The notes under the pieces: generated by a model | What the model saw: only the letters and a program-made list of their open reading frames with translations | What the model was told of the DNA's origin: nothing | Database searches by the model: none | In this document: positions 1 to 56,294 of the stretch, piece after piece | Layout of the letters: the number at the start of each line of letters is the position of its first letter | How positions within the stretch are numbered: position 1 is the stretch's first letter | Program-made: the position numbers and the translations under genes | DNA from: an uncultured Oscillibacter sp. | GTDB taxonomy: Bacteria; Bacillota; Clostridia; Oscillospirales; Oscillospiraceae | Direction: 5' to 3' | Assembly (NCBI GenBank): GCA_947577075.1 | Contig: CANPTW010000013.1 | Location: forward strand, 1-56,294 | Length of the DNA: 56,294 nt

Positions 1-64
1 GCAATGAACCAGCCATCGCTGGCTGCCATTCCGCCCCGCCCGAAGGGCCGGAAAAACCCCCCCG

Positions 65-1123
65 TCAGGGCCCCCCCATAATCTGCGCCGTCAGGTTCTC
101 CGCGAACCGGGCCAGCCGCTCCTCAATCCCCGGCAGGGCCAGGGCCGCCCCGGCGTCGTTGGCAGTCTCCATCAAAATGGCCCCGGGGGGAAGCCGGAAG
201 CCCTTGTTCATGCAAAGCGACGACACCACCTGGCTGGCCACGATGTCCCCGCCGGAGTAGCCGGAGACTACGACGGCAAAGACCGCCTTGTCCTCGAAGG
301 ACGTGGTCCGGTAGAGGGCCGTCAGGCGGTTTACGGCGGCGGTGAGGTTGGCGGAAAGGGCGTCGTTGTAGTTGGGGCAGAGGAGAACCACCGCGTCCGC
401 CTCCCGGATGGCGGGGAAGACCTCCTGCACCATGACGCCGCCGTAAAAGCAGCCCCCCCGCTCCCCGAAGTGGAGGCAGGTGGTGTAGGCGCACCCGGCG
501 CAGTCCTCCAGGGTCCCGTTCCGAAGGCCGAGCTCCCGGACCTCGCAGCTTCCCTCGATGCGCGCCCGGACCCGGCTCCAGAGATCCAAGGTGTTGGAGG
601 TGGCCCGGCTGGAGGCGTGAAGGGCCAGGACCTTGGGCCGCTGCCGCCGGGGGGGCGTGAAGTTCAACACCCGCTCCGCCAGGTCCCCCACCGCCAGGCG
701 GTAGGCCGCGTCCAGGTCACAGCCCGCGTTTTTCGCCTGGACGGCGAAGTTTTGGAGCCCTCCCACAGCCTCCACCAGGGGGCGGCCCGGGAACGCGCAG
801 CCCGCCAGGTTGGCCGCCAGCACCAGGTCCCGCCCGGCGGCCTTGGTGTACAGCTCCCCGGCCCCGTCGATCACCACGCCCCCCACGCTGCCCCGGAGGC
901 AGCCCGGGCGGTCCCGCAAAAAGGCCAGGAGGCCGCCCAGGCTCACGTTGAACCCGTTCTCCGGCAGGGAGAAGGCGAAGAGAATCCGCCGGTTCCGGAG
1001 GGGCTCGCCGTCCCCCGCAAACCGGAAGGGGACGCCTTCCAGGGCGGCGGCCAGCGTCCGGCCCAGGCGGCCCTCCAAGCAGCCGGGGCGGCCCGCGTGG
1101 AGAATCAGCAGCTCGCGTTCCAT
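65..1123 (-). CDS. Flavodoxin-like NAD(P)H-dependent FMN oxidoreductase
   Basis: This 352-aa protein has a C-terminal flavodoxin/NADPH-dependent FMN reductase-like domain at about residues 163-345. It opens with KVLALHASSRATSNT, the phosphate-binding strand-loop of the family, and a CPNYND segment at 249-254 fits the second FMN loop. Cysteines at 208, 211, 216 and 225 between them resemble the Cys-rich insert of iron-sulfur flavoproteins, but a cluster is not certain. Residues 1-160 also look flavodoxin-like but are divergent. The ATG at 1123 follows GGAGGGG. It is the last gene of a three-gene leftward unit, 12 bp after the dehydrogenase-like gene. It probably transfers electrons from NAD(P)H through FMN; the acceptor is unknown. 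Confidence 0.7.
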   Translation of the reverse strand: MERELLILHAGRPGCLEGRLGRTLAAALEGVPFRFAGDGEPLRNRRILFAFSLPENGFNVSLGGLLAFLRDRPGCLRGSVGGVVIDGAGELYTKAAGRDLVLAANLAGCAFPGRPLVEAVGGLQNFAVQAKNAGCDLDAAYRLAVGDLAERVLNFTPPRRQRPKVLALHASSRATSNTLDLWSRVRARIEGSCEVRELGLRNGTLEDCAGCAYTTCLHFGERGGCFYGGVMVQEVFPAIREADAVVLLCPNYNDALSANLTAAVNRLTALYRTTSFEDKAVFAVVVSGYSGGDIVASQVVSSLCMNKGFRLPPGAILMETANDAGAALALPGIEERLARFAENLTAQIMGGP

Positions 1124-1135
1124 AGGGCCCCTCCT

Positions 1136-2305
1136 TCAGGAAATTTCGCGCAGCGCCCGCTCCGTCTCCCGGAGGCGGGCAAAGAGGGCGTCCGGCAGCT
1201 CCAGCGTCTCCAGCTCCAGGCCATGACGGGGCACAAAGCGGTTCCGGCACCCAAACCACACGCCCCCCAGGGGCGCCGAGGAGCAGTGCCACTCCCCCCG
1301 GAGGGTCAGGAGGAGCTGCAGCGCTCCCGAGGAGATGGCGGGGGCCACGTAGGGCTTGAAGCCCAGGTCCCGGATCCGGAGGTTGGCCTCCAGGGCCAGC
1401 CGGGTCAGCTCCCGGGAGAGGGCATCGTCGTAATGCCGGATGGAGTTGGCGACGACCAGGCCCTGCCCGTGGGGGCCGAAGACCCGGCCCTCGGTGAAAA
1501 AGGAAGCGAAGCGGGGGTCCCGCTTTGCAAAGTAGGCCGCCCGGGCGCTCATCACCCCCAGGCCGAAGCCCTGAACCTGCTCGGGGAGAAGGCCCAGGTG
1601 GTCCAGCTTCCCGTCCGGCCCCAGGTTGGAGGCCCGCCAAACCGCCCGGCACAGGGGGTCCACCGGGTCGCTGAGGACGGCGAAGAGCCCCCGGAAGCCC
1701 GCCGCCCGGGCCTGCCGGGCGAAGGACTCTGCCAGGGGGCGGTTCGCCTCCAGCTGGGCCATGCGCACGTCCTTCACGCCGCTGCCCACGGGGGGGATTG
1801 CCTTGGTGGCGGCGAAAACGAACACGTCGCAGTCGAAGAGCCGCTCCGGAGGAACCGCCTCCACCTCCGGCAGGGCGTCGTACTGCAGGGGGCAGGAGGA
1901 AATCTGGCCCATCTCCATGACCCACCGGGCCACGGCCTTCTCATTGAGGTCGTGGATGCCGATGGCGGAAAGGACGCCGGCGCCCTCCAGCTTCAGGGCG
2001 GTCAGCAAAATGCCTCCCACGTCTCCCACCGCCAGCAGGTGAAGGCGTTTTTTCCCGGGCCTGGGGGCGGCAAATTCCAATGCCCGCTCCCAGCGGGGAT
2101 GGCGGACGTTGACCCCCGTCGCCGCCCCGTGCGGAAGGGCGGCCCGGACCGCCTCCGGCAGGGCCGGGGCCTCCCCCAGCCGCCGGGGGTCCAGCCAGCG
2201 GACGTCCGGGGGCTCCGCCGCCAGCTGCCGCGGGTCCGTGACCCGCCACGCGGCGGGGCCCAGGGCGGGGTCAAACTCCCTTTTGTACAGCAGGGTTTCT
2301 ATCAT
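1136..2305 (-). CDS. Lactate/malate dehydrogenase-like NAD-binding protein
   Basis: This 389-aa protein has a nucleotide-binding fold starting near residue 88 (LHLLAVGDVGGILLTALKL), followed by an acidic strand end (IHDLNEK, 118-123). This is the layout of the lactate/malate dehydrogenase superfamily. A later VLSDPVDPL segment matches the SNPVD-type motif that follows the NAD-binding half in that family. The glycine motif is atypical and the classical active-site Arg/His triad was not identified, so the substrate is unknown and catalysis is not assured. About 85 N-terminal residues precede the fold. It lies 12 bp before the oxidoreductase gene and 15 bp after the 1,597-aa gene, so the three are probably co-transcribed. 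Confidence 0.6.
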   Translation of the reverse strand: MIETLLYKREFDPALGPAAWRVTDPRQLAAEPPDVRWLDPRRLGEAPALPEAVRAALPHGAATGVNVRHPRWERALEFAAPRPGKKRLHLLAVGDVGGILLTALKLEGAGVLSAIGIHDLNEKAVARWVMEMGQISSCPLQYDALPEVEAVPPERLFDCDVFVFAATKAIPPVGSGVKDVRMAQLEANRPLAESFARQARAAGFRGLFAVLSDPVDPLCRAVWRASNLGPDGKLDHLGLLPEQVQGFGLGVMSARAAYFAKRDPRFASFFTEGRVFGPHGQGLVVANSIRHYDDALSRELTRLALEANLRIRDLGFKPYVAPAISSGALQLLLTLRGEWHCSSAPLGGVWFGCRNRFVPRHGLELETLELPDALFARLRETERALREIS

Positions 2306-2320
2306 ACGCAGTGTCTCCTG

Positions 2321-5300
2321 TCATTTCAAAAGCTCCCGTATCCGGTCCAGCTGCCGGAGATCGCTCTCCAGGCACACCGAGGCGGAGAGGTTCGGGTCGT
2401 ACCGCAGGGCCGCCCCCTTGTCCGGCGACAGGGGGAGGATTACCGCCTCGCTGAGCCGGGAGAGGATCAGGTTCCGGGAATAGCGCTCCCGATAGGCCCG
2501 CTCCAGGGCCAGGAGGATCTCCCGGCTGTTCTCAATGCAGGTCCGGGAGAAGCGGAACACCGCCTCCCGGCCGCACTCCCGGTAGAACCGGGGGGACGCG
2601 TAGGGCAGGATCAGGTTCACCGCCGGGGTCAGCCCCGGCACCGAGGGGACCGCCTTGTCCACGGCGTCCCCCCCGATGAAGGGGTACATGGTGGACTCCA
2701 CAAACCAGGCCCGGAGGTCCGGCACGAAATAGACGCTGTCCACCGTCCGGCCCCGGGCGGCCATCAGGTCCCGCCCCCGGCCGGAGAGAAGGCCCACCAC
2801 GCAGCGGTCAATTTCCAGCTCCTCCCGCCGGAAGAGGGGGTCCAGGGCGTTGATCCGGTTCCCGGTGTGGAGCAGGTCGTCCACCAGCATGACGGGGCGG
2901 CGGAAGGAGCGGATGGTCCGGATCTGGCTCTCCAGGGGGGCGTATCCGGGGAAGGGGGCGATGGAGAAGGAACGGAGATCCGGAGCATAGACCTTGTCGG
3001 TGTGAATGGTCTTGGTGACGGTGTTGGGCACGGCGTTTCCCCGGAGAATTTTGCCGAAGGGGACGCACATCTTGCGCCCCAGGACCCGGGGCGTCTGGGG
3101 CTCGGCGGGGACGCCGTTCTCCTCCGTCAGCTTCCGGACCAGGCGGTGATAGATGACCTCGGCGTTGAGGGACAGCACCAGGGACCCCGGGTACAGCCCG
3201 CAGATCGCCTCCTGCAGGCGGAGGTGGGCGCCGCGTATGGCGGAGAGGACCTGCCGGTCCGAGGCGAAGGGCTCCTTCAGCGTGGTGGGGATGTTCTGCA
3301 CCAGCACCGCCGGGGACCGCATGTCCACCAGCAGAAGGGGCCGGGGCGTCCTCAGGTCCTTGCAGCGGACGAAGCCCTGGCGCTCCAGGAGCTCCAGGTC
3401 CTCCTCTCCGGCCTCGGCCCACCAGACGGCATAGCCGCAGTCCTCCTCCGCCGCCCGGGTCAGCACCTCCGTCAGCAGGAGCTGGCGGGCGTCGTAGTTC
3501 CCGCCGGGGGTGCGGACGGCCCAAAGGCCCGTCAGCAGCTGGACCCGCCCCGCCGTCCGGGTGCGGACCCAGTTGGCGGTGTCCTCGCTGCCGAAGGCGT
3601 CGTACAGCTCCCCGGAGTTGATGGTCCGGGCGGTCAGGAAGCCCAGGACCCGGGGCCGGGGCCCCGCGGCCCGGAGGAGGAAGACGCTGTCCCGGGGGTC
3701 CGCCGGGGGCAGGGGGCCCAGGGCCCGGACCAGCTCCTCCCAGAGGGCCCGGTCCGGCCGGTCCTCCCGGGCGAAGTCCAGGAAGCTGGCCCGGACCAGC
3801 TGCTTGTACTGGGGCTCCCGGAGGTAGAGGCTGTTGCGGTAAATCAGGTCCTGCACCGTGGGGTCCACCAGGTTGGACACGTCCCGGCCCAGGTCGATGT
3901 TCTCCCGGATGCGGGTGGAGCTGATGTCCTCCAGGTGGGTGGGCAGCTGGAGCTGGATCACATGGCCGGTGATGCAGCTCAGGTCCGCGTCGATCTCCCG
4001 GCCCTCGGCGTCGCTGGAGCGGCGGAAGACGATGTGGTTCAGGGAGTGGACGGACCCCTCCCTGGGGGCGACCCTATAGGAAGAGGCGTTGGCCACCACG
4101 TCGGAGCCCACCACGAGGTACAGCTCCCGGTCCCGGAACACCTCCCGCAGGCGGATCAGGTCCTCCGGCGTGGCCAGGTTCACCGGGATGTCATGGGGGA
4201 AGAGGTACACGTCGAACTCGTCGGCGACGGACATGCTGACGATCTGCCGCCGGATGAGGGAGGGCTGGGCCTTCTTGGACCAGGAGAACTCGTCCACGGC
4301 CAGATACACCTCCATCCCCAGGTCCCGGATGGCGGTGACGATGCCCTTGTGGGAGAGGGAAAAGGGGTCGAAGGTGCCGGGGAAGAAGGCGGCGGCCTTG
4401 CTGCGCCACTCGAAGACGAAGGGGCCGCTCTCGATCCGGTGGGCCACGGCGAAGCGGTAGATGTGGGACAGGGCGGCGGCGGTGTAGTAGAAGGTCAGCT
4501 CCTGCTCCTCCTGCTCCCCGATGAGGAAGAGGAGCTTTTTGGCCGTCAGGGTGAAGAGGGCCGTCTTCTCCCCATAGCTCAGCTCCCGGGAGGCGAACAG
4601 CCCCTCCCCCAGGACCCGCAGGGCCTCCTGCCGCACGGGCTCCATGCAGGAGGCCAGGCCCTTCAAGAGGAGGCCCGCCATCCGCCTGCGGCGGCGGTCC
4701 AGGGTTTCCTCCCCCTCCCGGAAGCGCTTTCCGTAGACCCGGTAATGCTCCAGCAGGGACCCCACGGTGCTGAGGGCCGCCGCCGCCACCTCAGCGCTGG
4801 AGGAGGAGAGGAAGCGCAGCAGCTCGTCCAGAATCTCGTCCAGCTCCCGGGGCGTGAGCCAGAGAAGGAACTGGCCCAGATAGGGGGGGATATACTGGGA
4901 AATCTGGGACTGCCCCGTCTCCAGGGCCTCGCACAGCTCCACGGCCACCTCGTTCCGCCGGGGCGGGGACAGCTGGGGGGCGATGTCCAGCAGGGCGTTG
5001 CCCGCCAGGCGGCGGACCACCACGTTCTCGCTGACCTTCATGAGGTTGGAAAAATGGGTGGCAATGTGGAAGGCGCCCACGGCCTCCCCCCGGCGGGCCT
5101 GGTCCAGCAGGTATTCCACGCCCACGGCCTTCAGCACCCAGGGGGTGGCCGTCTTCAGGTTATCCAGGAAGACGGCGCTGGCCGCCTCCCCCTGGTCCAG
5201 CAGCTTCCGGTGGCCGGACACGTCCAGCCCCAGGGCGCTCCCCAGGCGGAACTGGAGGTAGAGCAGCGGCGTGCTGGAACGGCAGTCCGCCGCCGCCACG

Positions 5301-7114
5301 GCCCGGGCGACGCCCGCCCGCTCCGGGGAGTCCCCCTCCAGCGCCGGCAGCAGGCAGCGGCAAAGCCGCATGGCCGCGGCCTTCTGGGGGGCCTCGCCGC
5401 TTTCCAGCCACCAGGCGGCGAAGTCCGCCAGCCGCCCCGCGTCCCGGCGGGCGATCCGCTCCATGGGCAGGTTCAGGGCCGTGTTCATCAGGGCGAAGGC
5501 CCCCTCGGCGTCCTCGGCGGCGGGGTCCTGATAGTGGCGGAAGAGGAGCTCGGCAAAGCGGGGGAAGTCCCCGTCCGAGCAGCCGCCCAGCAGGGCGTCC
5601 GCCGCGGTCTTGGCCTGGTAGCGGATCATGCTGATCTGCCGGGGGGTCAGGCGGCGGTCCGGGTGGATGAGCTTTTCCAGGTACTCCGCCCACAGCTCGA
5701 AGGGGCGCTCCTCCTGGGGGCTGGGGGCCGCGTCCCGGGGCAGCTCCTTCTTGTAGCCGGAGAGAAATTTGGAGAGGATCTGCCCCATCAGCCCCGCCGC
5801 CTGGCGGCGGATGTCCCCGTCCGGCTGGAGCAGCAGCTCATAGAGGAACTCCAGGGTCTGTTCCTTCTGCTCCACGGTCCAATAGGTGAAGTACTCCCGG
5901 AAGATGGACACATAGGCCCGGATGCGGGCGGGGTCCTTCTCCCCCCGGGCGGCCTCCAGGGTGCCCACGAACAGGCGCTCCCGGCTCAGGCGGTGCATCA
6001 GGCGGATGTTGTGGTCCACCGCCGTCCGCCGCAGACCCAGGACCACCTCGTCCTCGCTCATGAGGGCGGCGTCCTTCCGGGGCAGGGGCGGCCCGCCGGG
6101 GGTCCTCAGCGTCACATCCACGCCGAAGGTCTGGAGATAGCCCTCGAAATCCTGGAGCTTCACGTAGACGTAGCGGTAGCGCCGCCGCTTGGCCGCGTCC
6201 ACGTCGTCCAGCTTGGAGAGGATGACGTCAAAGGCCTCCGCCAGGGAGAAGAGCTTCGCCGTCTCCCGGCCCTCCCCGTCCCGCTCCTGCTTCACCCGGA
6301 AGTCCGCGTAGACCAGAACCAGGGACTCGGAGGACAGGTTCTCCAGCTCCAGGTCCCAGACGGAGTGGTTGGCGGCAATGCGCCCCAGGGCGTCCAGCCC
6401 CCGCCAGGAAAACCACTGGTCCGTGTAGTAGTAGTGGAGGTAGGGCACCCGCTCCCCGGGGCGGCAGCCGAATTTTCCCAGGTCGTGCCCCGCGGCGGCG
6501 GCGGAGATCAGCCCCAGGTCGATCTTCCCGCCCCCGGCCCGGAAGGCCCGGGAAACCGCCATGGACACATGGTGGACCCCGGCGATGTGCTCGCAGGTGC
6601 GGAAGGGGGTGACCTCCCGCCCCAGGCGGAGGAGCTCGTAGACGTACTCCTCCCGCCAGCGGCGGAGGAACTGGCGGTACTCCTCCGCCAGGTTGCTGGA
6701 CTTCAGCTCCTCCTCGGAGCAGAAGTCGAAGTCCAGCCAGAAGTCAAAGGGCAGGACCCGCCGCTCCGCGTCCAACAGCGTCCGCAGAAACTGGAGGAAG
6801 CACAGCGCCCCGTCCCGCTGGGCGGGGCTGTGGCCCGGGTCCCCCCGGGGGAAGAGGAGGGAGCCCGCCACCTGATAGGCATAGGGGAGCCAGCCCTCCT
6901 CCGGCGGCGGGGCGGCGGCGTCCAGCACGGGGCGGAAGGCCTCCAGCGCCTCCCCGCAGACAATGCGCCGCCGGATGGGCAGCAGGGGCGCCGCCAGGGT
7001 CCGCCAGTCCGCCCCGTCAAAGAGCCGGGCGGCGTCCGCCTGGGGCCGGGCCAGCTTCCGAAAGAACGCCTCCTCCCGGAAAGCGCCGGCCAGATCCAAA
7101 AAGAGCTGTTCCAT
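2321..7114 (-). CDS. Giant HD / HEAT / NadD-like / GNAT-like / PRTase-like fusion protein
   Basis: This 1,597-aa protein combines several apparent domains. An HD phosphohydrolase-like domain lies at about 175-275: His181, the AGHDLGK motif at 208-214, His250 and Asp271. Residues about 390-900 are helical and repetitive with Leu/Ala-rich HEAT/ARM-like units. A NadD/cytidylyltransferase-like domain begins near 911 with FFPGTFDPFSLSHKG, and its partner motif SSTRIREN lies near 1062. A GNAT-like stretch follows at about 1180-1270 (WWAEAGEEDLELLERQGFV). Near 1408 is MLVDDLLHTGNR, which matches the PRPP loop of type I phosphoribosyltransferases. The combination suggests nucleotide or NAD-precursor metabolism, but the real reaction is unknown. 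The ATG at 7114 follows GGAGG. It heads the leftward three-gene unit. Confidence 0.75.
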   Translation of the reverse strand: MEQLFLDLAGAFREEAFFRKLARPQADAARLFDGADWRTLAAPLLPIRRRIVCGEALEAFRPVLDAAAPPPEEGWLPYAYQVAGSLLFPRGDPGHSPAQRDGALCFLQFLRTLLDAERRVLPFDFWLDFDFCSEEELKSSNLAEEYRQFLRRWREEYVYELLRLGREVTPFRTCEHIAGVHHVSMAVSRAFRAGGGKIDLGLISAAAAGHDLGKFGCRPGERVPYLHYYYTDQWFSWRGLDALGRIAANHSVWDLELENLSSESLVLVYADFRVKQERDGEGRETAKLFSLAEAFDVILSKLDDVDAAKRRRYRYVYVKLQDFEGYLQTFGVDVTLRTPGGPPLPRKDAALMSEDEVVLGLRRTAVDHNIRLMHRLSRERLFVGTLEAARGEKDPARIRAYVSIFREYFTYWTVEQKEQTLEFLYELLLQPDGDIRRQAAGLMGQILSKFLSGYKKELPRDAAPSPQEERPFELWAEYLEKLIHPDRRLTPRQISMIRYQAKTAADALLGGCSDGDFPRFAELLFRHYQDPAAEDAEGAFALMNTALNLPMERIARRDAGRLADFAAWWLESGEAPQKAAAMRLCRCLLPALEGDSPERAGVARAVAAADCRSSTPLLYLQFRLGSALGLDVSGHRKLLDQGEAASAVFLDNLKTATPWVLKAVGVEYLLDQARRGEAVGAFHIATHFSNLMKVSENVVVRRLAGNALLDIAPQLSPPRRNEVAVELCEALETGQSQISQYIPPYLGQFLLWLTPRELDEILDELLRFLSSSSAEVAAAALSTVGSLLEHYRVYGKRFREGEETLDRRRRRMAGLLLKGLASCMEPVRQEALRVLGEGLFASRELSYGEKTALFTLTAKKLLFLIGEQEEQELTFYYTAAALSHIYRFAVAHRIESGPFVFEWRSKAAAFFPGTFDPFSLSHKGIVTAIRDLGMEVYLAVDEFSWSKKAQPSLIRRQIVSMSVADEFDVYLFPHDIPVNLATPEDLIRLREVFRDRELYLVVGSDVVANASSYRVAPREGSVHSLNHIVFRRSSDAEGREIDADLSCITGHVIQLQLPTHLEDISSTRIRENIDLGRDVSNLVDPTVQDLIYRNSLYLREPQYKQLVRASFLDFAREDRPDRALWEELVRALGPLPPADPRDSVFLLRAAGPRPRVLGFLTARTINSGELYDAFGSEDTANWVRTRTAGRVQLLTGLWAVRTPGGNYDARQLLLTEVLTRAAEEDCGYAVWWAEAGEEDLELLERQGFVRCKDLRTPRPLLLVDMRSPAVLVQNIPTTLKEPFASDRQVLSAIRGAHLRLQEAICGLYPGSLVLSLNAEVIYHRLVRKLTEENGVPAEPQTPRVLGRKMCVPFGKILRGNAVPNTVTKTIHTDKVYAPDLRSFSIAPFPGYAPLESQIRTIRSFRRPVMLVDDLLHTGNRINALDPLFRREELEIDRCVVGLLSGRGRDLMAARGRTVDSVYFVPDLRAWFVESTMYPFIGGDAVDKAVPSVPGLTPAVNLILPYASPRFYRECGREAVFRFSRTCIENSREILLALERAYRERYSRNLILSRLSEAVILPLSPDKGAALRYDPNLSASVCLESDLRQLDRIRELLK

Positions 7115-7218
7115 GGGTTCCTCCGTTCCGCCCAGGGGGCCGGTGGTTGTTTGATAGGGACAGTATACCGCAGTTAGCCGCCGGGGGGAAGGGGGAAAGC
7201 AAAAAAAGCCGGGTTCGC

Positions 7219-7248
7219 TTGCCCTCCCCCCGCCGCCTGTGGTACAAT
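7219..7248 (+). promoter_or_regulatory. Possible promoter of the DHFR-like gene
   Basis: TTGCCC at 7219-7224 and TACAAT at 7243-7248 are 18 bp apart and lie 30 bp upstream of the start codon. The -35 box is a weak match. Confidence 0.4.
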
Positions 7249-7277
7249 GGCGGGACGGTTGTCAAGGAGGTGCACCG

Positions 7278-7787
7278 ATGAGCGTCTATTTTTACGGCTG
7301 CGTCACCCTGGACGGGTATCTGGCGGCGAAGGACCACGGGCTGGACTGGCTCTATCAGACGGGCTCCGCGGAGGACACGGGCTACGCGGACTTTTACGCC
7401 CGGATGGACGTGACCCTCATGGGCCGCCGGACCTTCCGGGAGGTGGAGAAAACCGGGAACCCGGCGGGGGCTTACCCCACAACGGAGAACTACGTCTTCA
7501 CCCACAGGCCCCTGGACCAGGCGGGCTTCACCGCCGTCTCCGGGGACCCGGCGGAATTTGTGGAGAGCCTGGGCCGGGAGAAAAACATCTGGGTGGTGGG
7601 GGGAAACACCCTCCTGGCCCCGCTGCTGGACCGGGACCTGGTGGACCATCTCATTATCCAGACGGCCCCGGTGCTGCTGGGGGAGGGGATTCCCCTGTTT
7701 ACGCAGAAAGCGGCCCTCCGGCGCTTCCGGCTGGAGGAGGCGCGAAAGTACGGCCCCTTCGCCGAGCTGGTTTACGCCCGGCCGTGA
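7278..7787 (+). CDS. Dihydrofolate reductase / RibD C-terminal family reductase
   Basis: The 169-aa product belongs to the dihydrofolate reductase/RibD C-terminal fold. It starts MSVYFYGCVTLDGYLA, has the MGRRTFREVE strand, and the later WVVGGNTLLAPLL and TAPVLLGEGIPLF segments typical of YyaP/RibD-C proteins. These bind NADPH; the natural substrate of stand-alone members is usually unknown, and this is probably not the housekeeping FolA. The ATG at 7278 has AAGGAGG 8 bp upstream, which favours it over an open-frame extension to 7239. The gene stands alone, divergent from the 1,597-aa gene and convergent with purO, with a shared terminator. Confidence 0.8.
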   Translation: MSVYFYGCVTLDGYLAAKDHGLDWLYQTGSAEDTGYADFYARMDVTLMGRRTFREVEKTGNPAGAYPTTENYVFTHRPLDQAGFTAVSGDPAEFVESLGREKNIWVVGGNTLLAPLLDRDLVDHLIIQTAPVLLGEGIPLFTQKAALRRFRLEEARKYGPFAELVYARP

Positions 7788-7793
7788 GCAGCC

Positions 7794-7822
7794 AAAAGAC
7801 CGCCCTGGGGCGGTCTTTTTTC
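7794..7822. terminator. Bidirectional rho-independent terminator
   Basis: GACCGCC (7798-7804) pairs with GGCGGTC (7809-7815). There are four A residues before the stem and a T tract after it, so it can end transcription of the DHFR-like gene and of purO from the other side. Confidence 0.85.
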
Positions 7823-7826
7823 GCGC

Positions 7827-8531
7827 TCAGTATCGGTTCCGGATCACATCCCGATGACTCCCGTCCGAGAGGTCCGTGAACCGTACGAAGAGGGAAATCT
7901 TATTCTCCGGGTGCAGGGCCCCCCAGACCTGGTCCGCCAGGGCCTCGGGGCTCTCCCAGTCCAGGGCCACCCGCTCCGGGTCCCCGGCGAAGGAGGGCAG
8001 GGGATTCCCGTCCCCCAGGTAGGTGTGGAGAAAGCGGCCCTCCCCGGGAAGGGGCGCGTCGTAGTCGTAGAAATACCGGCAGCAGCAATCCGGGCTGCCC
8101 TCGGCGCTCTTCAAAATGGAGAGCTGGAAGCTGCCGTCGGGGCTCAGCAGGCCGGAAATCCGGGGGGTGTAGTTGGGCGCGTCCGGCTCAAAGGTCCGCT
8201 GCCTAAGCGCCTCGGCGAAGGTGCGGCCCTCCAGCAGGTAATCCCGCACCGTGTCCGTCTGGTCCCCGTTGGTGACGATCAGGTCCCGGCCGGCTTCCCG
8301 CACCGGGTGGTAGATGATGAGGCTGGGGTCCGTCATTTTGGCGGGGTCCGCCGCCTCGGTGCGGATGCCGTCCTCCGTGGGGACGAAACGGCGGTTCCGG
8401 GAGTTTCCGCTCCGGCCCATGATGAAGTACACGGCCACGGCCCGCCCGCCGTCGGCGCTCTTGCCCAGGACGATGCCCCGCCCGGGGTAGGGGTTGCTGT
8501 TCAGCAGGTCCAGAAGATTCAGCTTTTCCAT
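7827..8531 (-). CDS. purO: IMP cyclohydrolase, PurO type
   Basis: This 234-aa protein matches the archaeal-type IMP cyclohydrolase family. It has the N-terminal NPYPGRGIVLGKS motif, the AVYFIMGRSGNSRNRRF motif and a central IIYHPVRE/VTNGDQTD region. The family closes FAICAR to IMP, the last step of purine synthesis, in organisms where the cyclohydrolase is not fused to PurH. It follows the metallopeptidase gene by 24 bp at the tail of the pyr cluster, so it is likely co-transcribed with pyrimidine genes. The ATG at 8531 follows GGAGG. The conserved N-terminal motif makes the family call strong; activity is inferred. Confidence 0.85.
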   Translation of the reverse strand: MEKLNLLDLLNSNPYPGRGIVLGKSADGGRAVAVYFIMGRSGNSRNRRFVPTEDGIRTEAADPAKMTDPSLIIYHPVREAGRDLIVTNGDQTDTVRDYLLEGRTFAEALRQRTFEPDAPNYTPRISGLLSPDGSFQLSILKSAEGSPDCCCRYFYDYDAPLPGEGRFLHTYLGDGNPLPSFAGDPERVALDWESPEALADQVWGALHPENKISLFVRFTDLSDGSHRDVIRNRY

Positions 8532-8555
8532 ATCCGTCCTCCGTAGTAAACATGT

Positions 8556-9077
8556 TCAGTTCATCGCAAGCAGTTTTTTTCGCTCCCGCCAGTCCGGGAG
8601 ATAGTGCTCCAGCAGGGTGTAAAACTTCGGCCCGTGGTTCTTCTCCCGGATGTGGCAGAGCTCGTGAACCACCACCAGCTCCACCGCCGCCTCCGGGCAG
8701 TTCATCAGAAAGCAGGAAAAGCACAGGCTGTCTTTCGCCGAGCAGCTGCCGTAGCGCTTCCGGGCCGCGGTGACTTTAAAGCCGGTGGGGGCCACGCCCA
8801 TTTGTCCGCTCCAGTACGCGATCTTCTCCGGAAGCTCCGCCCGGGCCCGGGCCTTCAGGGCCTCGATCTCCGCGGCGGTGGGGACGGGGGGGCGCCGGGC
8901 GGCCCGCTCCCGCTGGAGCGCCCGGTGCTTTTCGATCCAGGCGGCGTGGGCCGTTACAAAGGCGTCGATCCGCTCCCGGGCACAGCGCAGGGGGGCCCGG
9001 ACCAATACGCGCCCGTCGGGGGTAATCTCCAGGGCCAGGGTCTTCCGCCGGGAGCGGATGAGTTCATAGGGCTCCAT
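8556..9077 (-). CDS. YgjP-like M48-family zinc metallopeptidase
   Basis: The 173-aa protein has a zinc-binding HELCHIREKNH motif near residue 130 (HExxH plus a downstream His), followed by FYTLLEHYLPDWRERK. This is the signature of the YgjP/DUF45 group. The N-terminal half (IRSRRKTLALEITPDGRVLVRAP) is also typical. It is a predicted cytoplasmic metallohydrolase of unclear substrate. The ATG at 9077 lies 2 bp from the pyrI stop, which implies translational coupling. A longer frame to 9194 would run into pyrI and is not favoured. Confidence 0.85.
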   Translation of the reverse strand: MEPYELIRSRRKTLALEITPDGRVLVRAPLRCARERIDAFVTAHAAWIEKHRALQRERAARRPPVPTAAEIEALKARARAELPEKIAYWSGQMGVAPTGFKVTAARKRYGSCSAKDSLCFSCFLMNCPEAAVELVVVHELCHIREKNHGPKFYTLLEHYLPDWRERKKLLAMN

Positions 9078-9079
9078 GG

Positions 9080-9508
9080 TCAGAAGCTTTTCTTGCCCTT
9101 GGCGGTGTCGCAGTAGGCACAGCGGTAGACGTGCTTCTCCGGGTCGCTGAGGAGGAACACGGCGTCCAGCTGGGGCTCCGCCACGGTGATGCACCGGGGG
9201 TTCTTGCAGCGGATGATGTTCACCAGCTTCTTGGGGGGCTGGAGGCGGCGCTTCTCCGTCCGGGCGCCGTCCCGGATGATGTTCACCGTGATTTTATCGT
9301 CGATATAGCCCAGGACGTCCACGTCCACCTCCAGGGGGGAGTCGATCTTGATGATGTCCTTTTTCCCCATGCGGCCGGAGCGGACGTTTTTGATGATGGC
9401 CACGGAGCAGTCCAGTTGGTCCAGGTGGAGGTACTTGTAGATGTCCATGCTCTTGCCCGCCTGGATGTGGTCCAGGACGACGCCGTTTTGGATGCTGTCA
9501 ATGTTCAT
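9080..9508 (-). CDS. pyrI: Aspartate carbamoyltransferase regulatory subunit
   Basis: The 142-aa product carries the PyrI nucleotide-binding domain (MNIDSIQNGVVLDHIQAGK and following) and a C-terminal zinc domain with Cys pairs in RCKNPRC and YRCAYCD. It should assemble with PyrB catalytic trimers and confer allosteric control by nucleotides. The ATG at 9508 has GGGGAGGAC 5 bp upstream; a 7-codon longer start overlapping pyrB is less likely. It follows pyrB by 17 bp. Confidence 0.95.
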   Translation of the reverse strand: MNIDSIQNGVVLDHIQAGKSMDIYKYLHLDQLDCSVAIIKNVRSGRMGKKDIIKIDSPLEVDVDVLGYIDDKITVNIIRDGARTEKRRLQPPKKLVNIIRCKNPRCITVAEPQLDAVFLLSDPEKHVYRCAYCDTAKGKKSF

Positions 9509-9525
9509 AGAGTCCTCCCCTCTCT

Positions 9526-10446
9526 TCAAACGCGGATATCGAGAAGCTTCATGATCAGCGCCATGCGGATAAACTTGCCGTTTTTCACCTGCTTCCAGTA
9601 GGCGGCCCGGGGGTCCTTGTCCACCGCCACGGCGATCTCGTTCACCCGGGGCAGGGGGTGGAGGATGGAGAGGTCCTGCTTGGCCGTCTCCAGCTTCTCC
9701 GGGGTGAGGATATAGCTGTCCTTCAAGCGGAGATAGTCCTCCTCGTTGAAGAAGCGCTCCCGCTGGACCCGGGTCATATAGAGGATGTCCAGCTCCGGCA
9801 TGACCTCCTCCAGGCTCTCCGTCTGCTTATAGGGGATGCCCCGCTTTTTCAGGGCCTCCTCCTTCACGTAGCGGGGCAGCTTCAATTCCGCCGGGGAGAT
9901 GAGGACGAACTTGACCTTCTCGTACCGGCTCAGGGCGTTCACCAGGGAGTGGACCGTCCGGCCGAATTTCAGGTCCCCGCAGAAGCCGATGGTAAAGCCG
10001 TCCAGCCGCCCCTTCTCCCGGTGGATGGTGAGGAGGTCCGTCAGCGTCTGGGTGGGGTGGTTGTGCCCCCCGTCCCCGGCGTTGATGATGGGGACCTCGC
10101 TGAACTGGGCGGCGGCGTAGGGCGCGCCCTCCTTGGGGTGCCGCATGGCGATGATGTCCGCGTAGCAGCTCACCGTGTGGACGGTGTCCCCCACCGTCTC
10201 CCCCTTGGCGGTGGAGCTGGAGGCGGCCTCGGAGAAGCCCAGCACGCCGCCCCCCAGGGCCAGCATGGCGGACTCGAAAGAGAGGCGGGTCCGGGTGGAG
10301 GGCTCGAAGAAGAGGGTGGCCAGCTGCCTGTGGGCGCAGGCGTCCTGATACTTGGCGGGGTTTGCCAGGATGTCCTCCGCCGTGGCGATGAGCTCGTCGA
10401 TCTCCTCTACCGAGAGGTCCGTAACGTCAATAATGTTTCTGGGCAT
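9526..10446 (-). CDS. pyrB: Aspartate carbamoyltransferase catalytic subunit
   Basis: The 306-aa protein has the carbamoyl-phosphate motif [12 protein letters not shown] near residue 50 and the [12 protein letters not shown] and HPLPRVNEI motifs of aspartate transcarbamylase. It makes carbamoyl-aspartate from carbamoyl phosphate and aspartate. The ATG at 10446 follows AAAGGAG. A 145-bp gap (10447-10591) separates it from pyrE. No clear promoter or terminator was found there, so read-through from the pyr promoter is assumed. Confidence 0.96.
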
Positions 10447-10591
10447 ATAGGCTCCTTTCTGAGTATGCGAAATCATAAGGCAACGCCGGAGGGCACGCCG
10501 GAAGAAGGGCAGGCCCCACAGTCCAGCGCCGGATCAGCGGCAGCGGGGAGGGCCGGACAGTCCTTGCATCGACCGCCAAAACCCCCGCCCG

Positions 10592-11230
10592 TCAGGGCGC
10601 AATCCAGCTCTCGTCCGACGGGTTCGCCCGGAATTTTTTCAGGCGGTCGATGTCCTCGGGCCGGATCTTCCCCTCCGCCGCCGCGACGTCGCACACCGCG
10701 TCGAAGTTCGAGAGGCTGTAGTTGGCCACGCCCGCCGCCGCCAGGCGGTCCAGGCCCTTCTGGAGCCCATAGGTGAAGATGGACGCGACGCCCAGCACCT
10801 CGGCCCCGGCCTCCCGGAGGGCCTCCACCACGTCGATGCAGCTTCCGGCGGTGGAGATCAGGTCCTCGACGACGACGACCCTCCATCCGGGCTCCAGCTT
10901 CCCTTCAATGCGGTTCTGCCGCCCGTGGTCCTTGCCGCTGGAGCGGACGTAGCCCATGGGCAGGCCCATGAGGTGGCCCACGATGGCGGCGTGGGCGATG
11001 CCGGCGGTGGAGGTGCCCATGAGGACCTCCACATTGGGATAGTGCCTGCAGATGAGGTCCACCAGCCCCTCCTCCACGTGGGTCCGGACCTCCGGGGCGG
11101 TGAGGGTCAGGCGGTTGTCGCAGTAGATGGGGCTCTTGATGCCGCTGGCCCAGGTGAAGGGCTGGTCGGGGCGGAGGAACACCGCGCCGATGGATAGAAG
11201 GTCGTGGGCAATGGTCTGTTCACGGGTCAT
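10592..11230 (-). CDS. pyrE: Orotate phosphoribosyltransferase
   Basis: The 212-aa protein shows the OPRTase pattern: [16 protein letters not shown] near residue 27, [11 protein letters not shown], and the PRPP loop [13 protein letters not shown] near residue 117. It joins orotate to PRPP to give OMP. The ATG at 11230 follows AAGGAGG. It lies 13 bp after the small unknown gene and is part of the pyr operon. Confidence 0.95.
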
Positions 11231-11243
11231 ATCAAAATCCTCC

Positions 11244-11624
11244 TTATGGTTGCAGTTCCGAGGCTGTGTATACGAGTTCCAGATCGCCGTCCACAAATCC
11301 GGCGGCGACGGCCTGAAAGGCCTTCATGACATCGGCGCGGCTTCCCCGTTCCAGGTAGGCCGTCAGGGCGGAGACCGCCTCCGCCTGGGCGGCCTCCCAG
11401 CCGCCCTCCCGGCGGAAACGGAATGGGTCCTCCCGGAAGGCGGCAGTCTCGCCGCAGGCCCAGTCCGGGTCTGCCGGATCGAAGCGGTCCGCCCCGATCA
11501 GCTCGGCGGACCAGGCGGCGGGCCCGTCCTCGTAGAGGTTCAGGCACAGGGCGGCGGTCCGGTCCGGAAACCGCCGGGAGAGCAGGCGGTCCAGCCAGGA
11601 AAAGAATCGTGCCTGTTCCATCAC
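11244..11624 (-). CDS. Unknown 126-aa protein inside the pyr operon
   Basis: This product was not recognised. It is acidic and aromatic-rich ([21 protein letters not shown] at the start, then [15 protein letters not shown]), with no signal peptide or membrane segment, and looks like a compact alpha/beta protein. The GTG at 11624 is followed at once by ATG at 11621; either overlaps the pyrF stop, so it is translationally coupled. pyrE follows after 13 bp. Its position between pyrF and pyrE suggests a link to UMP synthesis, but no function can be assigned. Confidence 0.75.
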
Positions 11625-12331
11625 GCAGCCTTTCCCAAAAATTCCTTTACCGCCCGGCGGTAGGCCGCCACGGGGTCCGCGTCCTTCGTGATGGGGCGGC
11701 CCATGACGATGTAGTCGCAGCCGCTCTTCCCGGCCTGTTCCGGGGTCATGACCCGCTTTTGGTCCCCCGCGTCCCCGCCGGCGAAGCGGACGCCGGGGGT
11801 GACGGTGCAGAAGTTCTCCCCGCAGCGCTCCTTGACCAGGGCCGCCTCCAGGGGGGAGCAGACCACGCCGTCCAGGCCGCTGGCGGCGGCGTTCTTAGCG
11901 TAGGAGAGCACCGTCTCCGCCATGGGAGTCTCAATCAGCAGCTCGTCCTTGAGGGCGGCGGCGTCGGTGCTGGTGAGCTGGGTGACGGCGATGAGCAGGG
12001 GCCTGGTGCCGTCGGGCCGGGTCAGGCCCTCCAGGGCGGCCCGCATCATGGCGGAGGCCCCGGCGGCGTGGAGGTTCACCATGTCCACGTCCAGGCCGGA
12101 GAGGACCGCCATGGCCCGCTTCACGGTGTTGGGGATGTCGTGGAGCTTTAAGTCCAGGAAGATCTTGTGCCCCCGGGCCTTGATCTCCCGGACGATGGAC
12201 GGTCCCTCGGCGTAGTACAGCTCCATGCCGATCTTTACAAAGGGCTTTTCCCCCGCGGGGAAACGGTCTAGGAATGCCAGGGTCTTCTCCCGGGTGGGGA
12301 AGTCCAGGGCGATGATCACGTCATTCGCCAT
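11621..12331 (-). CDS. pyrF: Orotidine 5'-phosphate decarboxylase
   Basis: The 236-aa protein has the active-site motif [13 protein letters not shown] near residue 60 (the Asp-x-Lys-x-x-Asp core), a VIIALDFPT start and a C-terminal YIVMGRPIT phosphate-binding strand. It converts OMP to UMP. The start overlaps the end of pyrD by 11 bp and its stop overlaps the next gene, so translation is coupled through this part of the operon. Confidence 0.96.
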
Positions 12332-13244
12332 GATGCGCTCCTCCTGTCAAATCAGAAATTTTGTCCACGCCCAGGCGCTGGCACACGCCGGGCAGATCCT
12401 CGATGATGGTTTTGCAGGCCCAGGGGTCCCGGAGATTCGCCGCCCCCACCTCCACGGCGGAGGCCCCCGCCAGCAGCATTTCCGCCGCCGCCCCGGCGCT
12501 GTCCACGCCGCCGCAGCCGATGATGGGGAGCTTGGGAACGGCCTCGTACACGTCCCACACCATCCGCACCGCCACCGGAAACACGGCGGGGCCGGAGAGG
12601 CCCCCGGTGCGGTTGGCCAGCAGGGGCCGCTTCGTGTTCAGGTCGATGCGCATGCCAAGCAGGGTGTTGATGAGGCACAATCCGTCGGCCCCCTCGTCCG
12701 CGCAGGCCCGGGCGATCTCCGCAATGTCCGTCACGTTGGGGCTGAGCTTCAGGAAGACGGGCTTTTTCGTGGCCGCCCGGACGGCCCGGGTGACGGCGGC
12801 GGCGCTCTTCGGGTCGGAGCCGAAGTTCTTCCCCCCGGCGTGGACGTTGGGGCAGGAGATGTTGACCTCCAGGATTTTCACCTGCTCCGCGTCTTCCAAT
12901 GCCCGGCAGTTCTCCGCGTACTCCTCCAGGGAGAAGCCGCAGACGTTGGCGATGACCGGGCCGTGGAAGTGCTCCGCAATCCAGGGGACCTCCTCCCGGA
13001 GGACCGCCTCCATGCCGGGGTTCTGGAGGCCCACGGCGTTCAGCATGCCGGAGGCCGTCTCCGCGATGCGGGGCTGGGGATTCCCGGGCCGGGGGTCCCG
13101 GGTGGTGCCCTTCCAGGAGAAGGCGCCCAGGATATCCAAATCGTAAGTGTCCGCGAACTCCCGGCCGTAGCCGAAGGTCCCGGAGGCGGGGATAATGGGA
13201 TTTTTCAGGGTCACCCCCGCCAGATGGACGGAAAGGTCTACCAT
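12321..13244 (-). CDS. pyrD: Dihydroorotate dehydrogenase catalytic subunit (class 1B)
   Basis: The 307-aa flavoprotein has the class 1 features [13 protein letters not shown] at the start, [13 protein letters not shown] with the catalytic-loop Cys near residue 130, KLSPNVTDI, and a C-terminal [12 protein letters not shown] phosphate site. It oxidises dihydroorotate to orotate. The overlapping pyrK gene upstream supplies the FAD/2Fe-2S electron-transfer subunit, so this is the NAD-dependent 1B type. Confidence 0.95.
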
Positions 13245-13975
13245 AGGATGTCCTCCTTTCGGAACACGGGCCCGTCCTTGCAGACCCGGCGGAGGCCCGC
13301 CCGCGTCTCAATGGTGCAGCCCACGCAGGCCCCGAAGCCGCAGGCCATCCGGGCCTCGAAGCTGAACTGGCCCCCGGTGAGCTGGGGCAGGGCGTGGACG
13401 GCCCGGAGCATGGGCGTGGGGCCGCAGGCCAGGACGCAGGTGCAGCCGGGGAGGGTTTTCAGCACGTCGGTGACGAAGCCGCGGGCGCCCAGGGTCCCGT
13501 CCTCCGTGGCGGTCAGGACATCCACGCCCAGGGCGGCGAATTCCTCCAGGTAGAAGGCGTCCTCCCGGGAGCGGAAGCCCAGGATCAGCGCGGGCCTTCG
13601 CCCCGCCGCCAGCATCCGCCTGGCCAGGCCGCAGAGGGGCGCGGCGCCGATGCCGCCGCCCACCAGGACGGCTCCCTCCGGCGCGGCGGCAATGTCAAAG
13701 CCGTTCCCCAGGCCGGAGAGAACATTCAGTTCCGTCCCGGCGGGGAGGCGGACCAGCTCTTTCGTGCCCTCGCCCGCCTCCTTCACAAGTAAGGTCAGGC
13801 CCTCCTGGTCCCAGTCGCAGACGGAGATGGGCCGCCGGAGAAATTTGCCGGGCAATTCGATGTTGACGAACTGCCCCGGGGCGGTGACGGCGGAGGTATC
13901 GCCGGACAGGCGGAGCTCCCACACGTCCCCGGTCAATTGCCGGGTCCGCTCCAGCGTAAAGATTCCCTGTTTCAT
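13238..13975 (-). CDS. pyrK: Dihydroorotate dehydrogenase electron-transfer subunit
   Basis: The 245-aa protein has a ferredoxin-reductase layout: an FAD-binding barrel with RRPISVCDW near residue 51, an NAD-binding region with LVGGGIGAAPL near 105, and a C-terminal 2Fe-2S cluster loop CGFGACVGC plus a later Cys in RRVCKDGPVF. It passes electrons from PyrD to NAD+. It overlaps pyrD by 7 bp and pyrC by 4 bp (ATGA). Confidence 0.95.
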   Translation of the reverse strand: MKQGIFTLERTRQLTGDVWELRLSGDTSAVTAPGQFVNIELPGKFLRRPISVCDWDQEGLTLLVKEAGEGTKELVRLPAGTELNVLSGLGNGFDIAAAPEGAVLVGGGIGAAPLCGLARRMLAAGRRPALILGFRSREDAFYLEEFAALGVDVLTATEDGTLGARGFVTDVLKTLPGCTCVLACGPTPMLRAVHALPQLTGGQFSFEARMACGFGACVGCTIETRAGLRRVCKDGPVFRKEDILW

Positions 13976-15309
13976 GGCGTTCCTCCTTTGGGGCGGTCAC
14001 AGCCCCGGACGATTCCAATGACCCCGTGAGGGGACGGTTCCACCCCCTCCGGGAAGACGATGGCCCCGTCCACCAGCGTCATGGAGACGGCGGCGTCCAC
14101 CCGCCGCCCGGCGAAGGGCGTGGCCCGGCCTAGGGACCGGAAGCCCGCCGGGTCCACGATCCCCGCGTGGTCCAGGTCCAGCACCGTCAAATCGGCGGGC
14201 TGTCCCTCCGCAATCTGCCCGCCGGGGAGGCGGAAGATTTTCCGGGGGTTGACGCACAGGGCGTTCAGAATGACCTCCAGGGGGACCTTCCCGGTCTTCA
14301 CCAGCTCCGTGTACAGCACCGGGAAGGCGCACTCCAGGCCCACCACGCCGTTGAGGCTTCCCCGGAGTCCCTTCGCTTTTTCCTCCGCCGCGTGGGGAGC
14401 GTGGTCCGTGGCGATGCAGTCCACCGTCCCGTCCAGCAGCCCTTCCACCAGCGCGTCCCGGTCCGCGGTGGAGCGGATGGGGGGATTCATCCGAAAGCGC
14501 CCGTCATCCTCCAGGTCCTCGTCGCAGAGGCAGAGGTAATGGGGCCCCGTCTCGCAGGTGACGGGGAGTCCCTCCGCCTTGGCGGCCCGGATCAGGGCCA
14601 CGCTCTCCTTGGTGGAGATGTGGCACACGTGATAGCGGCAGCCCGTCTCCCGGACCAGCCGGATATCCCGCTCCACCTGCCGCCACTCGCTGGCGGGGTC
14701 GTTGCCCGGGAGGCCGTGCCGCCTGGCAAAGGCCCCGTCGTGGACGCACCACCCCGGGGTCAGCAGGGACTCGTCCTCGCAGTGGGCCACGATGGGCCGG
14801 TCCAGCTTTTTGGCAAGCGCCATGGCCCGGCGCATCATGGCCGCCGACTGCACGCCCCGGCCGTCGTCGGAGAAGCCGGGGACATAGGGGGCCAGGGCCG
14901 CCATATCCGACAAAGATTCCCCCTTCTCCCCCCGGGTGACGGCCCCGTAGGGATAGACGTGAACGGCGGCGTCCCGTTCGATGGCGTCCAGCTCCGCCCG
15001 GAGATGGGGGAGGCCGTCCGGGACGGGATTCAGGTTGGGCATGGCGCAGAGGGCGGTATAGCCTCCCGCCGCCGCCGCCGCCGTGCCGGAGGCCACCGTC
15101 TCCTTATAAGAAAATCCAGGCTCCCGAAGATGCACGTGAACATCAACGAAACCTGGAACAACAAGGCCATGATTCAATTCAACGACGGAAGCGCCGTCCC
15201 GGGGAAGGCGGGGGGAAACGGAAACAATACGCCCCTCGGAAACGGCAATCTCCAGGGGGTGGAAGCCCCCGCCGCAAAAGACGGACCCGCCGGTCAGCAG
15301 CAGACGCAT
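13972..15309 (-). CDS. pyrC: Dihydroorotase
   Basis: The 445-aa protein has the amidohydrolase metal motif DVHVHLREPG near residue 57, the metal-bridging region around 150, CHISTKE near 230 and CIATDHAPH near 303. It cyclises carbamoyl-aspartate to dihydroorotate. It is the first gene of the pyr operon; the ATG at 15309 follows GGAGAGGAG and lies about 30 bp from a consensus promoter. Confidence 0.95.
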   Translation of the reverse strand: MRLLLTGGSVFCGGGFHPLEIAVSEGRIVSVSPRLPRDGASVVELNHGLVVPGFVDVHVHLREPGFSYKETVASGTAAAAAGGYTALCAMPNLNPVPDGLPHLRAELDAIERDAAVHVYPYGAVTRGEKGESLSDMAALAPYVPGFSDDGRGVQSAAMMRRAMALAKKLDRPIVAHCEDESLLTPGWCVHDGAFARRHGLPGNDPASEWRQVERDIRLVRETGCRYHVCHISTKESVALIRAAKAEGLPVTCETGPHYLCLCDEDLEDDGRFRMNPPIRSTADRDALVEGLLDGTVDCIATDHAPHAAEEKAKGLRGSLNGVVGLECAFPVLYTELVKTGKVPLEVILNALCVNPRKIFRLPGGQIAEGQPADLTVLDLDHAGIVDPAGFRSLGRATPFAGRRVDAAVSMTLVDGAIVFPEGVEPSPHGVIGIVRGCDRPKGGTP

Positions 15310-15341
15310 AGACGCTCTCCTCTCCAGTTTCTCGAAGAGAT

Positions 15342-15370
15342 ATGATATCCGAAAACGGCGGCTTTGTCAA
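15342..15370 (-). promoter_or_regulatory. pyr operon promoter
   Basis: On the minus strand TTGACA (15365-15370) and TATCAT (15342-15347) are 17 bp apart. Only about 30 bp separate the -10 box from the pyrC start, so there is no room for a PyrR attenuator in front of pyrC. Confidence 0.8.
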
Positions 15371-15405
15371 CCGGGCGGGGCAAAAAAATCCCCAGGGCCC
15401 CGCCC

Positions 15406-16155
15406 TCACCTTCCCGGCAGGGGGAAGGCGCGCAGAATCACCCGGCCGAAGCACGCCAGCGCCCGCCCCCCGGCGGAGGTGAGGACCACGTCGGCGTCCG
15501 CCCGGGCCCGGTTCAGGGAAAAGAGGTACACGATCCCCGCCGGGTCCTTGTAATACTGCTTGCACAGAATGTCCCCGTCCACGCAGAAGATTCCCACATC
15601 CCCCGCCTTCAGCGGGTCCCGGTTCACATACACCACGGACCCGTCCGCAATGTAGGGGGTCATGGAGTCCCCCTGAATCCGCACGCCGAACTCCGCCGCT
15701 GGGGGCACGTCCCCCGCGACGGGGATGAGGTCGTAATCCTCCCCGAAGGCCGGGGCGGCGTACCCGGCGGCGGCCGGCGTGCGGTAGAGGGGGATCATCC
15801 GGGGCTCCGCCCGGCCGGGGGCCGCCTCCGCCTCGTCCCGGCAGGCGCACAGCGCCTCCACCATGGTCCGCACCGTCTCCCGTCCCAGGGCGGACAGGCC
15901 CCTGTAGTCGTCCAGCAGCCGCTGCTCCTTCGGGTCCAGGGGCTGCCGCCCCCACTGAAAGCTGTCCTGAAACAGGGTGTTCGGGTCCGTCCCCAGGGCG
16001 TCGAACAGCCGGAGCATGATCTCCTCCTTGGGGAAGCTCACCCCCGTCTCATAGTTCCCCACGGCGGAGGGGGAGACGCCCAAAAGCGCCGCCAGCTCCC
16101 CCCGGGTCATGTCCAGCTCCCCCCGCCGGGCCCGCATCCTCTCGCCAAACGACAT
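15406..16155 (-). CDS. CI/LexA-like repressor: XRE HTH plus S24 peptidase
   Basis: The 249-aa protein has an N-terminal XRE helix-turn-helix at residues 4-58 (LAALLGVSPSAVGNYETG) and a C-terminal S24 domain. The Ala130-Gly131 bond in TPAAAGYAAP fits self-cleavage, Ser164 (GDSM) the nucleophile and Lys199 (DILCKQYY) the general base. This is the layout of phage CI-type and HdiR-type repressors that are inactivated during the SOS response. The gene has its own promoter abutted by a perfect palindrome, so it is likely autoregulated. It sits next to tRNA genes without obvious structural phage genes, which suggests a remnant or domesticated regulator. Confidence 0.9.
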   Translation of the reverse strand: MSFGERMRARRGELDMTRGELAALLGVSPSAVGNYETGVSFPKEEIMLRLFDALGTDPNTLFQDSFQWGRQPLDPKEQRLLDDYRGLSALGRETVRTMVEALCACRDEAEAAPGRAEPRMIPLYRTPAAAGYAAPAFGEDYDLIPVAGDVPPAAEFGVRIQGDSMTPYIADGSVVYVNRDPLKAGDVGIFCVDGDILCKQYYKDPAGIVYLFSLNRARADADVVLTSAGGRALACFGRVILRAFPLPGR

Positions 16156-16181
16156 CCTCGCGCCCCCCTTTCCTTTTTCCC

Positions 16182-16210
16182 ATTCTACCAGCCCGTCAAA
16201 TTCCTGTCAA
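16182..16210 (-). promoter_or_regulatory. Promoter of the CI-like repressor
   Basis: On the minus strand TTGACA (16205-16210) and TAGAAT (16182-16187) have 17-bp spacing. The -35 box lies 3 bp from the palindromic operator. Confidence 0.8.
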
Positions 16211-16213
16211 TTT

Positions 16214-16238
16214 AAATTTACAAGAAACTTGTAAATTT
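16214..16238. promoter_or_regulatory. Operator O1: perfect 11-bp-arm palindrome
   Basis: AAATTTACAAG and CTTGTAAATTT are perfect inverted arms separated by AAA. The site lies between the -35 boxes of two divergent promoters, the expected place for a CI-like operator. Confidence 0.8.
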
Positions 16239-16242
16239 CCCC

Positions 16243-16271
16243 TTGACACGCTCGAACATATGTGCTATTTT
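16243..16271 (+). promoter_or_regulatory. Rightward promoter facing the tRNA genes
   Basis: TTGACA (16243-16248) and TATTTT (16266-16271, preceded by TG) are 17 bp apart. No open frame with a ribosome site follows it; downstream lie hairpins and minus-strand tRNAs. Confidence 0.6.
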
Positions 16272-16282
16272 TAGTTCACCGC

Positions 16283-16299
16283 CAAGTTTCTTGTAATTT
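16283..16299. promoter_or_regulatory. Operator O2: partial second copy of the palindrome
   Basis: CAAGTTTCTTGTAATTT matches the complement of O1 with one A missing. It sits just downstream of the rightward -10 box, so a bound repressor could block that promoter. Confidence 0.55.
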
Positions 16300-16387
16300 C
16301 CACTCTCCCGACTCCCACCGCCAGCGCAGCGCCGCAGCGCGTCCCTCGTCTTCCGTCCGCCCGTCCCTCGTCCCCCGTAAAAAAATC

Positions 16388-16474
16388 AGCCGTGAACCCA
16401 ACAACGCCCCCGCAAGGGGGACGCCGCATCCGTAAGGCGGCAGAGCCGCCAACGGCTGCGCTGTGGTTCACGGC
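16388..16474. repeat. Long nested hairpin downstream of tRNA-Tyr
   Basis: AGCCGTGAACC at 16388 pairs with GGTTCACGGCT at 16464-16474 and encloses the hairpin GCCCCCGCAAGGGGG and a GCCGC/GCGGC stem. It could help end or process the tRNA transcript; no gene was seen here. Confidence 0.55.
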
Positions 16475-16477
16475 TGA

Positions 16478-16550
16478 AAGCGAAGAAATTTCCACCAGAG
16501 TGCAGTTTCCGGCAAAGCCGGAAACGGAACGGTGGTGGAAATTTCTGAGC
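16478..16550. repeat. tRNA-associated hairpin repeat, copy A
   Basis: The nested inverted repeat AAATTTCCACCA / TGGTGGAAATTT encloses GTTTCCGGC / GCCGGAAAC. About 70 bp with the same inner hairpin and the same exit sequence (AATTTCTGAGCTGG) recurs at 47292-47360. It abuts the 3' end of tRNA-Tyr. Confidence 0.65.
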
Positions 16551-16635
16551 TGGTGGGGGAAGGTGGATTCGAACCACCGAAGTCAGTGACAACAGATTTA
16601 CAGTCTGCCCCATTTGACCGCTCTGGAATTCCCCC
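16551..16635 (-). tRNA. tRNA-Tyr (GTA)
   Basis: An 85-nt class II tRNA on the minus strand. The acceptor GGGGGAA pairs with TTCCCCC, the anticodon loop is CTGTAAA with anticodon GTA, there is a long variable arm and a GGTTCGAATCC T arm, and CCA is encoded. Confidence 0.93.
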
Positions 16636-16646
16636 ATATAAAATTC

Positions 16647-16722
16647 TGGAGCTGGTGGACGGACTCGAACCCCCGGCCTGCTGATTACAAATCAGCTGCT
16701 CTACCAACTGAGCTACACCAGC
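16647..16722 (-). tRNA. tRNA-Thr (TGT)
   Basis: A 76-nt tRNA on the minus strand. The acceptor GCTGGTG pairs with CACCAGC, the D arm is standard (TAGCTCAGTTGGTAGAGC), the anticodon is TGT in the loop TTTGTAA, the T arm is GGTTCGAGTCC, and CCA is encoded. It is upstream of tRNA-Tyr in the same transcript. Confidence 0.93.
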
Positions 16723-16741
16723 AGTTCCAACAGCAGTGTTT

Positions 16742-16770
16742 ATTCTAGCAGACGGCCGCTCGTTTGTCAA
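16742..16770 (-). promoter_or_regulatory. Promoter of the tRNA-Thr/tRNA-Tyr unit
   Basis: On the minus strand TTGACA (16765-16770) and TAGAAT (16742-16747) are 17 bp apart, about 20 bp before the tRNA-Thr 5' end. Confidence 0.85.
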
Positions 16771-16816
16771 CAAAAATTTTCCCAAATTTGAAGTTTTTAT
16801 GCAAGGAGGGATCTGC

Positions 16817-17005
16817 ATGATCACCACAAGACGCCGCCCCCGCGGGCGGGCCCTGCGCTGCACGCTGTGCGGGCAGGAAATCCTCCCGGGGGAGGAGTAC
16901 TGGGCCTGCAGCGGCCAGCTGGCCTGCGGGGCGTGCCTGCCGGAGCTGGCCAGGCGGGAGCTGGCTCCCTGCCGGGAGGTCCGGGGAAAGGAGCGGGCGC
17001 TATGA
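16817..17005 (+). CDS. Small zinc-ribbon protein (62 aa)
   Basis: This Arg-rich 62-residue protein has a CTLCGQEI pair followed by a WACSGQLACGAC segment, which looks like a four-cysteine treble-clef or zinc ribbon. The ATG at 16817 has AAGGAGGG 7 bp upstream. Its stop overlaps the next start (ATGA). It is not recognised beyond this. The fold and size resemble small proteins of phages and conjugative elements. Confidence 0.7.
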   Translation: MITTRRRPRGRALRCTLCGQEILPGEEYWACSGQLACGACLPELARRELAPCREVRGKERAL

Positions 17006-17235
17006 CGCTGCTGGAGATGTCGGCCTCCTACCGGGACAGCGCCGCGGCCATCCACGGGCGCATCGTGGAGCTCCGGCTTCTGGAGCGGGCCCAGGAGGAC
17101 CCGGAGGCGGCCTTCCGCCTCCGGCGGCGGATCGACGAGCTGACGCCCCTGTGGCGGGAGGCCCGGGAGCTGGCGGCGCTGACCGCCCACTACTACGACA
17201 GGGGGTATCACAAGCGTGAAACGTACACATTCTAA
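17002..17235 (+). CDS. Small helical protein (77 aa), unknown
   Basis: A charged, all-helical 77-aa protein with heptad-like Leu/Ala/Arg spacing (VELRLLERAQEDPEAAFRL) and no membrane segment. It overlaps the zinc-ribbon gene by 4 bp and the sigma-like gene by 20 bp, so the three are translated as one coupled unit. It was not recognised. A role as partner of the sigma-like protein is only a guess from position. Confidence 0.65.
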   Translation: MTLLEMSASYRDSAAAIHGRIVELRLLERAQEDPEAAFRLRRRIDELTPLWREARELAALTAHYYDRGYHKRETYTF

Positions 17236-17527
17236 GGGCGCGCCCTTCGGCGGCCGGGCGGGCGAGTGGGCCGGGGACCTGGCGGCCTGGACCCGGCAGA
17301 ACGCGGCGGACAACTCCCAGCAGCTGGAGCGGCTCCGCCGGGGCCTCCGCCGGGCCCGGGAGCAGGAGCTCACCCCCCGGCAGCGGCAGCTGCTGTCGCT
17401 GTACTATGACCGGGGGATGACCATTCCCCAGATCGCCGGGGAGCTGGGCGTCAACCCCTCCACCGTCTCCCGCACCCTCCGCCGGGCCCGGGACCGCCTG
17501 TACCGCTGCCTGCGGTACGCTTTGTGA
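17216..17527 (+). CDS. Sigma-70 region 4-like HTH protein
   Basis: The 103-aa protein ends in a clear region-4-type helix-turn-helix: LTPRQRQLLSLYYDRGMT, then IPQIAGELGVNPSTVSRTL and RRARDRLYRCL. There is no region 2, so it is not a complete sigma factor. Similar short proteins act as late-gene activators or regulators in phages and integrative elements. The start is a GTG at 17216 inside the previous gene. It is the third gene of a cassette next to a tRNA pair. Confidence 0.75.
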   Translation: MKRTHSKGAPFGGRAGEWAGDLAAWTRQNAADNSQQLERLRRGLRRAREQELTPRQRQLLSLYYDRGMTIPQIAGELGVNPSTVSRTLRRARDRLYRCLRYAL

Positions 17528-17702
17528 GCTTTGCTCTGCGGCGGGGAAATTCTTCCCGGGAATTAGGCGATTCTGCCACCGCTTTCCTCTTGCGGTTTTG
17601 GGTGGAAGCCGCTATAATCATAGCCAGCATACCCAAAACAGGGAGATCCGCCGCCCCGGCCGTACGGGGCGGGGCGGAAGCCGCCGGACCGGGAGGAACG
17701 AC

Positions 17703-18587
17703 ATGAAGGACATGATGTATAATTCCCTGCACCACCGCTGGCTGCGGCTGCTGGCCGCCATGCTGGGGGAGGGCGTGACGGCCCTGGCCCTGCGCCTTTT
17801 TATCGTGCCGCTGGGCCTGTACTCCGGCGGCCTGATGGGCCTGTGCCAGCTGATCCGTACGCTGCTTCAGGAAACCCTGGGCCTTGAGGCGGACATCGCG
17901 GGCGTCCTCTATTTTCTCAGCAACATCCCCATCCTGCTGCTGGGCTGGAAGACCCTGGGCCGGACGATGACCTTTAAGACCATCGCCTGCACGGTGTCCT
18001 TCTCCCTGTTTTACAGCATCATCCCCTCGCCGTCGGTCCCCATTGTGGACGATTACCTCACCTCCTGCCTGCTGGGGGGCATCATCGTGGGCACGGCCAG
18101 CGGCATCGTGCTGACCTGCGGCGGCAGCGGCGGCGGCCTGGACATCGTGGGGCTGTGCCTGAGCAAGCGGGGCAGCCGCTTCACCGTGGGAAAGTTCTCC
18201 CTGACCTTCAATTTTTTCCTTTACGCCGCCTGCCTGATCCTCTTCGTGCCGGAGGTGGCCATTTACTCGGTCATCTACAACTTCTTCTCCGCCATGGTGC
18301 TGGACCGGATGCACCAGCAGAACGTGAACGTCCAGGCCATGATTTTCACCAAGGTGGATGAAAAGGAGCTGGGCCGGTTCATCATTGAAAAGCTGGGCCG
18401 CAGCGTCACCTATTGGGAGGGCACCGGGGCATACAGCGGCAAGGGCCTCCACGTGCTGGTGGTGTGCCTGTCCAAGTTCGAGATCGAGGAGCTGCTCCAC
18501 GCGGTCCACGAGCGGGACGACCACGCCTTCGTCACCGTTCAGGAGCGGGTCCGGGTCTACGGGAACTTCGTCCGCAAGCTGGACTGA
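17703..18587 (+). CDS. YitT family membrane protein (DUF161/DUF2179)
   Basis: The 294-aa protein has five to six hydrophobic segments in residues 10-200 with the family motif LTCGGSGGGLDIVG near 140. A soluble C-terminal DUF2179 domain follows (about 210-290, including VTYWEGTGAYSGKG). The family is widespread in Firmicutes and its function is unknown. The ATG at 17703 follows GGGAGGA. It ends at a shared terminator with trmO. Confidence 0.88.
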   Translation: MKDMMYNSLHHRWLRLLAAMLGEGVTALALRLFIVPLGLYSGGLMGLCQLIRTLLQETLGLEADIAGVLYFLSNIPILLLGWKTLGRTMTFKTIACTVSFSLFYSIIPSPSVPIVDDYLTSCLLGGIIVGTASGIVLTCGGSGGGLDIVGLCLSKRGSRFTVGKFSLTFNFFLYAACLILFVPEVAIYSVIYNFFSAMVLDRMHQQNVNVQAMIFTKVDEKELGRFIIEKLGRSVTYWEGTGAYSGKGLHVLVVCLSKFEIEELLHAVHERDDHAFVTVQERVRVYGNFVRKLD

Positions 18588-18623
18588 CGGGGCGCCGGGC
18601 GCACGGGCCCTATCCTGAAGTTC

Positions 18624-18657
18624 AAAAAAGCCTCCTTTTAAAAAAGGAGGCTTTTTT
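18624..18657. terminator. Bidirectional terminator between yitT and trmO
   Basis: AAAAAGCCTCCTT pairs with AAGGAGGCTTTTT around a TTAAAA loop, giving U tracts on both strands between convergent genes. Confidence 0.9.
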
Positions 18658-19348
18658 ATGCCCTGCCCTCGATCTCCCGCACCCGCAGGGTCCGCCCCTC
18701 CACGGAGAACCGGACCTCCAGCCCGGCGAAGCCGAAGCCGTAGACCCGCTCCGGGTCCTCCTGGTATCTGGGCCGGGGGTCCAGGGCCAGCACGGCCCGG
18801 AGGGGCTCCCGCCTCTCCGGGGGAACCCGCTCCAGCAGCTCCGGGGGGAAGACCACCTCCAGCGTCTCCCCGGCGGGGACGGCGGCAAAGCCGCCGGAGG
18901 CCTCCGGGCGGCAGTCCGCGTAGGGGAGATAGGGCTTGATATCCAAAATGGGCGTGCCGTCCGCCAGGTCCGCCCCCCGGACCCGCAGCGCCGTGCCCCA
19001 CGCCTCCGTCTCCTCGATCCCCGCCAGGGCCACCGCGGACAGGGCCACCGGGTTGGGCCGGAAGGGGGACCGGGTGGCAAACACCCCCAGCCGGGCATTT
19101 CCCCCCAGCCGGGGCGGGCGCACCGTGGGGGACCACCCCTCCCGGACCGCCCGGTCAAACACCCACAGCAGCCACAGATGGGAAAAGCCCTCCAGCCCCC
19201 GGAGGGCCGCGGGGTTCCGGTATTCCGGCTCAAACACCACCAGGGCTTCCAGGGACTCCACCAGGCCGCTCTGGCGGGGAACGCCGAACTTTTCGGGAAA
19301 GTCACTGTGGATCCGGGCGATGGTTTTCATGCTGAATTCCTGGGGCAT
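18656..19348 (-). CDS. trmO: tRNA (N6-threonylcarbamoyladenosine37-N6)-methyltransferase
   Basis: The 230-aa protein has the TrmO/TsaA barrel motifs: ARIHSDFPEKFGVPRQS, LEGFSHLWLLWVFDR near 60, and GVFATRSPFRPNPVALS near 95, followed by the C-terminal dimer region (DPRPRYQEDPERVYGF). It methylates t6A at position 37 of certain tRNAs with SAM. Length is normal (E. coli about 235 aa). The ATG at 19348 follows GGGAGGG; an internal Met at residue 7 is possible. TATACT about 150 bp upstream (near 19500) is a possible -10 box. Confidence 0.9.
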   Translation of the reverse strand: MPQEFSMKTIARIHSDFPEKFGVPRQSGLVESLEALVVFEPEYRNPAALRGLEGFSHLWLLWVFDRAVREGWSPTVRPPRLGGNARLGVFATRSPFRPNPVALSAVALAGIEETEAWGTALRVRGADLADGTPILDIKPYLPYADCRPEASGGFAAVPAGETLEVVFPPELLERVPPERREPLRAVLALDPRPRYQEDPERVYGFGFAGLEVRFSVEGRTLRVREIEGRA

Positions 19349-19597
19349 AGACGGTCCCTCCCTTTTCCTTCCGGCTGAAAAAGCAGCCGCCTCGTGCCGG
19401 CCCCGCCGGCTGCAGCGTCAGCGCACCTGAAAATCGCCGGGCGGTTTTCAAGGCGGGCCTCGCCCGCCGGGGCGTGAAATGCGCCGGCGGCGACTAACTA
19501 TAGTATACAGGACGGAAGGGAAAAAGGGAAGGGACGGATGTAGCCGGTCCGCCGGAAAACGGCGCGGACGCCGGGCGGACCGGAGGCGCATGGGGAT

Positions 19598-19933
19598 TTA
19601 GAAATCGTTCATGGCGCGGTCCACGGCCTTCCCGGCGTCGTCCAGGGTGTTCCCGACGGCGCGCCCCGCGTCCCGCACGGCGTTCCCGGCGTCGTCCGCC
19701 AGAGAGCCGTCGGGCATGGCGCCGTTTCCGGTGGAGGAACCATTGTCTCCGGCGAGGCCGCCGTTTCCGGCAGCGGAGCCGTTGGCAAGGCCGCTGTCCC
19801 CGGTAAGGCCGTCGGTCTGGCCGGCGGCGCCGTCGGACCCCACGGCGCCGGTCTGCTGCGTCCCGCCGCCGCAGGCGGTCAGGCTGAACGCCAGCAGCAG
19901 CGACGCCAGCAGGAACATCAGCGTATTTTTCAT
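19598..19933 (-). CDS. Small low-complexity lipoprotein
   Basis: The 111-aa product has a signal peptide (MKNTLMFLLASLLLAFSLTAC) with lipobox LTAC, so it should be anchored to the outer face of the membrane. The mature part is a Gly/Asn/Asp/Ala linker of repeated GDNG/GLAG/ADDAGNA-like units ending in an amphipathic helix (AGRAVGNTLDDAGKAVDR). The function is unknown. The ATG at 19933 follows AAGGAGGAG. Confidence 0.8.
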   Translation of the reverse strand: MKNTLMFLLASLLLAFSLTACGGGTQQTGAVGSDGAAGQTDGLTGDSGLANGSAAGNGGLAGDNGSSTGNGAMPDGSLADDAGNAVRDAGRAVGNTLDDAGKAVDRAMNDF

Positions 19934-20260
19934 TTGGGATACTCCTCCTTTAATCATGGGGCCGCCCGCCTCCGTCCGGGGGCGGGCGGCTTTGCGCGGC
20001 GGGCCTCTCCCGGCCCGGTCTTCCGTCAAAGGAGCCCAAAGCCCACGGCTTTGCGCTTTTTTGACGGCGCGCTGGGCGGCTGGGCCGCCCGTGTCTCCGC
20101 GATACCCAAATGCTATTGTCTCCCGCTTGTCTCCGGCCAACCGTGGGATTTTCAGGGGGCGGAGCCTTTTTTTGAAAACAAGACATGAAGGGGCCCCCGG
20201 CCCCATAAGCATAAAGCGGGCGCCCCTTCCAGACCGGGCGCCCGGAAGGAGAGACGGCCC
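19934..20260. other. Intergenic stretch without a gene
   Basis: This 327-bp spacer separates divergent lipoprotein and rubrerythrin genes. It contains GC-rich inverted repeats (for example GGGCGCC / GGGCGCC near 20218-20243 beside the rubrerythrin ribosome site) but no convincing ORF or promoter. Confidence 0.6.
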
Positions 20261-20794
20261 ATGGAGCTCAAAGGAAGCGAGACGGAGGCCAACCTGCGGC
20301 GGGCCTTTGCCGGGGAGGCATGCGCCCGGAGCCGCTGCGACCTCTTTGCCGAGGCGGCCCGGAAGGAGGGCTGGGAGCAGCTTGCCGCCTTTTTTGAGGA
20401 AACCGCCCGGAACGAGCAGGCCCACGCCCGGATGTGGCTGCGGGCCCTGGGGGGCCCCGGCACGGCGGAAGAAAATCTGGCGGAGGCCGCCGCCAGCGAA
20501 AATGCCCTCTGGACCCGGGTCTATGCCGAAATGGCCCGGACTGCCCGGGCGGAGGGCTTTCAGGAGCTGGCCGCCCAATTCGAGGGGGTGGCCCGGGCGG
20601 AGCGGGCCCACGAGGTCCGGTTTTTAAAGCTGCTGGAGAACCTGCGGAGGGACCAGGTTTTCCGCCGGAACGGCCCCGTTCTCTGGCACTGCCGGAACTG
20701 CGGGCATCTGGAGTGGGAGAAGGCGGCCCCGGAACGCTGCCCGGTCTGCGGGGCCCCCCGGGGCTTCTTCCAGATCAAGGCGGAAAATTATTAA
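20261..20794 (+). CDS. Rubrerythrin
   Basis: The 177-aa protein has the four-helix di-iron domain (residues 1-135) with ExxH ligand pairs at NEQAHARM and RAERAHEVRF and Glu-rich helices. A C-terminal rubredoxin-like domain has the Cys pairs CRNCGHLEW and CPVCGAPRGFF. It reduces hydrogen peroxide in anaerobes. The ATG at 20261 follows GGAAGGAGAG. It is monocistronic. Confidence 0.95.
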   Translation: MELKGSETEANLRRAFAGEACARSRCDLFAEAARKEGWEQLAAFFEETARNEQAHARMWLRALGGPGTAEENLAEAAASENALWTRVYAEMARTARAEGFQELAAQFEGVARAERAHEVRFLKLLENLRRDQVFRRNGPVLWHCRNCGHLEWEKAAPERCPVCGAPRGFFQIKAENY

Positions 20795-21066
20795 AGCGGG
20801 ACGGCGCGCCCGGCGGGGGGCGGCTTCCTCCCGCCGGGGCGGCGCTTTGCGGGCGGACCTTCCCGAAAGGGCCTCCGGCGCGGCGCCCCCCCGGGAACGT
20901 TTGCGGCGGCTCCGGCGGCCCCGGAGAGGGACCCGGATCAGATTTTGCCTGGAAAGGTCTTAAAAATTCGGCAAAATGACGTATATTTTCGAGTATAACT
21001 GGTGCAAACTAACAAAAAGAACTTTACTGCCGGGAAAATTTTTAAAAATGTTTGTGCAAATATCCA
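20795..21066. other. Intergenic stretch upstream of the HPr promoter
   Basis: This spacer holds a GC-rich inverted repeat just after rubrerythrin (GCCCGGCGGG / CCCGCCGGGGC, no clear T tract), then AT-rich DNA leading to the HPr promoter. No gene was seen. Confidence 0.5.
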
Positions 21067-21095
21067 TTGACTGGAGGCGAAAAAGCGGTTATGAT
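21067..21095 (+). promoter_or_regulatory. HPr gene promoter
   Basis: TTGACT (21067-21072) and TATGAT (21090-21095) are separated by 17 bp, giving a leader of about 60 nt. Confidence 0.8.
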
Positions 21096-21162
21096 GATAA
21101 AGTGATAACTCGTGGGCGATACATCCTATATTTGATTTGATACAGAAAAGGAGAGCTGCAAC

Positions 21163-21426
21163 ATGTATACACAGGAAATCACTGTCAACAACGAAGTTGG
21201 TTTGCACGCCCGCCCCGCCACATTCTTCATCCAGAAGGCCAACGAGTTTAAGAGCGGCATCTGGGTCGAGAAGGAGGACCGCCGCGTCAACGCCAAGAGC
21301 CTGCTGGGCGTGCTGTCCCTGGGCATCGTGAAGGGCACCCCCATTACCCTGATCGCGGACGGCAGCGATGAAAAAGAGGCGGTCACCGCTTTGGTGGACC
21401 TGGTGAAAGACAACTTCGGAGAGTAA
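21163..21426 (+). CDS. ptsH: Phosphocarrier protein HPr
   Basis: The 87-aa protein has the His15 phosphorylation site in GLHARPA and the regulatory Ser46 region AKSLLGVLSLGI. It carries phosphate from enzyme I to PTS permeases, and HPr-Ser-P takes part in catabolite control. There is no ptsI next to it. The ATG at 21163 follows AAAGGAGAG, and the gene has its own promoter and terminator. Confidence 0.93.
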   Translation: MYTQEITVNNEVGLHARPATFFIQKANEFKSGIWVEKEDRRVNAKSLLGVLSLGIVKGTPITLIADGSDEKEAVTALVDLVKDNFGE

Positions 21427-21434
21427 CGAACCGG

Positions 21435-21472
21435 CCCCGTGCTGCCCGTCAGCGCGGGGTGGTCTTTTTTTT
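21435..21472 (+). terminator. ptsH terminator
   Basis: CCCCGTGCTG (21435-21444) pairs with CAGCGCGGGG (21450-21459, one G-T pair), followed by a run of eight T at 21464-21471. Confidence 0.85.
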
Positions 21473-21525
21473 GCGGCGGACGTCCGGGAACCCTCCGGCT
21501 CCCGCCCAGCGAAAGGAGGCGCTTC

Positions 21526-23355
21526 ATGACCAAGGACGAACTGAAGGAAAAGGCCAACGACCTCCCCCTGTCCCCCGGCGTCTACCTGATGATGGACAAG
21601 ACCGGGAAGGTCATCTACGTGGGCAAGGCGAAAAAGCTCAAGAACCGGGTCAGCCAGTACTTTCAGGACAGCGCCTCCCACACGGCCAAGACGAGGCAGA
21701 TGGTGTCCCAGATCGACCGGTTCGACACCATCTTCGTCTCCAGCGAGTTCGAGGCCCTGGTGCTGGAGAACTCCCTCATCAAGCGGCACATGCCCCGGTA
21801 CAACATCCTGCTCAAGGACGACAAGGGCTATCCCTTCGTGCGCCTCTCCCGGGAGCGGTATCCCCGCTTTTCCATGGTCCATAAATGGGCCAATGACGGG
21901 GCGAAGTACTTCGGCCCCTTCGGCGGCCGGTTCGAGACGCGGCAGGCCCTGGACGCGGTGTGCGCCGCGCTGCGCCTGCCCACCTGCAATCGGAAATTCC
22001 CCCGGGACATCGGGGCGGAGCGGCCCTGCCTGAACTTCCACATGGGCCGGTGCGACGGCTTCTGCCGCCCGGAGATGACGGCGGAGGAATACCACCGCCG
22101 CATCCGCCAGGCCAGCCAGATGCTGGAGGGCAAGGCCAAGGACCTTCTCCGGGAGATGACCGGGGAGATGGAGGCGGAGGCGGAGGCCCTGCGGTTCGAG
22201 CAGGCGGCGGCCCTCCGGGACCGGATCAACGCCATCAGCGCCCTGAGCAAAAAGCAGACGGTCATCGCCGGGCTCTGCGCCGACACGGACATCTGGGGCC
22301 TCTACCGGGGGGCGGGCAAGTGCTGCTACGCCGTGCTCCATATGGAGGAGGGAAACCTGGCCGGCCGGGAGACGGAGCTCTTTGCCGCCCCCATGGAGGA
22401 GCCGGAGGCGGAGATGCTCTCCGCCCTGACGGCCCAGTACTACCTGCCCCGGGCCATTCTGCCCCACGAGATTCTGCTGCCCTTTGAGACGGAGGGGTAC
22501 TGCGAAAGCCTCTCGGAGGTCCTCACCAAGCGGGCGGGGCACAAGGTCCGGGTCCACGTCCCCCAGCGGGGGGAAAAGGCGGAGCTTCGGGCCATGGCCC
22601 AGCGGAACGCCGCCGAGGAGGCGGAGCGGGCCACCACCGCTGAGGAGCGGGTGGCCCACACCCTGGAGCTTTTGACGAAAATGCTGGACCTCCCGGCCCC
22701 GCCCAAGCGGCTGGAGTCCTTCGACATCTCCAACACCGGGGGCAGCGACATCGTGGCCTCCATGGTGGTCTACAGCGGCACCCGGCCCCTGAAGAGCGCC
22801 TACCGGCGCTTCCGCATCAAGGACCTTGCCGGGAAGCCCGACGACTACGCTTCCATGCGGGAGGTGCTCCGGCGGCGGCTCCAGCGGGCGGCGGACGGGG
22901 ACGAGAAGTTCCTGCCCCTGCCGGACCTCTTTTTGATCGACGGCGGCGTGACCCATGCCCAGGCGGCTCTGTCCGTCGCCGGGGAGTTCGGGGTCGGCGT
23001 GCCCATCTTCGGCATGGTGAAGGACGACCGGCACCGGACCCGCGCCCTGGTGACCCCGGAGGGCCGGGAGATCGGCATCGTGGGGAACCAGGCGGTGTTC
23101 TCCCTCATCGGGCAGATTCAGGAGGAAACCCACCGTTTCGCCATCACCTACCACCACGAGAGCCACGCCAGGAGCGCCCTGCGCTCCGCCCTGGACGGCA
23201 TCCCCGGCGTGGGGCCGAAACGGCGGGAGGAGCTCAGGAAGAAGTTCGGCACCATCAAGGCCATCCGGGAGGCGGACGTGGAGGCCCTGGCCGCCGTGGT
23301 GCCAAGGCCCGCCGCGGAGGCGGTGTGGCGGCATTTCCATCCCGAGCAGACATAA
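21526..23355 (+). CDS. uvrC: Excinuclease ABC subunit C
   Basis: The 609-aa protein starts with the GIY-YIG nuclease domain (GVYLMMDKTGKVIYVGKAKK, residues 16-90). A Cys-containing region follows (LPTCNRKFPR, CLNFHMGRCDGFC), then a UvrB-binding segment near 205-240, the RNase H-like domain (SFDISNTGGSDIVASMVV, LFLIDGGVTHAQAA) and C-terminal HhH motifs (IPGVGPKRREELRKKFG). It makes the two incisions of nucleotide excision repair. The ATG at 21526 follows AAAGGAGG, which favours it over longer frames. Confidence 0.95.
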   Translation: MTKDELKEKANDLPLSPGVYLMMDKTGKVIYVGKAKKLKNRVSQYFQDSASHTAKTRQMVSQIDRFDTIFVSSEFEALVLENSLIKRHMPRYNILLKDDKGYPFVRLSRERYPRFSMVHKWANDGAKYFGPFGGRFETRQALDAVCAALRLPTCNRKFPRDIGAERPCLNFHMGRCDGFCRPEMTAEEYHRRIRQASQMLEGKAKDLLREMTGEMEAEAEALRFEQAAALRDRINAISALSKKQTVIAGLCADTDIWGLYRGAGKCCYAVLHMEEGNLAGRETELFAAPMEEPEAEMLSALTAQYYLPRAILPHEILLPFETEGYCESLSEVLTKRAGHKVRVHVPQRGEKAELRAMAQRNAAEEAERATTAEERVAHTLELLTKMLDLPAPPKRLESFDISNTGGSDIVASMVVYSGTRPLKSAYRRFRIKDLAGKPDDYASMREVLRRRLQRAADGDEKFLPLPDLFLIDGGVTHAQAALSVAGEFGVGVPIFGMVKDDRHRTRALVTPEGREIGIVGNQAVFSLIGQIQEETHRFAITYHHESHARSALRSALDGIPGVGPKRREELRKKFGTIKAIREADVEALAAVVPRPAAEAVWRHFHPEQT

Positions 23356-23385
23356 AAAAGCCCCCCGCTGCCCTGACAGCGGGGG
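23354..23385 (-). terminator. Terminator of the leftward rimP-ribF operon
   Basis: CCCCCGCTG (23362-23370) pairs with CAGCGGGGG (23377-23385). The A tract at 23354-23359 becomes a U tract on the minus strand. It overlaps the uvrC stop codon, about 260 bp beyond ribF. Confidence 0.75.
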
Positions 23386-23600
23386 ACATCAGCACGGCAG
23401 CAGGGGGACGCGCCGCCAGACGGCCGGCCCCCTGCTGTCCTGCATTTACAAAGCGGACCGCTTGGGCGCCTCCCAAGCGGTCAACGCATGTTTACGGTCC
23501 GCAGGCAAAGCGCAAACGCCAACCGGCCCGTCAAAACCCCCGCCCCGCTCCGTTTTCCCCGGGCCCCTTCCAGGGGGAAGGGGCCCGGGGAACGGGGGCT
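23386..23600. repeat. Cluster of strong hairpins between uvrC and ribF
   Basis: Three stems follow each other: GCAGCAGGGGG with CCCCCTGCTG, GACCGCTTGGG with CCCAAGCGGTC, and CCCCGGGCCCCTTCC with GGAAGGGGCCCGGGG. None has a good T tract. No gene was found here. Confidence 0.55.
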
Positions 23601-23641
23601 TTCCGTACGGAAGCGGGGAGGCCGATTCCCCTCCGGCTTTT

Positions 23642-24556
23642 TCACGCGTCTGCCGGGGAATCCTCCCCCTGGAAATACCGCCTGGTGGTTTCCGCGTCGG
23701 CGGCGATCTGGGCCCGGAGGGCGTCCAGGGAGTCGAAGCGGATTTCGTCCCGGAGGTGCCGGTAAAACTCCAGCCGCAGAGTCTGGCCGTACAGGTCCCC
23801 CTGGAAGTCCAGGAGGCACGCCTCCACCGTCACGTCCGTCCCGCGGTTCACCGTGGGGCGGGTGCCCACATTGGTGACGGCGGGGCAGCTGGACCCATCC
23901 TCGAAGTACGCCCTCGTCACATAGACCCCGTGGCTGGGGACCAGCACCCGGGGCGGCACCGGCAGGTTCGCCGTGGGGAAGAGCCGGGAGGAGCCCAGGC
24001 CCCGCCCGTGGCGGACGGTCCCCGTCAGGGTGTGGGGATGGCCCAGAAAGCGGTTCGCCCGCTCCACCTGGCCCATCTCCACCAGGCGGCGGATGTAGGT
24101 GGAGCTGACGGTAACCCCGCCGATCTCCACCTCGGGAATGATGTCGCAGCCGATCCCCAGGGCGGCGCACTTCTCCTTTAAGAGCTCCGGCGTCCCCTGA
24201 TTTTTGTGGCCGAAGCGGTGGTCGTGGCCCGCCACCAGGTGGACGGCGTGCCAGCGGCCCGCCAGCAGCTCCTCCACAAAGTCCTCCCAGCTGGTGGTCA
24301 TCATCTCCCGGTCGAAGGGGGCCAGGATGACCTCCCGGATGCCGTAAAGCCGCCGGACCAGGTCCCGGCGGTCCTCCGGGGAGTTGATCAGGGGGCAGGG
24401 AATCCCGGTGACCACCTCCTTGGGGGGGCGGTCAAAGGTGAAGACGGCGGGGGTGCAGCCCCGGCGGGCGGCCTCCTCCGCCGTCCGCCGGAGCAGGGCG
24501 CCGTGGCCCAGGTGGACCCCGTCGAAAAAGCCCAGGGCTATCACACGTTCTTTCAT
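23642..24556 (-). CDS. ribF: Bifunctional riboflavin kinase / FAD synthetase
   Basis: The 304-aa protein has the N-terminal FAD synthetase nucleotidyltransferase domain (ALGFFDGVHLGHGALL near residue 7, and VSSTYIRRLVE near 155) and a C-terminal riboflavin kinase domain (GRGLGSSRLFPTANL near 188, VTNVGTRPTVN). It makes FMN and FAD from riboflavin. The ATG at 24556 follows GGAG and lies 1 bp from the truB stop. It is the last gene of the operon. Confidence 0.95.
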   Translation of the reverse strand: MKERVIALGFFDGVHLGHGALLRRTAEEAARRGCTPAVFTFDRPPKEVVTGIPCPLINSPEDRRDLVRRLYGIREVILAPFDREMMTTSWEDFVEELLAGRWHAVHLVAGHDHRFGHKNQGTPELLKEKCAALGIGCDIIPEVEIGGVTVSSTYIRRLVEMGQVERANRFLGHPHTLTGTVRHGRGLGSSRLFPTANLPVPPRVLVPSHGVYVTRAYFEDGSSCPAVTNVGTRPTVNRGTDVTVEACLLDFQGDLYGQTLRLEFYRHLRDEIRFDSLDALRAQIAADAETTRRYFQGEDSPADA

Positions 24557-24557
24557 A

Positions 24558-25424
24558 CTACGCTCCAAAGAAATTCTTGACGGAGTTCAGCTCCCCGCCC
24601 CTGGCCCGGGAGAGGCAGAGGAATTCCCCCGCCCGTCCATAGACCCGGTACGTGCCGTCCGCCGTCCCCGGCAGGGTGACGGGGGCCCCGCTCCGGACCC
24701 GCTTCTCCTGCCCCGGGGACCGGAGGGTCACGGCGGGATACTGGGAAAACAGGCTGTCCAGAGGGCGGAGCAGGGCCTCGCCCCGCTCCTGTACCTCCTC
24801 CAGCGTCACGGCCTGGGCCAGGGTGAAGCCCGCCGCCATGGTCCGCCGGAGGCTGTACAGCGTCCCGCCGCAGCCAAGGGCCTGTCCGACGTCGTGGCAG
24901 AGGGTCCGGATGTACGTGCCCTTGGAGCAGAGGCAGCGGAGGCGGAAATCCGTTTCGCTTTCCGCCTCCAAAAGCGCCAGCTCGTAGATGGTGACGCCGC
25001 GGGGCTTCCGCTCCACTTCCTTGCCGCGCCGGGCCAGCTCGTAGAGCTTCTTCCCCCGGACCTTCACGGCGGAGTACATGGGGGGAATCTGCTCGATCTC
25101 CCCTCGGAATTTCTCCAAGGCGGCCTCCACGTCCTCCCGCCGGGCCGTCACGGGGCGGGTTTCCAAAACCGTGCCCGTCACGTCCTGGGTGTCGGTGACG
25201 AGGCCCAGCCGGAGGCCCGCCAGATATTCCTTCCGCCCGTTCTCGGCGAACTCCACCGCCCGGGTGGCCCGGCCCACGAAGACCGGGAGGACCCCCGTGG
25301 CCATGGGGTCCAGGGTGCCGCCGTGGCCCACCCGCCTTTCGCGGAGGATGCCCCGTATCTTGGCGCACACGTCCATGGAGGTCCACCCGGCGGGCTTGTC
25401 GATGATGAGGATACCGTTGGGCAT
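24558..25424 (-). CDS. truB: tRNA pseudouridine(55) synthase
   Basis: The 288-aa protein has the TruB motifs GILIIDKPAGWTS at the N terminus, VGHGGTLDPMATGVLPV with the catalytic Asp near residue 38, SAVKVRGKKLYELAR and the later LRCLCSKGTYIRTLCHD region. It makes pseudouridine at position 55 of the tRNA T loop. The ATG at 25424 follows GAGGTT. Confidence 0.95.
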   Translation of the reverse strand: MPNGILIIDKPAGWTSMDVCAKIRGILRERRVGHGGTLDPMATGVLPVFVGRATRAVEFAENGRKEYLAGLRLGLVTDTQDVTGTVLETRPVTARREDVEAALEKFRGEIEQIPPMYSAVKVRGKKLYELARRGKEVERKPRGVTIYELALLEAESETDFRLRCLCSKGTYIRTLCHDVGQALGCGGTLYSLRRTMAAGFTLAQAVTLEEVQERGEALLRPLDSLFSQYPAVTLRSPGQEKRVRSGAPVTLPGTADGTYRVYGRAGEFLCLSRARGGELNSVKNFFGA

Positions 25425-25439
25425 AGGGGAACCTCCTCG

Positions 25440-26402
25440 TTACAGGGTGAAGTCCGGAGTCACCTGGGCGATGGCCTCCAGCATCCGGCGCCTGGCCTCT
25501 TCAAAGGGGGCCTCCACGGTGCAGCCTGCGGCGGCGGCGTGGCCCCCGCCCCCCAGGAGGGCGCAGGCCCTGGTGGCGTTGACCCGGGGCCCGGTGCGGA
25601 GGGAGAACTTCCACACGTTCGGGCGGAGCTCCCGCATGGTGACGGCGCAGTCCACCCCCTCGATCTGCCCCCCCAGGGCGGAGAGATCCTCCGCGTCGGT
25701 TTCCGTGGCCTGGGTCCGGGCCATGAGGGACAGGGGCACGGCCAGCACCGCCGCCCGGTCCCGGTCGTGGTACTCGATTCCGCTGAGCATGGCCGCTTCC
25801 AGGGCCAGGCGCTTTTTCGTCTTGGTGCGGAAGAAGGTCTTGTTCACCGCCTGGAAGTCGATGCCGGTCCGGAGCAATGCCGCCGCCACGGCGTGGGTGC
25901 GGGCGGTGGTGTTGCCGTAGGCGAAGCAGCCGCAGTCCGTGGCCACGGCCACATAGAGGGGCAGGGCCATCTCCGCCGTGATGGGCCCCAGGGCCGCCAG
26001 AACGTCATAGATGATCTCCCCCGTGGCGGCGGCGGAGGGGCGGACATAGTTCTCCCGCCCGAAGCCCGTAAAGGACGGGTGGTGGTCAATGGCCAGATCC
26101 ACCCGGGCCTCATAGGGCCTGGCGTTCTCCGGGAACAGGTCCGTGGTGGCGACGTCCGTGGAGACCACCCGCTCCGGCGTGAAGCCCGCCGGGGCGGCGT
26201 AGGGGAGGAAGTAGGGGGCGGTGGTGTCCGTCAGCTCCGGGTTGGGGAGGAGGTACGCCGTCTTCCCCAGGGCCCGCAGCCCCGCGCACAACGCGGCGGC
26301 GGAGCCCACGGTGTCCCCGTCGGGGCGGAGGTGGGTGAGGATGAGCACCTCGTCAAAGGAGCGCAGCAGCTCCGCGGTCTGATGAATGGTAAGCATGGTC
26401 AT
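25440..26402 (-). CDS. nrnA: DHH-family nanoRNase / pAp phosphatase
   Basis: The 320-aa protein has the DHH phosphoesterase motifs ILTHLRPDGDTVGSA near residue 20, DLAIDHHPS near 100, and the DHHA1 GGGGHAAAAG motif near 285. NrnA proteins degrade short RNA oligonucleotides and dephosphorylate pAp. The ATG at 26402 overlaps the rbfA stop (ATGA); a second ATG at 26396 is better spaced from GGAGG and may be the true start. It lies between rbfA and truB, as in many Firmicutes. Confidence 0.88.
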   Translation of the reverse strand: MTMLTIHQTAELLRSFDEVLILTHLRPDGDTVGSAAALCAGLRALGKTAYLLPNPELTDTTAPYFLPYAAPAGFTPERVVSTDVATTDLFPENARPYEARVDLAIDHHPSFTGFGRENYVRPSAAATGEIIYDVLAALGPITAEMALPLYVAVATDCGCFAYGNTTARTHAVAAALLRTGIDFQAVNKTFFRTKTKKRLALEAAMLSGIEYHDRDRAAVLAVPLSLMARTQATETDAEDLSALGGQIEGVDCAVTMRELRPNVWKFSLRTGPRVNATRACALLGGGGHAAAAGCTVEAPFEEARRRMLEAIAQVTPDFTL

Positions 26403-26782
26403 TCCTCCTCCGGCGGTTCCCCGCCCCGGGCGGCGTCCTTCTCCTCCTCCCGGCGGAGGAGCTCCAGGATGTGGGCCCCGTGCTGGATGGAGTCGTCGCC
26501 GATAAACTGGAGCTCCGGCGTATAGCGGAGCTGGAGGGCATGGCCCAGCTCCCGCCGGAGGAAGCCGGAGGCGGACCTCAGGCCCTTCAAAACGTCCTTC
26601 TCCTGGTCCTTGTTCAATACGCTGACATAGACCCGGGCATAGCGCAGGTCGTTGGTGGCGTCCACCCGGGTGACGGAGACCATGCCGGTCCCGGAGACCC
26701 GGGGGTCCTTTAAATTGCGGATCTGAGCCGCCAGCTCCCGCTGGATTTCGTCGTTGATGCGGTTGATTCGGTTTGAGGCCAT
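26399..26782 (-). CDS. rbfA: Ribosome-binding factor A
   Basis: The 127-aa protein has the KH-like RbfA fold (RINRINDEIQRELAAQIRNL, then DPRVSGTGMVSVTRVDATND and ARVYVSVLNKD). It helps mature the 30S subunit and the 16S 5' end. The ATG at 26782 follows GGAGAAG. It is downstream of infB in the classical order. Confidence 0.95.
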   Translation of the reverse strand: MASNRINRINDEIQRELAAQIRNLKDPRVSGTGMVSVTRVDATNDLRYARVYVSVLNKDQEKDVLKGLRSASGFLRRELGHALQLRYTPELQFIGDDSIQHGAHILELLRREEEKDAARGGEPPEEE

Positions 26783-26799
26783 AGCGCTTCTCCTTCCTC

Positions 26800-26834
26800 A
26801 ATAAAGGCGGCGGTCGCCCCGCCGCCTTTATTAT
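26800..26834. terminator. Hairpin between infB and rbfA
   Basis: AATAAAGGCGGCG pairs with CGCCGCCTTTATT. The T tract is short (TTTATT), so partial attenuation or RNA processing within the operon is more likely than full termination. Confidence 0.6.
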
Positions 26835-26839
26835 GCCGT

Positions 26840-29293
26840 TTACCGGGGGATTTCCTCCATGGTATAGCCTTCCACGATGTCGCCTTCCTTGATATCGTTG
26901 AACTTTTCGATGGTCAGTCCGCACTCGTAGCCGCTGGCCACTTCCTTCGCCGCGTCCTTGAAGCGCTGGAGGGAGGCCAGCTGCCCCTCGTGGATGACGA
27001 TGCCGTCCCGGACCAGGCGGATGGAGCAGTTCCGGACGATCTTGCCGTCCTGGACGTAGCAGCCCGCCACGGTGCCCACGCCGGAGACCTTGTAGGTCTG
27101 CCGGACCTCCGCGTGGCCCAGCAGCGCCTCCCGGAATTTCGGGGCCAGCATGCCCTTCATGGCGGCGGTGATTTCGTCGATACAGTCGTAGATGACCCGG
27201 TACATCCGCATATCCACGTTCTGCCGCGCCGCGCCGTCCCGGGCGGCGGCGTCCGGCCGGACGTTGAAGCCCACGATGATGGCATTGGAGGAGGAGGCCA
27301 GCATGACGTCGGACTCGTTCACCGCGCCCACGCCGCCGTGGATGACCCGGACGTTGACCTCGTCGTTGGAGAGCTTTTCGAGAGAGGCCTTCACCGCCTC
27401 CACGCTGCCCTGGACGTCGGCCTTGACGATGAGGGCCAGCTCCTTCCGCTCGCCGGCCTGGATCTGGTCGAACAGATTCTCCAGGCTGACCTTCTGCACG
27501 GGGGCGGCGGCCTTGGCCCGCTCCTCGGCCTTGCGCTGCTCCACCAGCTCCCGGGCCATGCGCTCGTCGCTGACGGCGAAGAAGGGGCTTCCGGCGGTGG
27601 GGGCCTCGCTGAGGCCCGCGATCTCCACGGGGACGGAGGGGCCCGCCTCGGTGAGCCGGCCGCCCTTATAGTCCAGCATGGTCCGCACCCGGCCCACGGC
27701 GGTGCCCGCGATGATGACGTCCCCCTGCTTCAAGGTCCCGTTCTGGACCAGGAGGGTCGCCACCGGGCCCCGGCCCTTGTCCAGCCGCGCCTCGATGACG
27801 GTGCCCTGGCCCGCCCGGTTGGGGTTGGCCTTCAGCTCCGCCATCTCGGCGGTGAGGGTCAGCATCTCCAGGAGGTTGTCGATGCCGATGTTTTTCTTGG
27901 CGGAGACCTTGCAGCAGATGGTCTCGCCGCCCCAGTCCTCGGGGACCAGGCCGTGCTCCGTCAGCTGCTGCATGACCTTGTCCGGGTTGGCGTTTTCCTT
28001 GTCAATTTTGTTGACGGCCACCAGGATGGGGATGTTGGCCGCTTTGGCGTGGGAGATGGACTCGATGGTCTGGGGCATGATGCCGTCGTCCGCCGCCACC
28101 ATCAGGATGGCGATGTCCGTCACCATGGCGCCCCGGGCGCGCATGGAGGTGAACGCCTCGTGGCCCGGGGTGTCCAGGAAGGTGATGGGCTTCCCGTTCA
28201 CCTGGACCTGATAGGCGCCGATGTGCTGGGTGATGCCCCCCGCCTCGCCGGAGGCCACGGAGGTATTCCGGATCGTGTCCAGCAACGAGGTCTTGCCGTG
28301 GTCCACGTGGCCCATGACCACCACCACGGGGGCCCGGGGCACCAGGTCCTCGGCCCTGTCCTCGGACACGTCGATGAGCTTTTCCTCGATGGTGACCACG
28401 ACTTCCTTTTCCACCTTGCAGCCCATTTCCTCGGCGATGAAGGCGGCGGTGTCGTAGTCGATCATCTGGGGCAGGGAGGCCATGATGCCGTTTTTCATCA
28501 GGGCCTTGACCACCTCCGCGCCGGTTTTCTTCATCCGGCTGGCCAGCTCGCCCACGCAAATCTCGTCGGGAATCTGGACCTTGACGGGGGCCTTCTTGGC
28601 GATCTCCAGCTGGAGGCGGCGCATTTTCTCCGCCTCGTCCTGGCGGCGCTTGTTGGAAAACACGGGGCCGCCCCGGCGCTGGTTCCGGCCCTGGACCTTC
28701 TCCCGGCCGGAGCGCTGCTGGCGCTGCATCCGCTCGCCCTGCTGGCCGCCCAGGGTCTCCAGGCGCTCGTCGTACTTGGCCAGGTTCACGTCGCCGCCCT
28801 TCCGGGTGTCCACGATCTTCTTCTGGGGCACCCGGCTGACGGGCTTCTGGACCGGCTGCTGGGGGGGCTGCTGCCCGGCGGGCTTTCCCTGCTGCCCGGC
28901 GGGCTGCTGGCGGGGCTGGCCCTGAGGGGGCTGGCCGGGGCGCTGCGGCCCGGGCTGCTGGGGGCGGGGCTGGCCCGCCGCGGGTCTGCCCGCCTGCTGG
29001 GCGGGGGCCGCCGCCGGCCGCTGCTGGGCGGGCTGGGGGGCCTTTTGGGGCTTCTTCTCCTCCGCCGGGGCGGGCTTCGCCTCCTGGTAGGTCTCGCTGA
29101 AAATCACCTGGATATCGGAGACGGGGTGATCCTGGGTCAGGCGGTCAACGATGATGGAGAGCTCCCGGTCCGTCAGGACCTGCATGTGGTTCTTCGGGGC
29201 GGAGCCGTACTTCGTCAGGATCTCGGTGATGGTCTTGGTGGGGAGGCCGAAGTCCTTCGCCACCTCGTGAACCCTGTATTTTTCAATAGCCAA
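26840..29293 (-). CDS. infB: Translation initiation factor IF-2
   Basis: The 817-aa protein has the N-terminal IF2 domain ([18 protein letters not shown]) and a Gln/Pro/Ala-rich linker at about 70-165. The G domain has G1 GHVDHGKTS near 330, DTPGHEAF and NKIDK, and domains II-IV run to the C terminus. It brings fMet-tRNA to the 30S P site. The low-complexity linker is typical for the family. The 141-bp leader contains a strong hairpin (GAAAACCGGCGGC / GCCGCCGGCTTTC). The GTPase motifs are complete. Confidence 0.97.
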
Positions 29294-29434
29294 TCTAAAA
29301 CACCTCGTTCTGCTCCGCTCCGCAAGCCCGTTTGAAAACCGGCGGCCCGCCGCCGGCTTTCAGACGGACTCGGAAGGGGAGAAATTTTATAGAAAAGGAA
29401 GGGCCGGCGGGGCCCGGCGGTCCGGGGGGGCACC

Positions 29435-30178
29435 TCAGCGCCCTCCGCCCCGGTCCGGGCCGTTCCCGCCCGAGGGGGGCTTGGAGCCGGGCCTGCCCTT
29501 GTTTCGGGGAAAGCGCCCGGGGCCCGCGGGCTTTCCGGGCCCGCGGCCGTGAGCGGGGCCCGGGCCGCCGCTCCGGGGGCGGCGCCCGCCGGGGGAACGG
29601 CCCGGCTTTCCGCCGGGGGGCCCTCCCTCTTTGCGGCGGGACGCCTGCCCGCCCTCCCGGGGGGAATCCCAGGCGCGGCCCTTCCGGGGCTCCGCCGTCC
29701 GCCGCCCGTCCCGGGGCGGGGAGGAGCGGGGCTTGGCGGGGCGGCGGTCCTCCCGCCGCTCCGGAGGGGCCTTGGGGGGCGGGTCCCGGCGGGGAGCCGC
29801 CTGGCGCTCCTTGGCCCGGCGGCGCTTCAGGTCCATCCGGGCGGCGGCCTCGCCATAGCGCTCCGGGTCCAGCCGGGCCAGCCGCTCCGTGACGGCGGCG
29901 GCGAGCCCCGTGTCCGTCAGGGCCGCGACGGCGGCGCTGCCCCGGCCCAGGGCTCCCCCCAGCTCCGCCTTGGAGAAGGGGAGGACCAGCCAGAGGCAGT
30001 GCCCCTCCCGGGCCAGGTGCTCCGCCCGGCGGAGGGTGTTCCCCGCCGCGTCGGAGGCCGCCAGCAGCAGCCGGGCCTGCCCGGCCTTGGCGGCCAGGGC
30101 CGCGGGCTCCTCCCCCACGGCCAGCCGCCCGCCCCGAAGGGCCAGGCCCAGCAGGGATAAAATGTTGTTCCCGCTCAT
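29435..30178 (-). CDS. ylxQ: YlxQ-like L7Ae-family protein with long disordered tail
   Basis: Residues 1-105 of this 247-aa protein form an L7Ae/YlxQ fold (NILSLLGLALRGGRLAVGEE, then RLLLAASDAAGNT and PFSKAELGGALGRGSAAVAAL), which binds kink-turn RNA. From about residue 112 to the end the sequence is an Arg/Pro/Gly/Lys-rich disordered tail (RRDPPPKAPPERR, GRRPRSGGPGPAHGRGPG), more than doubling the family's usual length of about 100 aa. The tail is probably a nonspecific RNA-binding extension. The frame stays open across GC-rich DNA to a proper stop. The start overlaps the ylxR stop by 4 bp. Confidence 0.85.
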   Translation of the reverse strand: MSGNNILSLLGLALRGGRLAVGEEPAALAAKAGQARLLLAASDAAGNTLRRAEHLAREGHCLWLVLPFSKAELGGALGRGSAAVAALTDTGLAAAVTERLARLDPERYGEAAARMDLKRRRAKERQAAPRRDPPPKAPPERREDRRPAKPRSSPPRDGRRTAEPRKGRAWDSPREGGQASRRKEGGPPGGKPGRSPGGRRPRSGGPGPAHGRGPGKPAGPGRFPRNKGRPGSKPPSGGNGPDRGGGR

Positions 30179-30447
30179 GTCCCGCCTCCCAGTTCCGCCT
30201 CCATGGCGTCGTAAACCTCGGGGGGAATGGCGGTTTCGAAGGCCCGCTCCAGCGCCCGGGACTTCCGGGCCTTTTTCAGGCAGGCCGGGTCCGGGCAGAC
30301 GTAAGCCCCCCGGCCGGGCTTTTTCCCGCCGAAGTCCAGGCTGACCGCCCCCTCCGGGGAGCGGACCACCCGCAGCAGGGCCTTTTTATCCTTCATCTCC
30401 CGGCAGCCGACGCATTGGCGCTGGGGAATCTTTCTCACCTTGGGCAT
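30175..30447 (-). CDS. ylxR: YlxR (DUF448) RNA-binding protein
   Basis: The 90-aa protein has the YlxR signature RQCVGCREMKDKKALLRVVR and a central PGRGAYVCPDPACLKKARK segment. It is a small nucleic-acid-binding protein encoded between nusA and infB in most Firmicutes; a role in transcription or RNase P control has been proposed. The ATG at 30447 is chosen because the motif begins soon after it. Confidence 0.92.
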   Translation of the reverse strand: MPKVRKIPQRQCVGCREMKDKKALLRVVRSPEGAVSLDFGGKKPGRGAYVCPDPACLKKARKSRALERAFETAIPPEVYDAMEAELGGGT

Positions 30448-30493
30448 GTGCAGGACCACCCTTCTGTCGGAATTCAAAGCGGGGCGCCGGGGC

Positions 30494-31663
30494 TCATTCC
30501 TCCCCGGCCGCGTCCTCCGCGGGCGTCTCTCCGCCCTCCCGGGGGAAGAGGTCCTCCCCCTCCTCCGGCTGATAGCTCTGGGGCTTGATGTCGATCTTAT
30601 AGCCGGTGAGGCGGGCGGCCAGGCGGGCGTTCTGCCCCTCCTTGCCGATGGCCAGGGAGAGCTGGTCGTCGGGGACCACGCAGCGGCAGGCCTTGCCCTC
30701 CTCCGCCATTTGGACGTCCACCACGTCGGCGGGGGCCAGGGCGGCGGCGATGAAGGCGGCGGGGTCCTCGCTCCATTTGATGATGTCGATTTTCTCGCCC
30801 CGCAGCTCCTCCACGATGGCGGCCACCCGCTGGCCCCGGGGACCCACGCAGGCGCCGATGGGGTCCACGTTCTCCTCGTTGGACCAGACGGCCATCTTCG
30901 TGCGGCTGCCGGCCTCCCGGGCGATGGACCTCACTTCCACGGAGCCGTCGAAAATCTCGGGGACCTCCAGCTCGAAAAGGCGCTTCACAAGGCCCGGATG
31001 GGTCCGGGAGATCAGCACCTGGGGGCCCCGGGTGGAGTGGCGGACGTCCACCACATAGACCTTGATGTGCATCCCCTCCTCCAGGGGTTCGCCAGGGACC
31101 TGCTCCCCGGTGAGGAGCAGCGCCTCGGTGGACTCCGCGCCGGTGCCGATGCGGAGGGAGGCGGCGCCGTTCCGGGGGTCGATCCGGGTGACCACGCCGG
31201 TGAGGATTTCGTGCTGCTTGGAGTTGAACTCGTCGTAGACCTTGCCCCGCTCGGCCTCCCGCAGGCCCTGGATGATGACCTGCTTGCCGTTGCCCGCGGC
31301 GATGCGGCCGAACTCCATCTTGTCCACGGGGATGTTCACCACGTCCCCGATCTCATACCGGGCGGAAATGGCCTTGGCCTCCTCCAGGGGCATCTCGTTG
31401 AAGGGGTCCACGTAGTCCTCCTCGTCCACCACGGTTTTCCGGATGAACATGCGCAGCTCCCGGTGCTCCTCGTCCGCCTCCACGACGATGTTTTCCTCCT
31501 CCACGTCCTTGTGGTCCCGCTGGTAGGCGGTGGTGATGGCCTTGATGACTTTCTCCAGCATGGCCTCCTTGGGGATGCCCCGCTCCTGTTCCAGCAGTTC
31601 CAGGGCGGCGAAGATCTCACCGGGATTCATGCCGGCGGGTTCCTTCTGTTTTTTGCCTTTCAT
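30494..31663 (-). CDS. nusA: Transcription termination/antitermination factor NusA
   Basis: The 389-aa protein has the N-terminal RNA-polymerase-binding domain (1-135), an S1 domain near 140-205 (GVVTRIDPRNGAASLRIG) and two KH domains with GACVGPRGQRVAAI and LAIGKEGQNARLAARL. The acidic C-terminal repeats of proteobacterial NusA are absent, as in other Firmicutes. The ATG at 31663 follows AAGGAG. Confidence 0.96.
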   Translation of the reverse strand: MKGKKQKEPAGMNPGEIFAALELLEQERGIPKEAMLEKVIKAITTAYQRDHKDVEEENIVVEADEEHRELRMFIRKTVVDEEDYVDPFNEMPLEEAKAISARYEIGDVVNIPVDKMEFGRIAAGNGKQVIIQGLREAERGKVYDEFNSKQHEILTGVVTRIDPRNGAASLRIGTGAESTEALLLTGEQVPGEPLEEGMHIKVYVVDVRHSTRGPQVLISRTHPGLVKRLFELEVPEIFDGSVEVRSIAREAGSRTKMAVWSNEENVDPIGACVGPRGQRVAAIVEELRGEKIDIIKWSEDPAAFIAAALAPADVVDVQMAEEGKACRCVVPDDQLSLAIGKEGQNARLAARLTGYKIDIKPQSYQPEEGEDLFPREGGETPAEDAAGEE

Positions 31664-31723
31664 CTTTGCCGATTCTCCTTATTTACTAAAATACATGATC
31701 CGTATCACGGCGGGCCGGGCGCG

Positions 31724-32185
31724 TCAGAGCTCCACCCGCAGGCGGACCAGGGCCACGTCCTTCTTCTCAAAGGTCCGGACCGCGCCCCCCGCCTCCACGG
31801 CGACGGCCCCGCTCTCCGGGTCGTAGGCCGCGAGGACGCCGGGAATCTCCTTCCGCCCGTCCAGGGCGCGGTAGAGCTTCACCAGCACGGGGCTGCCCAT
31901 AAATTGGGCGAAGTCTCCGGGCCGCTTCAGCGCCCGCTCCGCCCCGGCGGAGCCCACCTCCAGGGTATAGCTCCCCTCGATGGGGTCCGCCTCGTCCAGA
32001 AGGTCGGACAGCTTCCGGGACACGGCCTCGCAGTCCAGGATATCCACGCCGCCCTCCTTGTCCAGAAGGACCCGGAGATACCAGGTTCCGCCCTCCTTGA
32101 CGTATTCCACGTCCCAGAGGGTGCAGCCCGCCTCCTCAATGGCGGGGGCGGCCAGCTCGGCGGTGAGTTCGGTAATCTTTTTCAT
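31724..32185 (-). CDS. rimP: Ribosome maturation factor RimP
   Basis: The 153-aa protein has the RimP N-domain motif GCTLWDVEYVKEGGTWYLRVLLDKEGGVD, the DLLDEADPIEGSYTLEVGSAG region and an Sm-like C-domain. It aids 30S assembly. It is the first gene of the nusA-infB operon. The leader is about 210 nt; a Pro/Gly-rich frame inside it has no ribosome site. Confidence 0.94.
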   Translation of the reverse strand: MKKITELTAELAAPAIEEAGCTLWDVEYVKEGGTWYLRVLLDKEGGVDILDCEAVSRKLSDLLDEADPIEGSYTLEVGSAGAERALKRPGDFAQFMGSPVLVKLYRALDGRKEIPGVLAAYDPESGAVAVEAGGAVRTFEKKDVALVRLRVEL

Positions 32186-32404
32186 AGCGCGTTCTCCCTT
32201 GTAAAGCCGAAGGATGTTCGTTGGCGGGAAGGAGGGGCCCCGGCGCGGGGCGCCCCGGGACGGGGTTCTCCGCCGGTTCCGCCGCAGGCTTTTCGGCCTG
32301 CTGAAAAACGCCGCGCGCTTTTTGCCGGACCAACAGGGCCAACAAAAAGAGCGGACCGCCGGTCCACTCCATACCTTACGCTTCCATCTTATCCTAACAT
32401 ATGC

Positions 32405-32433
32405 AATATACCACAGCGGATGAGAAAGCGCAA
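32405..32433 (-). promoter_or_regulatory. Promoter of the rimP-nusA-infB-ribF operon
   Basis: On the minus strand TTGCGC (32428-32433) and TATATT (32405-32410) are 17 bp apart. The surrounding 438-bp spacer (32186-32623) also contains GC-rich hairpins such as CCCGGGG/CCCCGGG, and no gene. Confidence 0.65.
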
Positions 32434-32623
32434 GCCTTTTTCTGAATTTTTATCTCCGAAAGAAGCCCGGCGCGGGTTCCGCAGCGGCTCCCCCCGGGCG
32501 GGAATCCGCAAGGGTCCCCCCCCCGGGGCCCGCCCCGGGGGCTCTCCCCCCGGGCGGCGTCATCCGCGGTTCCGCGCCGGGAGGCAGATCCCCCTGCCGA
32601 TTCCGTTCGCAGCCATTCCCCCC

Positions 32624-33619
32624 TTACGAAATCATCTCGCTGCCGATCCGGTAGCCGCTCCAGGTCCCGAACTCCGGCCACAGGGCGGAGCAGTCATAGA
32701 AGCAGTAGGCCCCCAGGGGGCTCCGCCACTTCTCCGCGTTGAAGAACAGCGTGGGCAGGGAGTAGGCTTCCCCCTCGTGTTCCTCATTGGGCGTGATGGA
32801 GAACAGGCACCCGTCCTCCCACCAGAGCGGGCCGTCCTCCCCGTTTTCGGTGACGGAATAGGCGGCAAAATACCCCTGCTCCGCCAGCTCCTCAAAGGTC
32901 CCCGTCACCACCTCCACGCCGTGCAGCTCCCCGAAGCGCCAGGCCAGGGCGGCCTTCTCGCTCTCCGTCAGCTCCCCGGGGGCCTGGGAGAGGTCCAGCC
33001 CGGCGATGGCAATCCCCTCATTCAGCCCCTTGTCCTTCTCCCACAGGTCGTCCAGAACTTGAAGGTACAGCCCGCAGAGATCATAGCAGCTCCCGCCGGG
33101 GTTTTTCGACCTGCCGACGGACCAGGCCGTCACGCTGTAGACCTCCCCCAGCCGGGCCGGGAAGCTCTCCATCGCCGTGCCGTTGAAGGCCACGTCCACC
33201 GTCATGCCGTCCTCCAACACGGAGGCGTCCGCCAGCTCGCCGTCCAGGTAAACCGGGACCGCCGCAGGCGCGGCGTTTTCCAGCGTAATGCCCGGAAGGC
33301 TGGTGTACACGAGGTCCGCCTTGGGCCCTCCGCTCTCCAGGTTCAGCCGGTAAACCCCCGTCCCGCCGTAGAGCCCTTCGTCCAGCTCCGCCAGGAGGAG
33401 CGTCCCGTCCTCCGCCCCGTCCACAATCCGGCAGGCGAGGACCGTGGGCTCCTCGTCCTCCGCCAGGGAGGGGACGTCCGCCGGGGCGGGCGGGGTTCCC
33501 TCCGTGAGGTCCGCCGTCCCAGCCGGGGCCGGGGACTCCGGACGCTCCGCCGGGGCGCTTTGGCAGGCCGCCAGCAACAGGCACAATGCCAGGGCAAACG
33601 CAAATTTCCAGAGCTTCAT
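32624..33619 (-). CDS. Secreted lipoprotein of unknown family
   Basis: The 331-aa protein has a signal peptide with lipobox LLAAC near residue 19, then a Pro/Ala/Glu linker to about residue 58. A mature domain rich in acidic and aromatic residues follows, with Cys178/Cys182 (GSCYDLCGLY) and a C-terminal GAYCFYDCSALWPEF segment that could form disulfides. The family was not recognised. The ATG at 33619 follows AAAAGGAGG, which lies inside a long hairpin (see 33620-33664). Confidence 0.8.
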   Translation of the reverse strand: MKLWKFAFALALCLLLAACQSAPAERPESPAPAGTADLTEGTPPAPADVPSLAEDEEPTVLACRIVDGAEDGTLLLAELDEGLYGGTGVYRLNLESGGPKADLVYTSLPGITLENAAPAAVPVYLDGELADASVLEDGMTVDVAFNGTAMESFPARLGEVYSVTAWSVGRSKNPGGSCYDLCGLYLQVLDDLWEKDKGLNEGIAIAGLDLSQAPGELTESEKAALAWRFGELHGVEVVTGTFEELAEQGYFAAYSVTENGEDGPLWWEDGCLFSITPNEEHEGEAYSLPTLFFNAEKWRSPLGAYCFYDCSALWPEFGTWSGYRIGSEMIS

Positions 33620-33664
33620 AAAACCGCCTCCTTTTCCGGTTTAGTCGGAAACGGAGGCGGTTTT
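33620..33664 (-). promoter_or_regulatory. Hairpin that would sequester the lipoprotein ribosome site
   Basis: AAAACCGCCTCC (33620-33631) pairs with GGAGGCGGTTTT (33653-33664), with an inner TTCCG/CGGAA stem. On the minus-strand mRNA the GGAGG just before the start codon is paired, so initiation may depend on opening of this stem. Confidence 0.55.
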
Positions 33665-33667
33665 GTT

Positions 33668-33873
33668 CCCAGGCCGGCAAAAAGTATTTTGCCGGCCTGG
33701 GCAGGTTTTCAAAACTCTTTTGGCGTTTGAAAACTTCTGATTTAAATGGTGCAGGAACCCCCTCCTGGGTTTATCTCCGCGCTGAGAGCCGCCGGCGGCT
33801 GCGCTCCGAAACGCGCCTGCGGGCGCAGCCCGCCCTGCACCCTTCCTTCCCGGCGAAGAAGTCTTCCGCGCTT
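33668..33873 (+). repeat. Hairpin-rich dispersed repeat, copy 1
   Basis: This copy starts with CCCAGGCCGGCAAAA / TTTTGCCGGCCTGGG (33668-33701), then the hairpin GTTTTCAAA / TTTGAAAAC. Next comes TGATTTAAATGGTGCAGGAA, an ACCC...GGGT stem and CTTCCTTCCCGGCGAAGAAG. The same order occurs at 47693-47857 (inverted) and 54997-55155. Its right end is cut off by the MITE at 33874. An insert near 33780-33830 (GCCGCCGGCGGC) is unique to this copy. Confidence 0.75.
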
Positions 33874-34040
33874 CTAGAGTCTGTTTTAAAACCGTCAGAA
33901 CGCCGTCTTGGGGCGTCTTTTTCCGCCAGGACTGCGTTGATTTGACTTGAAATCCGCCAGGATTCCTGCGTCAAATCGCCTTGCCTGGCAAAAAAATCCG
34001 TCCGAATCCGGCATTTCGCAGGTTTTAAAACAGACTCTAG
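33874..34040. mobile_element. 167-bp MITE with perfect 20-bp terminal inverted repeats
   Basis: The ends are CTAGAGTCTGTTTTAAAACC (33874-33893) and its exact complement at 34021-34040. The interior has no ORF and contains further inverted repeats (GATTTGAC / GTCAAATC, CGCCAGGA repeated). The outer CTAG could be a target duplication or part of the ends. No other copy was seen in the window. Confidence 0.75.
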
Positions 34041-34042
34041 GG

Positions 34043-34870
34043 TCATTCCCTTTTTTTCAGCCGCCGCAGGGCCGTGCCTGTCAATCCCCCGGCCAGGGCG
34101 GCGACGCCCGCTGTCCAAGCTTGAAACAAGGCCGTGTAGTTATAAAGCCCCAACACACAGGGCAGGGTCAGCGACGCGCACGCCGCCGGGTAGAGCAGCC
34201 ACCAGCGGCGGAGCCGGGTCCCCAGGGAACAGCCGCTGAAAAAGCAGAACAGGGGCAGGACCAGGAAGGGGTAAAAAATCCCCGTCAGCAGCGGGAAATC
34301 CCGGGCGTCCACCAGCCGCAGCCCCGGGGGCAGCAGCAGCTCCACCGCCGCCGCTAGGAGGAGGTACGGGACCAGCGATTTCCAGGGCGGCTCCGCCGTG
34401 TCCAGCCCGGAGGATTTCCGGATGGCCCGGATATCCGCCTGCCACTCCAGAAAGCGGACGGACCATTTCAGCACATAGCACAAAAGCAGCAGTCCCAGCA
34501 GGGCCAGCCAGCTCTCCCACATGGGGAACCACCGGCACCGCCACCCCGCCAGGGAGAACGCCGCCGCCGTCCCCAGGAAGTGCGCCCCGGACCAGGGCAG
34601 GGTCCGCCGCTCCAGAAGGAAGGGGACCTCCATGGTGCTCAGCGCCGCCCCCAGAAGGCCGGACCAGAGCATCTGGACCAGGGCCGCCGTGACGGGGCTT
34701 CCATACGCCTCCGCCATGTTCTCAGATACCACCAGCAGGCTCCCGCCCTGGGGCCTGGGGACGGCGAAGGCGTTTCCCAGCACGAAGGCCAGGTATACCA
34801 GAGCGATCCCCCAGGGGAAGCCCCGGAACGCCCGCCGGAGGAACGCCCGCCGAATCTCGCTTCCGCTCAT
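34043..34870 (-). CDS. DUF3021-type membrane protein with extra C-terminal membrane half
   Basis: The 275-aa protein starts with a DUF3021-like part (residues 10-165): four hydrophobic segments ending in the typical LKWSVRFLEWQADIRAIRK exit helix. About 110 further residues add three more membrane segments (VPYLLLAAAVELLLPPG and following) and a basic end (LRRLKKRE). DUF3021 proteins are usually about 140-150 aa and encoded beside a LytTR regulator, as here (4-bp overlap). They are thought to modulate that regulator. The stop lies 2 bp from the MITE. Confidence 0.75.
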   Translation of the reverse strand: MSGSEIRRAFLRRAFRGFPWGIALVYLAFVLGNAFAVPRPQGGSLLVVSENMAEAYGSPVTAALVQMLWSGLLGAALSTMEVPFLLERRTLPWSGAHFLGTAAAFSLAGWRCRWFPMWESWLALLGLLLLCYVLKWSVRFLEWQADIRAIRKSSGLDTAEPPWKSLVPYLLLAAAVELLLPPGLRLVDARDFPLLTGIFYPFLVLPLFCFFSGCSLGTRLRRWWLLYPAACASLTLPCVLGLYNYTALFQAWTAGVAALAGGLTGTALRRLKKRE

Positions 34871-35304
34871 ATGCCCAGCACCTCCTTGATCTTCTTCACG
34901 TACCGCCGGGAGACGTAGGTGGTTACGCCCCCTTCTAACGTCACCCGGATGGTCCCGGAGAGGCTCAGGTCCAAGTCCGTCACCCGCTTCCAGTTCACAA
35001 TCTCCGAGTGGGACACCCGGACGAAGGTCCGCCGGTCCAGCCGCCCCTCCAGCTCGTAGAGCCGGAGGCGGACCGTGTAAACCTCCCCGCCCAGCGTTTG
35101 GGCCCGGACCTCCTTGTCCTCCCCATAGAACCGAAGGACCGACCCCGGGTCCAGGGGCACGGCCTCGCCGCCCCGGAAGCCCGTCAGCCGTTCCGGTTCC
35201 TCCAGCCGCGCCAGCAGGGCCCGGAGCTCCTCCGTCTCCCCCGGGGAGAGCACCTTCACCAGCAGCTCCTCCAGCGCCGGGTCCAGGGTTACGTCGATTT
35301 TCAT
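34867..35304 (-). CDS. LytTR-domain DNA-binding regulator
   Basis: The 145-aa protein has an N-terminal dimer or sensor-like helix region (1-50) and a C-terminal LytTR domain at about 50-143: ILRFYGEDKEVRAQT-like strands, YELEGRLDRRTFVRVSHSEIVNW, and the end YVSRRYVKKIKEVLGI. There is no receiver domain. Such stand-alone LytTR proteins are coupled with DUF3021 membrane proteins and often autoregulated. The ATG at 35304 follows GAGGCGGGG. Confidence 0.9.
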   Translation of the reverse strand: MKIDVTLDPALEELLVKVLSPGETEELRALLARLEEPERLTGFRGGEAVPLDPGSVLRFYGEDKEVRAQTLGGEVYTVRLRLYELEGRLDRRTFVRVSHSEIVNWKRVTDLDLSLSGTIRVTLEGGVTTYVSRRYVKKIKEVLGI

Positions 35305-35329
35305 GGGCCCCGCCTCCTCTCGTGCCCTC

Positions 35330-35358
35330 AGTATACCCAAAGGGGGCCCCGCCGTCCA
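35330..35358 (-). promoter_or_regulatory. Promoter of the LytTR/DUF3021 operon
   Basis: On the minus strand TGGACG (35353-35358) and TATACT (35330-35335) are 17 bp apart, about 25 bp from the start. Confidence 0.55.
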
Positions 35359-35439
35359 GCCCTCCCGGACCATCGGCGGCGGGGAGGGGACGGACGGTCA
35401 GCGCGCCTCCCCCGCCGGGAGGGCGGGAGAGGCGCGGTT

Positions 35440-35880
35440 TTATGCCGGAGGCTTCAGCCAGTCCGGGTATTGGCCGGGGATGTCAAAGAGCAGATAGGCC
35501 TCCCCAAACTCTTTCAGCTTCGGGAAAAAGGAAATGTACGGTTCCTCCCCGTCAAAGAGGTACACGCCGTCCCGGTTCTGCAGGGCGCAGAAGCCCCGGC
35601 CCTCCCCGGACCGGAGGGCATAGCGCCCCTCCCCCAGGTCTTCGCAGGTCCCGTCGTCCAGGACGCCTTCCTGCTGGGTATAGCGGCAGAAGCGGCCCTC
35701 CCCGTCGAAGATCAGGTAGGTTCCCAAGCCCGTCGAGGCGTCGGTGCAGTAGGTTCCCCGCAAATGAGGCAGGGGGCCGTAAAGCCGGCCGTAAAAAAAG
35801 ACGTTCCACGCCAGGGAAACCATCAGTCCAATCCCCAGAACGAGGATGGCCCCCTGGGCGGCGGTGCGTTTTGGCTTCAT
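35440..35880 (-). CDS. Membrane-anchored small protein, unknown
   Basis: The 146-aa protein has one N-terminal membrane segment (GAILVLGIGLMVSLAWNVFFY, residues 10-30) and an extracytoplasmic beta-rich domain (GTYCTDASTGLGTYLIFDGEG, RYALRSGEGRGF, FDGEEPYISFFPKL). The repeated F/Y-DG-EG strands suggest a small beta barrel or meander. The family was not recognised. The ATG at 35880 follows AAGGAGG; a promoter lies at 35909-35937. Confidence 0.75.
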   Translation of the reverse strand: MKPKRTAAQGAILVLGIGLMVSLAWNVFFYGRLYGPLPHLRGTYCTDASTGLGTYLIFDGEGRFCRYTQQEGVLDDGTCEDLGEGRYALRSGEGRGFCALQNRDGVYLFDGEEPYISFFPKLKEFGEAYLLFDIPGQYPDWLKPPA

Positions 35881-35908
35881 GGTGCGTCCTCCTTATTTTG
35901 GTGGCTTC

Positions 35909-35937
35909 ATGATACCACACGCCCCCTCCCGCCGCAA
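35909..35937 (-). promoter_or_regulatory. Promoter of the 146-aa membrane protein
   Basis: On the minus strand TTGCGG (35932-35937) and TATCAT (35909-35914, preceded by TGTGG) are 17 bp apart. Confidence 0.6.
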
Positions 35938-35976
35938 GGGGCGGGAACCCGCCTGGAAATTTTTTGGGAAACCCCC

Positions 35977-36004
35977 TTGACAACCGGGGAATATCCGCTA
36001 TAAT
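35977..36004 (+). promoter_or_regulatory. psuK-psuG promoter
   Basis: TTGACA (35977-35982) and TATAAT (35999-36004) match the consensus exactly, with 16-bp spacing. Confidence 0.85.
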
Positions 36005-36051
36005 AAGCATTAGATTAAAGATATAAATTTTTGCTTATACGGAGGTGGACC

Positions 36052-37134
36052 ATGACCAAGCGGGAACGGCAGCTGCTCAACTGGATCGAGGAAAACCCCC
36101 TGATCTCCCAGAAGGAGCTGGCGGACAAGGCGGGGATTACCCGCTCCTCCGTCGCCGTGCATATCTCCAACCTGATGAAGAAAGGCTATATCACCGGCAA
36201 GGGCTACATCGTCCAGACCGCCCCCTATGTCACCGTGGTGGGGGGCGTGAACGTGGACATCGGCGGGCGGCCGGAGGCGGCCCTGGTGGCCCGGGACTCC
36301 AACCCCGGCGCGGTCCACTCCTCCCTGGGGGGCGTGGGCCGGAACATCGCCCACAACATGGCCCTGCTGGGCCTGGATGTGCGGCTGGTGACGGCCTTCG
36401 GGGACGACCTGAACGCCCAGAAGCTGGCCGCCAGCTGCGGGGAGCTGGGCATCGACATCTCCCAGTCCCCCGTCATCTCCGGCGGGCGGACCTCCACCTA
36501 CCTCTTTATCAACGACGAGCGGGGGGACATGGCCCTGGCGGTCAGCGATATGGAGATCTATCAGCACCTCACCCCCCAGGCCCTGGCCCAGCGGCACAAG
36601 CTCCTGGACGCCAGCCAGGTGGTGGTCGTGGACACCAACATCCCGGCGGAGAGCATTGCCTGGCTGGCGGAAAATTGCGCCGCCCCGGTCTTCGCGGACC
36701 CGGTTTCCACCGCCAAGGCCGCGAAGCTGAAGCCCGTCCTGGGGAAGCTCCACACCCTCAAGCCCAACCGCCTGGAGGCGGAGCTCCTCTCCGGCGTGCC
36801 CATCACCGACGGCGAGAGCCTGAACCGGGCGGCCGACGCCCTTCTGGAAACCGGCCTGCGCCGGGTGTTCATCTCCCTGGGGGCGGAGGGCGTCTTCGCC
36901 GCGGACCACGGCGGCCGGGTGCAGCTGCCCTGCCTCCCGGGGAGAATGGTGAACGCCACGGGCTGCGGGGACGCCTTCATGGCCGCCATCGCCTGGGCCT
37001 ATCTCCAGGGCACGGACCTGGAGGACGCCGCCCGGGCGGGCCTGGCCGCCTCCTCCATCGCCATGGAGGGCCGGGAGACCATCAACCCCGCCATGAGCGA
37101 GGAAACCCTGCGGGAGCGCCTGGGCCTCGCCTGA
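36052..37134 (+). CDS. psuK: Pseudouridine kinase with N-terminal winged helix
   Basis: Residues 1-58 of this 360-aa protein are a winged HTH (RERQLLNWIEENPLISQKEL, then AGITRSSVAVHISNLMKKGY). The rest is a PfkB-family sugar kinase with VVGGVNVDIGG near 62, SLGGVGRNIAHN near 94, and the C-terminal anion hole VNATGCGDAFMA near 303 with the catalytic Asp. The adjacent psuG identifies the substrate as pseudouridine, phosphorylated at the 5' position. The HTH may let it regulate its own operon. The ATG at 36052 follows GGAGGTGG. Confidence 0.9.
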   Translation: MTKRERQLLNWIEENPLISQKELADKAGITRSSVAVHISNLMKKGYITGKGYIVQTAPYVTVVGGVNVDIGGRPEAALVARDSNPGAVHSSLGGVGRNIAHNMALLGLDVRLVTAFGDDLNAQKLAASCGELGIDISQSPVISGGRTSTYLFINDERGDMALAVSDMEIYQHLTPQALAQRHKLLDASQVVVVDTNIPAESIAWLAENCAAPVFADPVSTAKAAKLKPVLGKLHTLKPNRLEAELLSGVPITDGESLNRAADALLETGLRRVFISLGAEGVFAADHGGRVQLPCLPGRMVNATGCGDAFMAAIAWAYLQGTDLEDAARAGLAASSIAMEGRETINPAMSEETLRERLGLA

Positions 37135-37183
37135 CAGATTCGTTTATCCTGAATTCAATTCATATATTTTGGAGGTCATCATC

Positions 37184-38113
37184 ATGAACATGAACAAGTA
37201 TCTGGACGTCGCCCCCGAAGTCAAGGAAGCCCTGGCCGCCGGGAAGCCCGTGGTGGCCCTGGAGTCCACCATCATCTCCCACGGCATGCCCTACCCCCAG
37301 AATGTGGAAACCGCCCTGAAGGTGGAGGCCATCATCCGGGAAAACGGGGCCGTCCCCGCCACCATCGCCGTCCTGGGGGGCCGCCTCAAGGCGGGCCTCT
37401 CCCCCGAGGAGATTGATTATCTGGGCAAGACCGGCGCGGGCGTGGCCAAGGCCAGCCGCCGGGATCTCCCCGTTCTGGTGGCCCAGGGGAAGGACGGGGC
37501 CACCACCGTCACCACCACCATGATCATCGCCCACATGGCGGGCATCAAGGTCTTCGCCACCGGCGGCATCGGCGGCGTCCACCGGGGGGCCGAGACCACC
37601 ATGGACATCTCCGCCGACCTGGAGGAGCTGGCCCGGACCCCCGTCATGGTGGTCTGCGCCGGGGCCAAGTCCATCCTGGACCTGGGGCTGACCCTGGAGT
37701 ACCTGGAGACCCACGGCGTGCCCGTCATCGGCTACGGCACCGAGGAGCTCCCCGCCTTCTACACCCGGAAGTCCGGCTTCGGCGTGGACTACCGCATCGA
37801 CACCCCCGCGGACCTGGCCAAGACCTTCTACGTCAAGCAGGACATGGGCCTGGGCGGCGGCATGCTGGTGGCCAACCCCATTCCGGAGGAGTACTCCATG
37901 GACGCGGACGTCATCGGCAAGGCCATCTCCGACGCCGTGGCCGAGGCCAAGGCCCAGGGCATCCACGGGAAGGAGACTACCCCCTTCCTCCTGGCCAAGA
38001 TCAAGGAGCTCACCGGGGGCAGCTCCCTGGACAGCAACATCCAGCTGGTCTTCAACAACGCGCGCCTTGCCGCCAGGACGGCGGCGGAGCTGGCGGGACT
38101 TGCCAGGAACTGA
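37184..38113 (+). CDS. psuG: Pseudouridine-5'-phosphate glycosidase
   Basis: The 309-aa protein has the PsuG motifs ALESTIISHGMPYPQN near 24, the catalytic-lysine region KASRRDLPVLVAQGKDGATTVTTT, ATGGIGGVHRGAE and SSLDSNIQLVFNNARLAA near the end. It splits pseudouridine 5'-phosphate into uracil and ribose 5-phosphate. The ATG at 37184 follows GGAGGTC, 49 bp after psuK. A terminator follows at 38124. Confidence 0.95.
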   Translation: MNMNKYLDVAPEVKEALAAGKPVVALESTIISHGMPYPQNVETALKVEAIIRENGAVPATIAVLGGRLKAGLSPEEIDYLGKTGAGVAKASRRDLPVLVAQGKDGATTVTTTMIIAHMAGIKVFATGGIGGVHRGAETTMDISADLEELARTPVMVVCAGAKSILDLGLTLEYLETHGVPVIGYGTEELPAFYTRKSGFGVDYRIDTPADLAKTFYVKQDMGLGGGMLVANPIPEEYSMDADVIGKAISDAVAEAKAQGIHGKETTPFLLAKIKELTGGSSLDSNIQLVFNNARLAARTAAELAGLARN

Positions 38114-38123
38114 AACCTGTGTT

Positions 38124-38157
38124 AAAATGGACCGGCTGGAAAGCCGGTCCATTTTTT
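38124..38157 (+). terminator. psuKG terminator
   Basis: AATGGACCGGCT pairs with AGCCGGTCCATT around GGAA, followed by a T tract. Confidence 0.9.
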
Positions 38158-38332
38158 GCCCGGCGGGCTCCAGACGCGGCGGACGGCTGAGCCGCTGAAA
38201 CGGCGCAAGCGCCTCTTTCCAGCCGTGCCGGCGGCAGCCGTCCCTGCACAGGTGGACACACCGAAAAACGGCACATGCCGGGGCGATTATCCATCGCCCG
38301 TTCCCCTTCTATATTTGAAACGAGGTGCGCCT

Positions 38333-38722
38333 ATGAAAACCGCCCTTCTCTCCGCCGTTTCCCGTGAAAAGACCCTGTTCCCGCCGGAGGCCCGCAGCGA
38401 TTTTATTTGGGCCGTCGTCGGCTCCCCCTGGGGCCTTCTGGCCGTCTGGCTGGTGCTCATCAATATCATCACCTTCTTCGTCTTCGGCGCGGACAAGCTC
38501 CAGGCCAAGCGGAAGGAAAAAAAGGAGACGGTCCGCCGGGTCCCGGAGAAGAACCTGCTGCTCCTGGCGGCGGCGGGGGGCAGCGTCGGGGCGCTGCTGG
38601 CTATGCGGGTCTTCCGCCACAAGACCCTGCACAAGGCGTTCAAGTTCGGCGTGCCCCTCATCCTGGCCCTTCAAATCCTTATCCCCTTCGGCCTGTGGCT
38701 GTACTTCAGCGTCATCCGGTGA
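38333..38722 (+). CDS. DUF1294 family membrane protein
   Basis: The 129-aa protein has two or three membrane segments (AVWLVLINIITFFVFGADK near 40, LLLLAAAGGSVGALLAMRVF near 80, VPLILALQILIPFGLWLYF at the end). The DUF1294 motif of a DK pair after the first segment and GGSxGALLAMRVFRHKT-HKAF is clear. The function is unknown. The ATG at 38333 follows GAGGTG; the N-terminal 30 residues are not conserved-looking and the start could be later. Confidence 0.85.
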   Translation: MKTALLSAVSREKTLFPPEARSDFIWAVVGSPWGLLAVWLVLINIITFFVFGADKLQAKRKEKKETVRRVPEKNLLLLAAAGGSVGALLAMRVFRHKTLHKAFKFGVPLILALQILIPFGLWLYFSVIR

Positions 38723-38847
38723 GGCGGAGGGACAACGTTTGCGTGCGGGCGGCGGGGCCGCCCGCATTTTTCTCCTGACAAACCGCCAAAAACCCGGGGT
38801 TCAATTTGTCAAACCCGCTGAAAAGGTCCGTTTTCGTGGGGAAAACG

Positions 38848-38877
38848 TTGACAAAACCGGCGGGGCCTGTTTATAAT
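38848..38877 (+). promoter_or_regulatory. Promoter of the mgtC pair
   Basis: TTGACA (38848-38853) and TATAAT (38872-38877) have 18-bp spacing. The leader to the first gene is about 135 nt with a CGCCCGGCGGGCG stem; no magnesium riboswitch pattern was recognised in it. Confidence 0.75.
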
Positions 38878-39018
38878 GGGGTTCACCCCAATAAAGAGAG
38901 GGCCGCAGAAGCGCAAACGTTTCCGCCCTTTTGAACATTGGCAGGAAGAAGCGGCGGCCGCCGCTCCTTCCCTTTTCTTTCGCCCGGCGGGCGGTCCATT
39001 CGGAAAGGAGAGGGTCCT

Positions 39019-39744
39019 GTGTTGCACGGACTGGATTATCTGCGGGAAATGAATACCGCCTCGGTCATGCTGCGGCTGACGCTGGCCATGTTCTGCGGCG
39101 GCATGATCGGCCTGGAGCGGGCCCGGAAGCACCGCCCGGCGGGCTTCCGCACCTATATGCTGGTGTGCATGGGGGCGGCGCTGACCATGCTGCTGAGCCA
39201 GTATGAATTTTACATGCTGAACCACGTCTGGGCGGAGAAGGCGGCGGAGATCGGCATCCGCACGGACGTCAGCCGCTTCGGCGCCCAGGTCATCAACGGC
39301 ATCGGCTTCCTGGGCGCGGGCACCATCCTGGTGACGGGCCAGCAGAAAGTGAAGGGCCTGACCACGGCGGCGGGCCTCTGGGCCTCGGCCTGCATGGGCC
39401 TGGCGGTGGGGGCGGGGTTTTACGAGTGCGTGGGCCTGGCCTTCCTGCTGATCTTCGTGGCGGTGCACATCCTGCCCGCGGTGGAGCTGTACGTCATTGA
39501 AAACGCGAAAAACATGAACATCTATGTGGAGTTCCAGTCCCTGGACAACGTGGCGGAGATCATCGGCCGCATCAAGGCCAAGGACGTGACGATCTACGAG
39601 GTGGAGGTGGACCACGGCAAGCAGACGCCCTCCCAGCATCCCAACGCCATTTTCTCCCTGCGGATGAACCGGCCGGGCGCCCATGCCAAAATTCTGGCCT
39701 CCATCTCGGAGCTGGAGGACGTCTTCGTCGTCCACGATATCTGA
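39019..39744 (+). CDS. MgtC/SapB family membrane protein, paralogue 1
   Basis: The 241-aa protein has the MgtC core: four to five membrane segments with GGMIGLERARKHRPAGFRTYMLVC and GIGFLGAGTILVTGQQKVKGLTTAAGLWASA, then an ACT-like soluble domain (about 160-241). MgtC proteins are linked to magnesium limitation and membrane potential. The GTG at 39019 (GGAG 8 bp upstream) is chosen because LHGLDYLRE then aligns residue by residue with the paralogue's LSLFDGLRD. A TTG at 39022 is possible. Confidence 0.9.
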   Translation: MLHGLDYLREMNTASVMLRLTLAMFCGGMIGLERARKHRPAGFRTYMLVCMGAALTMLLSQYEFYMLNHVWAEKAAEIGIRTDVSRFGAQVINGIGFLGAGTILVTGQQKVKGLTTAAGLWASACMGLAVGAGFYECVGLAFLLIFVAVHILPAVELYVIENAKNMNIYVEFQSLDNVAEIIGRIKAKDVTIYEVEVDHGKQTPSQHPNAIFSLRMNRPGAHAKILASISELEDVFVVHDI

Positions 39745-39770
39745 CCTGACTGGAGTAGGAGGGAAACGGG

Positions 39771-40463
39771 ATGCTATCTCTTTTTGACGGCCTGCGGGAC
39801 GTAACCTTTTGGTCCGTGGCCCTGCGGATGACCCTGGCGGTAATCTGCGGCGGCATCATCGGCATTGAGCGGGAGTACAAGCGCCGCCCGGCGGGCTTCC
39901 GCACCCACATTCTGATCTGCCTGGGCGCGGCCATGACCACGCTGACCAGCCAATACCTGTATCTGGTCATGGGCCAGTACACCGACATGGCCCGTCTGGG
40001 CGCCCAGGTGGTGGCGGGCATCGGCTTTATCGGCGCGGGCACCATCATCGTCACCCGCCGCCAGCGGGTGAAGGGCCTGACCACGGCGGCGGGCCTCTGG
40101 GCGGCGGCCATCATCGGCCTGACCCTGGGAGGCGGCTTTTACGAGGGGGGCCTTTTTGCCACGCTGCTGATCCTTGTGGCGGAGCTCTTCTTCTCCCGGG
40201 TGGAATACCGGATGCTGAAAAACGCCCCGGAGATCAACCTGTACATCGAGTACAGCGACAACCGCGTCATGGATAAGCTCCTCCAGGAGTTCCGGGAGCG
40301 GGGGCTGAAAATCCTCAACATGGGCATCATCCACTCCAAGTCCAACGAAAAGCACAACGCCTGCGCCATCTTCACCCTCCGGCTCCACAAGGGTCTGGAC
40401 CCGGAGCACCTTCAGCAGGACATCCGCGCCGCCGCCGGCGTGGTTTCCGTGCGGGAGCTGTAG
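39771..40463 (+). CDS. MgtC/SapB family membrane protein, paralogue 2
   Basis: The 230-aa protein is closely similar to its neighbour, with GGIIGIEREYKRRPAGFRTHILIC and GIGFIGAGTIIVTRRQRVKGLTTAAGLW. The C-terminal soluble domain is more diverged (LYIEYSDNRVMDKLLQEF). It follows 26 bp after paralogue 1 with AGGAGGG before the ATG, so the two arose by tandem duplication and are co-expressed. They may form a heteromer. Confidence 0.9.
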   Translation: MLSLFDGLRDVTFWSVALRMTLAVICGGIIGIEREYKRRPAGFRTHILICLGAAMTTLTSQYLYLVMGQYTDMARLGAQVVAGIGFIGAGTIIVTRRQRVKGLTTAAGLWAAAIIGLTLGGGFYEGGLFATLLILVAELFFSRVEYRMLKNAPEINLYIEYSDNRVMDKLLQEFRERGLKILNMGIIHSKSNEKHNACAIFTLRLHKGLDPEHLQQDIRAAAGVVSVREL

Positions 40464-40519
40464 GCCCGCCGGGGCGCGCCCCTTCCGGCGGCGGAGCTTC
40501 CGCCCCCAAACGAATTCGA

Positions 40520-40541
40520 AAGGAGCCCTCCGGGGCTCCTT
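40520..40541 (+). terminator. Hairpin downstream of the mgtC pair
   Basis: AAGGAGCCC pairs with GGGCTCCTT around TCCG. The expected T tract is replaced by the left end of the decayed insertion element (TAGTCTGTCAAAAAGC). Confidence 0.65.
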
Positions 40542-40800
40542 AGTCTGTCAAAAAGCATACAAAACAGGCAAGAAGAAGGGGATCAGAGGAATAGCGGAAG
40601 GAAAGAAGGGAAAAGTGGGAAGGATCAAGGAATTTCCCGAGCCAAAGAGCTGACTTTTTGAGCTTCATGGCAGCAAATTTAAGCCTCACCCAGGTAGAAA
40701 CCCGGGCCAGACCACGGTGGCGGGTATAACGTATCCATTCATAATCCATTACCCGCTCTATTTTCCGCAGCAGATGTTCTTTCGGCACAATATCTTCTAT
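40540..40800 (-). pseudogene. IS1182-family transposase, internally deleted
   Basis: The N-terminal motif PKEHLLRKIERVMDYEWI runs directly into what is normally the extreme C-terminal region, RYTRHRGLARVSTWVRLKFA then AMKLKKSALW. The roughly 400 residues of the DDE catalytic core between them are missing. The residual frame is about 82 codons. Upstream IEDIV continues the family N terminus but a stop codon lies just before it. It is inactive. Confidence 0.75.
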
Positions 40801-40888
40801 CTATAATCCTATAATCTGTCAGGACTGCTTCTTTCCGGTTGTCCTTTTTCCGGCTTTCCGCTCCGCTTCATCTCTCCTTCATTATGCC

Positions 40889-40917
40889 AAAAAACCTCGC
40901 CTCTGGCGAGGTTTTTT
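40889..40917 (+). terminator. Terminator hairpin within the IS remnant
   Basis: AAAAACCTCGCC pairs with GGCGAGGTTTTT around TCT, with a T tract. Confidence 0.75.
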
Positions 40918-40927
40918 GACAAACTGA

Positions 40928-40952
40928 GCCGAACCCGTTGGGTTCGGCTTTT
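40928..40952 (+). terminator. Second terminator-like hairpin
   Basis: GCCGAACCC pairs with GGGTTCGGC around GTT, followed by TTTT. It abuts the right end of the IS remnant. Confidence 0.7.
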
Positions 40953-41043
40953 GCCTTTTCAGCTCCGCCAAGCAGGAGATCGCCGCAACGAAGGTCGGCG
41001 GGTACGTCCGCTTTGGAAAAAGCCGGACACGGGAAAAAAACGT

Positions 41044-41081
41044 TACGAGAGGGGCCCGGACGGGGCTCCTCTCGTTTTTAA
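41044..41081 (+). terminator. Third terminator-like hairpin
   Basis: ACGAGAGG pairs with CCTCTCGT, enclosing GGCCC/GGGGCT, followed by TTTTT. The 40464-41120 spacer holds only these hairpins and the IS remnant. Confidence 0.7.
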
Positions 41082-41120
41082 TTACCGCCTCATCCCCCTA
41101 TAGCGCGAGTTCCCTTGGCC

Positions 41121-41348
41121 TCAGAAACACCCCGGGCGGCGGTGAACGCTACACATACGGACATGTTCCGCTCTATCAAGCCTTTCAAAAATACGCCTTT
41201 CCGTTTGCCGCGGTGTTTCTCTCAGCGCCCCGGCGTACCGGCGGGGCACCAAGTACCGGGCAATATCTCCGAATGACATGGACGGCTCGACATACATCTC
41301 AAACATCAGCCGGGCGATATTCGCCGCGTCAGGGTCCGGGATCATCAC
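41121..41348 (-). pseudogene. Possible serine-recombinase fragment
   Basis: The segment MIPDPDAANIARLMFEMYVE followed by PSMSFGDIARYLV resembles the start of the recombinase domain of large serine recombinases (D-P-x-A-A-x-I-V-R-x-I-F-x-M-Y, then x-x-I-A). No catalytic N-terminal domain precedes it and the C terminus diverges at once. It is best read as a decayed fragment of an integrated element. Confidence 0.45.
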
Positions 41349-41550
41349 CCTGTTCGCCGTTGTCCATGGCCGCCGTCCCGGCTCCCGGCGGGCTGCCTGC
41401 GGGCGGGCCGGGGAGGACCCGGCGGGACTGCGGGCCGCTCAGCCCGCGTTCCGCCCCCGGCCGCTTTGTTTCGCCGGCCTCCATTTTTAAGGAGGCCCCC
41501 ATATAAAATTTCCGGATTGTGGGAATCCTGAGCCCGGGGTGATGATGATT

Positions 41551-42444
41551 ATGGAATTGTTTCACAGCGCACACAGGAAGGGCCCCTATTTTGAGGGCTG
41601 GTACTTCAAGCACCAGAACCCGCAGGGGCAGACCCTTGCGCTGATTCCCGCGTTCCATGCCGGCAAAGAGGGGCGCCGCACCGCCTCCCTCCAGATTATT
41701 TCAAAGGAGCAGGCGTGGTGGCTGGAGTACCCGGAGGCACAGCTGCAAGTTTCCCGGCAGTCCTTTCAGGTGCAGCTTGGGCAGTCCAGCTTCGGCCGGC
41801 AGGGAACGGACCTCCACATCCGGGGGGACGGCCTTTCTCTCTGCGGCACCCTGCGCTACGGTCCATTCACCGCTCTGCGGTCCGACATCATGGGGCCGTT
41901 TCGGTTTTTCGCGGGGATGCAGTGCTCCCACGGCGTGATCAGCATGGGGCATTCCCTGAGCGGAACCCTGGAGGTGAACGGCGAACGCCTGGATTTCTCC
42001 GACGGGACCGGGTATATCGAGACGGACCGGGGCCGCTCCTTCCCCAGCAGATACCTTTGGACGCAGTGCGCCTGGGGCGGGGCGGAGCGCGGCGGCCTGA
42101 TGCTTGCCATTGCAGCGGTTCCCCTGCCGGTGGGCGGCTTCACCGGCTGCATCTGCTCCGTTCTGCACTGCGGCCGGGAATACCGCCTGGCAACCTACCG
42201 GGGCGCCAGGATCGAGGCGTGGTCCGCCTCCGGCGCGGCAATCCGCCAGGGGAAGTACCGCCTGGAGGTCCAATTGCTGGACGGGCGGCGGCAGGCCCTC
42301 CGCGCCCCGGTGGAGGGGCGTATGGAGCGCACCATCCACGAGAGCCTCTGCGGGGAGCTGCGCTGCCGCCTCTGGCGCGGAAAAGACCTTCTGTTTCAGC
42401 ATAGGGACCAGACCGCCAGCTTTGAGTATTTCCCGGGGGACTGA
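41551..42444 (+). CDS. Tocopherol cyclase-like (lipocalin/SVF1-type) protein
   Basis: The 297-aa protein has the RKGPYFEGWYFKHQ signature near the N terminus that defines the tocopherol-cyclase-like family. Beta-rich repeats follow (LRSDIMGPFRFFAGMQCSHG, DGTGYIETDRGRSFPSRYLW), typical of a double calycin barrel. Bacteria without tocopherol carry such genes too; they probably bind or modify a hydrophobic ligand. There is no signal peptide. Start choice: ATG at 41551 with GGGGTGAT 7 bp upstream; GTG 41539 or ATG 41542/41545 are possible. Confidence 0.85.
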   Translation: MELFHSAHRKGPYFEGWYFKHQNPQGQTLALIPAFHAGKEGRRTASLQIISKEQAWWLEYPEAQLQVSRQSFQVQLGQSSFGRQGTDLHIRGDGLSLCGTLRYGPFTALRSDIMGPFRFFAGMQCSHGVISMGHSLSGTLEVNGERLDFSDGTGYIETDRGRSFPSRYLWTQCAWGGAERGGLMLAIAAVPLPVGGFTGCICSVLHCGREYRLATYRGARIEAWSASGAAIRQGKYRLEVQLLDGRRQALRAPVEGRMERTIHESLCGELRCRLWRGKDLLFQHRDQTASFEYFPGD

Positions 42445-42613
42445 CTGCCGCCGCCGGCAGGGCGTTCGTTCTCCCGGCGGCCGGTTCCCTCCCCCGGCTG
42501 CGGCAGCCGGGTGTTTGCCCCGGCCCGGCGTTCCGCGGCGGGCCTTGCCCCGCGGCGTGCTGCGCCCCCTGAGGGGAGAAAATTTGTGCGCGCCCCGCAA
42601 GGAACCGCGGCGT

Positions 42614-42826
42614 TTACCAATACGGCCGCGGGTCCTCCGCCAGCCCAAGCAGATAGTCAATGCTGGTATGATAAAACCGCGCCAGCGCAATCAGCGCTCC
42701 GCTGGGAATGTCCAGCCCTCCGCTCTCATACCGGGAATAGGTCGCCTGGGAGACGTGAAGCAGCTCCGCCAAAACCCGCTGGGGCAGATCCCGGTCCTCC
42801 CGGAGATCCCGCAGCCGTTGGTACAT
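42614..42826 (-). CDS. XRE-family transcriptional regulator
   Basis: This 70-aa protein is a single helix-turn-helix domain (LRDLREDRDLPQRVLAELL, then HVSQATYSRYESGGLDIP and the IDYLLGLAEDP end). The ATG at 42826 follows GGGAGGAG, which excludes a longer frame to 42910. A perfect palindrome upstream is probably its operator; it is divergent from the 57-aa gene. Confidence 0.92.
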   Translation of the reverse strand: MYQRLRDLREDRDLPQRVLAELLHVSQATYSRYESGGLDIPSGALIALARFYHTSIDYLLGLAEDPRPYW

Positions 42827-42927
42827 GTCCCGCTCCTCCCTTTCCCGGGGGCCGTCCGCAGAGAACCCGCCCGGATTCCGGCGGCCTGCGGACCGCCCCC
42901 GCGTTTCCAATTCTTTTCCATTTTAGG

Positions 42928-42946
42928 ATATGCAAAAATTGCATAT
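42928..42946. promoter_or_regulatory. Palindromic operator between XRE and the 57-aa gene
   Basis: ATATGCAA and TTGCATAT flank AAA. The right edge touches the -35 box of the rightward promoter. Confidence 0.75.
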
Positions 42947-42974
42947 TGATTTTTATACGAAAATCGCATAAAAT
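42946..42974 (+). promoter_or_regulatory. Promoter of the 57-aa gene
   Basis: TTGATT (42946-42951) and TAAAAT (42969-42974) are 17 bp apart and adjoin the palindrome. Confidence 0.65.
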
Positions 42975-43010
42975 GGAACGGGATTTGAAAACGGGGGAAG
43001 GGGGATCGCG

Positions 43011-43184
43011 TTGCCTGAGAGAAAACAGGAGGAGCGCCGGGTCTGGAGGGTCTGGGTGGACACCCGGCGGCGAGTGGTCTCCTTTCACGAGGCCCCGGGC
43101 TGCCAGCTGCTGGAGTTCCGCAGCTATGAGCTTTTTCAAAGCTGCATTGACGGCTACACCGCCCAGCGGTACCGCTACCAATAA
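43011..43184 (+). CDS. 57-aa protein divergent from the XRE regulator
   Basis: A TTG start at 43011 with GGAAGGGGG upstream opens a 57-residue frame: MPERKQEERRVWRVWVDTRR, a VVSFHEAPGCQLLEF strand pair, and the end TAQRYRYQ. It is basic and beta/alpha with no membrane part. It was not recognised. The shared operator and convergent codon style support it as a real gene controlled by the XRE protein. Confidence 0.65.
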   Translation: MPERKQEERRVWRVWVDTRRRVVSFHEAPGCQLLEFRSYELFQSCIDGYTAQRYRYQ

Positions 43185-43202
43185 AAAAGTCGCCGGGGAC
43201 GG

Positions 43203-43230
43203 TTGACAAACGGAAAAAACGTGATATCAT
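43203..43230 (+). promoter_or_regulatory. Promoter of the T-box/ileS transcript
   Basis: TTGACA (43203-43208) and TATCAT (43225-43230) are 16 bp apart, so transcription should start near 43237. Confidence 0.8.
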
Positions 43231-43236
43231 AGGGTG

Positions 43237-43815
43237 AAACTGAACATTTGGCGTGGATGAGGACGAGTAACCGGGCAGTACCCTGCCAAGAGAGCCGCCG
43301 TTTCGGTGCGAGGCGGTCAGGACTGACGGTGAAAATCACCTCGGAGCCTCCTGCTGAAAGACGACGCGACATTAGAGCGCTTCTCAAAAATACTGAGAAA
43401 AGTTCAGCGGTTCGGAAATTGCATGGCCGCGTTGTCGTCCTTGACGGGCGCCAGCCCGCCTGCGTCCTCCGCCTTGCCCTGCAATTCCCGCCCTCGCTTC
43501 CTTTTTTCTCATTATTTTAGAGAACTGCTCCAGAATCCATTAAAAATCAGATTGTGCCTGATTTTTTATAGCGCCGGAGGCGCGTTGGATTCTTGTGAAC
43601 CGCGCCGGCGCGCATGGCACGTCGGCCGCCATGAAAATCCTTCCTTTTCATGGTATTGCGGGTCAGTAGGTGTGGACGTGTGACGGGCGTTACTCCGTCG
43701 GCCCGTGTTGGCGGGCGCAGAGGGGCCGCTTCCCGCAAGGGGGCGGCAAGAAGAGTGGTACCGCAGTGCGCAGCGCGCGCCCTGTCTCTTGGGGAGACGG
43801 GGCGCGTTTTTTGAT
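43237..43815 (+). promoter_or_regulatory. T-box riboswitch, Ile specifier, unusually long
   Basis: Stem I features are present: the GATGAGGACGAGTAA K-turn region near 43256, the AGAGAG bulge at 43289, the GGTGCGAGG distal loop, and a specifier loop GTGAAAATCACC with ATC (43335-43337), an isoleucine codon. The T-box sequence AAGAGTGGTACCGCAG lies at 43749-43765. The terminator GCGCCCTGTCTC / GAGACGGGGCGC with a T tract ends near 43812. Uncharged tRNA-Ile should stabilise the antiterminator and switch on the downstream genes. The roughly 390 nt between stem I and the T-box contain several extra hairpins, far more than usual. Confidence 0.92.
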
Positions 43816-43881
43816 TCTCTGGCAAAGCGCGAATACGCGCCGTATTATCTCTGCCTATTATACAAAAAGGAGGCGTTGAAA

Positions 43882-44400
43882 GTGGAGCTGCCGGCCCATA
43901 TCAAGCTGGTTTTTGTGGACACGCCGGAGAAATTCCAACCCCTGGCGGCGGACATCGTCCCGCCCTTGATCGGGCTGCTGGGGGACCTTTGCGCCTTGGA
44001 GGAAAAATTTTACGCCCGGGACCAAGCGCAGAAGGCGTCGCGCCCCGGCGGAATCTACGCTACCCAGGCCCACCCCAACAGCACGGCCCTGTGGGAACGC
44101 TACCGCGAGGCTTACACGGCCCTGCTGGACCCCCGCTGTACGGAAAAGCTCTTGGCCCGGCGCCGGGGCTGCTGCCAGAGCATGGGGGACCCGGCGGACT
44201 TCGCCTGCTTGAAGGGCGGGGCGGAGGTCCCCTTCACCATGAAAAGCAGGAGTAAGGCCGTGGTGATCGTCCGGGCCTTCGACGGCTTCGGCAGCGACTG
44301 CCGCTTTGAGCTGAAACCGGAGGCCGGGGCGTGGAGCATCGACAAGGTGTCTCAGAACACCTGCGGAGACGGGCCCTGGCGGACCGACTTCTATTTTTAG
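43882..44400 (+). CDS. Unknown protein under T-box control, upstream of ileS
   Basis: The 172-aa protein begins with a helical region (residues 10-110, with LIGLLGDLCALEEKFY) and ends in a beta-rich part (VPFTMKSRSKAVVIVRAF, DCRFELKPEAGAW, WRTDFYF). This pattern is reminiscent of NTF2-fold or immunity-like domains, but the match is weak. Cysteines are frequent (RRRGCCQSMGD). The GTG at 43882 is preferred because AGGAGG lies 8 bp upstream. It shares the T-box transcript with ileS (53 bp gap), so it responds to isoleucine-tRNA charging. The function is unknown. Confidence 0.75.
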   Translation: MELPAHIKLVFVDTPEKFQPLAADIVPPLIGLLGDLCALEEKFYARDQAQKASRPGGIYATQAHPNSTALWERYREAYTALLDPRCTEKLLARRRGCCQSMGDPADFACLKGGAEVPFTMKSRSKAVVIVRAFDGFGSDCRFELKPEAGAWSIDKVSQNTCGDGPWRTDFYF

Positions 44401-44453
44401 TTTGATCCAGATTTTTAAATACAGATAGCAATATTATAAAGGAGTAATACAAA

Positions 44454-47213
44454 ATGGACTACAACAAGACCATCAACCTGCCGAAGACCGACTTCCCCAT
44501 GCGGGCGGGCCTGCCCAAGCGGGAGCCGGAGATGCTGAAGCGCTGGGAGGCGGAGGACGTCTACCACGAGCTTCTCAAAAAGAACGAGGGCAAGCCCCTC
44601 TTCAACCTCCACGACGGCCCCCCGTTCTCCAACGGGTCCATCCACATGGGCACCGCCATGAACAAGGCCATCAAGGACATCATCACCCGGTCCTACGCCA
44701 TGCGGGGCTACTACACCCCCTATATCCCCGGCTGGGACAACCACGGAATGCCCATCGAATCCAACATCATCAAGCAGAACAAGCTGAACCACAAGGCCAT
44801 GAGCATTCCCGACTTCCGGTCCGCCTGCCACGACTTCGCCGCCCACTATGTGGACGTCCAGCGGGACGCCTTTAAGCGCATCGGCGTCGTCGGCGACTGG
44901 GACCACCCCTATCTCACCATGGACCCCGGCTTCGAGGCCGAGGAGGTGAAGGTCTTCGGGGCCATGTACAAGAAGGGCTATATCTACAAGGGCCTGAAGC
45001 CCGTGTACTGGTGCCCCCACGACGAGACGGCTCTGGCGGAGGCCGAGATCGAGTACCAGGAGGACCCCGTTACCACCGTCTACGTGAAGTTCCCCATGCA
45101 CGACGATTTGGGCAAGCTGGGGGCCTTTGACAAGAGCAAGCTCTTCTTCGTGATCTGGACCACCACCATCTGGACCCTCCCCGGCAACCTGGCCATCGCC
45201 CTCCACCCCGCCGAGAGCTACGCCGTGGTGAAGGCGCCCAACGGCGAGCACTATATCATGGCGGAGGCCCTGACGGAGAAGGTCATGGGCCTGGGGGGCT
45301 TCGACTCCTGGGAGATCGTGGAGACCCACCCCGGCAGCTTCTTCGAGAACATGCTGGCGGACCACCCCTTCCTGCCCAAGACCTCCCGGCTGCTGCTGGC
45401 GGACTACGTCACCATGGACTGCGGCACGGGCTGCGTCCACACGGCCCCGGGCTTCGGCGCGGACGACTACCAGACCTGCCGCCGGTACGGCATGGAGATG
45501 GTGGTCCCCGTGGACGACCAGGGCAAACACACGGACTACGCCGGAAAGTACGCCGGCATGACCACCGACGAATCTAACCCCGTCATCCTCCAGGACATGA
45601 AGGAGAGCGGCATGCTCTTCGCCTCCGAGGACATCGTCCACAGCTATCCCCACTGCTGGCGCTGCAAGAGCCCCATCATCTTCCGGGCCACCCCCCAGTG
45701 GTTCTGCTCCGTGGACAGCTTCAAGGACGAGGCCTGCGCCGCCGCCGACGAGGTCCGCTGGGTGCCCAAGTGGGGCATCGACCGGATGAAGTCCATGATC
45801 CGGGAGCGCTCCGACTGGTGCATTTCCCGCCAGCGCCGCTGGGGCCTGCCCATCCCCGTGGTCTACTGCAAGGACTGCGGCAAGCCCGTGGTGACGGACG
45901 AAAGCATCGCGGCCATCTCCAAGCTCTTCGCGGCGGAGGGCTCCAACGCCTGGTTCGCCAGGGAGGCGGAGGAAATTCTGCCCCAGGGCTTCGCCTGCCC
46001 CCACTGCGGCAAATCCTCCGGCTTTGAGAAGGAGACGGACACCCTGGACGGCTGGTTCGACTCCGGCTCCACCCACTTCGCCGCCATGAAGAAGGACCAG
46101 GGCTTCTGGCCCGCCACCATGTATATGGAGGGCCTGGACCAGTACCGGGGCTGGTTCCAGAGCTCCCTGCTCATCGGCGTGGGCGCCCTGGGCAAGGGCG
46201 CGCCCTTCAAGGAGTGCGTCACCCACGGCTGGACCGTGGACGGCGAGGGCAAGGCCATGCACAAATCCGCCGGAAACGGCATGGACCCCGCCGAGGTCAT
46301 CGACAAATACGGCGCGGACATCCTCCGCCTCTGGGCGGCGAACACGGACTACCACGCCGACGTCCGCTGCTCCCACGAGATCTTCAAGCAGCTCTCCCAG
46401 AACTACCTGAAGTTCCGCAACACCGCCCGGTACTGCCTGGGGAACCTGGACGGCTTCGACCCCAACCACCTCACCGCCCCCGGCGACATGGTGGAGCTGG
46501 ACCGCTGGGCGGTGACCAAGCTGAACGCCCTGATTGAAAAGTGCTTCGCCGCTTACGACGAGTACGAGTTCCTGGCGGCCACCCACGCGGTGAACGACTT
46601 CTGCGTGGTGGAGATGTCCAACTTCTACCTGGACGTGATCAAGGACCGGCTCTACTGCGACGAGAAGGACGGGGCCCTGCGCCGCAGCGCCCAGACGGCC
46701 CTGTACCTGATCCTGGACACCATGACCCGGATCATGGCCCCCATCCTGGCCTTCACCTGCGACGAGATCTGGCAGGCCATGCCCCACCGGGCGGGGGACG
46801 ACGCCCGGAACGTCCTCTTCAACGACATGCACCAGCCCTTCGCGGACTACGCCCTGGACGCCGCCGCCATGGAGCGCTGGGACGTCATCGAGGCCCTGCG
46901 GGACAAGGTGAACGCCGCCCTGGAAAGCGCCCGGGGGGCGAAGACCATCGGCAAGAGCCTGGAGGCCGCCGTCACCCTGACGGTGCCGGAGGAGAACGCC
47001 TGGCTTGCCGACCTGCCGGAGCTGGCGGATCTTCTGATCGTGTCCCAGGCCACGGTGAAGACCGGGGCCGGGGCCGCCGTGGAGGTCCGCAGGGCCGAGG
47101 GCGGCAAGTGTGAGCGGTGCTGGAAGGTGCTGTCCGGCCTGGGCTCCGACCCGGAGCACCCCGCCCTGTGCCCCCGCTGCGCCGCGGCTGTGAAAAACCT
47201 GCCCCAGTTCTGA
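44454..47213 (+). CDS. ileS: Isoleucyl-tRNA synthetase
   Basis: The 919-aa class I synthetase has the HIGH-type motif FSNGSIHMGTAMNK near residue 60 and WIRTT-like editing-domain motifs (FVIWTTTIWTLPGNLA). The KMSKS-equivalent is KAMHKSAGNGMDP near 605, a variant common in clostridia. The C-terminal zinc finger has CERCWKVL and CPRCAA. It charges tRNA-Ile and edits Val. The ATG at 44454 follows AAAGGAG. The T-box specifier ATC agrees with this identity. Confidence 0.97.
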   Translation: MDYNKTINLPKTDFPMRAGLPKREPEMLKRWEAEDVYHELLKKNEGKPLFNLHDGPPFSNGSIHMGTAMNKAIKDIITRSYAMRGYYTPYIPGWDNHGMPIESNIIKQNKLNHKAMSIPDFRSACHDFAAHYVDVQRDAFKRIGVVGDWDHPYLTMDPGFEAEEVKVFGAMYKKGYIYKGLKPVYWCPHDETALAEAEIEYQEDPVTTVYVKFPMHDDLGKLGAFDKSKLFFVIWTTTIWTLPGNLAIALHPAESYAVVKAPNGEHYIMAEALTEKVMGLGGFDSWEIVETHPGSFFENMLADHPFLPKTSRLLLADYVTMDCGTGCVHTAPGFGADDYQTCRRYGMEMVVPVDDQGKHTDYAGKYAGMTTDESNPVILQDMKESGMLFASEDIVHSYPHCWRCKSPIIFRATPQWFCSVDSFKDEACAAADEVRWVPKWGIDRMKSMIRERSDWCISRQRRWGLPIPVVYCKDCGKPVVTDESIAAISKLFAAEGSNAWFAREAEEILPQGFACPHCGKSSGFEKETDTLDGWFDSGSTHFAAMKKDQGFWPATMYMEGLDQYRGWFQSSLLIGVGALGKGAPFKECVTHGWTVDGEGKAMHKSAGNGMDPAEVIDKYGADILRLWAANTDYHADVRCSHEIFKQLSQNYLKFRNTARYCLGNLDGFDPNHLTAPGDMVELDRWAVTKLNALIEKCFAAYDEYEFLAATHAVNDFCVVEMSNFYLDVIKDRLYCDEKDGALRRSAQTALYLILDTMTRIMAPILAFTCDEIWQAMPHRAGDDARNVLFNDMHQPFADYALDAAAMERWDVIEALRDKVNAALESARGAKTIGKSLEAAVTLTVPEENAWLADLPELADLLIVSQATVKTGAGAAVEVRRAEGGKCERCWKVLSGLGSDPEHPALCPRCAAAVKNLPQF

Positions 47214-47248
47214 GGCCCCGGCCCCGCCGCCGCGCACAGCCCCCGGCA

Positions 47249-47285
47249 GCCCAAACGCCCCGCCTTACGGCGGGGCGTTTGGGCT
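47249..47285 (+). terminator. Large hairpin after ileS
   Basis: AGCCCAAACGCCCCGCC pairs perfectly with GGCGGGGCGTTTGGGCT around TTAC. There is no long T tract, but the stem strength and position suggest termination or mRNA end protection. Confidence 0.7.
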
Positions 47286-47291
47286 GAACGC

Positions 47292-47360
47292 GAAAAGATT
47301 TCCCGTTCGGCTCCGTTTTCGGCGAAGCCGGAAACGGAGCGGCGGCGGGAATTTCTGAGC
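47292..47360. repeat. tRNA-associated hairpin repeat, copy B
   Basis: The inner stem CGTTTTCGGC / GCCGGAAACG and the outer TTCCCG / CGGGAA pairing match copy A at 16478-16550, down to the exit sequence AATTTCTGAGCTGG. It lies about 160 bp from tRNA-Ser. The rest of 47361-47482 contains no gene. Confidence 0.6.
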
Positions 47361-47482
47361 TGGAGCAGATGCCCGGTTTCGAGGCCCCGGTTTTCAGGTC
47401 TGCACCCAAAACCAAATCGAAGCCCAGCGAAGCGGGTTCGATCTGGAAAGGGGGAGCAGCGAAATGAGCGCGCTCTGACTTT

Positions 47483-47520
47483 AAAAAAAGTCGGAGCAAG
47501 CGATTACAGCTTGCTCCGAC
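47483..47520 (-). terminator. tRNA-Ser terminator
   Basis: On the minus strand GTCGGAGCAAGC pairs with GCTTGCTCCGAC, followed by seven T. It begins 2 bp from the tRNA 3' end. Confidence 0.9.
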
Positions 47521-47521
47521 G

Positions 47522-47612
47522 TGGCGGAGATGGAGGGATTTGAACCCCCGCGCGCCTTGCGGCGCCTACCGGATTTCGAATCCGGACCCTTCAGCCACTT
47601 GGGTACATCTCC
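47522..47612 (-). tRNA. tRNA-Ser (CGA)
   Basis: A 91-nt class II tRNA on the minus strand. The acceptor GGAGATG pairs with CATCTCC, the anticodon loop TTCGAAA gives CGA, there is a long variable arm (GCGCCGCAAGGCGC) and a GGTTCAAATCC T arm, and CCA is encoded. Confidence 0.93.
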
Positions 47613-47639
47613 GGGTCTGCGGGACCGGCCTGCCGCTCT

Positions 47640-47668
47640 ATTATGCCACATTTTTTCCCCCGTTGCAA
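47640..47668 (-). promoter_or_regulatory. tRNA-Ser promoter
   Basis: On the minus strand TTGCAA (47663-47668) and CATAAT (47640-47645) are 17 bp apart, 27 bp before the tRNA. Confidence 0.75.
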
Positions 47669-47694
47669 GAGGGACGGGAAAATTCCCGTCCCTC
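47669..47694. terminator. Hairpin flanking repeat copy 2, left
   Basis: GAGGGACGGGAA and TTCCCGTCCCTC form a perfect palindrome around AA/TT. It is nearly identical to the right-flank hairpin at 47857-47884. Confidence 0.7.
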
Positions 47695-47857
47695 AGCTTG
47701 TCGAAAAACGCATAAAACCGATTCAACGGGAAGGAAGGGTGTGCGCGGGAAACCCAGGAAGGGTTTCCTGCGCCATTTAAATCCCAAGTTTTCAGAACTT
47801 TTTTGAAGTTCTGAAAACTTGCTCAGGCTGGCGAAAAATACGTTTTCGCCAGCCTGA
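47693..47857 (-). repeat. Hairpin-rich dispersed repeat, copy 2
   Basis: Read on the minus strand it starts CTCAGGCTGGCGAAAACG with the CGCCAGCCTG stem, then AAGTTTTCAGAACTT / AAGTTCTGAAAACTT, GATTTAAATGGCGCAGGAA, an AAACCC / GGGTTT stem and CCTTCCTTCCC. It ends CGTTTTTCGACAAGCTGAG. The ends are inverted repeats of each other (CTCAG, one variable base pair, then TGNCGAAAA). The final bases read as a frame FYAFFDKL, like the C terminus of IS1182 transposases. Confidence 0.75.
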
Positions 47858-47884
47858 GGGGCGGGAAAATTCCCGCCCCTTTTT
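47857..47884 (+). terminator. Hairpin flanking repeat copy 2, right
   Basis: AGGGGCGGGAA pairs with TTCCCGCCCCT, followed by TTTT. It differs from the left flank only at a compensating base pair. Confidence 0.75.
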
Positions 47885-48995
47885 ACCGCCCGTAGAAAAA
47901 CGCGTCGCATTTCAGCATCCCGTTGTACAGCTTCCGCTTCTTGTCCGCCGGGCGGCCGAAGCAGCGCTCGAACTCCGTGTGGGAGCTCAGCACGATCACC
48001 CGCCACTTGGGGGGCAGGGCCTCCAGGGCGGCGCCGAAGCGGCGGTAGAGCTCCTCCGCCTCCCGCTTCTCCAGCAGGCGCTCGCCATAGGGGGGATTCG
48101 TCACCAGCTGGCCGTATTCGCCGGTCCGGCGGAACTTCCCCGCGTCCGCCGTTTCAAAGCGCACGCAGTCCTCCACCCCCGCCAGGGCCGCATTGTGCCG
48201 GGCCAGCTCCACCGCCGCCGGGTCGATATCCCCGCCCCAGATGTCATAGCGCCCATGGAACTCCCGGTCCATGGCCTCGTCCGCCGCGTCCATCCACAGC
48301 CTGGGGGCGATGGACCCCCACTTCTGGGCGGCAAAATGCCGGTCCAGGCCCGGGGCCCGGTTCCGGGCGATCAGCGCCGCCTCGATGGGAATGGTGCCGC
48401 TGCCGCAGAAGGGGTCGCAGAAGGGGTCCTTCCCCCGGTAGCGGGACAGCAGCACCAGCGCCGCCGCCAGAGTCTCCCGCAGGGGGGCGCCCATGTTTTG
48501 CGCCCGGTAGCCCCGCTTGTAGAGCCCCTCGCCGGAGGTGTCCAGGTACAGGAAGGCTTGGTCCTTCACGATGGCAAATTGGATCTGGTAACGGCTGCCC
48601 GTCTCCGGCAGAGTCTCGCAGCCGTAGGCGTTCCCCAGCCTCCGGGCCGCGGCCTTTTTCACAATGGCCTGACAGGCGGGAACGGAGTGGAGGGTGGAGT
48701 TCAGGGAGTAGCCCTTCACGGGGAATTCCCCCTCCCGGGGGATAAACTCCTCCCAGGGCAGGGCGAGGACCCCTTGGAACAGGGCCTCAAAGTCCGGGGC
48801 GGGGAAGGACTCCCCCAGCTGCATCAGCACCCGGGCCCCGCAGCGCAGGCCGATGTTCAGCCGGGGAATGTCCGCCAAGGTCCCGCTGCAGTGCACCCGG
48901 CCGTTCTCGGCCCGGACGCCGGGCAGGCCCAGGCGCTTCACCTCGTCGGACACCAGGCGCTCCAGGCCCAGGAGACAGGGAATGGTCAAAGTCAA
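47883..48995 (-). CDS. THUMP-domain RNA methyltransferase (RlmL/YpsC-like)
   Basis: The 370-aa protein has an N-terminal THUMP region (residues 1-155, starting TIPCLLGLERLVSDEVKRLG) and a C-terminal Rossmann methyltransferase. SAM motif DPFCGSGTIPIEAA lies near 190, an acidic loop at GGDIDPAAVELARHN near 260, and the catalytic NPPYGERL near 305. The family makes N2-methylguanine in 23S rRNA. The start is a TTG at 48995 with AGGAGG 9 bp upstream; no nearer ATG exists. Confidence 0.9.
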   Translation of the reverse strand: MTLTIPCLLGLERLVSDEVKRLGLPGVRAENGRVHCSGTLADIPRLNIGLRCGARVLMQLGESFPAPDFEALFQGVLALPWEEFIPREGEFPVKGYSLNSTLHSVPACQAIVKKAAARRLGNAYGCETLPETGSRYQIQFAIVKDQAFLYLDTSGEGLYKRGYRAQNMGAPLRETLAAALVLLSRYRGKDPFCDPFCGSGTIPIEAALIARNRAPGLDRHFAAQKWGSIAPRLWMDAADEAMDREFHGRYDIWGGDIDPAAVELARHNAALAGVEDCVRFETADAGKFRRTGEYGQLVTNPPYGERLLEKREAEELYRRFGAALEALPPKWRVIVLSSHTEFERCFGRPADKKRKLYNGMLKCDAFFYGR

Positions 48996-49128
48996 GGGGG
49001 CCGCCTCCTTTTTGCGATCTCAGAGCCTGTTTACCCGCTCCCCGCCAATCCATACGCGCTGGGATTATGAAACCGGCTCTTACGCCCAGTATACCAGTCC
49101 CCGGCCCGGTTTTCAACACCATCGTCAA

Positions 49129-49176
49129 CGCCGCCGCCCCCCTTCGCAAAGGGGGCGGCGGCGTTTTTCCATAGGG
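49129..49176. terminator. Strong GC hairpin after the symporter gene
   Basis: CGCCGCCCCCCTT pairs with AAGGGGGCGGCG, followed on the plus strand by TTTTT. For the leftward symporter gene the T tract is short, so efficiency is uncertain. Confidence 0.6.
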
Positions 49177-49185
49177 CCGGGCGGC

Positions 49186-50460
49186 TTACGGCTTCAGCTG
49201 CTTTTGGAGCCAGTCCTTCCCGTCCACAAACCGGGAGACGATGTAGCACACCACATAGTCCCCGGCGGCGTTGATCATGGTGGCGGGGGGGTCCACCAGG
49301 TTGCCGATGACCACCAGGATGGGGAAGGCGATCTCCATCTGGGCGGGGAAGAAGATGGAGCAGATGATGTACTCCCCGATGTACCCGCCGCCGGGGACAC
49401 CGCTCATGCCCACGGAGCTGAGGACGGCCACCAGCACCACGGGGATCAGCATGCCCAGGGTCAGCTTCTGGCCGAAGACTCCCAGGACAAAGGCAATCTT
49501 CAAAACGCAGGAGAAGCAGGACCCGTCCATGTGCATGGTGGCCCCCAGGGGCAGCACCATGTCCGCCACATCCTTCCGGATGCCGGTGTCCGCGGCCTCC
49601 TCCATGTTGGTGGGAATCGTCGCCACGGAGGAGCAGGTGCCAAGGGACACCACGGCGGGCTTCGTGATGTGCCGGAACATGACCCCCACGGCGCCCCTGC
49701 CGCCGCCGAACCAGGCGAAGAGGGGCCAGGCGGTGAAGATGTAGACAAAGCACAGGGGATAGTACACCGCCAGGGCCCGGGCGTAGTTCTCCGTGATCTG
49801 GGGGCCGTAGGTGGCCACCAGGTCGGCGAAGAAGCCGAAGAAGGCGATGGGGGCGTAGTAGGTGATGATCTTCACGAATTTCAGCATCACGCCGGCCAGG
49901 TCGTCCAGGAAGCGGCCCACGGGGGTGTCCTTGCCGCCGTTGAGGTTCACGGCGAAGCCGAAGAGCAGGGAGAACACAATCAGGGGCAGCATGGCCCGGC
50001 GGGTCAGCAGGCCGCTGAAATCACTGGCGGTGAAGAAGTTCACGATCATGTCGGGGAGCGTGGCGTACTCGCCCATCTCCTGGGAGGCCAGGTTCGTCCA
50101 GGCGGCGGGCACCGGCGGGAAGACCATCATCAGCACATACATGATGACGGCGGCGATGGCCCCCGTGACCACGAAGGTCCCCACAGTGACGCCCATGATT
50201 TTCCCCGCCCGCTTCCGGCTCTCCATGTTCGCCACGGCGCTGGAGATGGAGGCGAAGACCATGGGCACCACCACGCAGAACATCATGTTGATGAACACGG
50301 TGCCCAGGGGCTTGAGGACGGTGGCCCCGGTGCCGGAGATCACGCTCCCGTCGGCGTCCACCTCGGCGGGCCAGACCCAGCCCAGGATGGCGCCCAGAAT
50401 CATGGCGCCCAGCATGACGGCCAAAAAGGCGTAGTTTTTCGCAATGGATTTCTTTTCCAT
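49186..50460 (-). CDS. Dicarboxylate/amino acid:cation symporter (DAACS family)
   Basis: The 424-aa protein has eight membrane segments plus two re-entrant loops. The family Ser-rich loop appears as SLGTCSSVATIPTN near 275, followed by LPLGATMHMDGS near 315, and GVPGGGY and DPPATMINAAGD in the C-terminal half. It probably imports glutamate, aspartate or dicarboxylates with Na+ or H+; substrate specificity cannot be read from the sequence. The ATG at 50460 follows AGGAGGG. Confidence 0.92.
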   Translation of the reverse strand: MEKKSIAKNYAFLAVMLGAMILGAILGWVWPAEVDADGSVISGTGATVLKPLGTVFINMMFCVVVPMVFASISSAVANMESRKRAGKIMGVTVGTFVVTGAIAAVIMYVLMMVFPPVPAAWTNLASQEMGEYATLPDMIVNFFTASDFSGLLTRRAMLPLIVFSLLFGFAVNLNGGKDTPVGRFLDDLAGVMLKFVKIITYYAPIAFFGFFADLVATYGPQITENYARALAVYYPLCFVYIFTAWPLFAWFGGGRGAVGVMFRHITKPAVVSLGTCSSVATIPTNMEEAADTGIRKDVADMVLPLGATMHMDGSCFSCVLKIAFVLGVFGQKLTLGMLIPVVLVAVLSSVGMSGVPGGGYIGEYIICSIFFPAQMEIAFPILVVIGNLVDPPATMINAAGDYVVCYIVSRFVDGKDWLQKQLKP

Positions 50461-50569
50461 AATGTCCCTCCTGATTAAAAAATCCTCGTTCCCGCCGCTC
50501 CGGCTTGGTAGAGCAGAGGGCGCCGGAGTCTGTTTTCAAACAGCCCCGAAAGCTTGTTGCCCGCTTTTT

Positions 50570-51409
50570 TTAAAAAAGCAGCTCCTCATCCGTCACCTCG
50601 CCCTTGCAGACGACGTTGGTGGGCCCGGTGAGGTGGAGCTCCGTGATCTGGCTGTGGACCCGCTCCGCGTCCACCACCAGGGTTCCGCCGGTCATGTCCG
50701 CCCGGACCTGCTGGCCGCTGACCTTTCCCTGGAGGGTCAGCACCGTGACCACGGACCCGGTCCCCGTACCGCAGGCGTAGGTGAAATCCTCCACCCCCCG
50801 CTCGAAGGTCCGCTCAAACAGGCGGTCCTCCCCCGTGAGCTCGTAGAAATTCACGTTGGCCCCCTTGGGAAAGACGGGGCTCCAGCGGATTTTCCGCCCC
50901 AGCTCCCGCAGCTCGTGCTCGTCGGCGCCGCGGAGGTTGTGATAGGGGACCACGGCGTGGGGCAGGCCGGGATCTCCCAGCTCCACGTAGGAGCAGCTGT
51001 ACCGCACCCCGTCCACCTCCACTGGGCAGTCCAGCCTGACGGTGGTGGGGTCGTTGAGGCGGACCCGGTACAGCCGGGGGCCCAGCCGCTGCCCGAAGAC
51101 CATGCCGGCGGCGGTTTCCACGGCCTGGGCCTCTCTGGCGAGGCCGTTCTCAAAGCCGTAGCGGCAGATGCACCGGGCCCCGTTGCCGCACATCTCCCCC
51201 GCGCTGCCGTCGGAGTTGAAAAACAGCATCCGGAAATCGCCCCCCTGCTCCGGAGCCTCCACCACCATCAGCCCGTCGGCCCCGATGGAAAGCCGCCGCT
51301 CACACAGCGTCCGGGCGATGCGGGGAAGCTCCTCCCGGGGGAGGCGCTCCTCCAGATTGTTCAGGATCAGGAAATCGTTCCCGGCTCCGTTCATCTTCCA
51401 GAATTTCAT
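50570..51409 (-). CDS. dapF: Diaminopimelate epimerase
   Basis: The 279-aa protein has both catalytic cysteines in GEMCGNGARC near residue 73 and ACGTGTGSV near 219, and the N-terminal MKFWKMNGAGNDFLIL motif. It interconverts LL- and meso-diaminopimelate for lysine and peptidoglycan. The ATG at 51409 follows AAGGAGG. TATAAT lies 25 bp upstream. Confidence 0.95.
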   Translation of the reverse strand: MKFWKMNGAGNDFLILNNLEERLPREELPRIARTLCERRLSIGADGLMVVEAPEQGGDFRMLFFNSDGSAGEMCGNGARCICRYGFENGLAREAQAVETAAGMVFGQRLGPRLYRVRLNDPTTVRLDCPVEVDGVRYSCSYVELGDPGLPHAVVPYHNLRGADEHELRELGRKIRWSPVFPKGANVNFYELTGEDRLFERTFERGVEDFTYACGTGTGSVVTVLTLQGKVSGQQVRADMTGGTLVVDAERVHSQITELHLTGPTNVVCKGEVTDEELLF

Positions 51410-51433
51410 GGGCTTCCTCCTTGTCTGCTTCTC

Positions 51434-51462
51434 ATTATAATCGCACTCTCCGCGAATGAATA
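51434..51462 (-). promoter_or_regulatory. dapF promoter
   Basis: On the minus strand TATAAT (51434-51439) is perfect. The -35 candidate TATTCA (51457-51462, 17 bp) is weak. Confidence 0.55.
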
Positions 51463-51517
51463 CCGGATAACGTGCTGAAAACCTTGCAAAAGGTGCTGAT
51501 ACTGCGGGGCGCCGCCG

Positions 51518-51547
51518 TTGACAGGATGGGGGGAAGTATGGTATATC
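51518..51547 (+). promoter_or_regulatory. Promoter of the small toxin gene
   Basis: TTGACA (51518-51523) and TATATC (51542-51547) have 18-bp spacing. Confidence 0.65.
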
Positions 51548-51598
51548 AGTATCAGCAGGAGGGGAACGGCTCGGCCTCCGTACATAGGAGGTGACAAC

Positions 51599-51682
51599 GT
51601 GACGGTTCTGGAAACCCTGGCGCTGCTGAACCTGATAGCCGTTGTGATCTTTGGCGTTATTAACGTAACGAAAAAGAAATAA
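51599..51682 (+). CDS. Type I toxin: 27-aa holin-like membrane peptide
   Basis: A GTG at 51599 with AGGAGGTGA directly upstream opens a 27-codon frame reading MTVLETLALLNLIAVVIFGV and then INVTKKK. It has one membrane span and a lysine tail, the layout of putative holin-like (TxpA/Fst-like) type I toxins. A consensus antisense promoter downstream points to a regulating RNA. The length and pattern match the class well; toxicity is inferred. Confidence 0.75.
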   Translation: MTVLETLALLNLIAVVIFGVINVTKKK

Positions 51683-51771
51683 CCGGCCCCCCACATAGGA
51701 AACCGGCATTTCTACAGATTTTAAATCTTGTGAGGAAGAGCCGGACCTGTGTGCTCAGGTTGCCCCTCTTG
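51640..51771 (-). ncRNA. Predicted antisense antitoxin RNA
   Basis: From the consensus promoter at 51777-51805 a leftward RNA starts near 51770, runs through GCAAGAGGGGCAACCTGAG and a short stem (ACCTGAGC / GGTCCGG region), and overlaps the 3' end of the toxin mRNA. The left end is not defined; a GCCGG / CCGGTT stem followed by TTTCTTTTT near 51668-51700 would end it. Both boundaries are estimates. Confidence 0.6.
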
Positions 51772-51776
51772 CTTTG

Positions 51777-51805
51777 ATTATACCAGCCCCTTCCCGGGCT
51801 GTCAA
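51777..51805 (-). promoter_or_regulatory. Consensus promoter of the antisense RNA
   Basis: On the minus strand TTGACA (51800-51805) and TATAAT (51777-51782, preceded by TGG) are 17 bp apart, a perfect sigma-A promoter. It does not precede any leftward ORF before dapF. Confidence 0.85.
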
Positions 51806-51836
51806 CCACAAAATCCCCCGGAAAGGAGGCTCCGCC

Positions 51837-52445
51837 ATGCCCAGGAAAAACCCCCGGAACACCAAGGGACGCATCATCGCCGCCGCCTGGAAGCTCTTCT
51901 ACGAGCAGGGCTATGAGGACACCACCATTGAGGACATCGTCTTCGAGTCCGAGACCTCCAAGGGTTCCTTCTACCACTATTTTGACGGTAAGGACGCCCT
52001 GGTGGGCACCCTCTCCAACGTGTTCGACGAGAAATATGAGGAGCTCATTCCCGTGATGGACCCCGCCCTGGACGCGGTGGGCAAGCTGGCCTACCTCAAC
52101 CACGAGCTCTTTGCCATGATCGACGGGGGCATCTCCCTGGACCTTCTGGCCCGGCTCCTCTCCACCCAGCTGCTGACCCGGGGGGAAAAGCGCCTGCTGG
52201 ACCGGAACCGGACCTATTTCAAGCTCCTGCGGAAAATCATCGCCGAGGGCCAGCGGACCGGCCAGCTCCGGGGGGACCGGACGGTGAACGAGATTGTCAA
52301 GGCCTACGCCCTCTGGGAGCGGGCATTGCTGTACGACTGGTGCCTCTGCGGCGGGGAGTACTCGTTGGTCGCCTACACCGACGCCATGACCCCCATGTTC
52401 CTGGAGAGCTGGCGGGGCGCGGATCAAAAGGAGGCGGCGGAATGA
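51837..52445 (+). CDS. TetR-family transcriptional regulator
   Basis: The 202-aa protein has an N-terminal TetR HTH (RIIAAAWKLFYEQGYEDTTI, then EDIVFESETSKGSFYHYF, residues 12-55) and a helical ligand-binding part. The ATG at 51837 follows GAAAGGAGG, with the antisense-RNA promoter inside its leader. Its stop overlaps the start of the lipoprotein gene (ATGA), suggesting control of that gene. Confidence 0.92.
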   Translation: MPRKNPRNTKGRIIAAAWKLFYEQGYEDTTIEDIVFESETSKGSFYHYFDGKDALVGTLSNVFDEKYEELIPVMDPALDAVGKLAYLNHELFAMIDGGISLDLLARLLSTQLLTRGEKRLLDRNRTYFKLLRKIIAEGQRTGQLRGDRTVNEIVKAYALWERALLYDWCLCGGEYSLVAYTDAMTPMFLESWRGADQKEAAE

Positions 52446-53152
52446 GAAAACGGCGGGCGCTTGCCTGGCTGCTGTGCGCGGCGCTGCTGGCCGGGTGCCA
52501 AGGGGGCTCCGGACCGGAGGAAGCGGGCCCTGTGGACCCCATCCCCCAGGAGGCCCTCTCCCAGGACCTGCGGGACGCCCTGGAGGAGGAGTGGGAGGCC
52601 TGGAACGCTTTGAGCGAGGAGGCGCAGGTCGTCTCCAGCCACACGCCCGGCTGGTGCCGGCGGGGCTTTGAGGACTGGGCGGCGTGCGAGGACTTCCTGG
52701 GCTTCTCCGTCCCCAATCCCCTGGAGGAAGCAGACTGGCTGGAAAAGGGGACCTACGTGGCCATGCCCCTGGGCTTCCGGGACGCGCCCCGGGTGGACGT
52801 CCAGTGGAACGGCACGGAGGAGTGCTATGTGGACTGGGTCAACGCCGGCGCCGGATACCGCAGCGGCTCCACCCGGGTGACGCTCTCGGCCCTCTTGTAC
52901 GGGGACCCGGCCAAGGCCAGGCTCTCGGACAGGGACTGGACCCTGGACCTGGGGAAGCTGAAGGAAGACGCGGCGGGCGGCGTGCTGCACGTGATCCCGG
53001 AGAGCACGGAGCGGTACTGCTCCCGCACGGCCTACCTGATCCGGGGCGGCGTGCTGTACCACGTCCACGTGGTCGGCGAGCCCGGCGAGGAGGCGGCGGT
53101 GGAGGAGGCGCTGGAGCGGGCCCTGGCGGCCTTCCCGGAGGAACCGGCGTGA
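52442..53152 (+). CDS. Lipoprotein of unknown family
   Basis: The 236-aa protein has a signal peptide with lipobox LLAGC (Cys19). The acidic mature domain has WCRRGFEDWAACEDFLGFSV, VDVQWNGTEECYVDWVN and a C-terminal YLIRGGVLYHVHVVGEPGEE strand pair. The mixed alpha/beta layout and ATG-TGA coupling with tetR are the only clues. AAAAGGAGG precedes the start. Confidence 0.85.
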   Translation: MRKRRALAWLLCAALLAGCQGGSGPEEAGPVDPIPQEALSQDLRDALEEEWEAWNALSEEAQVVSSHTPGWCRRGFEDWAACEDFLGFSVPNPLEEADWLEKGTYVAMPLGFRDAPRVDVQWNGTEECYVDWVNAGAGYRSGSTRVTLSALLYGDPAKARLSDRDWTLDLGKLKEDAAGGVLHVIPESTERYCSRTAYLIRGGVLYHVHVVGEPGEEAAVEEALERALAAFPEEPA

Positions 53153-53278
53153 CCGCCGCCCGTTCGGGGCGGGAAGCGCCGGGAGGCGCGAGGAATTGAT
53201 TTTGCGTTTCGCCAGGAATTTTTCCCAAAAATTGTACGGCTTGAAAGGCTTGTAATCACGTTGTTTTCGTCAAATTCT

Positions 53279-53318
53279 ACAGAATGGGGTATAGACTGCA
53301 TTCTATACCTCGTTCTGT
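53279..53318. promoter_or_regulatory. 40-bp interrupted palindrome upstream of putP
   Basis: ACAGAA and TTCTGT form the outer arms, and GGTATAG and CTATACC the inner arms, around ACTGCATT. It lies just upstream of TATGAT (53343-53348), the likely putP -10 box, so it could be an operator. Confidence 0.6.
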
Positions 53319-53381
53319 CTTTCATTCTAGCGGGAAATGTGCTATGATAGCACCCATTGAACGGAAAAGGAGAGAGATTTC

Positions 53382-54914
53382 ATGTCAACCGCACAGATCT
53401 GCATTATGGGAACCATCATCGCCTACCTCTGCTTCGTCATCTTCACCGGGGTCATGATCGGCCGCCGGTCCAAGAAGAGCGCCGAGGGCTTCTACCTGGG
53501 CGGCCGGGGCATCGGCCCCCTGGTCACCGCCATGAGCGCCGAGGCCAGCGACATGAGCAGCTATCTGCTCATGGGCATCCCCGGCCTTGCGTACCTCTCC
53601 GGCGTGGCGGACGCCAGCTGGACCGCCATCGGCCTGGCCGCGGGCACCTATCTGAACTTCCTCCTGGTTGCCAAAAAGCTCCGGCGCTACAGTGTGAAGC
53701 TGGACGCCATCACCATCCCCAGCTTCATCTCCAAGCGCTATGGGGAGAAGAAGCCCGTCATCATGTGCATTTCCGCCCTGATCATCCTGATCTTCTTCGT
53801 GCCCTATGTCGCCTCGGGCCTGGCCGCCATCGGCAAGCTCTTCAACAGCCTCTTCGGCTGGAACTATATGGCGGCGGTGGTCATCGGGGCCGTGGTCATC
53901 ATCAGCTATACCTCCATCGGGGGCTTCAACGCCGTGGCCACCATGGACCTGATCCAGTCCGTCATCATGACCTGCGCCCTGGCCGTCATCGTGGTCTTCG
54001 GCGTGGTCCAGGCGGGCGGCATGGGCGCGGTGATTGCCCACGCCCAGACCCTTCCCGGCTTCTTCAGCTTCACGGAGACGTATAACGTCTCCACGGGCTC
54101 TGCGGACCCCTACGGCTTTATCCGCATCATCTCCATGATGGCCTGGGGCCTGGGGTACTTCGGCATGCCCCACATCCTGGTGCGCTTCATGGCCATCCGG
54201 GACGAGAACGAGCTGACCCTCTCCCGCCGCATCGCCGCCACCTGGGTGGTGATCTCCATGGGCGTGGCCGTGTTCATCGGCATCGTGGGCCACGCCGTCT
54301 CCGCCGCGGGCAAGGTCCCCTTCCTGGAGGGCAGCGCCACGGAGACCATCATCGTCAATCTCTCGGACCTGCTGTCCTCTTACGGCGTCTTCCCCGCCAT
54401 CGTGGCGGGCTGCATCCTGGCGGGCATCCTGGCCGCCACCATGTCCACGGCGGACTCCCAGCTGCTGGCGGCCTCCTCCGCCTTCTCGGAGAACATCGTC
54501 CAGGAGGTCTTCGGCGTGAAGCTGACGGAGAAGCAGACCATGCTGATTGCCCGGTTCACCGTGGTGGTCATCGCCGTCATCGCCCTGTTCCTGGCCTCGG
54601 ACCCGGGCAGCAACGTGTTCCAGATCGTGTCCTTCGCCTGGGCGGGCTTCGGCGCCACCTTCGGCCCCGCCATCCTCTGCGCCCTGTACTGGAAGCGGAG
54701 CAACCGCCAGGGGATCATGGCGGGCCTGGTGGCCGGCGGCGTGATGATCTTCGTGTGGAAGTTCATGGTCCGGCCCTTAGGCGGCGCGTGGGACATCTAC
54801 GAGCTGCTGCCCGCCTTCGTGGTGGGCCTGGCGGCCATCGTCGCCGTCAGCCTCCTCACCCCGGCTCCGGACGCGGAGATCGAAGCGCTCTTCGACAAGG
54901 TGAAGGAGAAGTAA
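53382..54914 (+). CDS. putP: Sodium/proline symporter
   Basis: The 510-aa protein has 12-13 membrane segments of the SSS family: AEGFYLGGRGIGPLVTAMSAEASDMSSYLLMG near 35-70 with the Na+/proline site residues, SYTSIGGFNAVATMDLIQS near 185, and ILAATMSTADSQLLAASSAFSENI near 350. It imports proline with Na+. The ATG at 53382 follows AAAGGAGAG. It may be controlled by the palindrome at 53279. Confidence 0.93.
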   Translation: MSTAQICIMGTIIAYLCFVIFTGVMIGRRSKKSAEGFYLGGRGIGPLVTAMSAEASDMSSYLLMGIPGLAYLSGVADASWTAIGLAAGTYLNFLLVAKKLRRYSVKLDAITIPSFISKRYGEKKPVIMCISALIILIFFVPYVASGLAAIGKLFNSLFGWNYMAAVVIGAVVIISYTSIGGFNAVATMDLIQSVIMTCALAVIVVFGVVQAGGMGAVIAHAQTLPGFFSFTETYNVSTGSADPYGFIRIISMMAWGLGYFGMPHILVRFMAIRDENELTLSRRIAATWVVISMGVAVFIGIVGHAVSAAGKVPFLEGSATETIIVNLSDLLSSYGVFPAIVAGCILAGILAATMSTADSQLLAASSAFSENIVQEVFGVKLTEKQTMLIARFTVVVIAVIALFLASDPGSNVFQIVSFAWAGFGATFGPAILCALYWKRSNRQGIMAGLVAGGVMIFVWKFMVRPLGGAWDIYELLPAFVVGLAAIVAVSLLTPAPDAEIEALFDKVKEK

Positions 54915-54958
54915 TTTGCCCCTTCCCGGCAAACCGGATTGACGTGCCTCTTGGCAGT

Positions 54959-54997
54959 CCGAAAACGAGACAGCCCCCATGGGGGCTGTCTCGTTTC
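54959..54997. terminator. putP terminator, also left flank of repeat copy 3
   Basis: AAACGAGACAGCCCCC pairs with GGGGGCTGTCTCGTTT around AT. About 39 bp including the stem recur exactly at 55156-55194. Confidence 0.85.
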
Positions 54998-55155
54998 AGG
55001 CTGTCGAAAACGTATTTTCGCCAGCCTGCGCAAGTTTTTCAGACCTTTAAAAAGCTCTGAAAAACTTATGATTGAAAACGAAAGGAACCCCTCCTGGGTT
55101 CCTCTCGTAACTCTCTTCCTTCCCGTCGAAGAAGGTTTCACCATGTTTTGACACT
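54997..55155 (+). repeat. Hairpin-rich dispersed repeat, copy 3
   Basis: It starts CAGGCTGTCGAAAACG with the CGCCAGCCTG stem, then AAGTTTTTCAGA / TCTGAAAAACTT, AGGAACCC / GGGTTCCT and CTTCCTTCCCGTCGAAGAAG. It ends ATGTTTTGACACTCC. Order and sequence match copies 1 and 2. It lies between two identical terminators. Confidence 0.75.
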
Positions 55156-55194
55156 CCGAAAACGAGACAGCCCCCATGGGGGCTGTCTCGTTTT
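55156..55194. terminator. Duplicated terminator, right flank of copy 3
   Basis: This is identical to 54958-54996. It overlaps the stop codon of the RHH gene and also serves as that gene's terminator. Confidence 0.85.
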
Positions 55195-55387
55195 ACTCTT
55201 CGACCTTCACGATGCTGAGGGCGGACTCCAGCAGGATGTTGATCAGCTCGTTGCGGGAGCGGTTCGTCTCCGCCGACAGCCGGTCCAGCCGCTCCACCAG
55301 CTCGTCCCGCATGCGGACGGAGACGGTCTTGTGCCCGTCGTCCCCCCGGCAGGGGCGTTTTTTGGTAATCTTGATTTCTTTTGTCAT
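55193..55387 (-). CDS. Ribbon-helix-helix DNA-binding protein
   Basis: The 64-aa protein has a CopG/Arc-like ribbon-helix-helix: the strand HKTVSVRMRDELV, then helices VERLDRLSAETNRSRNELI and NILLESALSIVKVEE. It probably represses its own gene or a neighbour. The upstream DNA (55414-55480) has direct repeats TGACTATA TGACTATA that could be its operator. The ATG at 55387 follows AGGAGTG. Confidence 0.85.
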   Translation of the reverse strand: MTKEIKITKKRPCRGDDGHKTVSVRMRDELVERLDRLSAETNRSRNELINILLESALSIVKVEE

Positions 55388-55506
55388 GCCATCACTCCTG
55401 TTTGTAGTTTAGCTTGACAAAATAGTCTTTGGTATATTATTATGAAATAGTGACTATATGACTATATTTTTCTATTCACTACGGAGCAGGGCGGCGCCCT
55501 GTCCGC

Positions 55507-55743
55507 TCAGTCCTGGGCAAACAGGGCGTTGTAGTCCACATGCAGGACCTCCGTCAGCTTGTCGATCTCGAACACCGAGACGGCCCGGTGGCCTGTCTCA
55601 ATATGCCCCACAATCGTTTCGGAAAGATCACAGCCATTCACTTGCAGGCGGGCGGCGAGTTCCCTCTGTGTCAGTCCCATCTGCCTGCGGTAATACTGTA
55701 CCTTCGCGCCAATGTTCCGGCGCATGGGCGTACTGCGCTTCAT
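55507..55743 (-). CDS. XRE-family transcriptional regulator
   Basis: The 78-aa protein is a single HTH domain (GAKVQYYRRQMGLTQRELAA, then QVNGCDLSETIVGHIETG and VFEIDKLTEVLHVDY). The ATG at 55743 follows GGAGTG. It is divergent from two small paralogous genes, with an inverted repeat in the intergenic region. Confidence 0.88.
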   Translation of the reverse strand: MKRSTPMRRNIGAKVQYYRRQMGLTQRELAARLQVNGCDLSETIVGHIETGHRAVSVFEIDKLTEVLHVDYNALFAQD

Positions 55744-55750
55744 AAAAAAC

Positions 55751-55790
55751 ACTCCATATACGTAATAAATTTATCTTGATGATATGGAGT
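55751..55790. promoter_or_regulatory. Inverted repeat between XRE and the tandem paralogues
   Basis: ACTCCATAT (55751-55759) is repeated inverted as ATATGGAGT (55782-55790); the second arm lies in the spacer of the rightward promoter. A further palindrome CTACAT AC ATGTAG is at 55807-55820. Confidence 0.6.
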
Positions 55791-55804
55791 GGATATGCTA
55801 TAAT
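55776..55804 (+). promoter_or_regulatory. Promoter of the tandem small genes
   Basis: TTGATG (55776-55781) and TATAAT (55799-55804) are 17 bp apart. Confidence 0.75.
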
Positions 55805-55846
55805 ATCTACATACATGTAGAATCCTATTCTAATGGAGGCCACATT

Positions 55847-56032
55847 GTGTTTGGCTACGACTCAAAGCCCCCCGTCACAAAAGAATCCATGCTCATTGGC
55901 CTTCGCATCGCCTTCCTGATCCGGGACAGCCGGGACGAGAAGGAGGCCATCGCGCGCATCTGCCGCTTCCTGAACCACTGGGAGGTTCCCATCGCCCCCG
56001 GCGAGCTGGGTTCCGCCCGGCGGGAGACTTGA
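55847..56032 (+). CDS. Small helical protein, paralogue A (61 aa)
   Basis: The GTG at 55847 with GGAGG 8 bp upstream opens a 61-aa frame. Residues 15-57 (LIGLRIAFLIRDSRDEKEAI, then ARICRFLNHWEVPIAPGELG) match the next gene closely, so the pair is a tandem duplication. The protein is helical and soluble. The family was not recognised. Confidence 0.7.
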   Translation: MFGYDSKPPVTKESMLIGLRIAFLIRDSRDEKEAIARICRFLNHWEVPIAPGELGSARRET

Positions 56033-56059
56033 TTCCAAAACAAAAAGGAGGTCCCGCCC

Positions 56060-56242
56060 ATGTCACAGTCCGGACGGAAGGAATGGCTCACCACGGAGTC
56101 CTGGTTCCTGGCCCTGGGCATCGCTCACATCATCCGCACCAGCCGGGACGAAAAGACGGCCGTCCGGCGCATCTGCCGCCGCCTGCACCTGTACGGCATC
56201 CTGATCCGCCCCCGGGAGCTGGGCTCCCAGCCCGAAGAGTAA
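56060..56242 (+). CDS. Small helical protein, paralogue B (60 aa)
   Basis: The 60-aa product shares SRDEK-A--RICR-L------I-P-ELGS with paralogue A (for example IAHIIRTSRDEKTAVRRICR). The ATG at 56060 follows AAAGGAGG. The gene lies 27 bp downstream of A and is co-transcribed; more genes may follow beyond the window. The function is unknown. Confidence 0.7.
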   Translation: MSQSGRKEWLTTESWFLALGIAHIIRTSRDEKTAVRRICRRLHLYGILIRPRELGSQPEE

Positions 56243-56294
56243 CCAGGCGCGGGGGCGGCCCCGCTCCGGCTGTTCGACGAGGAGCGCCGCCGCA

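Follow-up and report, generated by a model that had tools for sequence, protein, structure and literature searches.

The window analysed here, 56,294 nucleotides from an uncultured Oscillibacter sp., encodes a 1,597-residue protein that joins HD, HEAT-repeat, NadD-like adenylyltransferase, GNAT-fold and phosphoribosyltransferase (PRTase)-fold domains, in this fixed order, in one chain. The fusion gene, a gene for an LDH-like protein and a gene for a flavoprotein form a three-gene module with almost strict co-occurrence. We tentatively propose, at somewhat less than even confidence, that the fusion gives Clostridia a second dinucleotide-handling enzyme, distinct from the housekeeping one, that works with two dedicated oxidoreductases.

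A five-domain protein in one reading frame

The fusion gene lies at positions 2321..7114 of the minus strand, begins with an ATG preceded by a GGAGG stretch, and includes its stop codon. A sequence-only reading of this DNA had described a 1,597-residue fusion at 2321-7114, naming no strand, and had called HD, HEAT, NadD-like, GNAT-like and PRTase-like domains. The gene was borne out, and all five calls were backed by profiles or models. The motifs it quoted could each be located: AGHDLGK at residues 208-214, GTFDPFSLSHKG at 913-924, SSTRIREN at 1065-1072 and MLVDDLLHTGNR at 1409-1420. That reading would have fallen with missing profile matches or with motif loss in orthologues; profiles matched, and most motif residues are kept.

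On its own, the window protein scored above the Pfam cut-offs for HEAT (one repeat) and CTP_transf_like only, and neither Pfam nor NCBIfam has a model that covers the fusion as a whole. AlphaFold2 models (pLDDT 88.8 and 91.1), together with family searches, support the predicted HEAT, NadD, GNAT-fold and PRTase-fold domains, while the putative HD domain is called from family matches and ligands.

The genome behind the window is at the draft stage (94 contigs, 83% complete) and has long antisense open reading frames, one of which overlaps the fusion gene and is longer than it (470-7177, plus strand, 2235 aa). This antisense frame appears to be a by-product of base composition. The motif residues of the fusion are kept across 84 aligned sequences and are therefore not due to chance. 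An artefact, whether mis-assembly, frameshift or spurious reading frame, is close to inconceivable, because the one-frame layout recurs in dozens of independent assemblies. It is also found in the complete genome of Oscillibacter valericigenes Sjm18-20 (L068) and in two single-contig genomes (G398 and G603).

Distribution of the fusion

Our contig scan yielded 200 confirmed relatives, the best 80 of which were kept. All of these 80 except L073 and L071, which run off their contigs, span nearly the whole query, with 44-87% identity in the best segment. Three partial matches of 105 (L073, L032 and L033) were left out; the alignments of the fusion held 50/58 (A1), 45/52 (A2), 26/52 (A3) and 41/84 (A4-A6) sequences, and those of the partner proteins 36/68 (A7) and 30/56 (A8). 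Protein length in the 84 sequences ranged from 1543 to 2164 residues (median 1613), the shortest being truncated where its contig ends, and the longest probably a product of start-site choice. Where matches came in two pieces (G360, G375, G620, G1020 and a second copy in G578), both pieces fell in open frames of identical length; in G348, the fusion is split over two contigs.

We then counted the fusion in genome samples at genus, order, class and phylum level, which overlap one another. A whole-genome search recovered it from 25/37 genomes of the same genus, and from 0/23 genomes of other families of the order once matches to the NadD part only were set aside. It was present in 3/245 genomes at the order level and 8/398 at the phylum level, the window's own genome included in both. 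At the class level, 34 genomes matched at E<=1e-12; excluding two that matched in the NadD part only (G283 and G400) left 32/391 (~8%), gut anaerobes among them. The fusion is absent from five genomes of the genus with a completeness of 95% or more (G003, G008, G009, G017 and G030), so it is dispensable in that genus.

Three other origins or roles were considered and rejected. A scan of viral contigs gave 41 pattern matches and no relative, which speaks against a phage origin. Among 72,556 plasmid records there was a single match (L183; NZ_CP154629.1, 2023538-2048139), to Acetoanaerobium noterae pTPELB2. This record carries the module, lists 4 features and is 2.63 Mb long, a size suggesting that it is a mislabelled chromosome. 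Finally, none of the PADLOC anti-phage defence families was matched by the three proteins at E<=0.01.

Two partner genes

The first partner, a 389-residue protein of the LDH/MDH superfamily, is encoded directly downstream of the fusion (1136..2305, minus strand). The NAD-binding domain PF00056 was detected in 35/36 members at E<=0.1, and structures of L-lactate dehydrogenase matched from E 1.7e-6. Unlike other proteins of the LDH/MDH family, however, the partner carries some 90 residues ahead of its NAD-binding domain, and its score is far under the cut-offs of LDH models. The second partner is a flavoprotein of 352 residues (65..1123, minus strand, also downstream), in which an FMN_red domain (PF03358, 30/30 members) follows an N-terminal part. 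It shares its domain with FMN_red flavoproteins and differs from them in this unassigned N-terminal part and in four invariant cysteines (C208, C211, C216 and C225, alignment A8). No PDB chain matched the A8 profile at E<=0.01. Neither partner figures in the sequence-only reading.

In the class sample, 31/32 fusion-bearing genomes contain the LDH-like gene and 30/32 the flavoprotein gene, and neither was found at E<=1e-30 in the other 359 genomes. The genome missing the LDH-like gene (G453) has only a partial fusion match; the flavoprotein is additionally missing in G512, where the matches are cut at a contig start. The LDH-like gene lies at most 500 bases from the fusion in 27/31 genomes, more than 5 kb away in two (G302 and G411), and on another contig in the remaining two. 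In the genus sample, 23/25 fusion-bearing genomes and 0/12 others have both partners; two fusion-bearing assemblies lack the pair, namely G002 (completeness 56%) and G028 (90%).

At the level of loci, 69 extend 2.6 kb or more past the fusion on its downstream side, a count that supersedes our earlier ones from codon-score gene picking (47/58 and 42/58 loci). Both partners are there in 59 of them and neither in eight (L043, L051, L052, L063, L064, L101, and the lone paralogues L170 and L173 discussed below). Of the remaining two, L109 lacks the flavoprotein and the region of L164 ends short. Two loci without adjacent partners belong to genomes that carry the pair on another contig (L043 in G013, which is 95% complete, and L064 in G021), so co-occurrence needs no adjacency. 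Across 60 loci, the identity matrices of the three proteins correlate (r 0.91, 0.91 and 0.87, against 0.29 for the best of 999 permutations), as would also be expected from shared descent alone. In one genome, the flavoprotein match falls in two pieces on two contigs (G007:C15 and G007:C30), and the LDH-like match starts at profile position 87.

The wider neighbourhood, beyond the two partners, showed only lineage-level neighbours. Upstream of the window's fusion is a run of pyrimidine genes (9526-15309, minus strand) encoding aspartate carbamoyltransferase, orotate PRTase, OMP decarboxylase, dihydroorotate dehydrogenase with its electron-transfer subunit, and dihydroorotase. A 234-residue protein at 7827-8531 (minus strand) matched the IMP cyclohydrolase PurO at E 8.6e-13, well under the cut-off. 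In L163 and L164 (G302 and G411), an ammonium transporter gene and three glutamate-synthase-like genes stand between the fusion and the LDH-like gene. In L111 and L093, the flavoprotein gene is followed by genes for a membrane sensor-like protein, a response regulator (both recognised by eye) and glutamate dehydrogenase. Riboswitches were considered as a functional clue and set aside as not general: an RNA scan of the window returned tRNAs only, and 18 loci of relatives contained one FMN riboswitch (L144 in G302, upstream of the fusion and before a gene resembling RibU by eye) and one cobalamin riboswitch (L158).

NadD-like and HD domains

The NadD-like domain (residues 905-1102; 3809..4402, minus strand) was recognised by profile and structure matches. 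The whole protein matches TIGR00482 (NadD) at E 4.2e-11 with 43.2 bits, below the curated cut-off of 112.45, and the domain has the nucleotidyltransferase fold with the GxFDP...H and ISSTxIR motifs. F915, D916, P917 and H922 are present in 84/84 sequences and G913 and R1070 in 83/84, ISSTxIR is nearly invariant, and the residues at the HxGH position are mostly (S/T)x(S/G)H. The NadD-type site with SSTRIREN predicted from the sequence is thus present and conserved among relatives. Non-conservative changes at G913, S1065, S1066 or R1070 occur in just two of the 84 sequences, L170 and L173; L105 carries S1065T. Canonical NadD (TIGR00482; PDB 3e27 and 1kaq) is the nearest family, although the fusion scores far lower than its cut-off and has Tyr in the alignment column of a canonical Trp that presumably serves in ring stacking. 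The domain also differs from canonical NadD in sitting within a five-domain chain, and it is additional to the genome's own canonical copy. In 12/12 fusion genomes tested, a NadD scoring over the cut-off of TIGR00482 lies close to a YqeK scoring over that of TIGR00488. In the three genomes of the genus tested for this (G000, G005 and G014), the two matches lie in equal-length frames, so housekeeping NadD and YqeK are probably one fused gene there; in the window's own genome they share an open frame of 510 codons (G000:C9:42245-43402).

These observations bear on the simplest function one could assign, a spare route of NAD salvage or proofreading in which nicotinate or nicotinamide would react with PRPP and the resulting NaMN or NMN would be converted to NaAD or NAD. 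Having NadD as the nearest family is in its favour, as is the existence of a NadD joined to an HD proofreading domain: PMC9426524 reports that the NadD-YqeK fusion of mycoplasmas proofreads NAD synthesis. We nevertheless reject a housekeeping NadD or NAD salvage as the main reading, and regard it as rather improbable, because canonical NadD and YqeK are present in all 12 fusion genomes tested. In addition, nicotinate and nicotinamide PRTases are of a different fold class from type I, the fusion falls far under the NadD cut-off, and a tie to two oxidoreductases is unexpected for a redundant enzyme.

The N-terminal helical region (residues 1-124; 6743..7114, minus strand), defined on the structure model, is the least conserved part of the protein (mean pairwise identity 0.30), and HEAT solenoids filled the N-terminal structure matches, among those listed. 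It is followed by the HD domain (residues 125-345; 6080..6742, minus strand), in which the putative ligands H176, H210, D211, H227, H250 and D271 are invariant in 84/84 sequences. PF01966 was matched by 29/41 members at E<=0.1 (best 2.5e-6), so that both ligands and family matches place the domain in the HD superfamily; the window member itself had no PF01966 match at E<=0.1. According to the review PMC8177086, the H..HD..H..H..D pattern is diagnostic of a dinuclear site and occurs in phosphatases and also in oxygenases.

YqeK was considered as the identity of this domain, and the case for it is weak. Searching 12 genomes with TIGR00488 (YqeK, Ap4A hydrolase) at E<=0.001 recovered canonical YqeK but not the fusion. 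Aligned with hhalign, the HD domain and the YqeK profile gave a probability of 5% (E 0.0078) with all six ligands paired; their order is the same and their spacing different. A dGTPase sequence scored better against the HD domain than YqeK did (E 1e-5). The NadD-YqeK proteins of mycoplasmas and Clostridia resemble the fusion in that an adenylyltransferase shares its chain with an HD domain of six ligands. In the fusion, however, the order is reversed, a HEAT solenoid lies between the two, GNAT and PRTase folds are added, and the HD domain, with its different spacing, is not recognisable as YqeK by profile.

HEAT, GNAT-fold and PRTase-fold regions

The long HEAT-like repeats noted from the sequence correspond to a solenoid at about residues 354-896 (4427..6055, minus strand), identified in the models and by family search, with Pfam HEAT above its cut-off and matches to HEAT solenoid structures. 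Large HEAT scaffolds typically serve macromolecular binding, and one of about 540 residues would suit an enzyme acting on a bound protein or RNA: the NadD fold would nucleotidylate this client, or a group on it, and the HD domain would remove the modification. A transferase and a hydrolase-like domain in one chain would fit such a cycle, and the two near-constant partners could be the clients. We consider this unlikely: the HEAT matches are generic, and the transferase is closest to NadD, a small-molecule adenylyltransferase, down to its GTFDP and ISSTxIR motifs.

The GNAT-fold domain (residues 1112-1279; 3278..3781, minus strand) has the fold that the sequence had suggested. It lacks the acetyl-CoA motif: (R/Q)xxGx(G/A) was found between residues 1195 and 1217 in 0/84 sequences.

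The type I PRTase-fold domain (residues 1284-1520; 2555..3265, minus strand) was called from Foldseek, from Pfam matches in relatives and from its loop. Foldseek matched it to the xanthine PRTase 1y0b_A (E 4.8e-5), and PF00156 was matched by 18/41 members at E<=0.1 (best 4.1e-5), the window member itself giving no match. Of the type I PRPP loop that had been proposed, the LVDD element is present and the end is not canonical. The atypical loop reads LVDDLLHTGNR, with D1412 kept in 83/84 sequences, D1413 in 79/84 (3 of the 5 replacements being Glu), G1418 in 82/84 and R1420 in 83/84. At the position of R1420, the last residue of the loop, Thr or Ser is the norm in type I PRTases. Fold and LVDD loop are common to the fusion and purine-type type I PRTases (xanthine PRTase 1y0b and HPRT), whereas the terminal Arg and a PNTVTKxxHTxK stretch, in which N1364 and T1365 are invariant in the 84 sequences, are the fusion's own. 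When 7 PRTases of the same genome were compared, HPRT was the best profile match (E 7e-4, over 30 residues). One locus, L179, has both partners and intact NadD motifs and has lost the conserved PRTase residues H1371 and T1372. The chain ends in a conserved tail defined on the model (residues 1521-1597; 2324..2554, minus strand); mean pairwise identity over residues 1501-1597 is 0.52.

Copies without partners

Three genomes (G431, G473 and G578) each carry a second copy of the fusion with no partner genes beside it (L173 on G431:C9, L170 on G473:C72 and L207 on G578:C22). All three lone copies have damaged NadD motifs, for example ISST changed to ASPA and GTFDP to DIFDP, and retain the HD ligands and the LVDD loop. 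The other copies in these genomes (L172, L169 and L208) have NadD motifs like the rest; L172 and L208 have adjacent partners, while L169 reaches the end of its contig, with the LDH-like gene on another one. NadD decay in copies without adjacent partners thus links the NadD site with the partner genes. A simple proofreading role is no explanation for HD and PRTase sites that are kept without NadD and, judged by their motifs, do not serve NadD alone. The HD domain had been proposed to break down the product or an alarmone. The domain is probably not just a clean-up device for the NadD product, because the lone paralogues keep their HD and PRTase motifs after losing those of NadD.

The same paralogues lend some weight to a role in signalling or sensing, in which the PRTase and HD domains would act on PRPP or an alarmone-like nucleotide by binding it or turning it over, NadD would make a regulatory dinucleotide, and the output would tune redox or nitrogen enzymes. 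The non-canonical PRPP loop and the motif-less GNAT fold point to binding more than to catalysis. In 6/84 loci the operon has glutamate dehydrogenase genes nearby, and in 2/84 an ammonium transporter with glutamate-synthase-like genes, both counts including loci that gave query sequences. We regard such a role as possible, though hardly probable. The nitrogen genes come from few loci, several of them related, and this context, like that of the riboswitches, is weak; almost every copy retains its NadD motifs, and the neighbourhoods examined showed no receptor or regulator conserved alongside the module.

Proposed function

Returning to the dinucleotide-handling enzyme, we envisage that the PRTase domain would make or bind a ribonucleotide, which the NadD domain may adenylylate with ATP to give an NAD-like dinucleotide. 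Reduction, oxidation or use of this product would fall to the LDH-like protein and the flavoprotein. The dimetal-type HD domain may hydrolyse a related phosphoanhydride, in turnover or proofreading, as YqeK is reported to do beside NadD. The HEAT solenoid could keep active sites or partners together, with the GNAT domain as a putative non-catalytic binding or structural part.

As far as sequence comparison can tell, NadD homology, the invariance of the HD ligands, the near-strict co-occurrence with the partners, the decay of NadD in lone copies, the reported NadD-YqeK proofreading fusion and the additional housekeeping NadD and YqeK argue for this proposal. The Arg-ended PRPP loop, the PRTase loss in L179, the HD and PRTase motifs kept in lone paralogues, the genomes without partners (G002 and G028), the loci without adjacent ones and an HD domain unlike YqeK argue against it. 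HD-type dimetal sites are found in oxygenases as well (PMC8177086), which also counts against it. The earlier suggestion that a PRTase and an adenylyltransferase together build a dinucleotide therefore stands in part: it agrees with NadD and HD conservation and with the redox partners, and sits poorly with the non-canonical loop, with L179, with the motif-less GNAT fold and with the loss of NadD motifs in the lone paralogues. A bolder version would make the three genes a cofactor pathway, with a non-NAD adenine dinucleotide assembled from a base by the PRTase and NadD steps, edited or recycled by the HD domain, and used in anaerobic metabolism by the dedicated LDH-family dehydrogenase and the Cys-rich flavoprotein as a redox carrier of their own. 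We offer this as a doubtful, speculative extension.

The folds involved are all known already. The sequence-only reading knew of no described enzyme with this layout, and a full-text search of open-licence papers likewise returned no description of the layout or of the three-gene module, so the combination and the module appear undescribed in that literature. The paralogues with lost NadD motifs provide a ready internal control for experiments. A protein of about 1,600 residues with fixed architecture is thus present in many Clostridia, from the gut and other anaerobic settings, and is linked to two oxidoreductases. If a dinucleotide is indeed made, the module would represent a second NAD-like route, and possibly a new redox cofactor, in common anaerobes.
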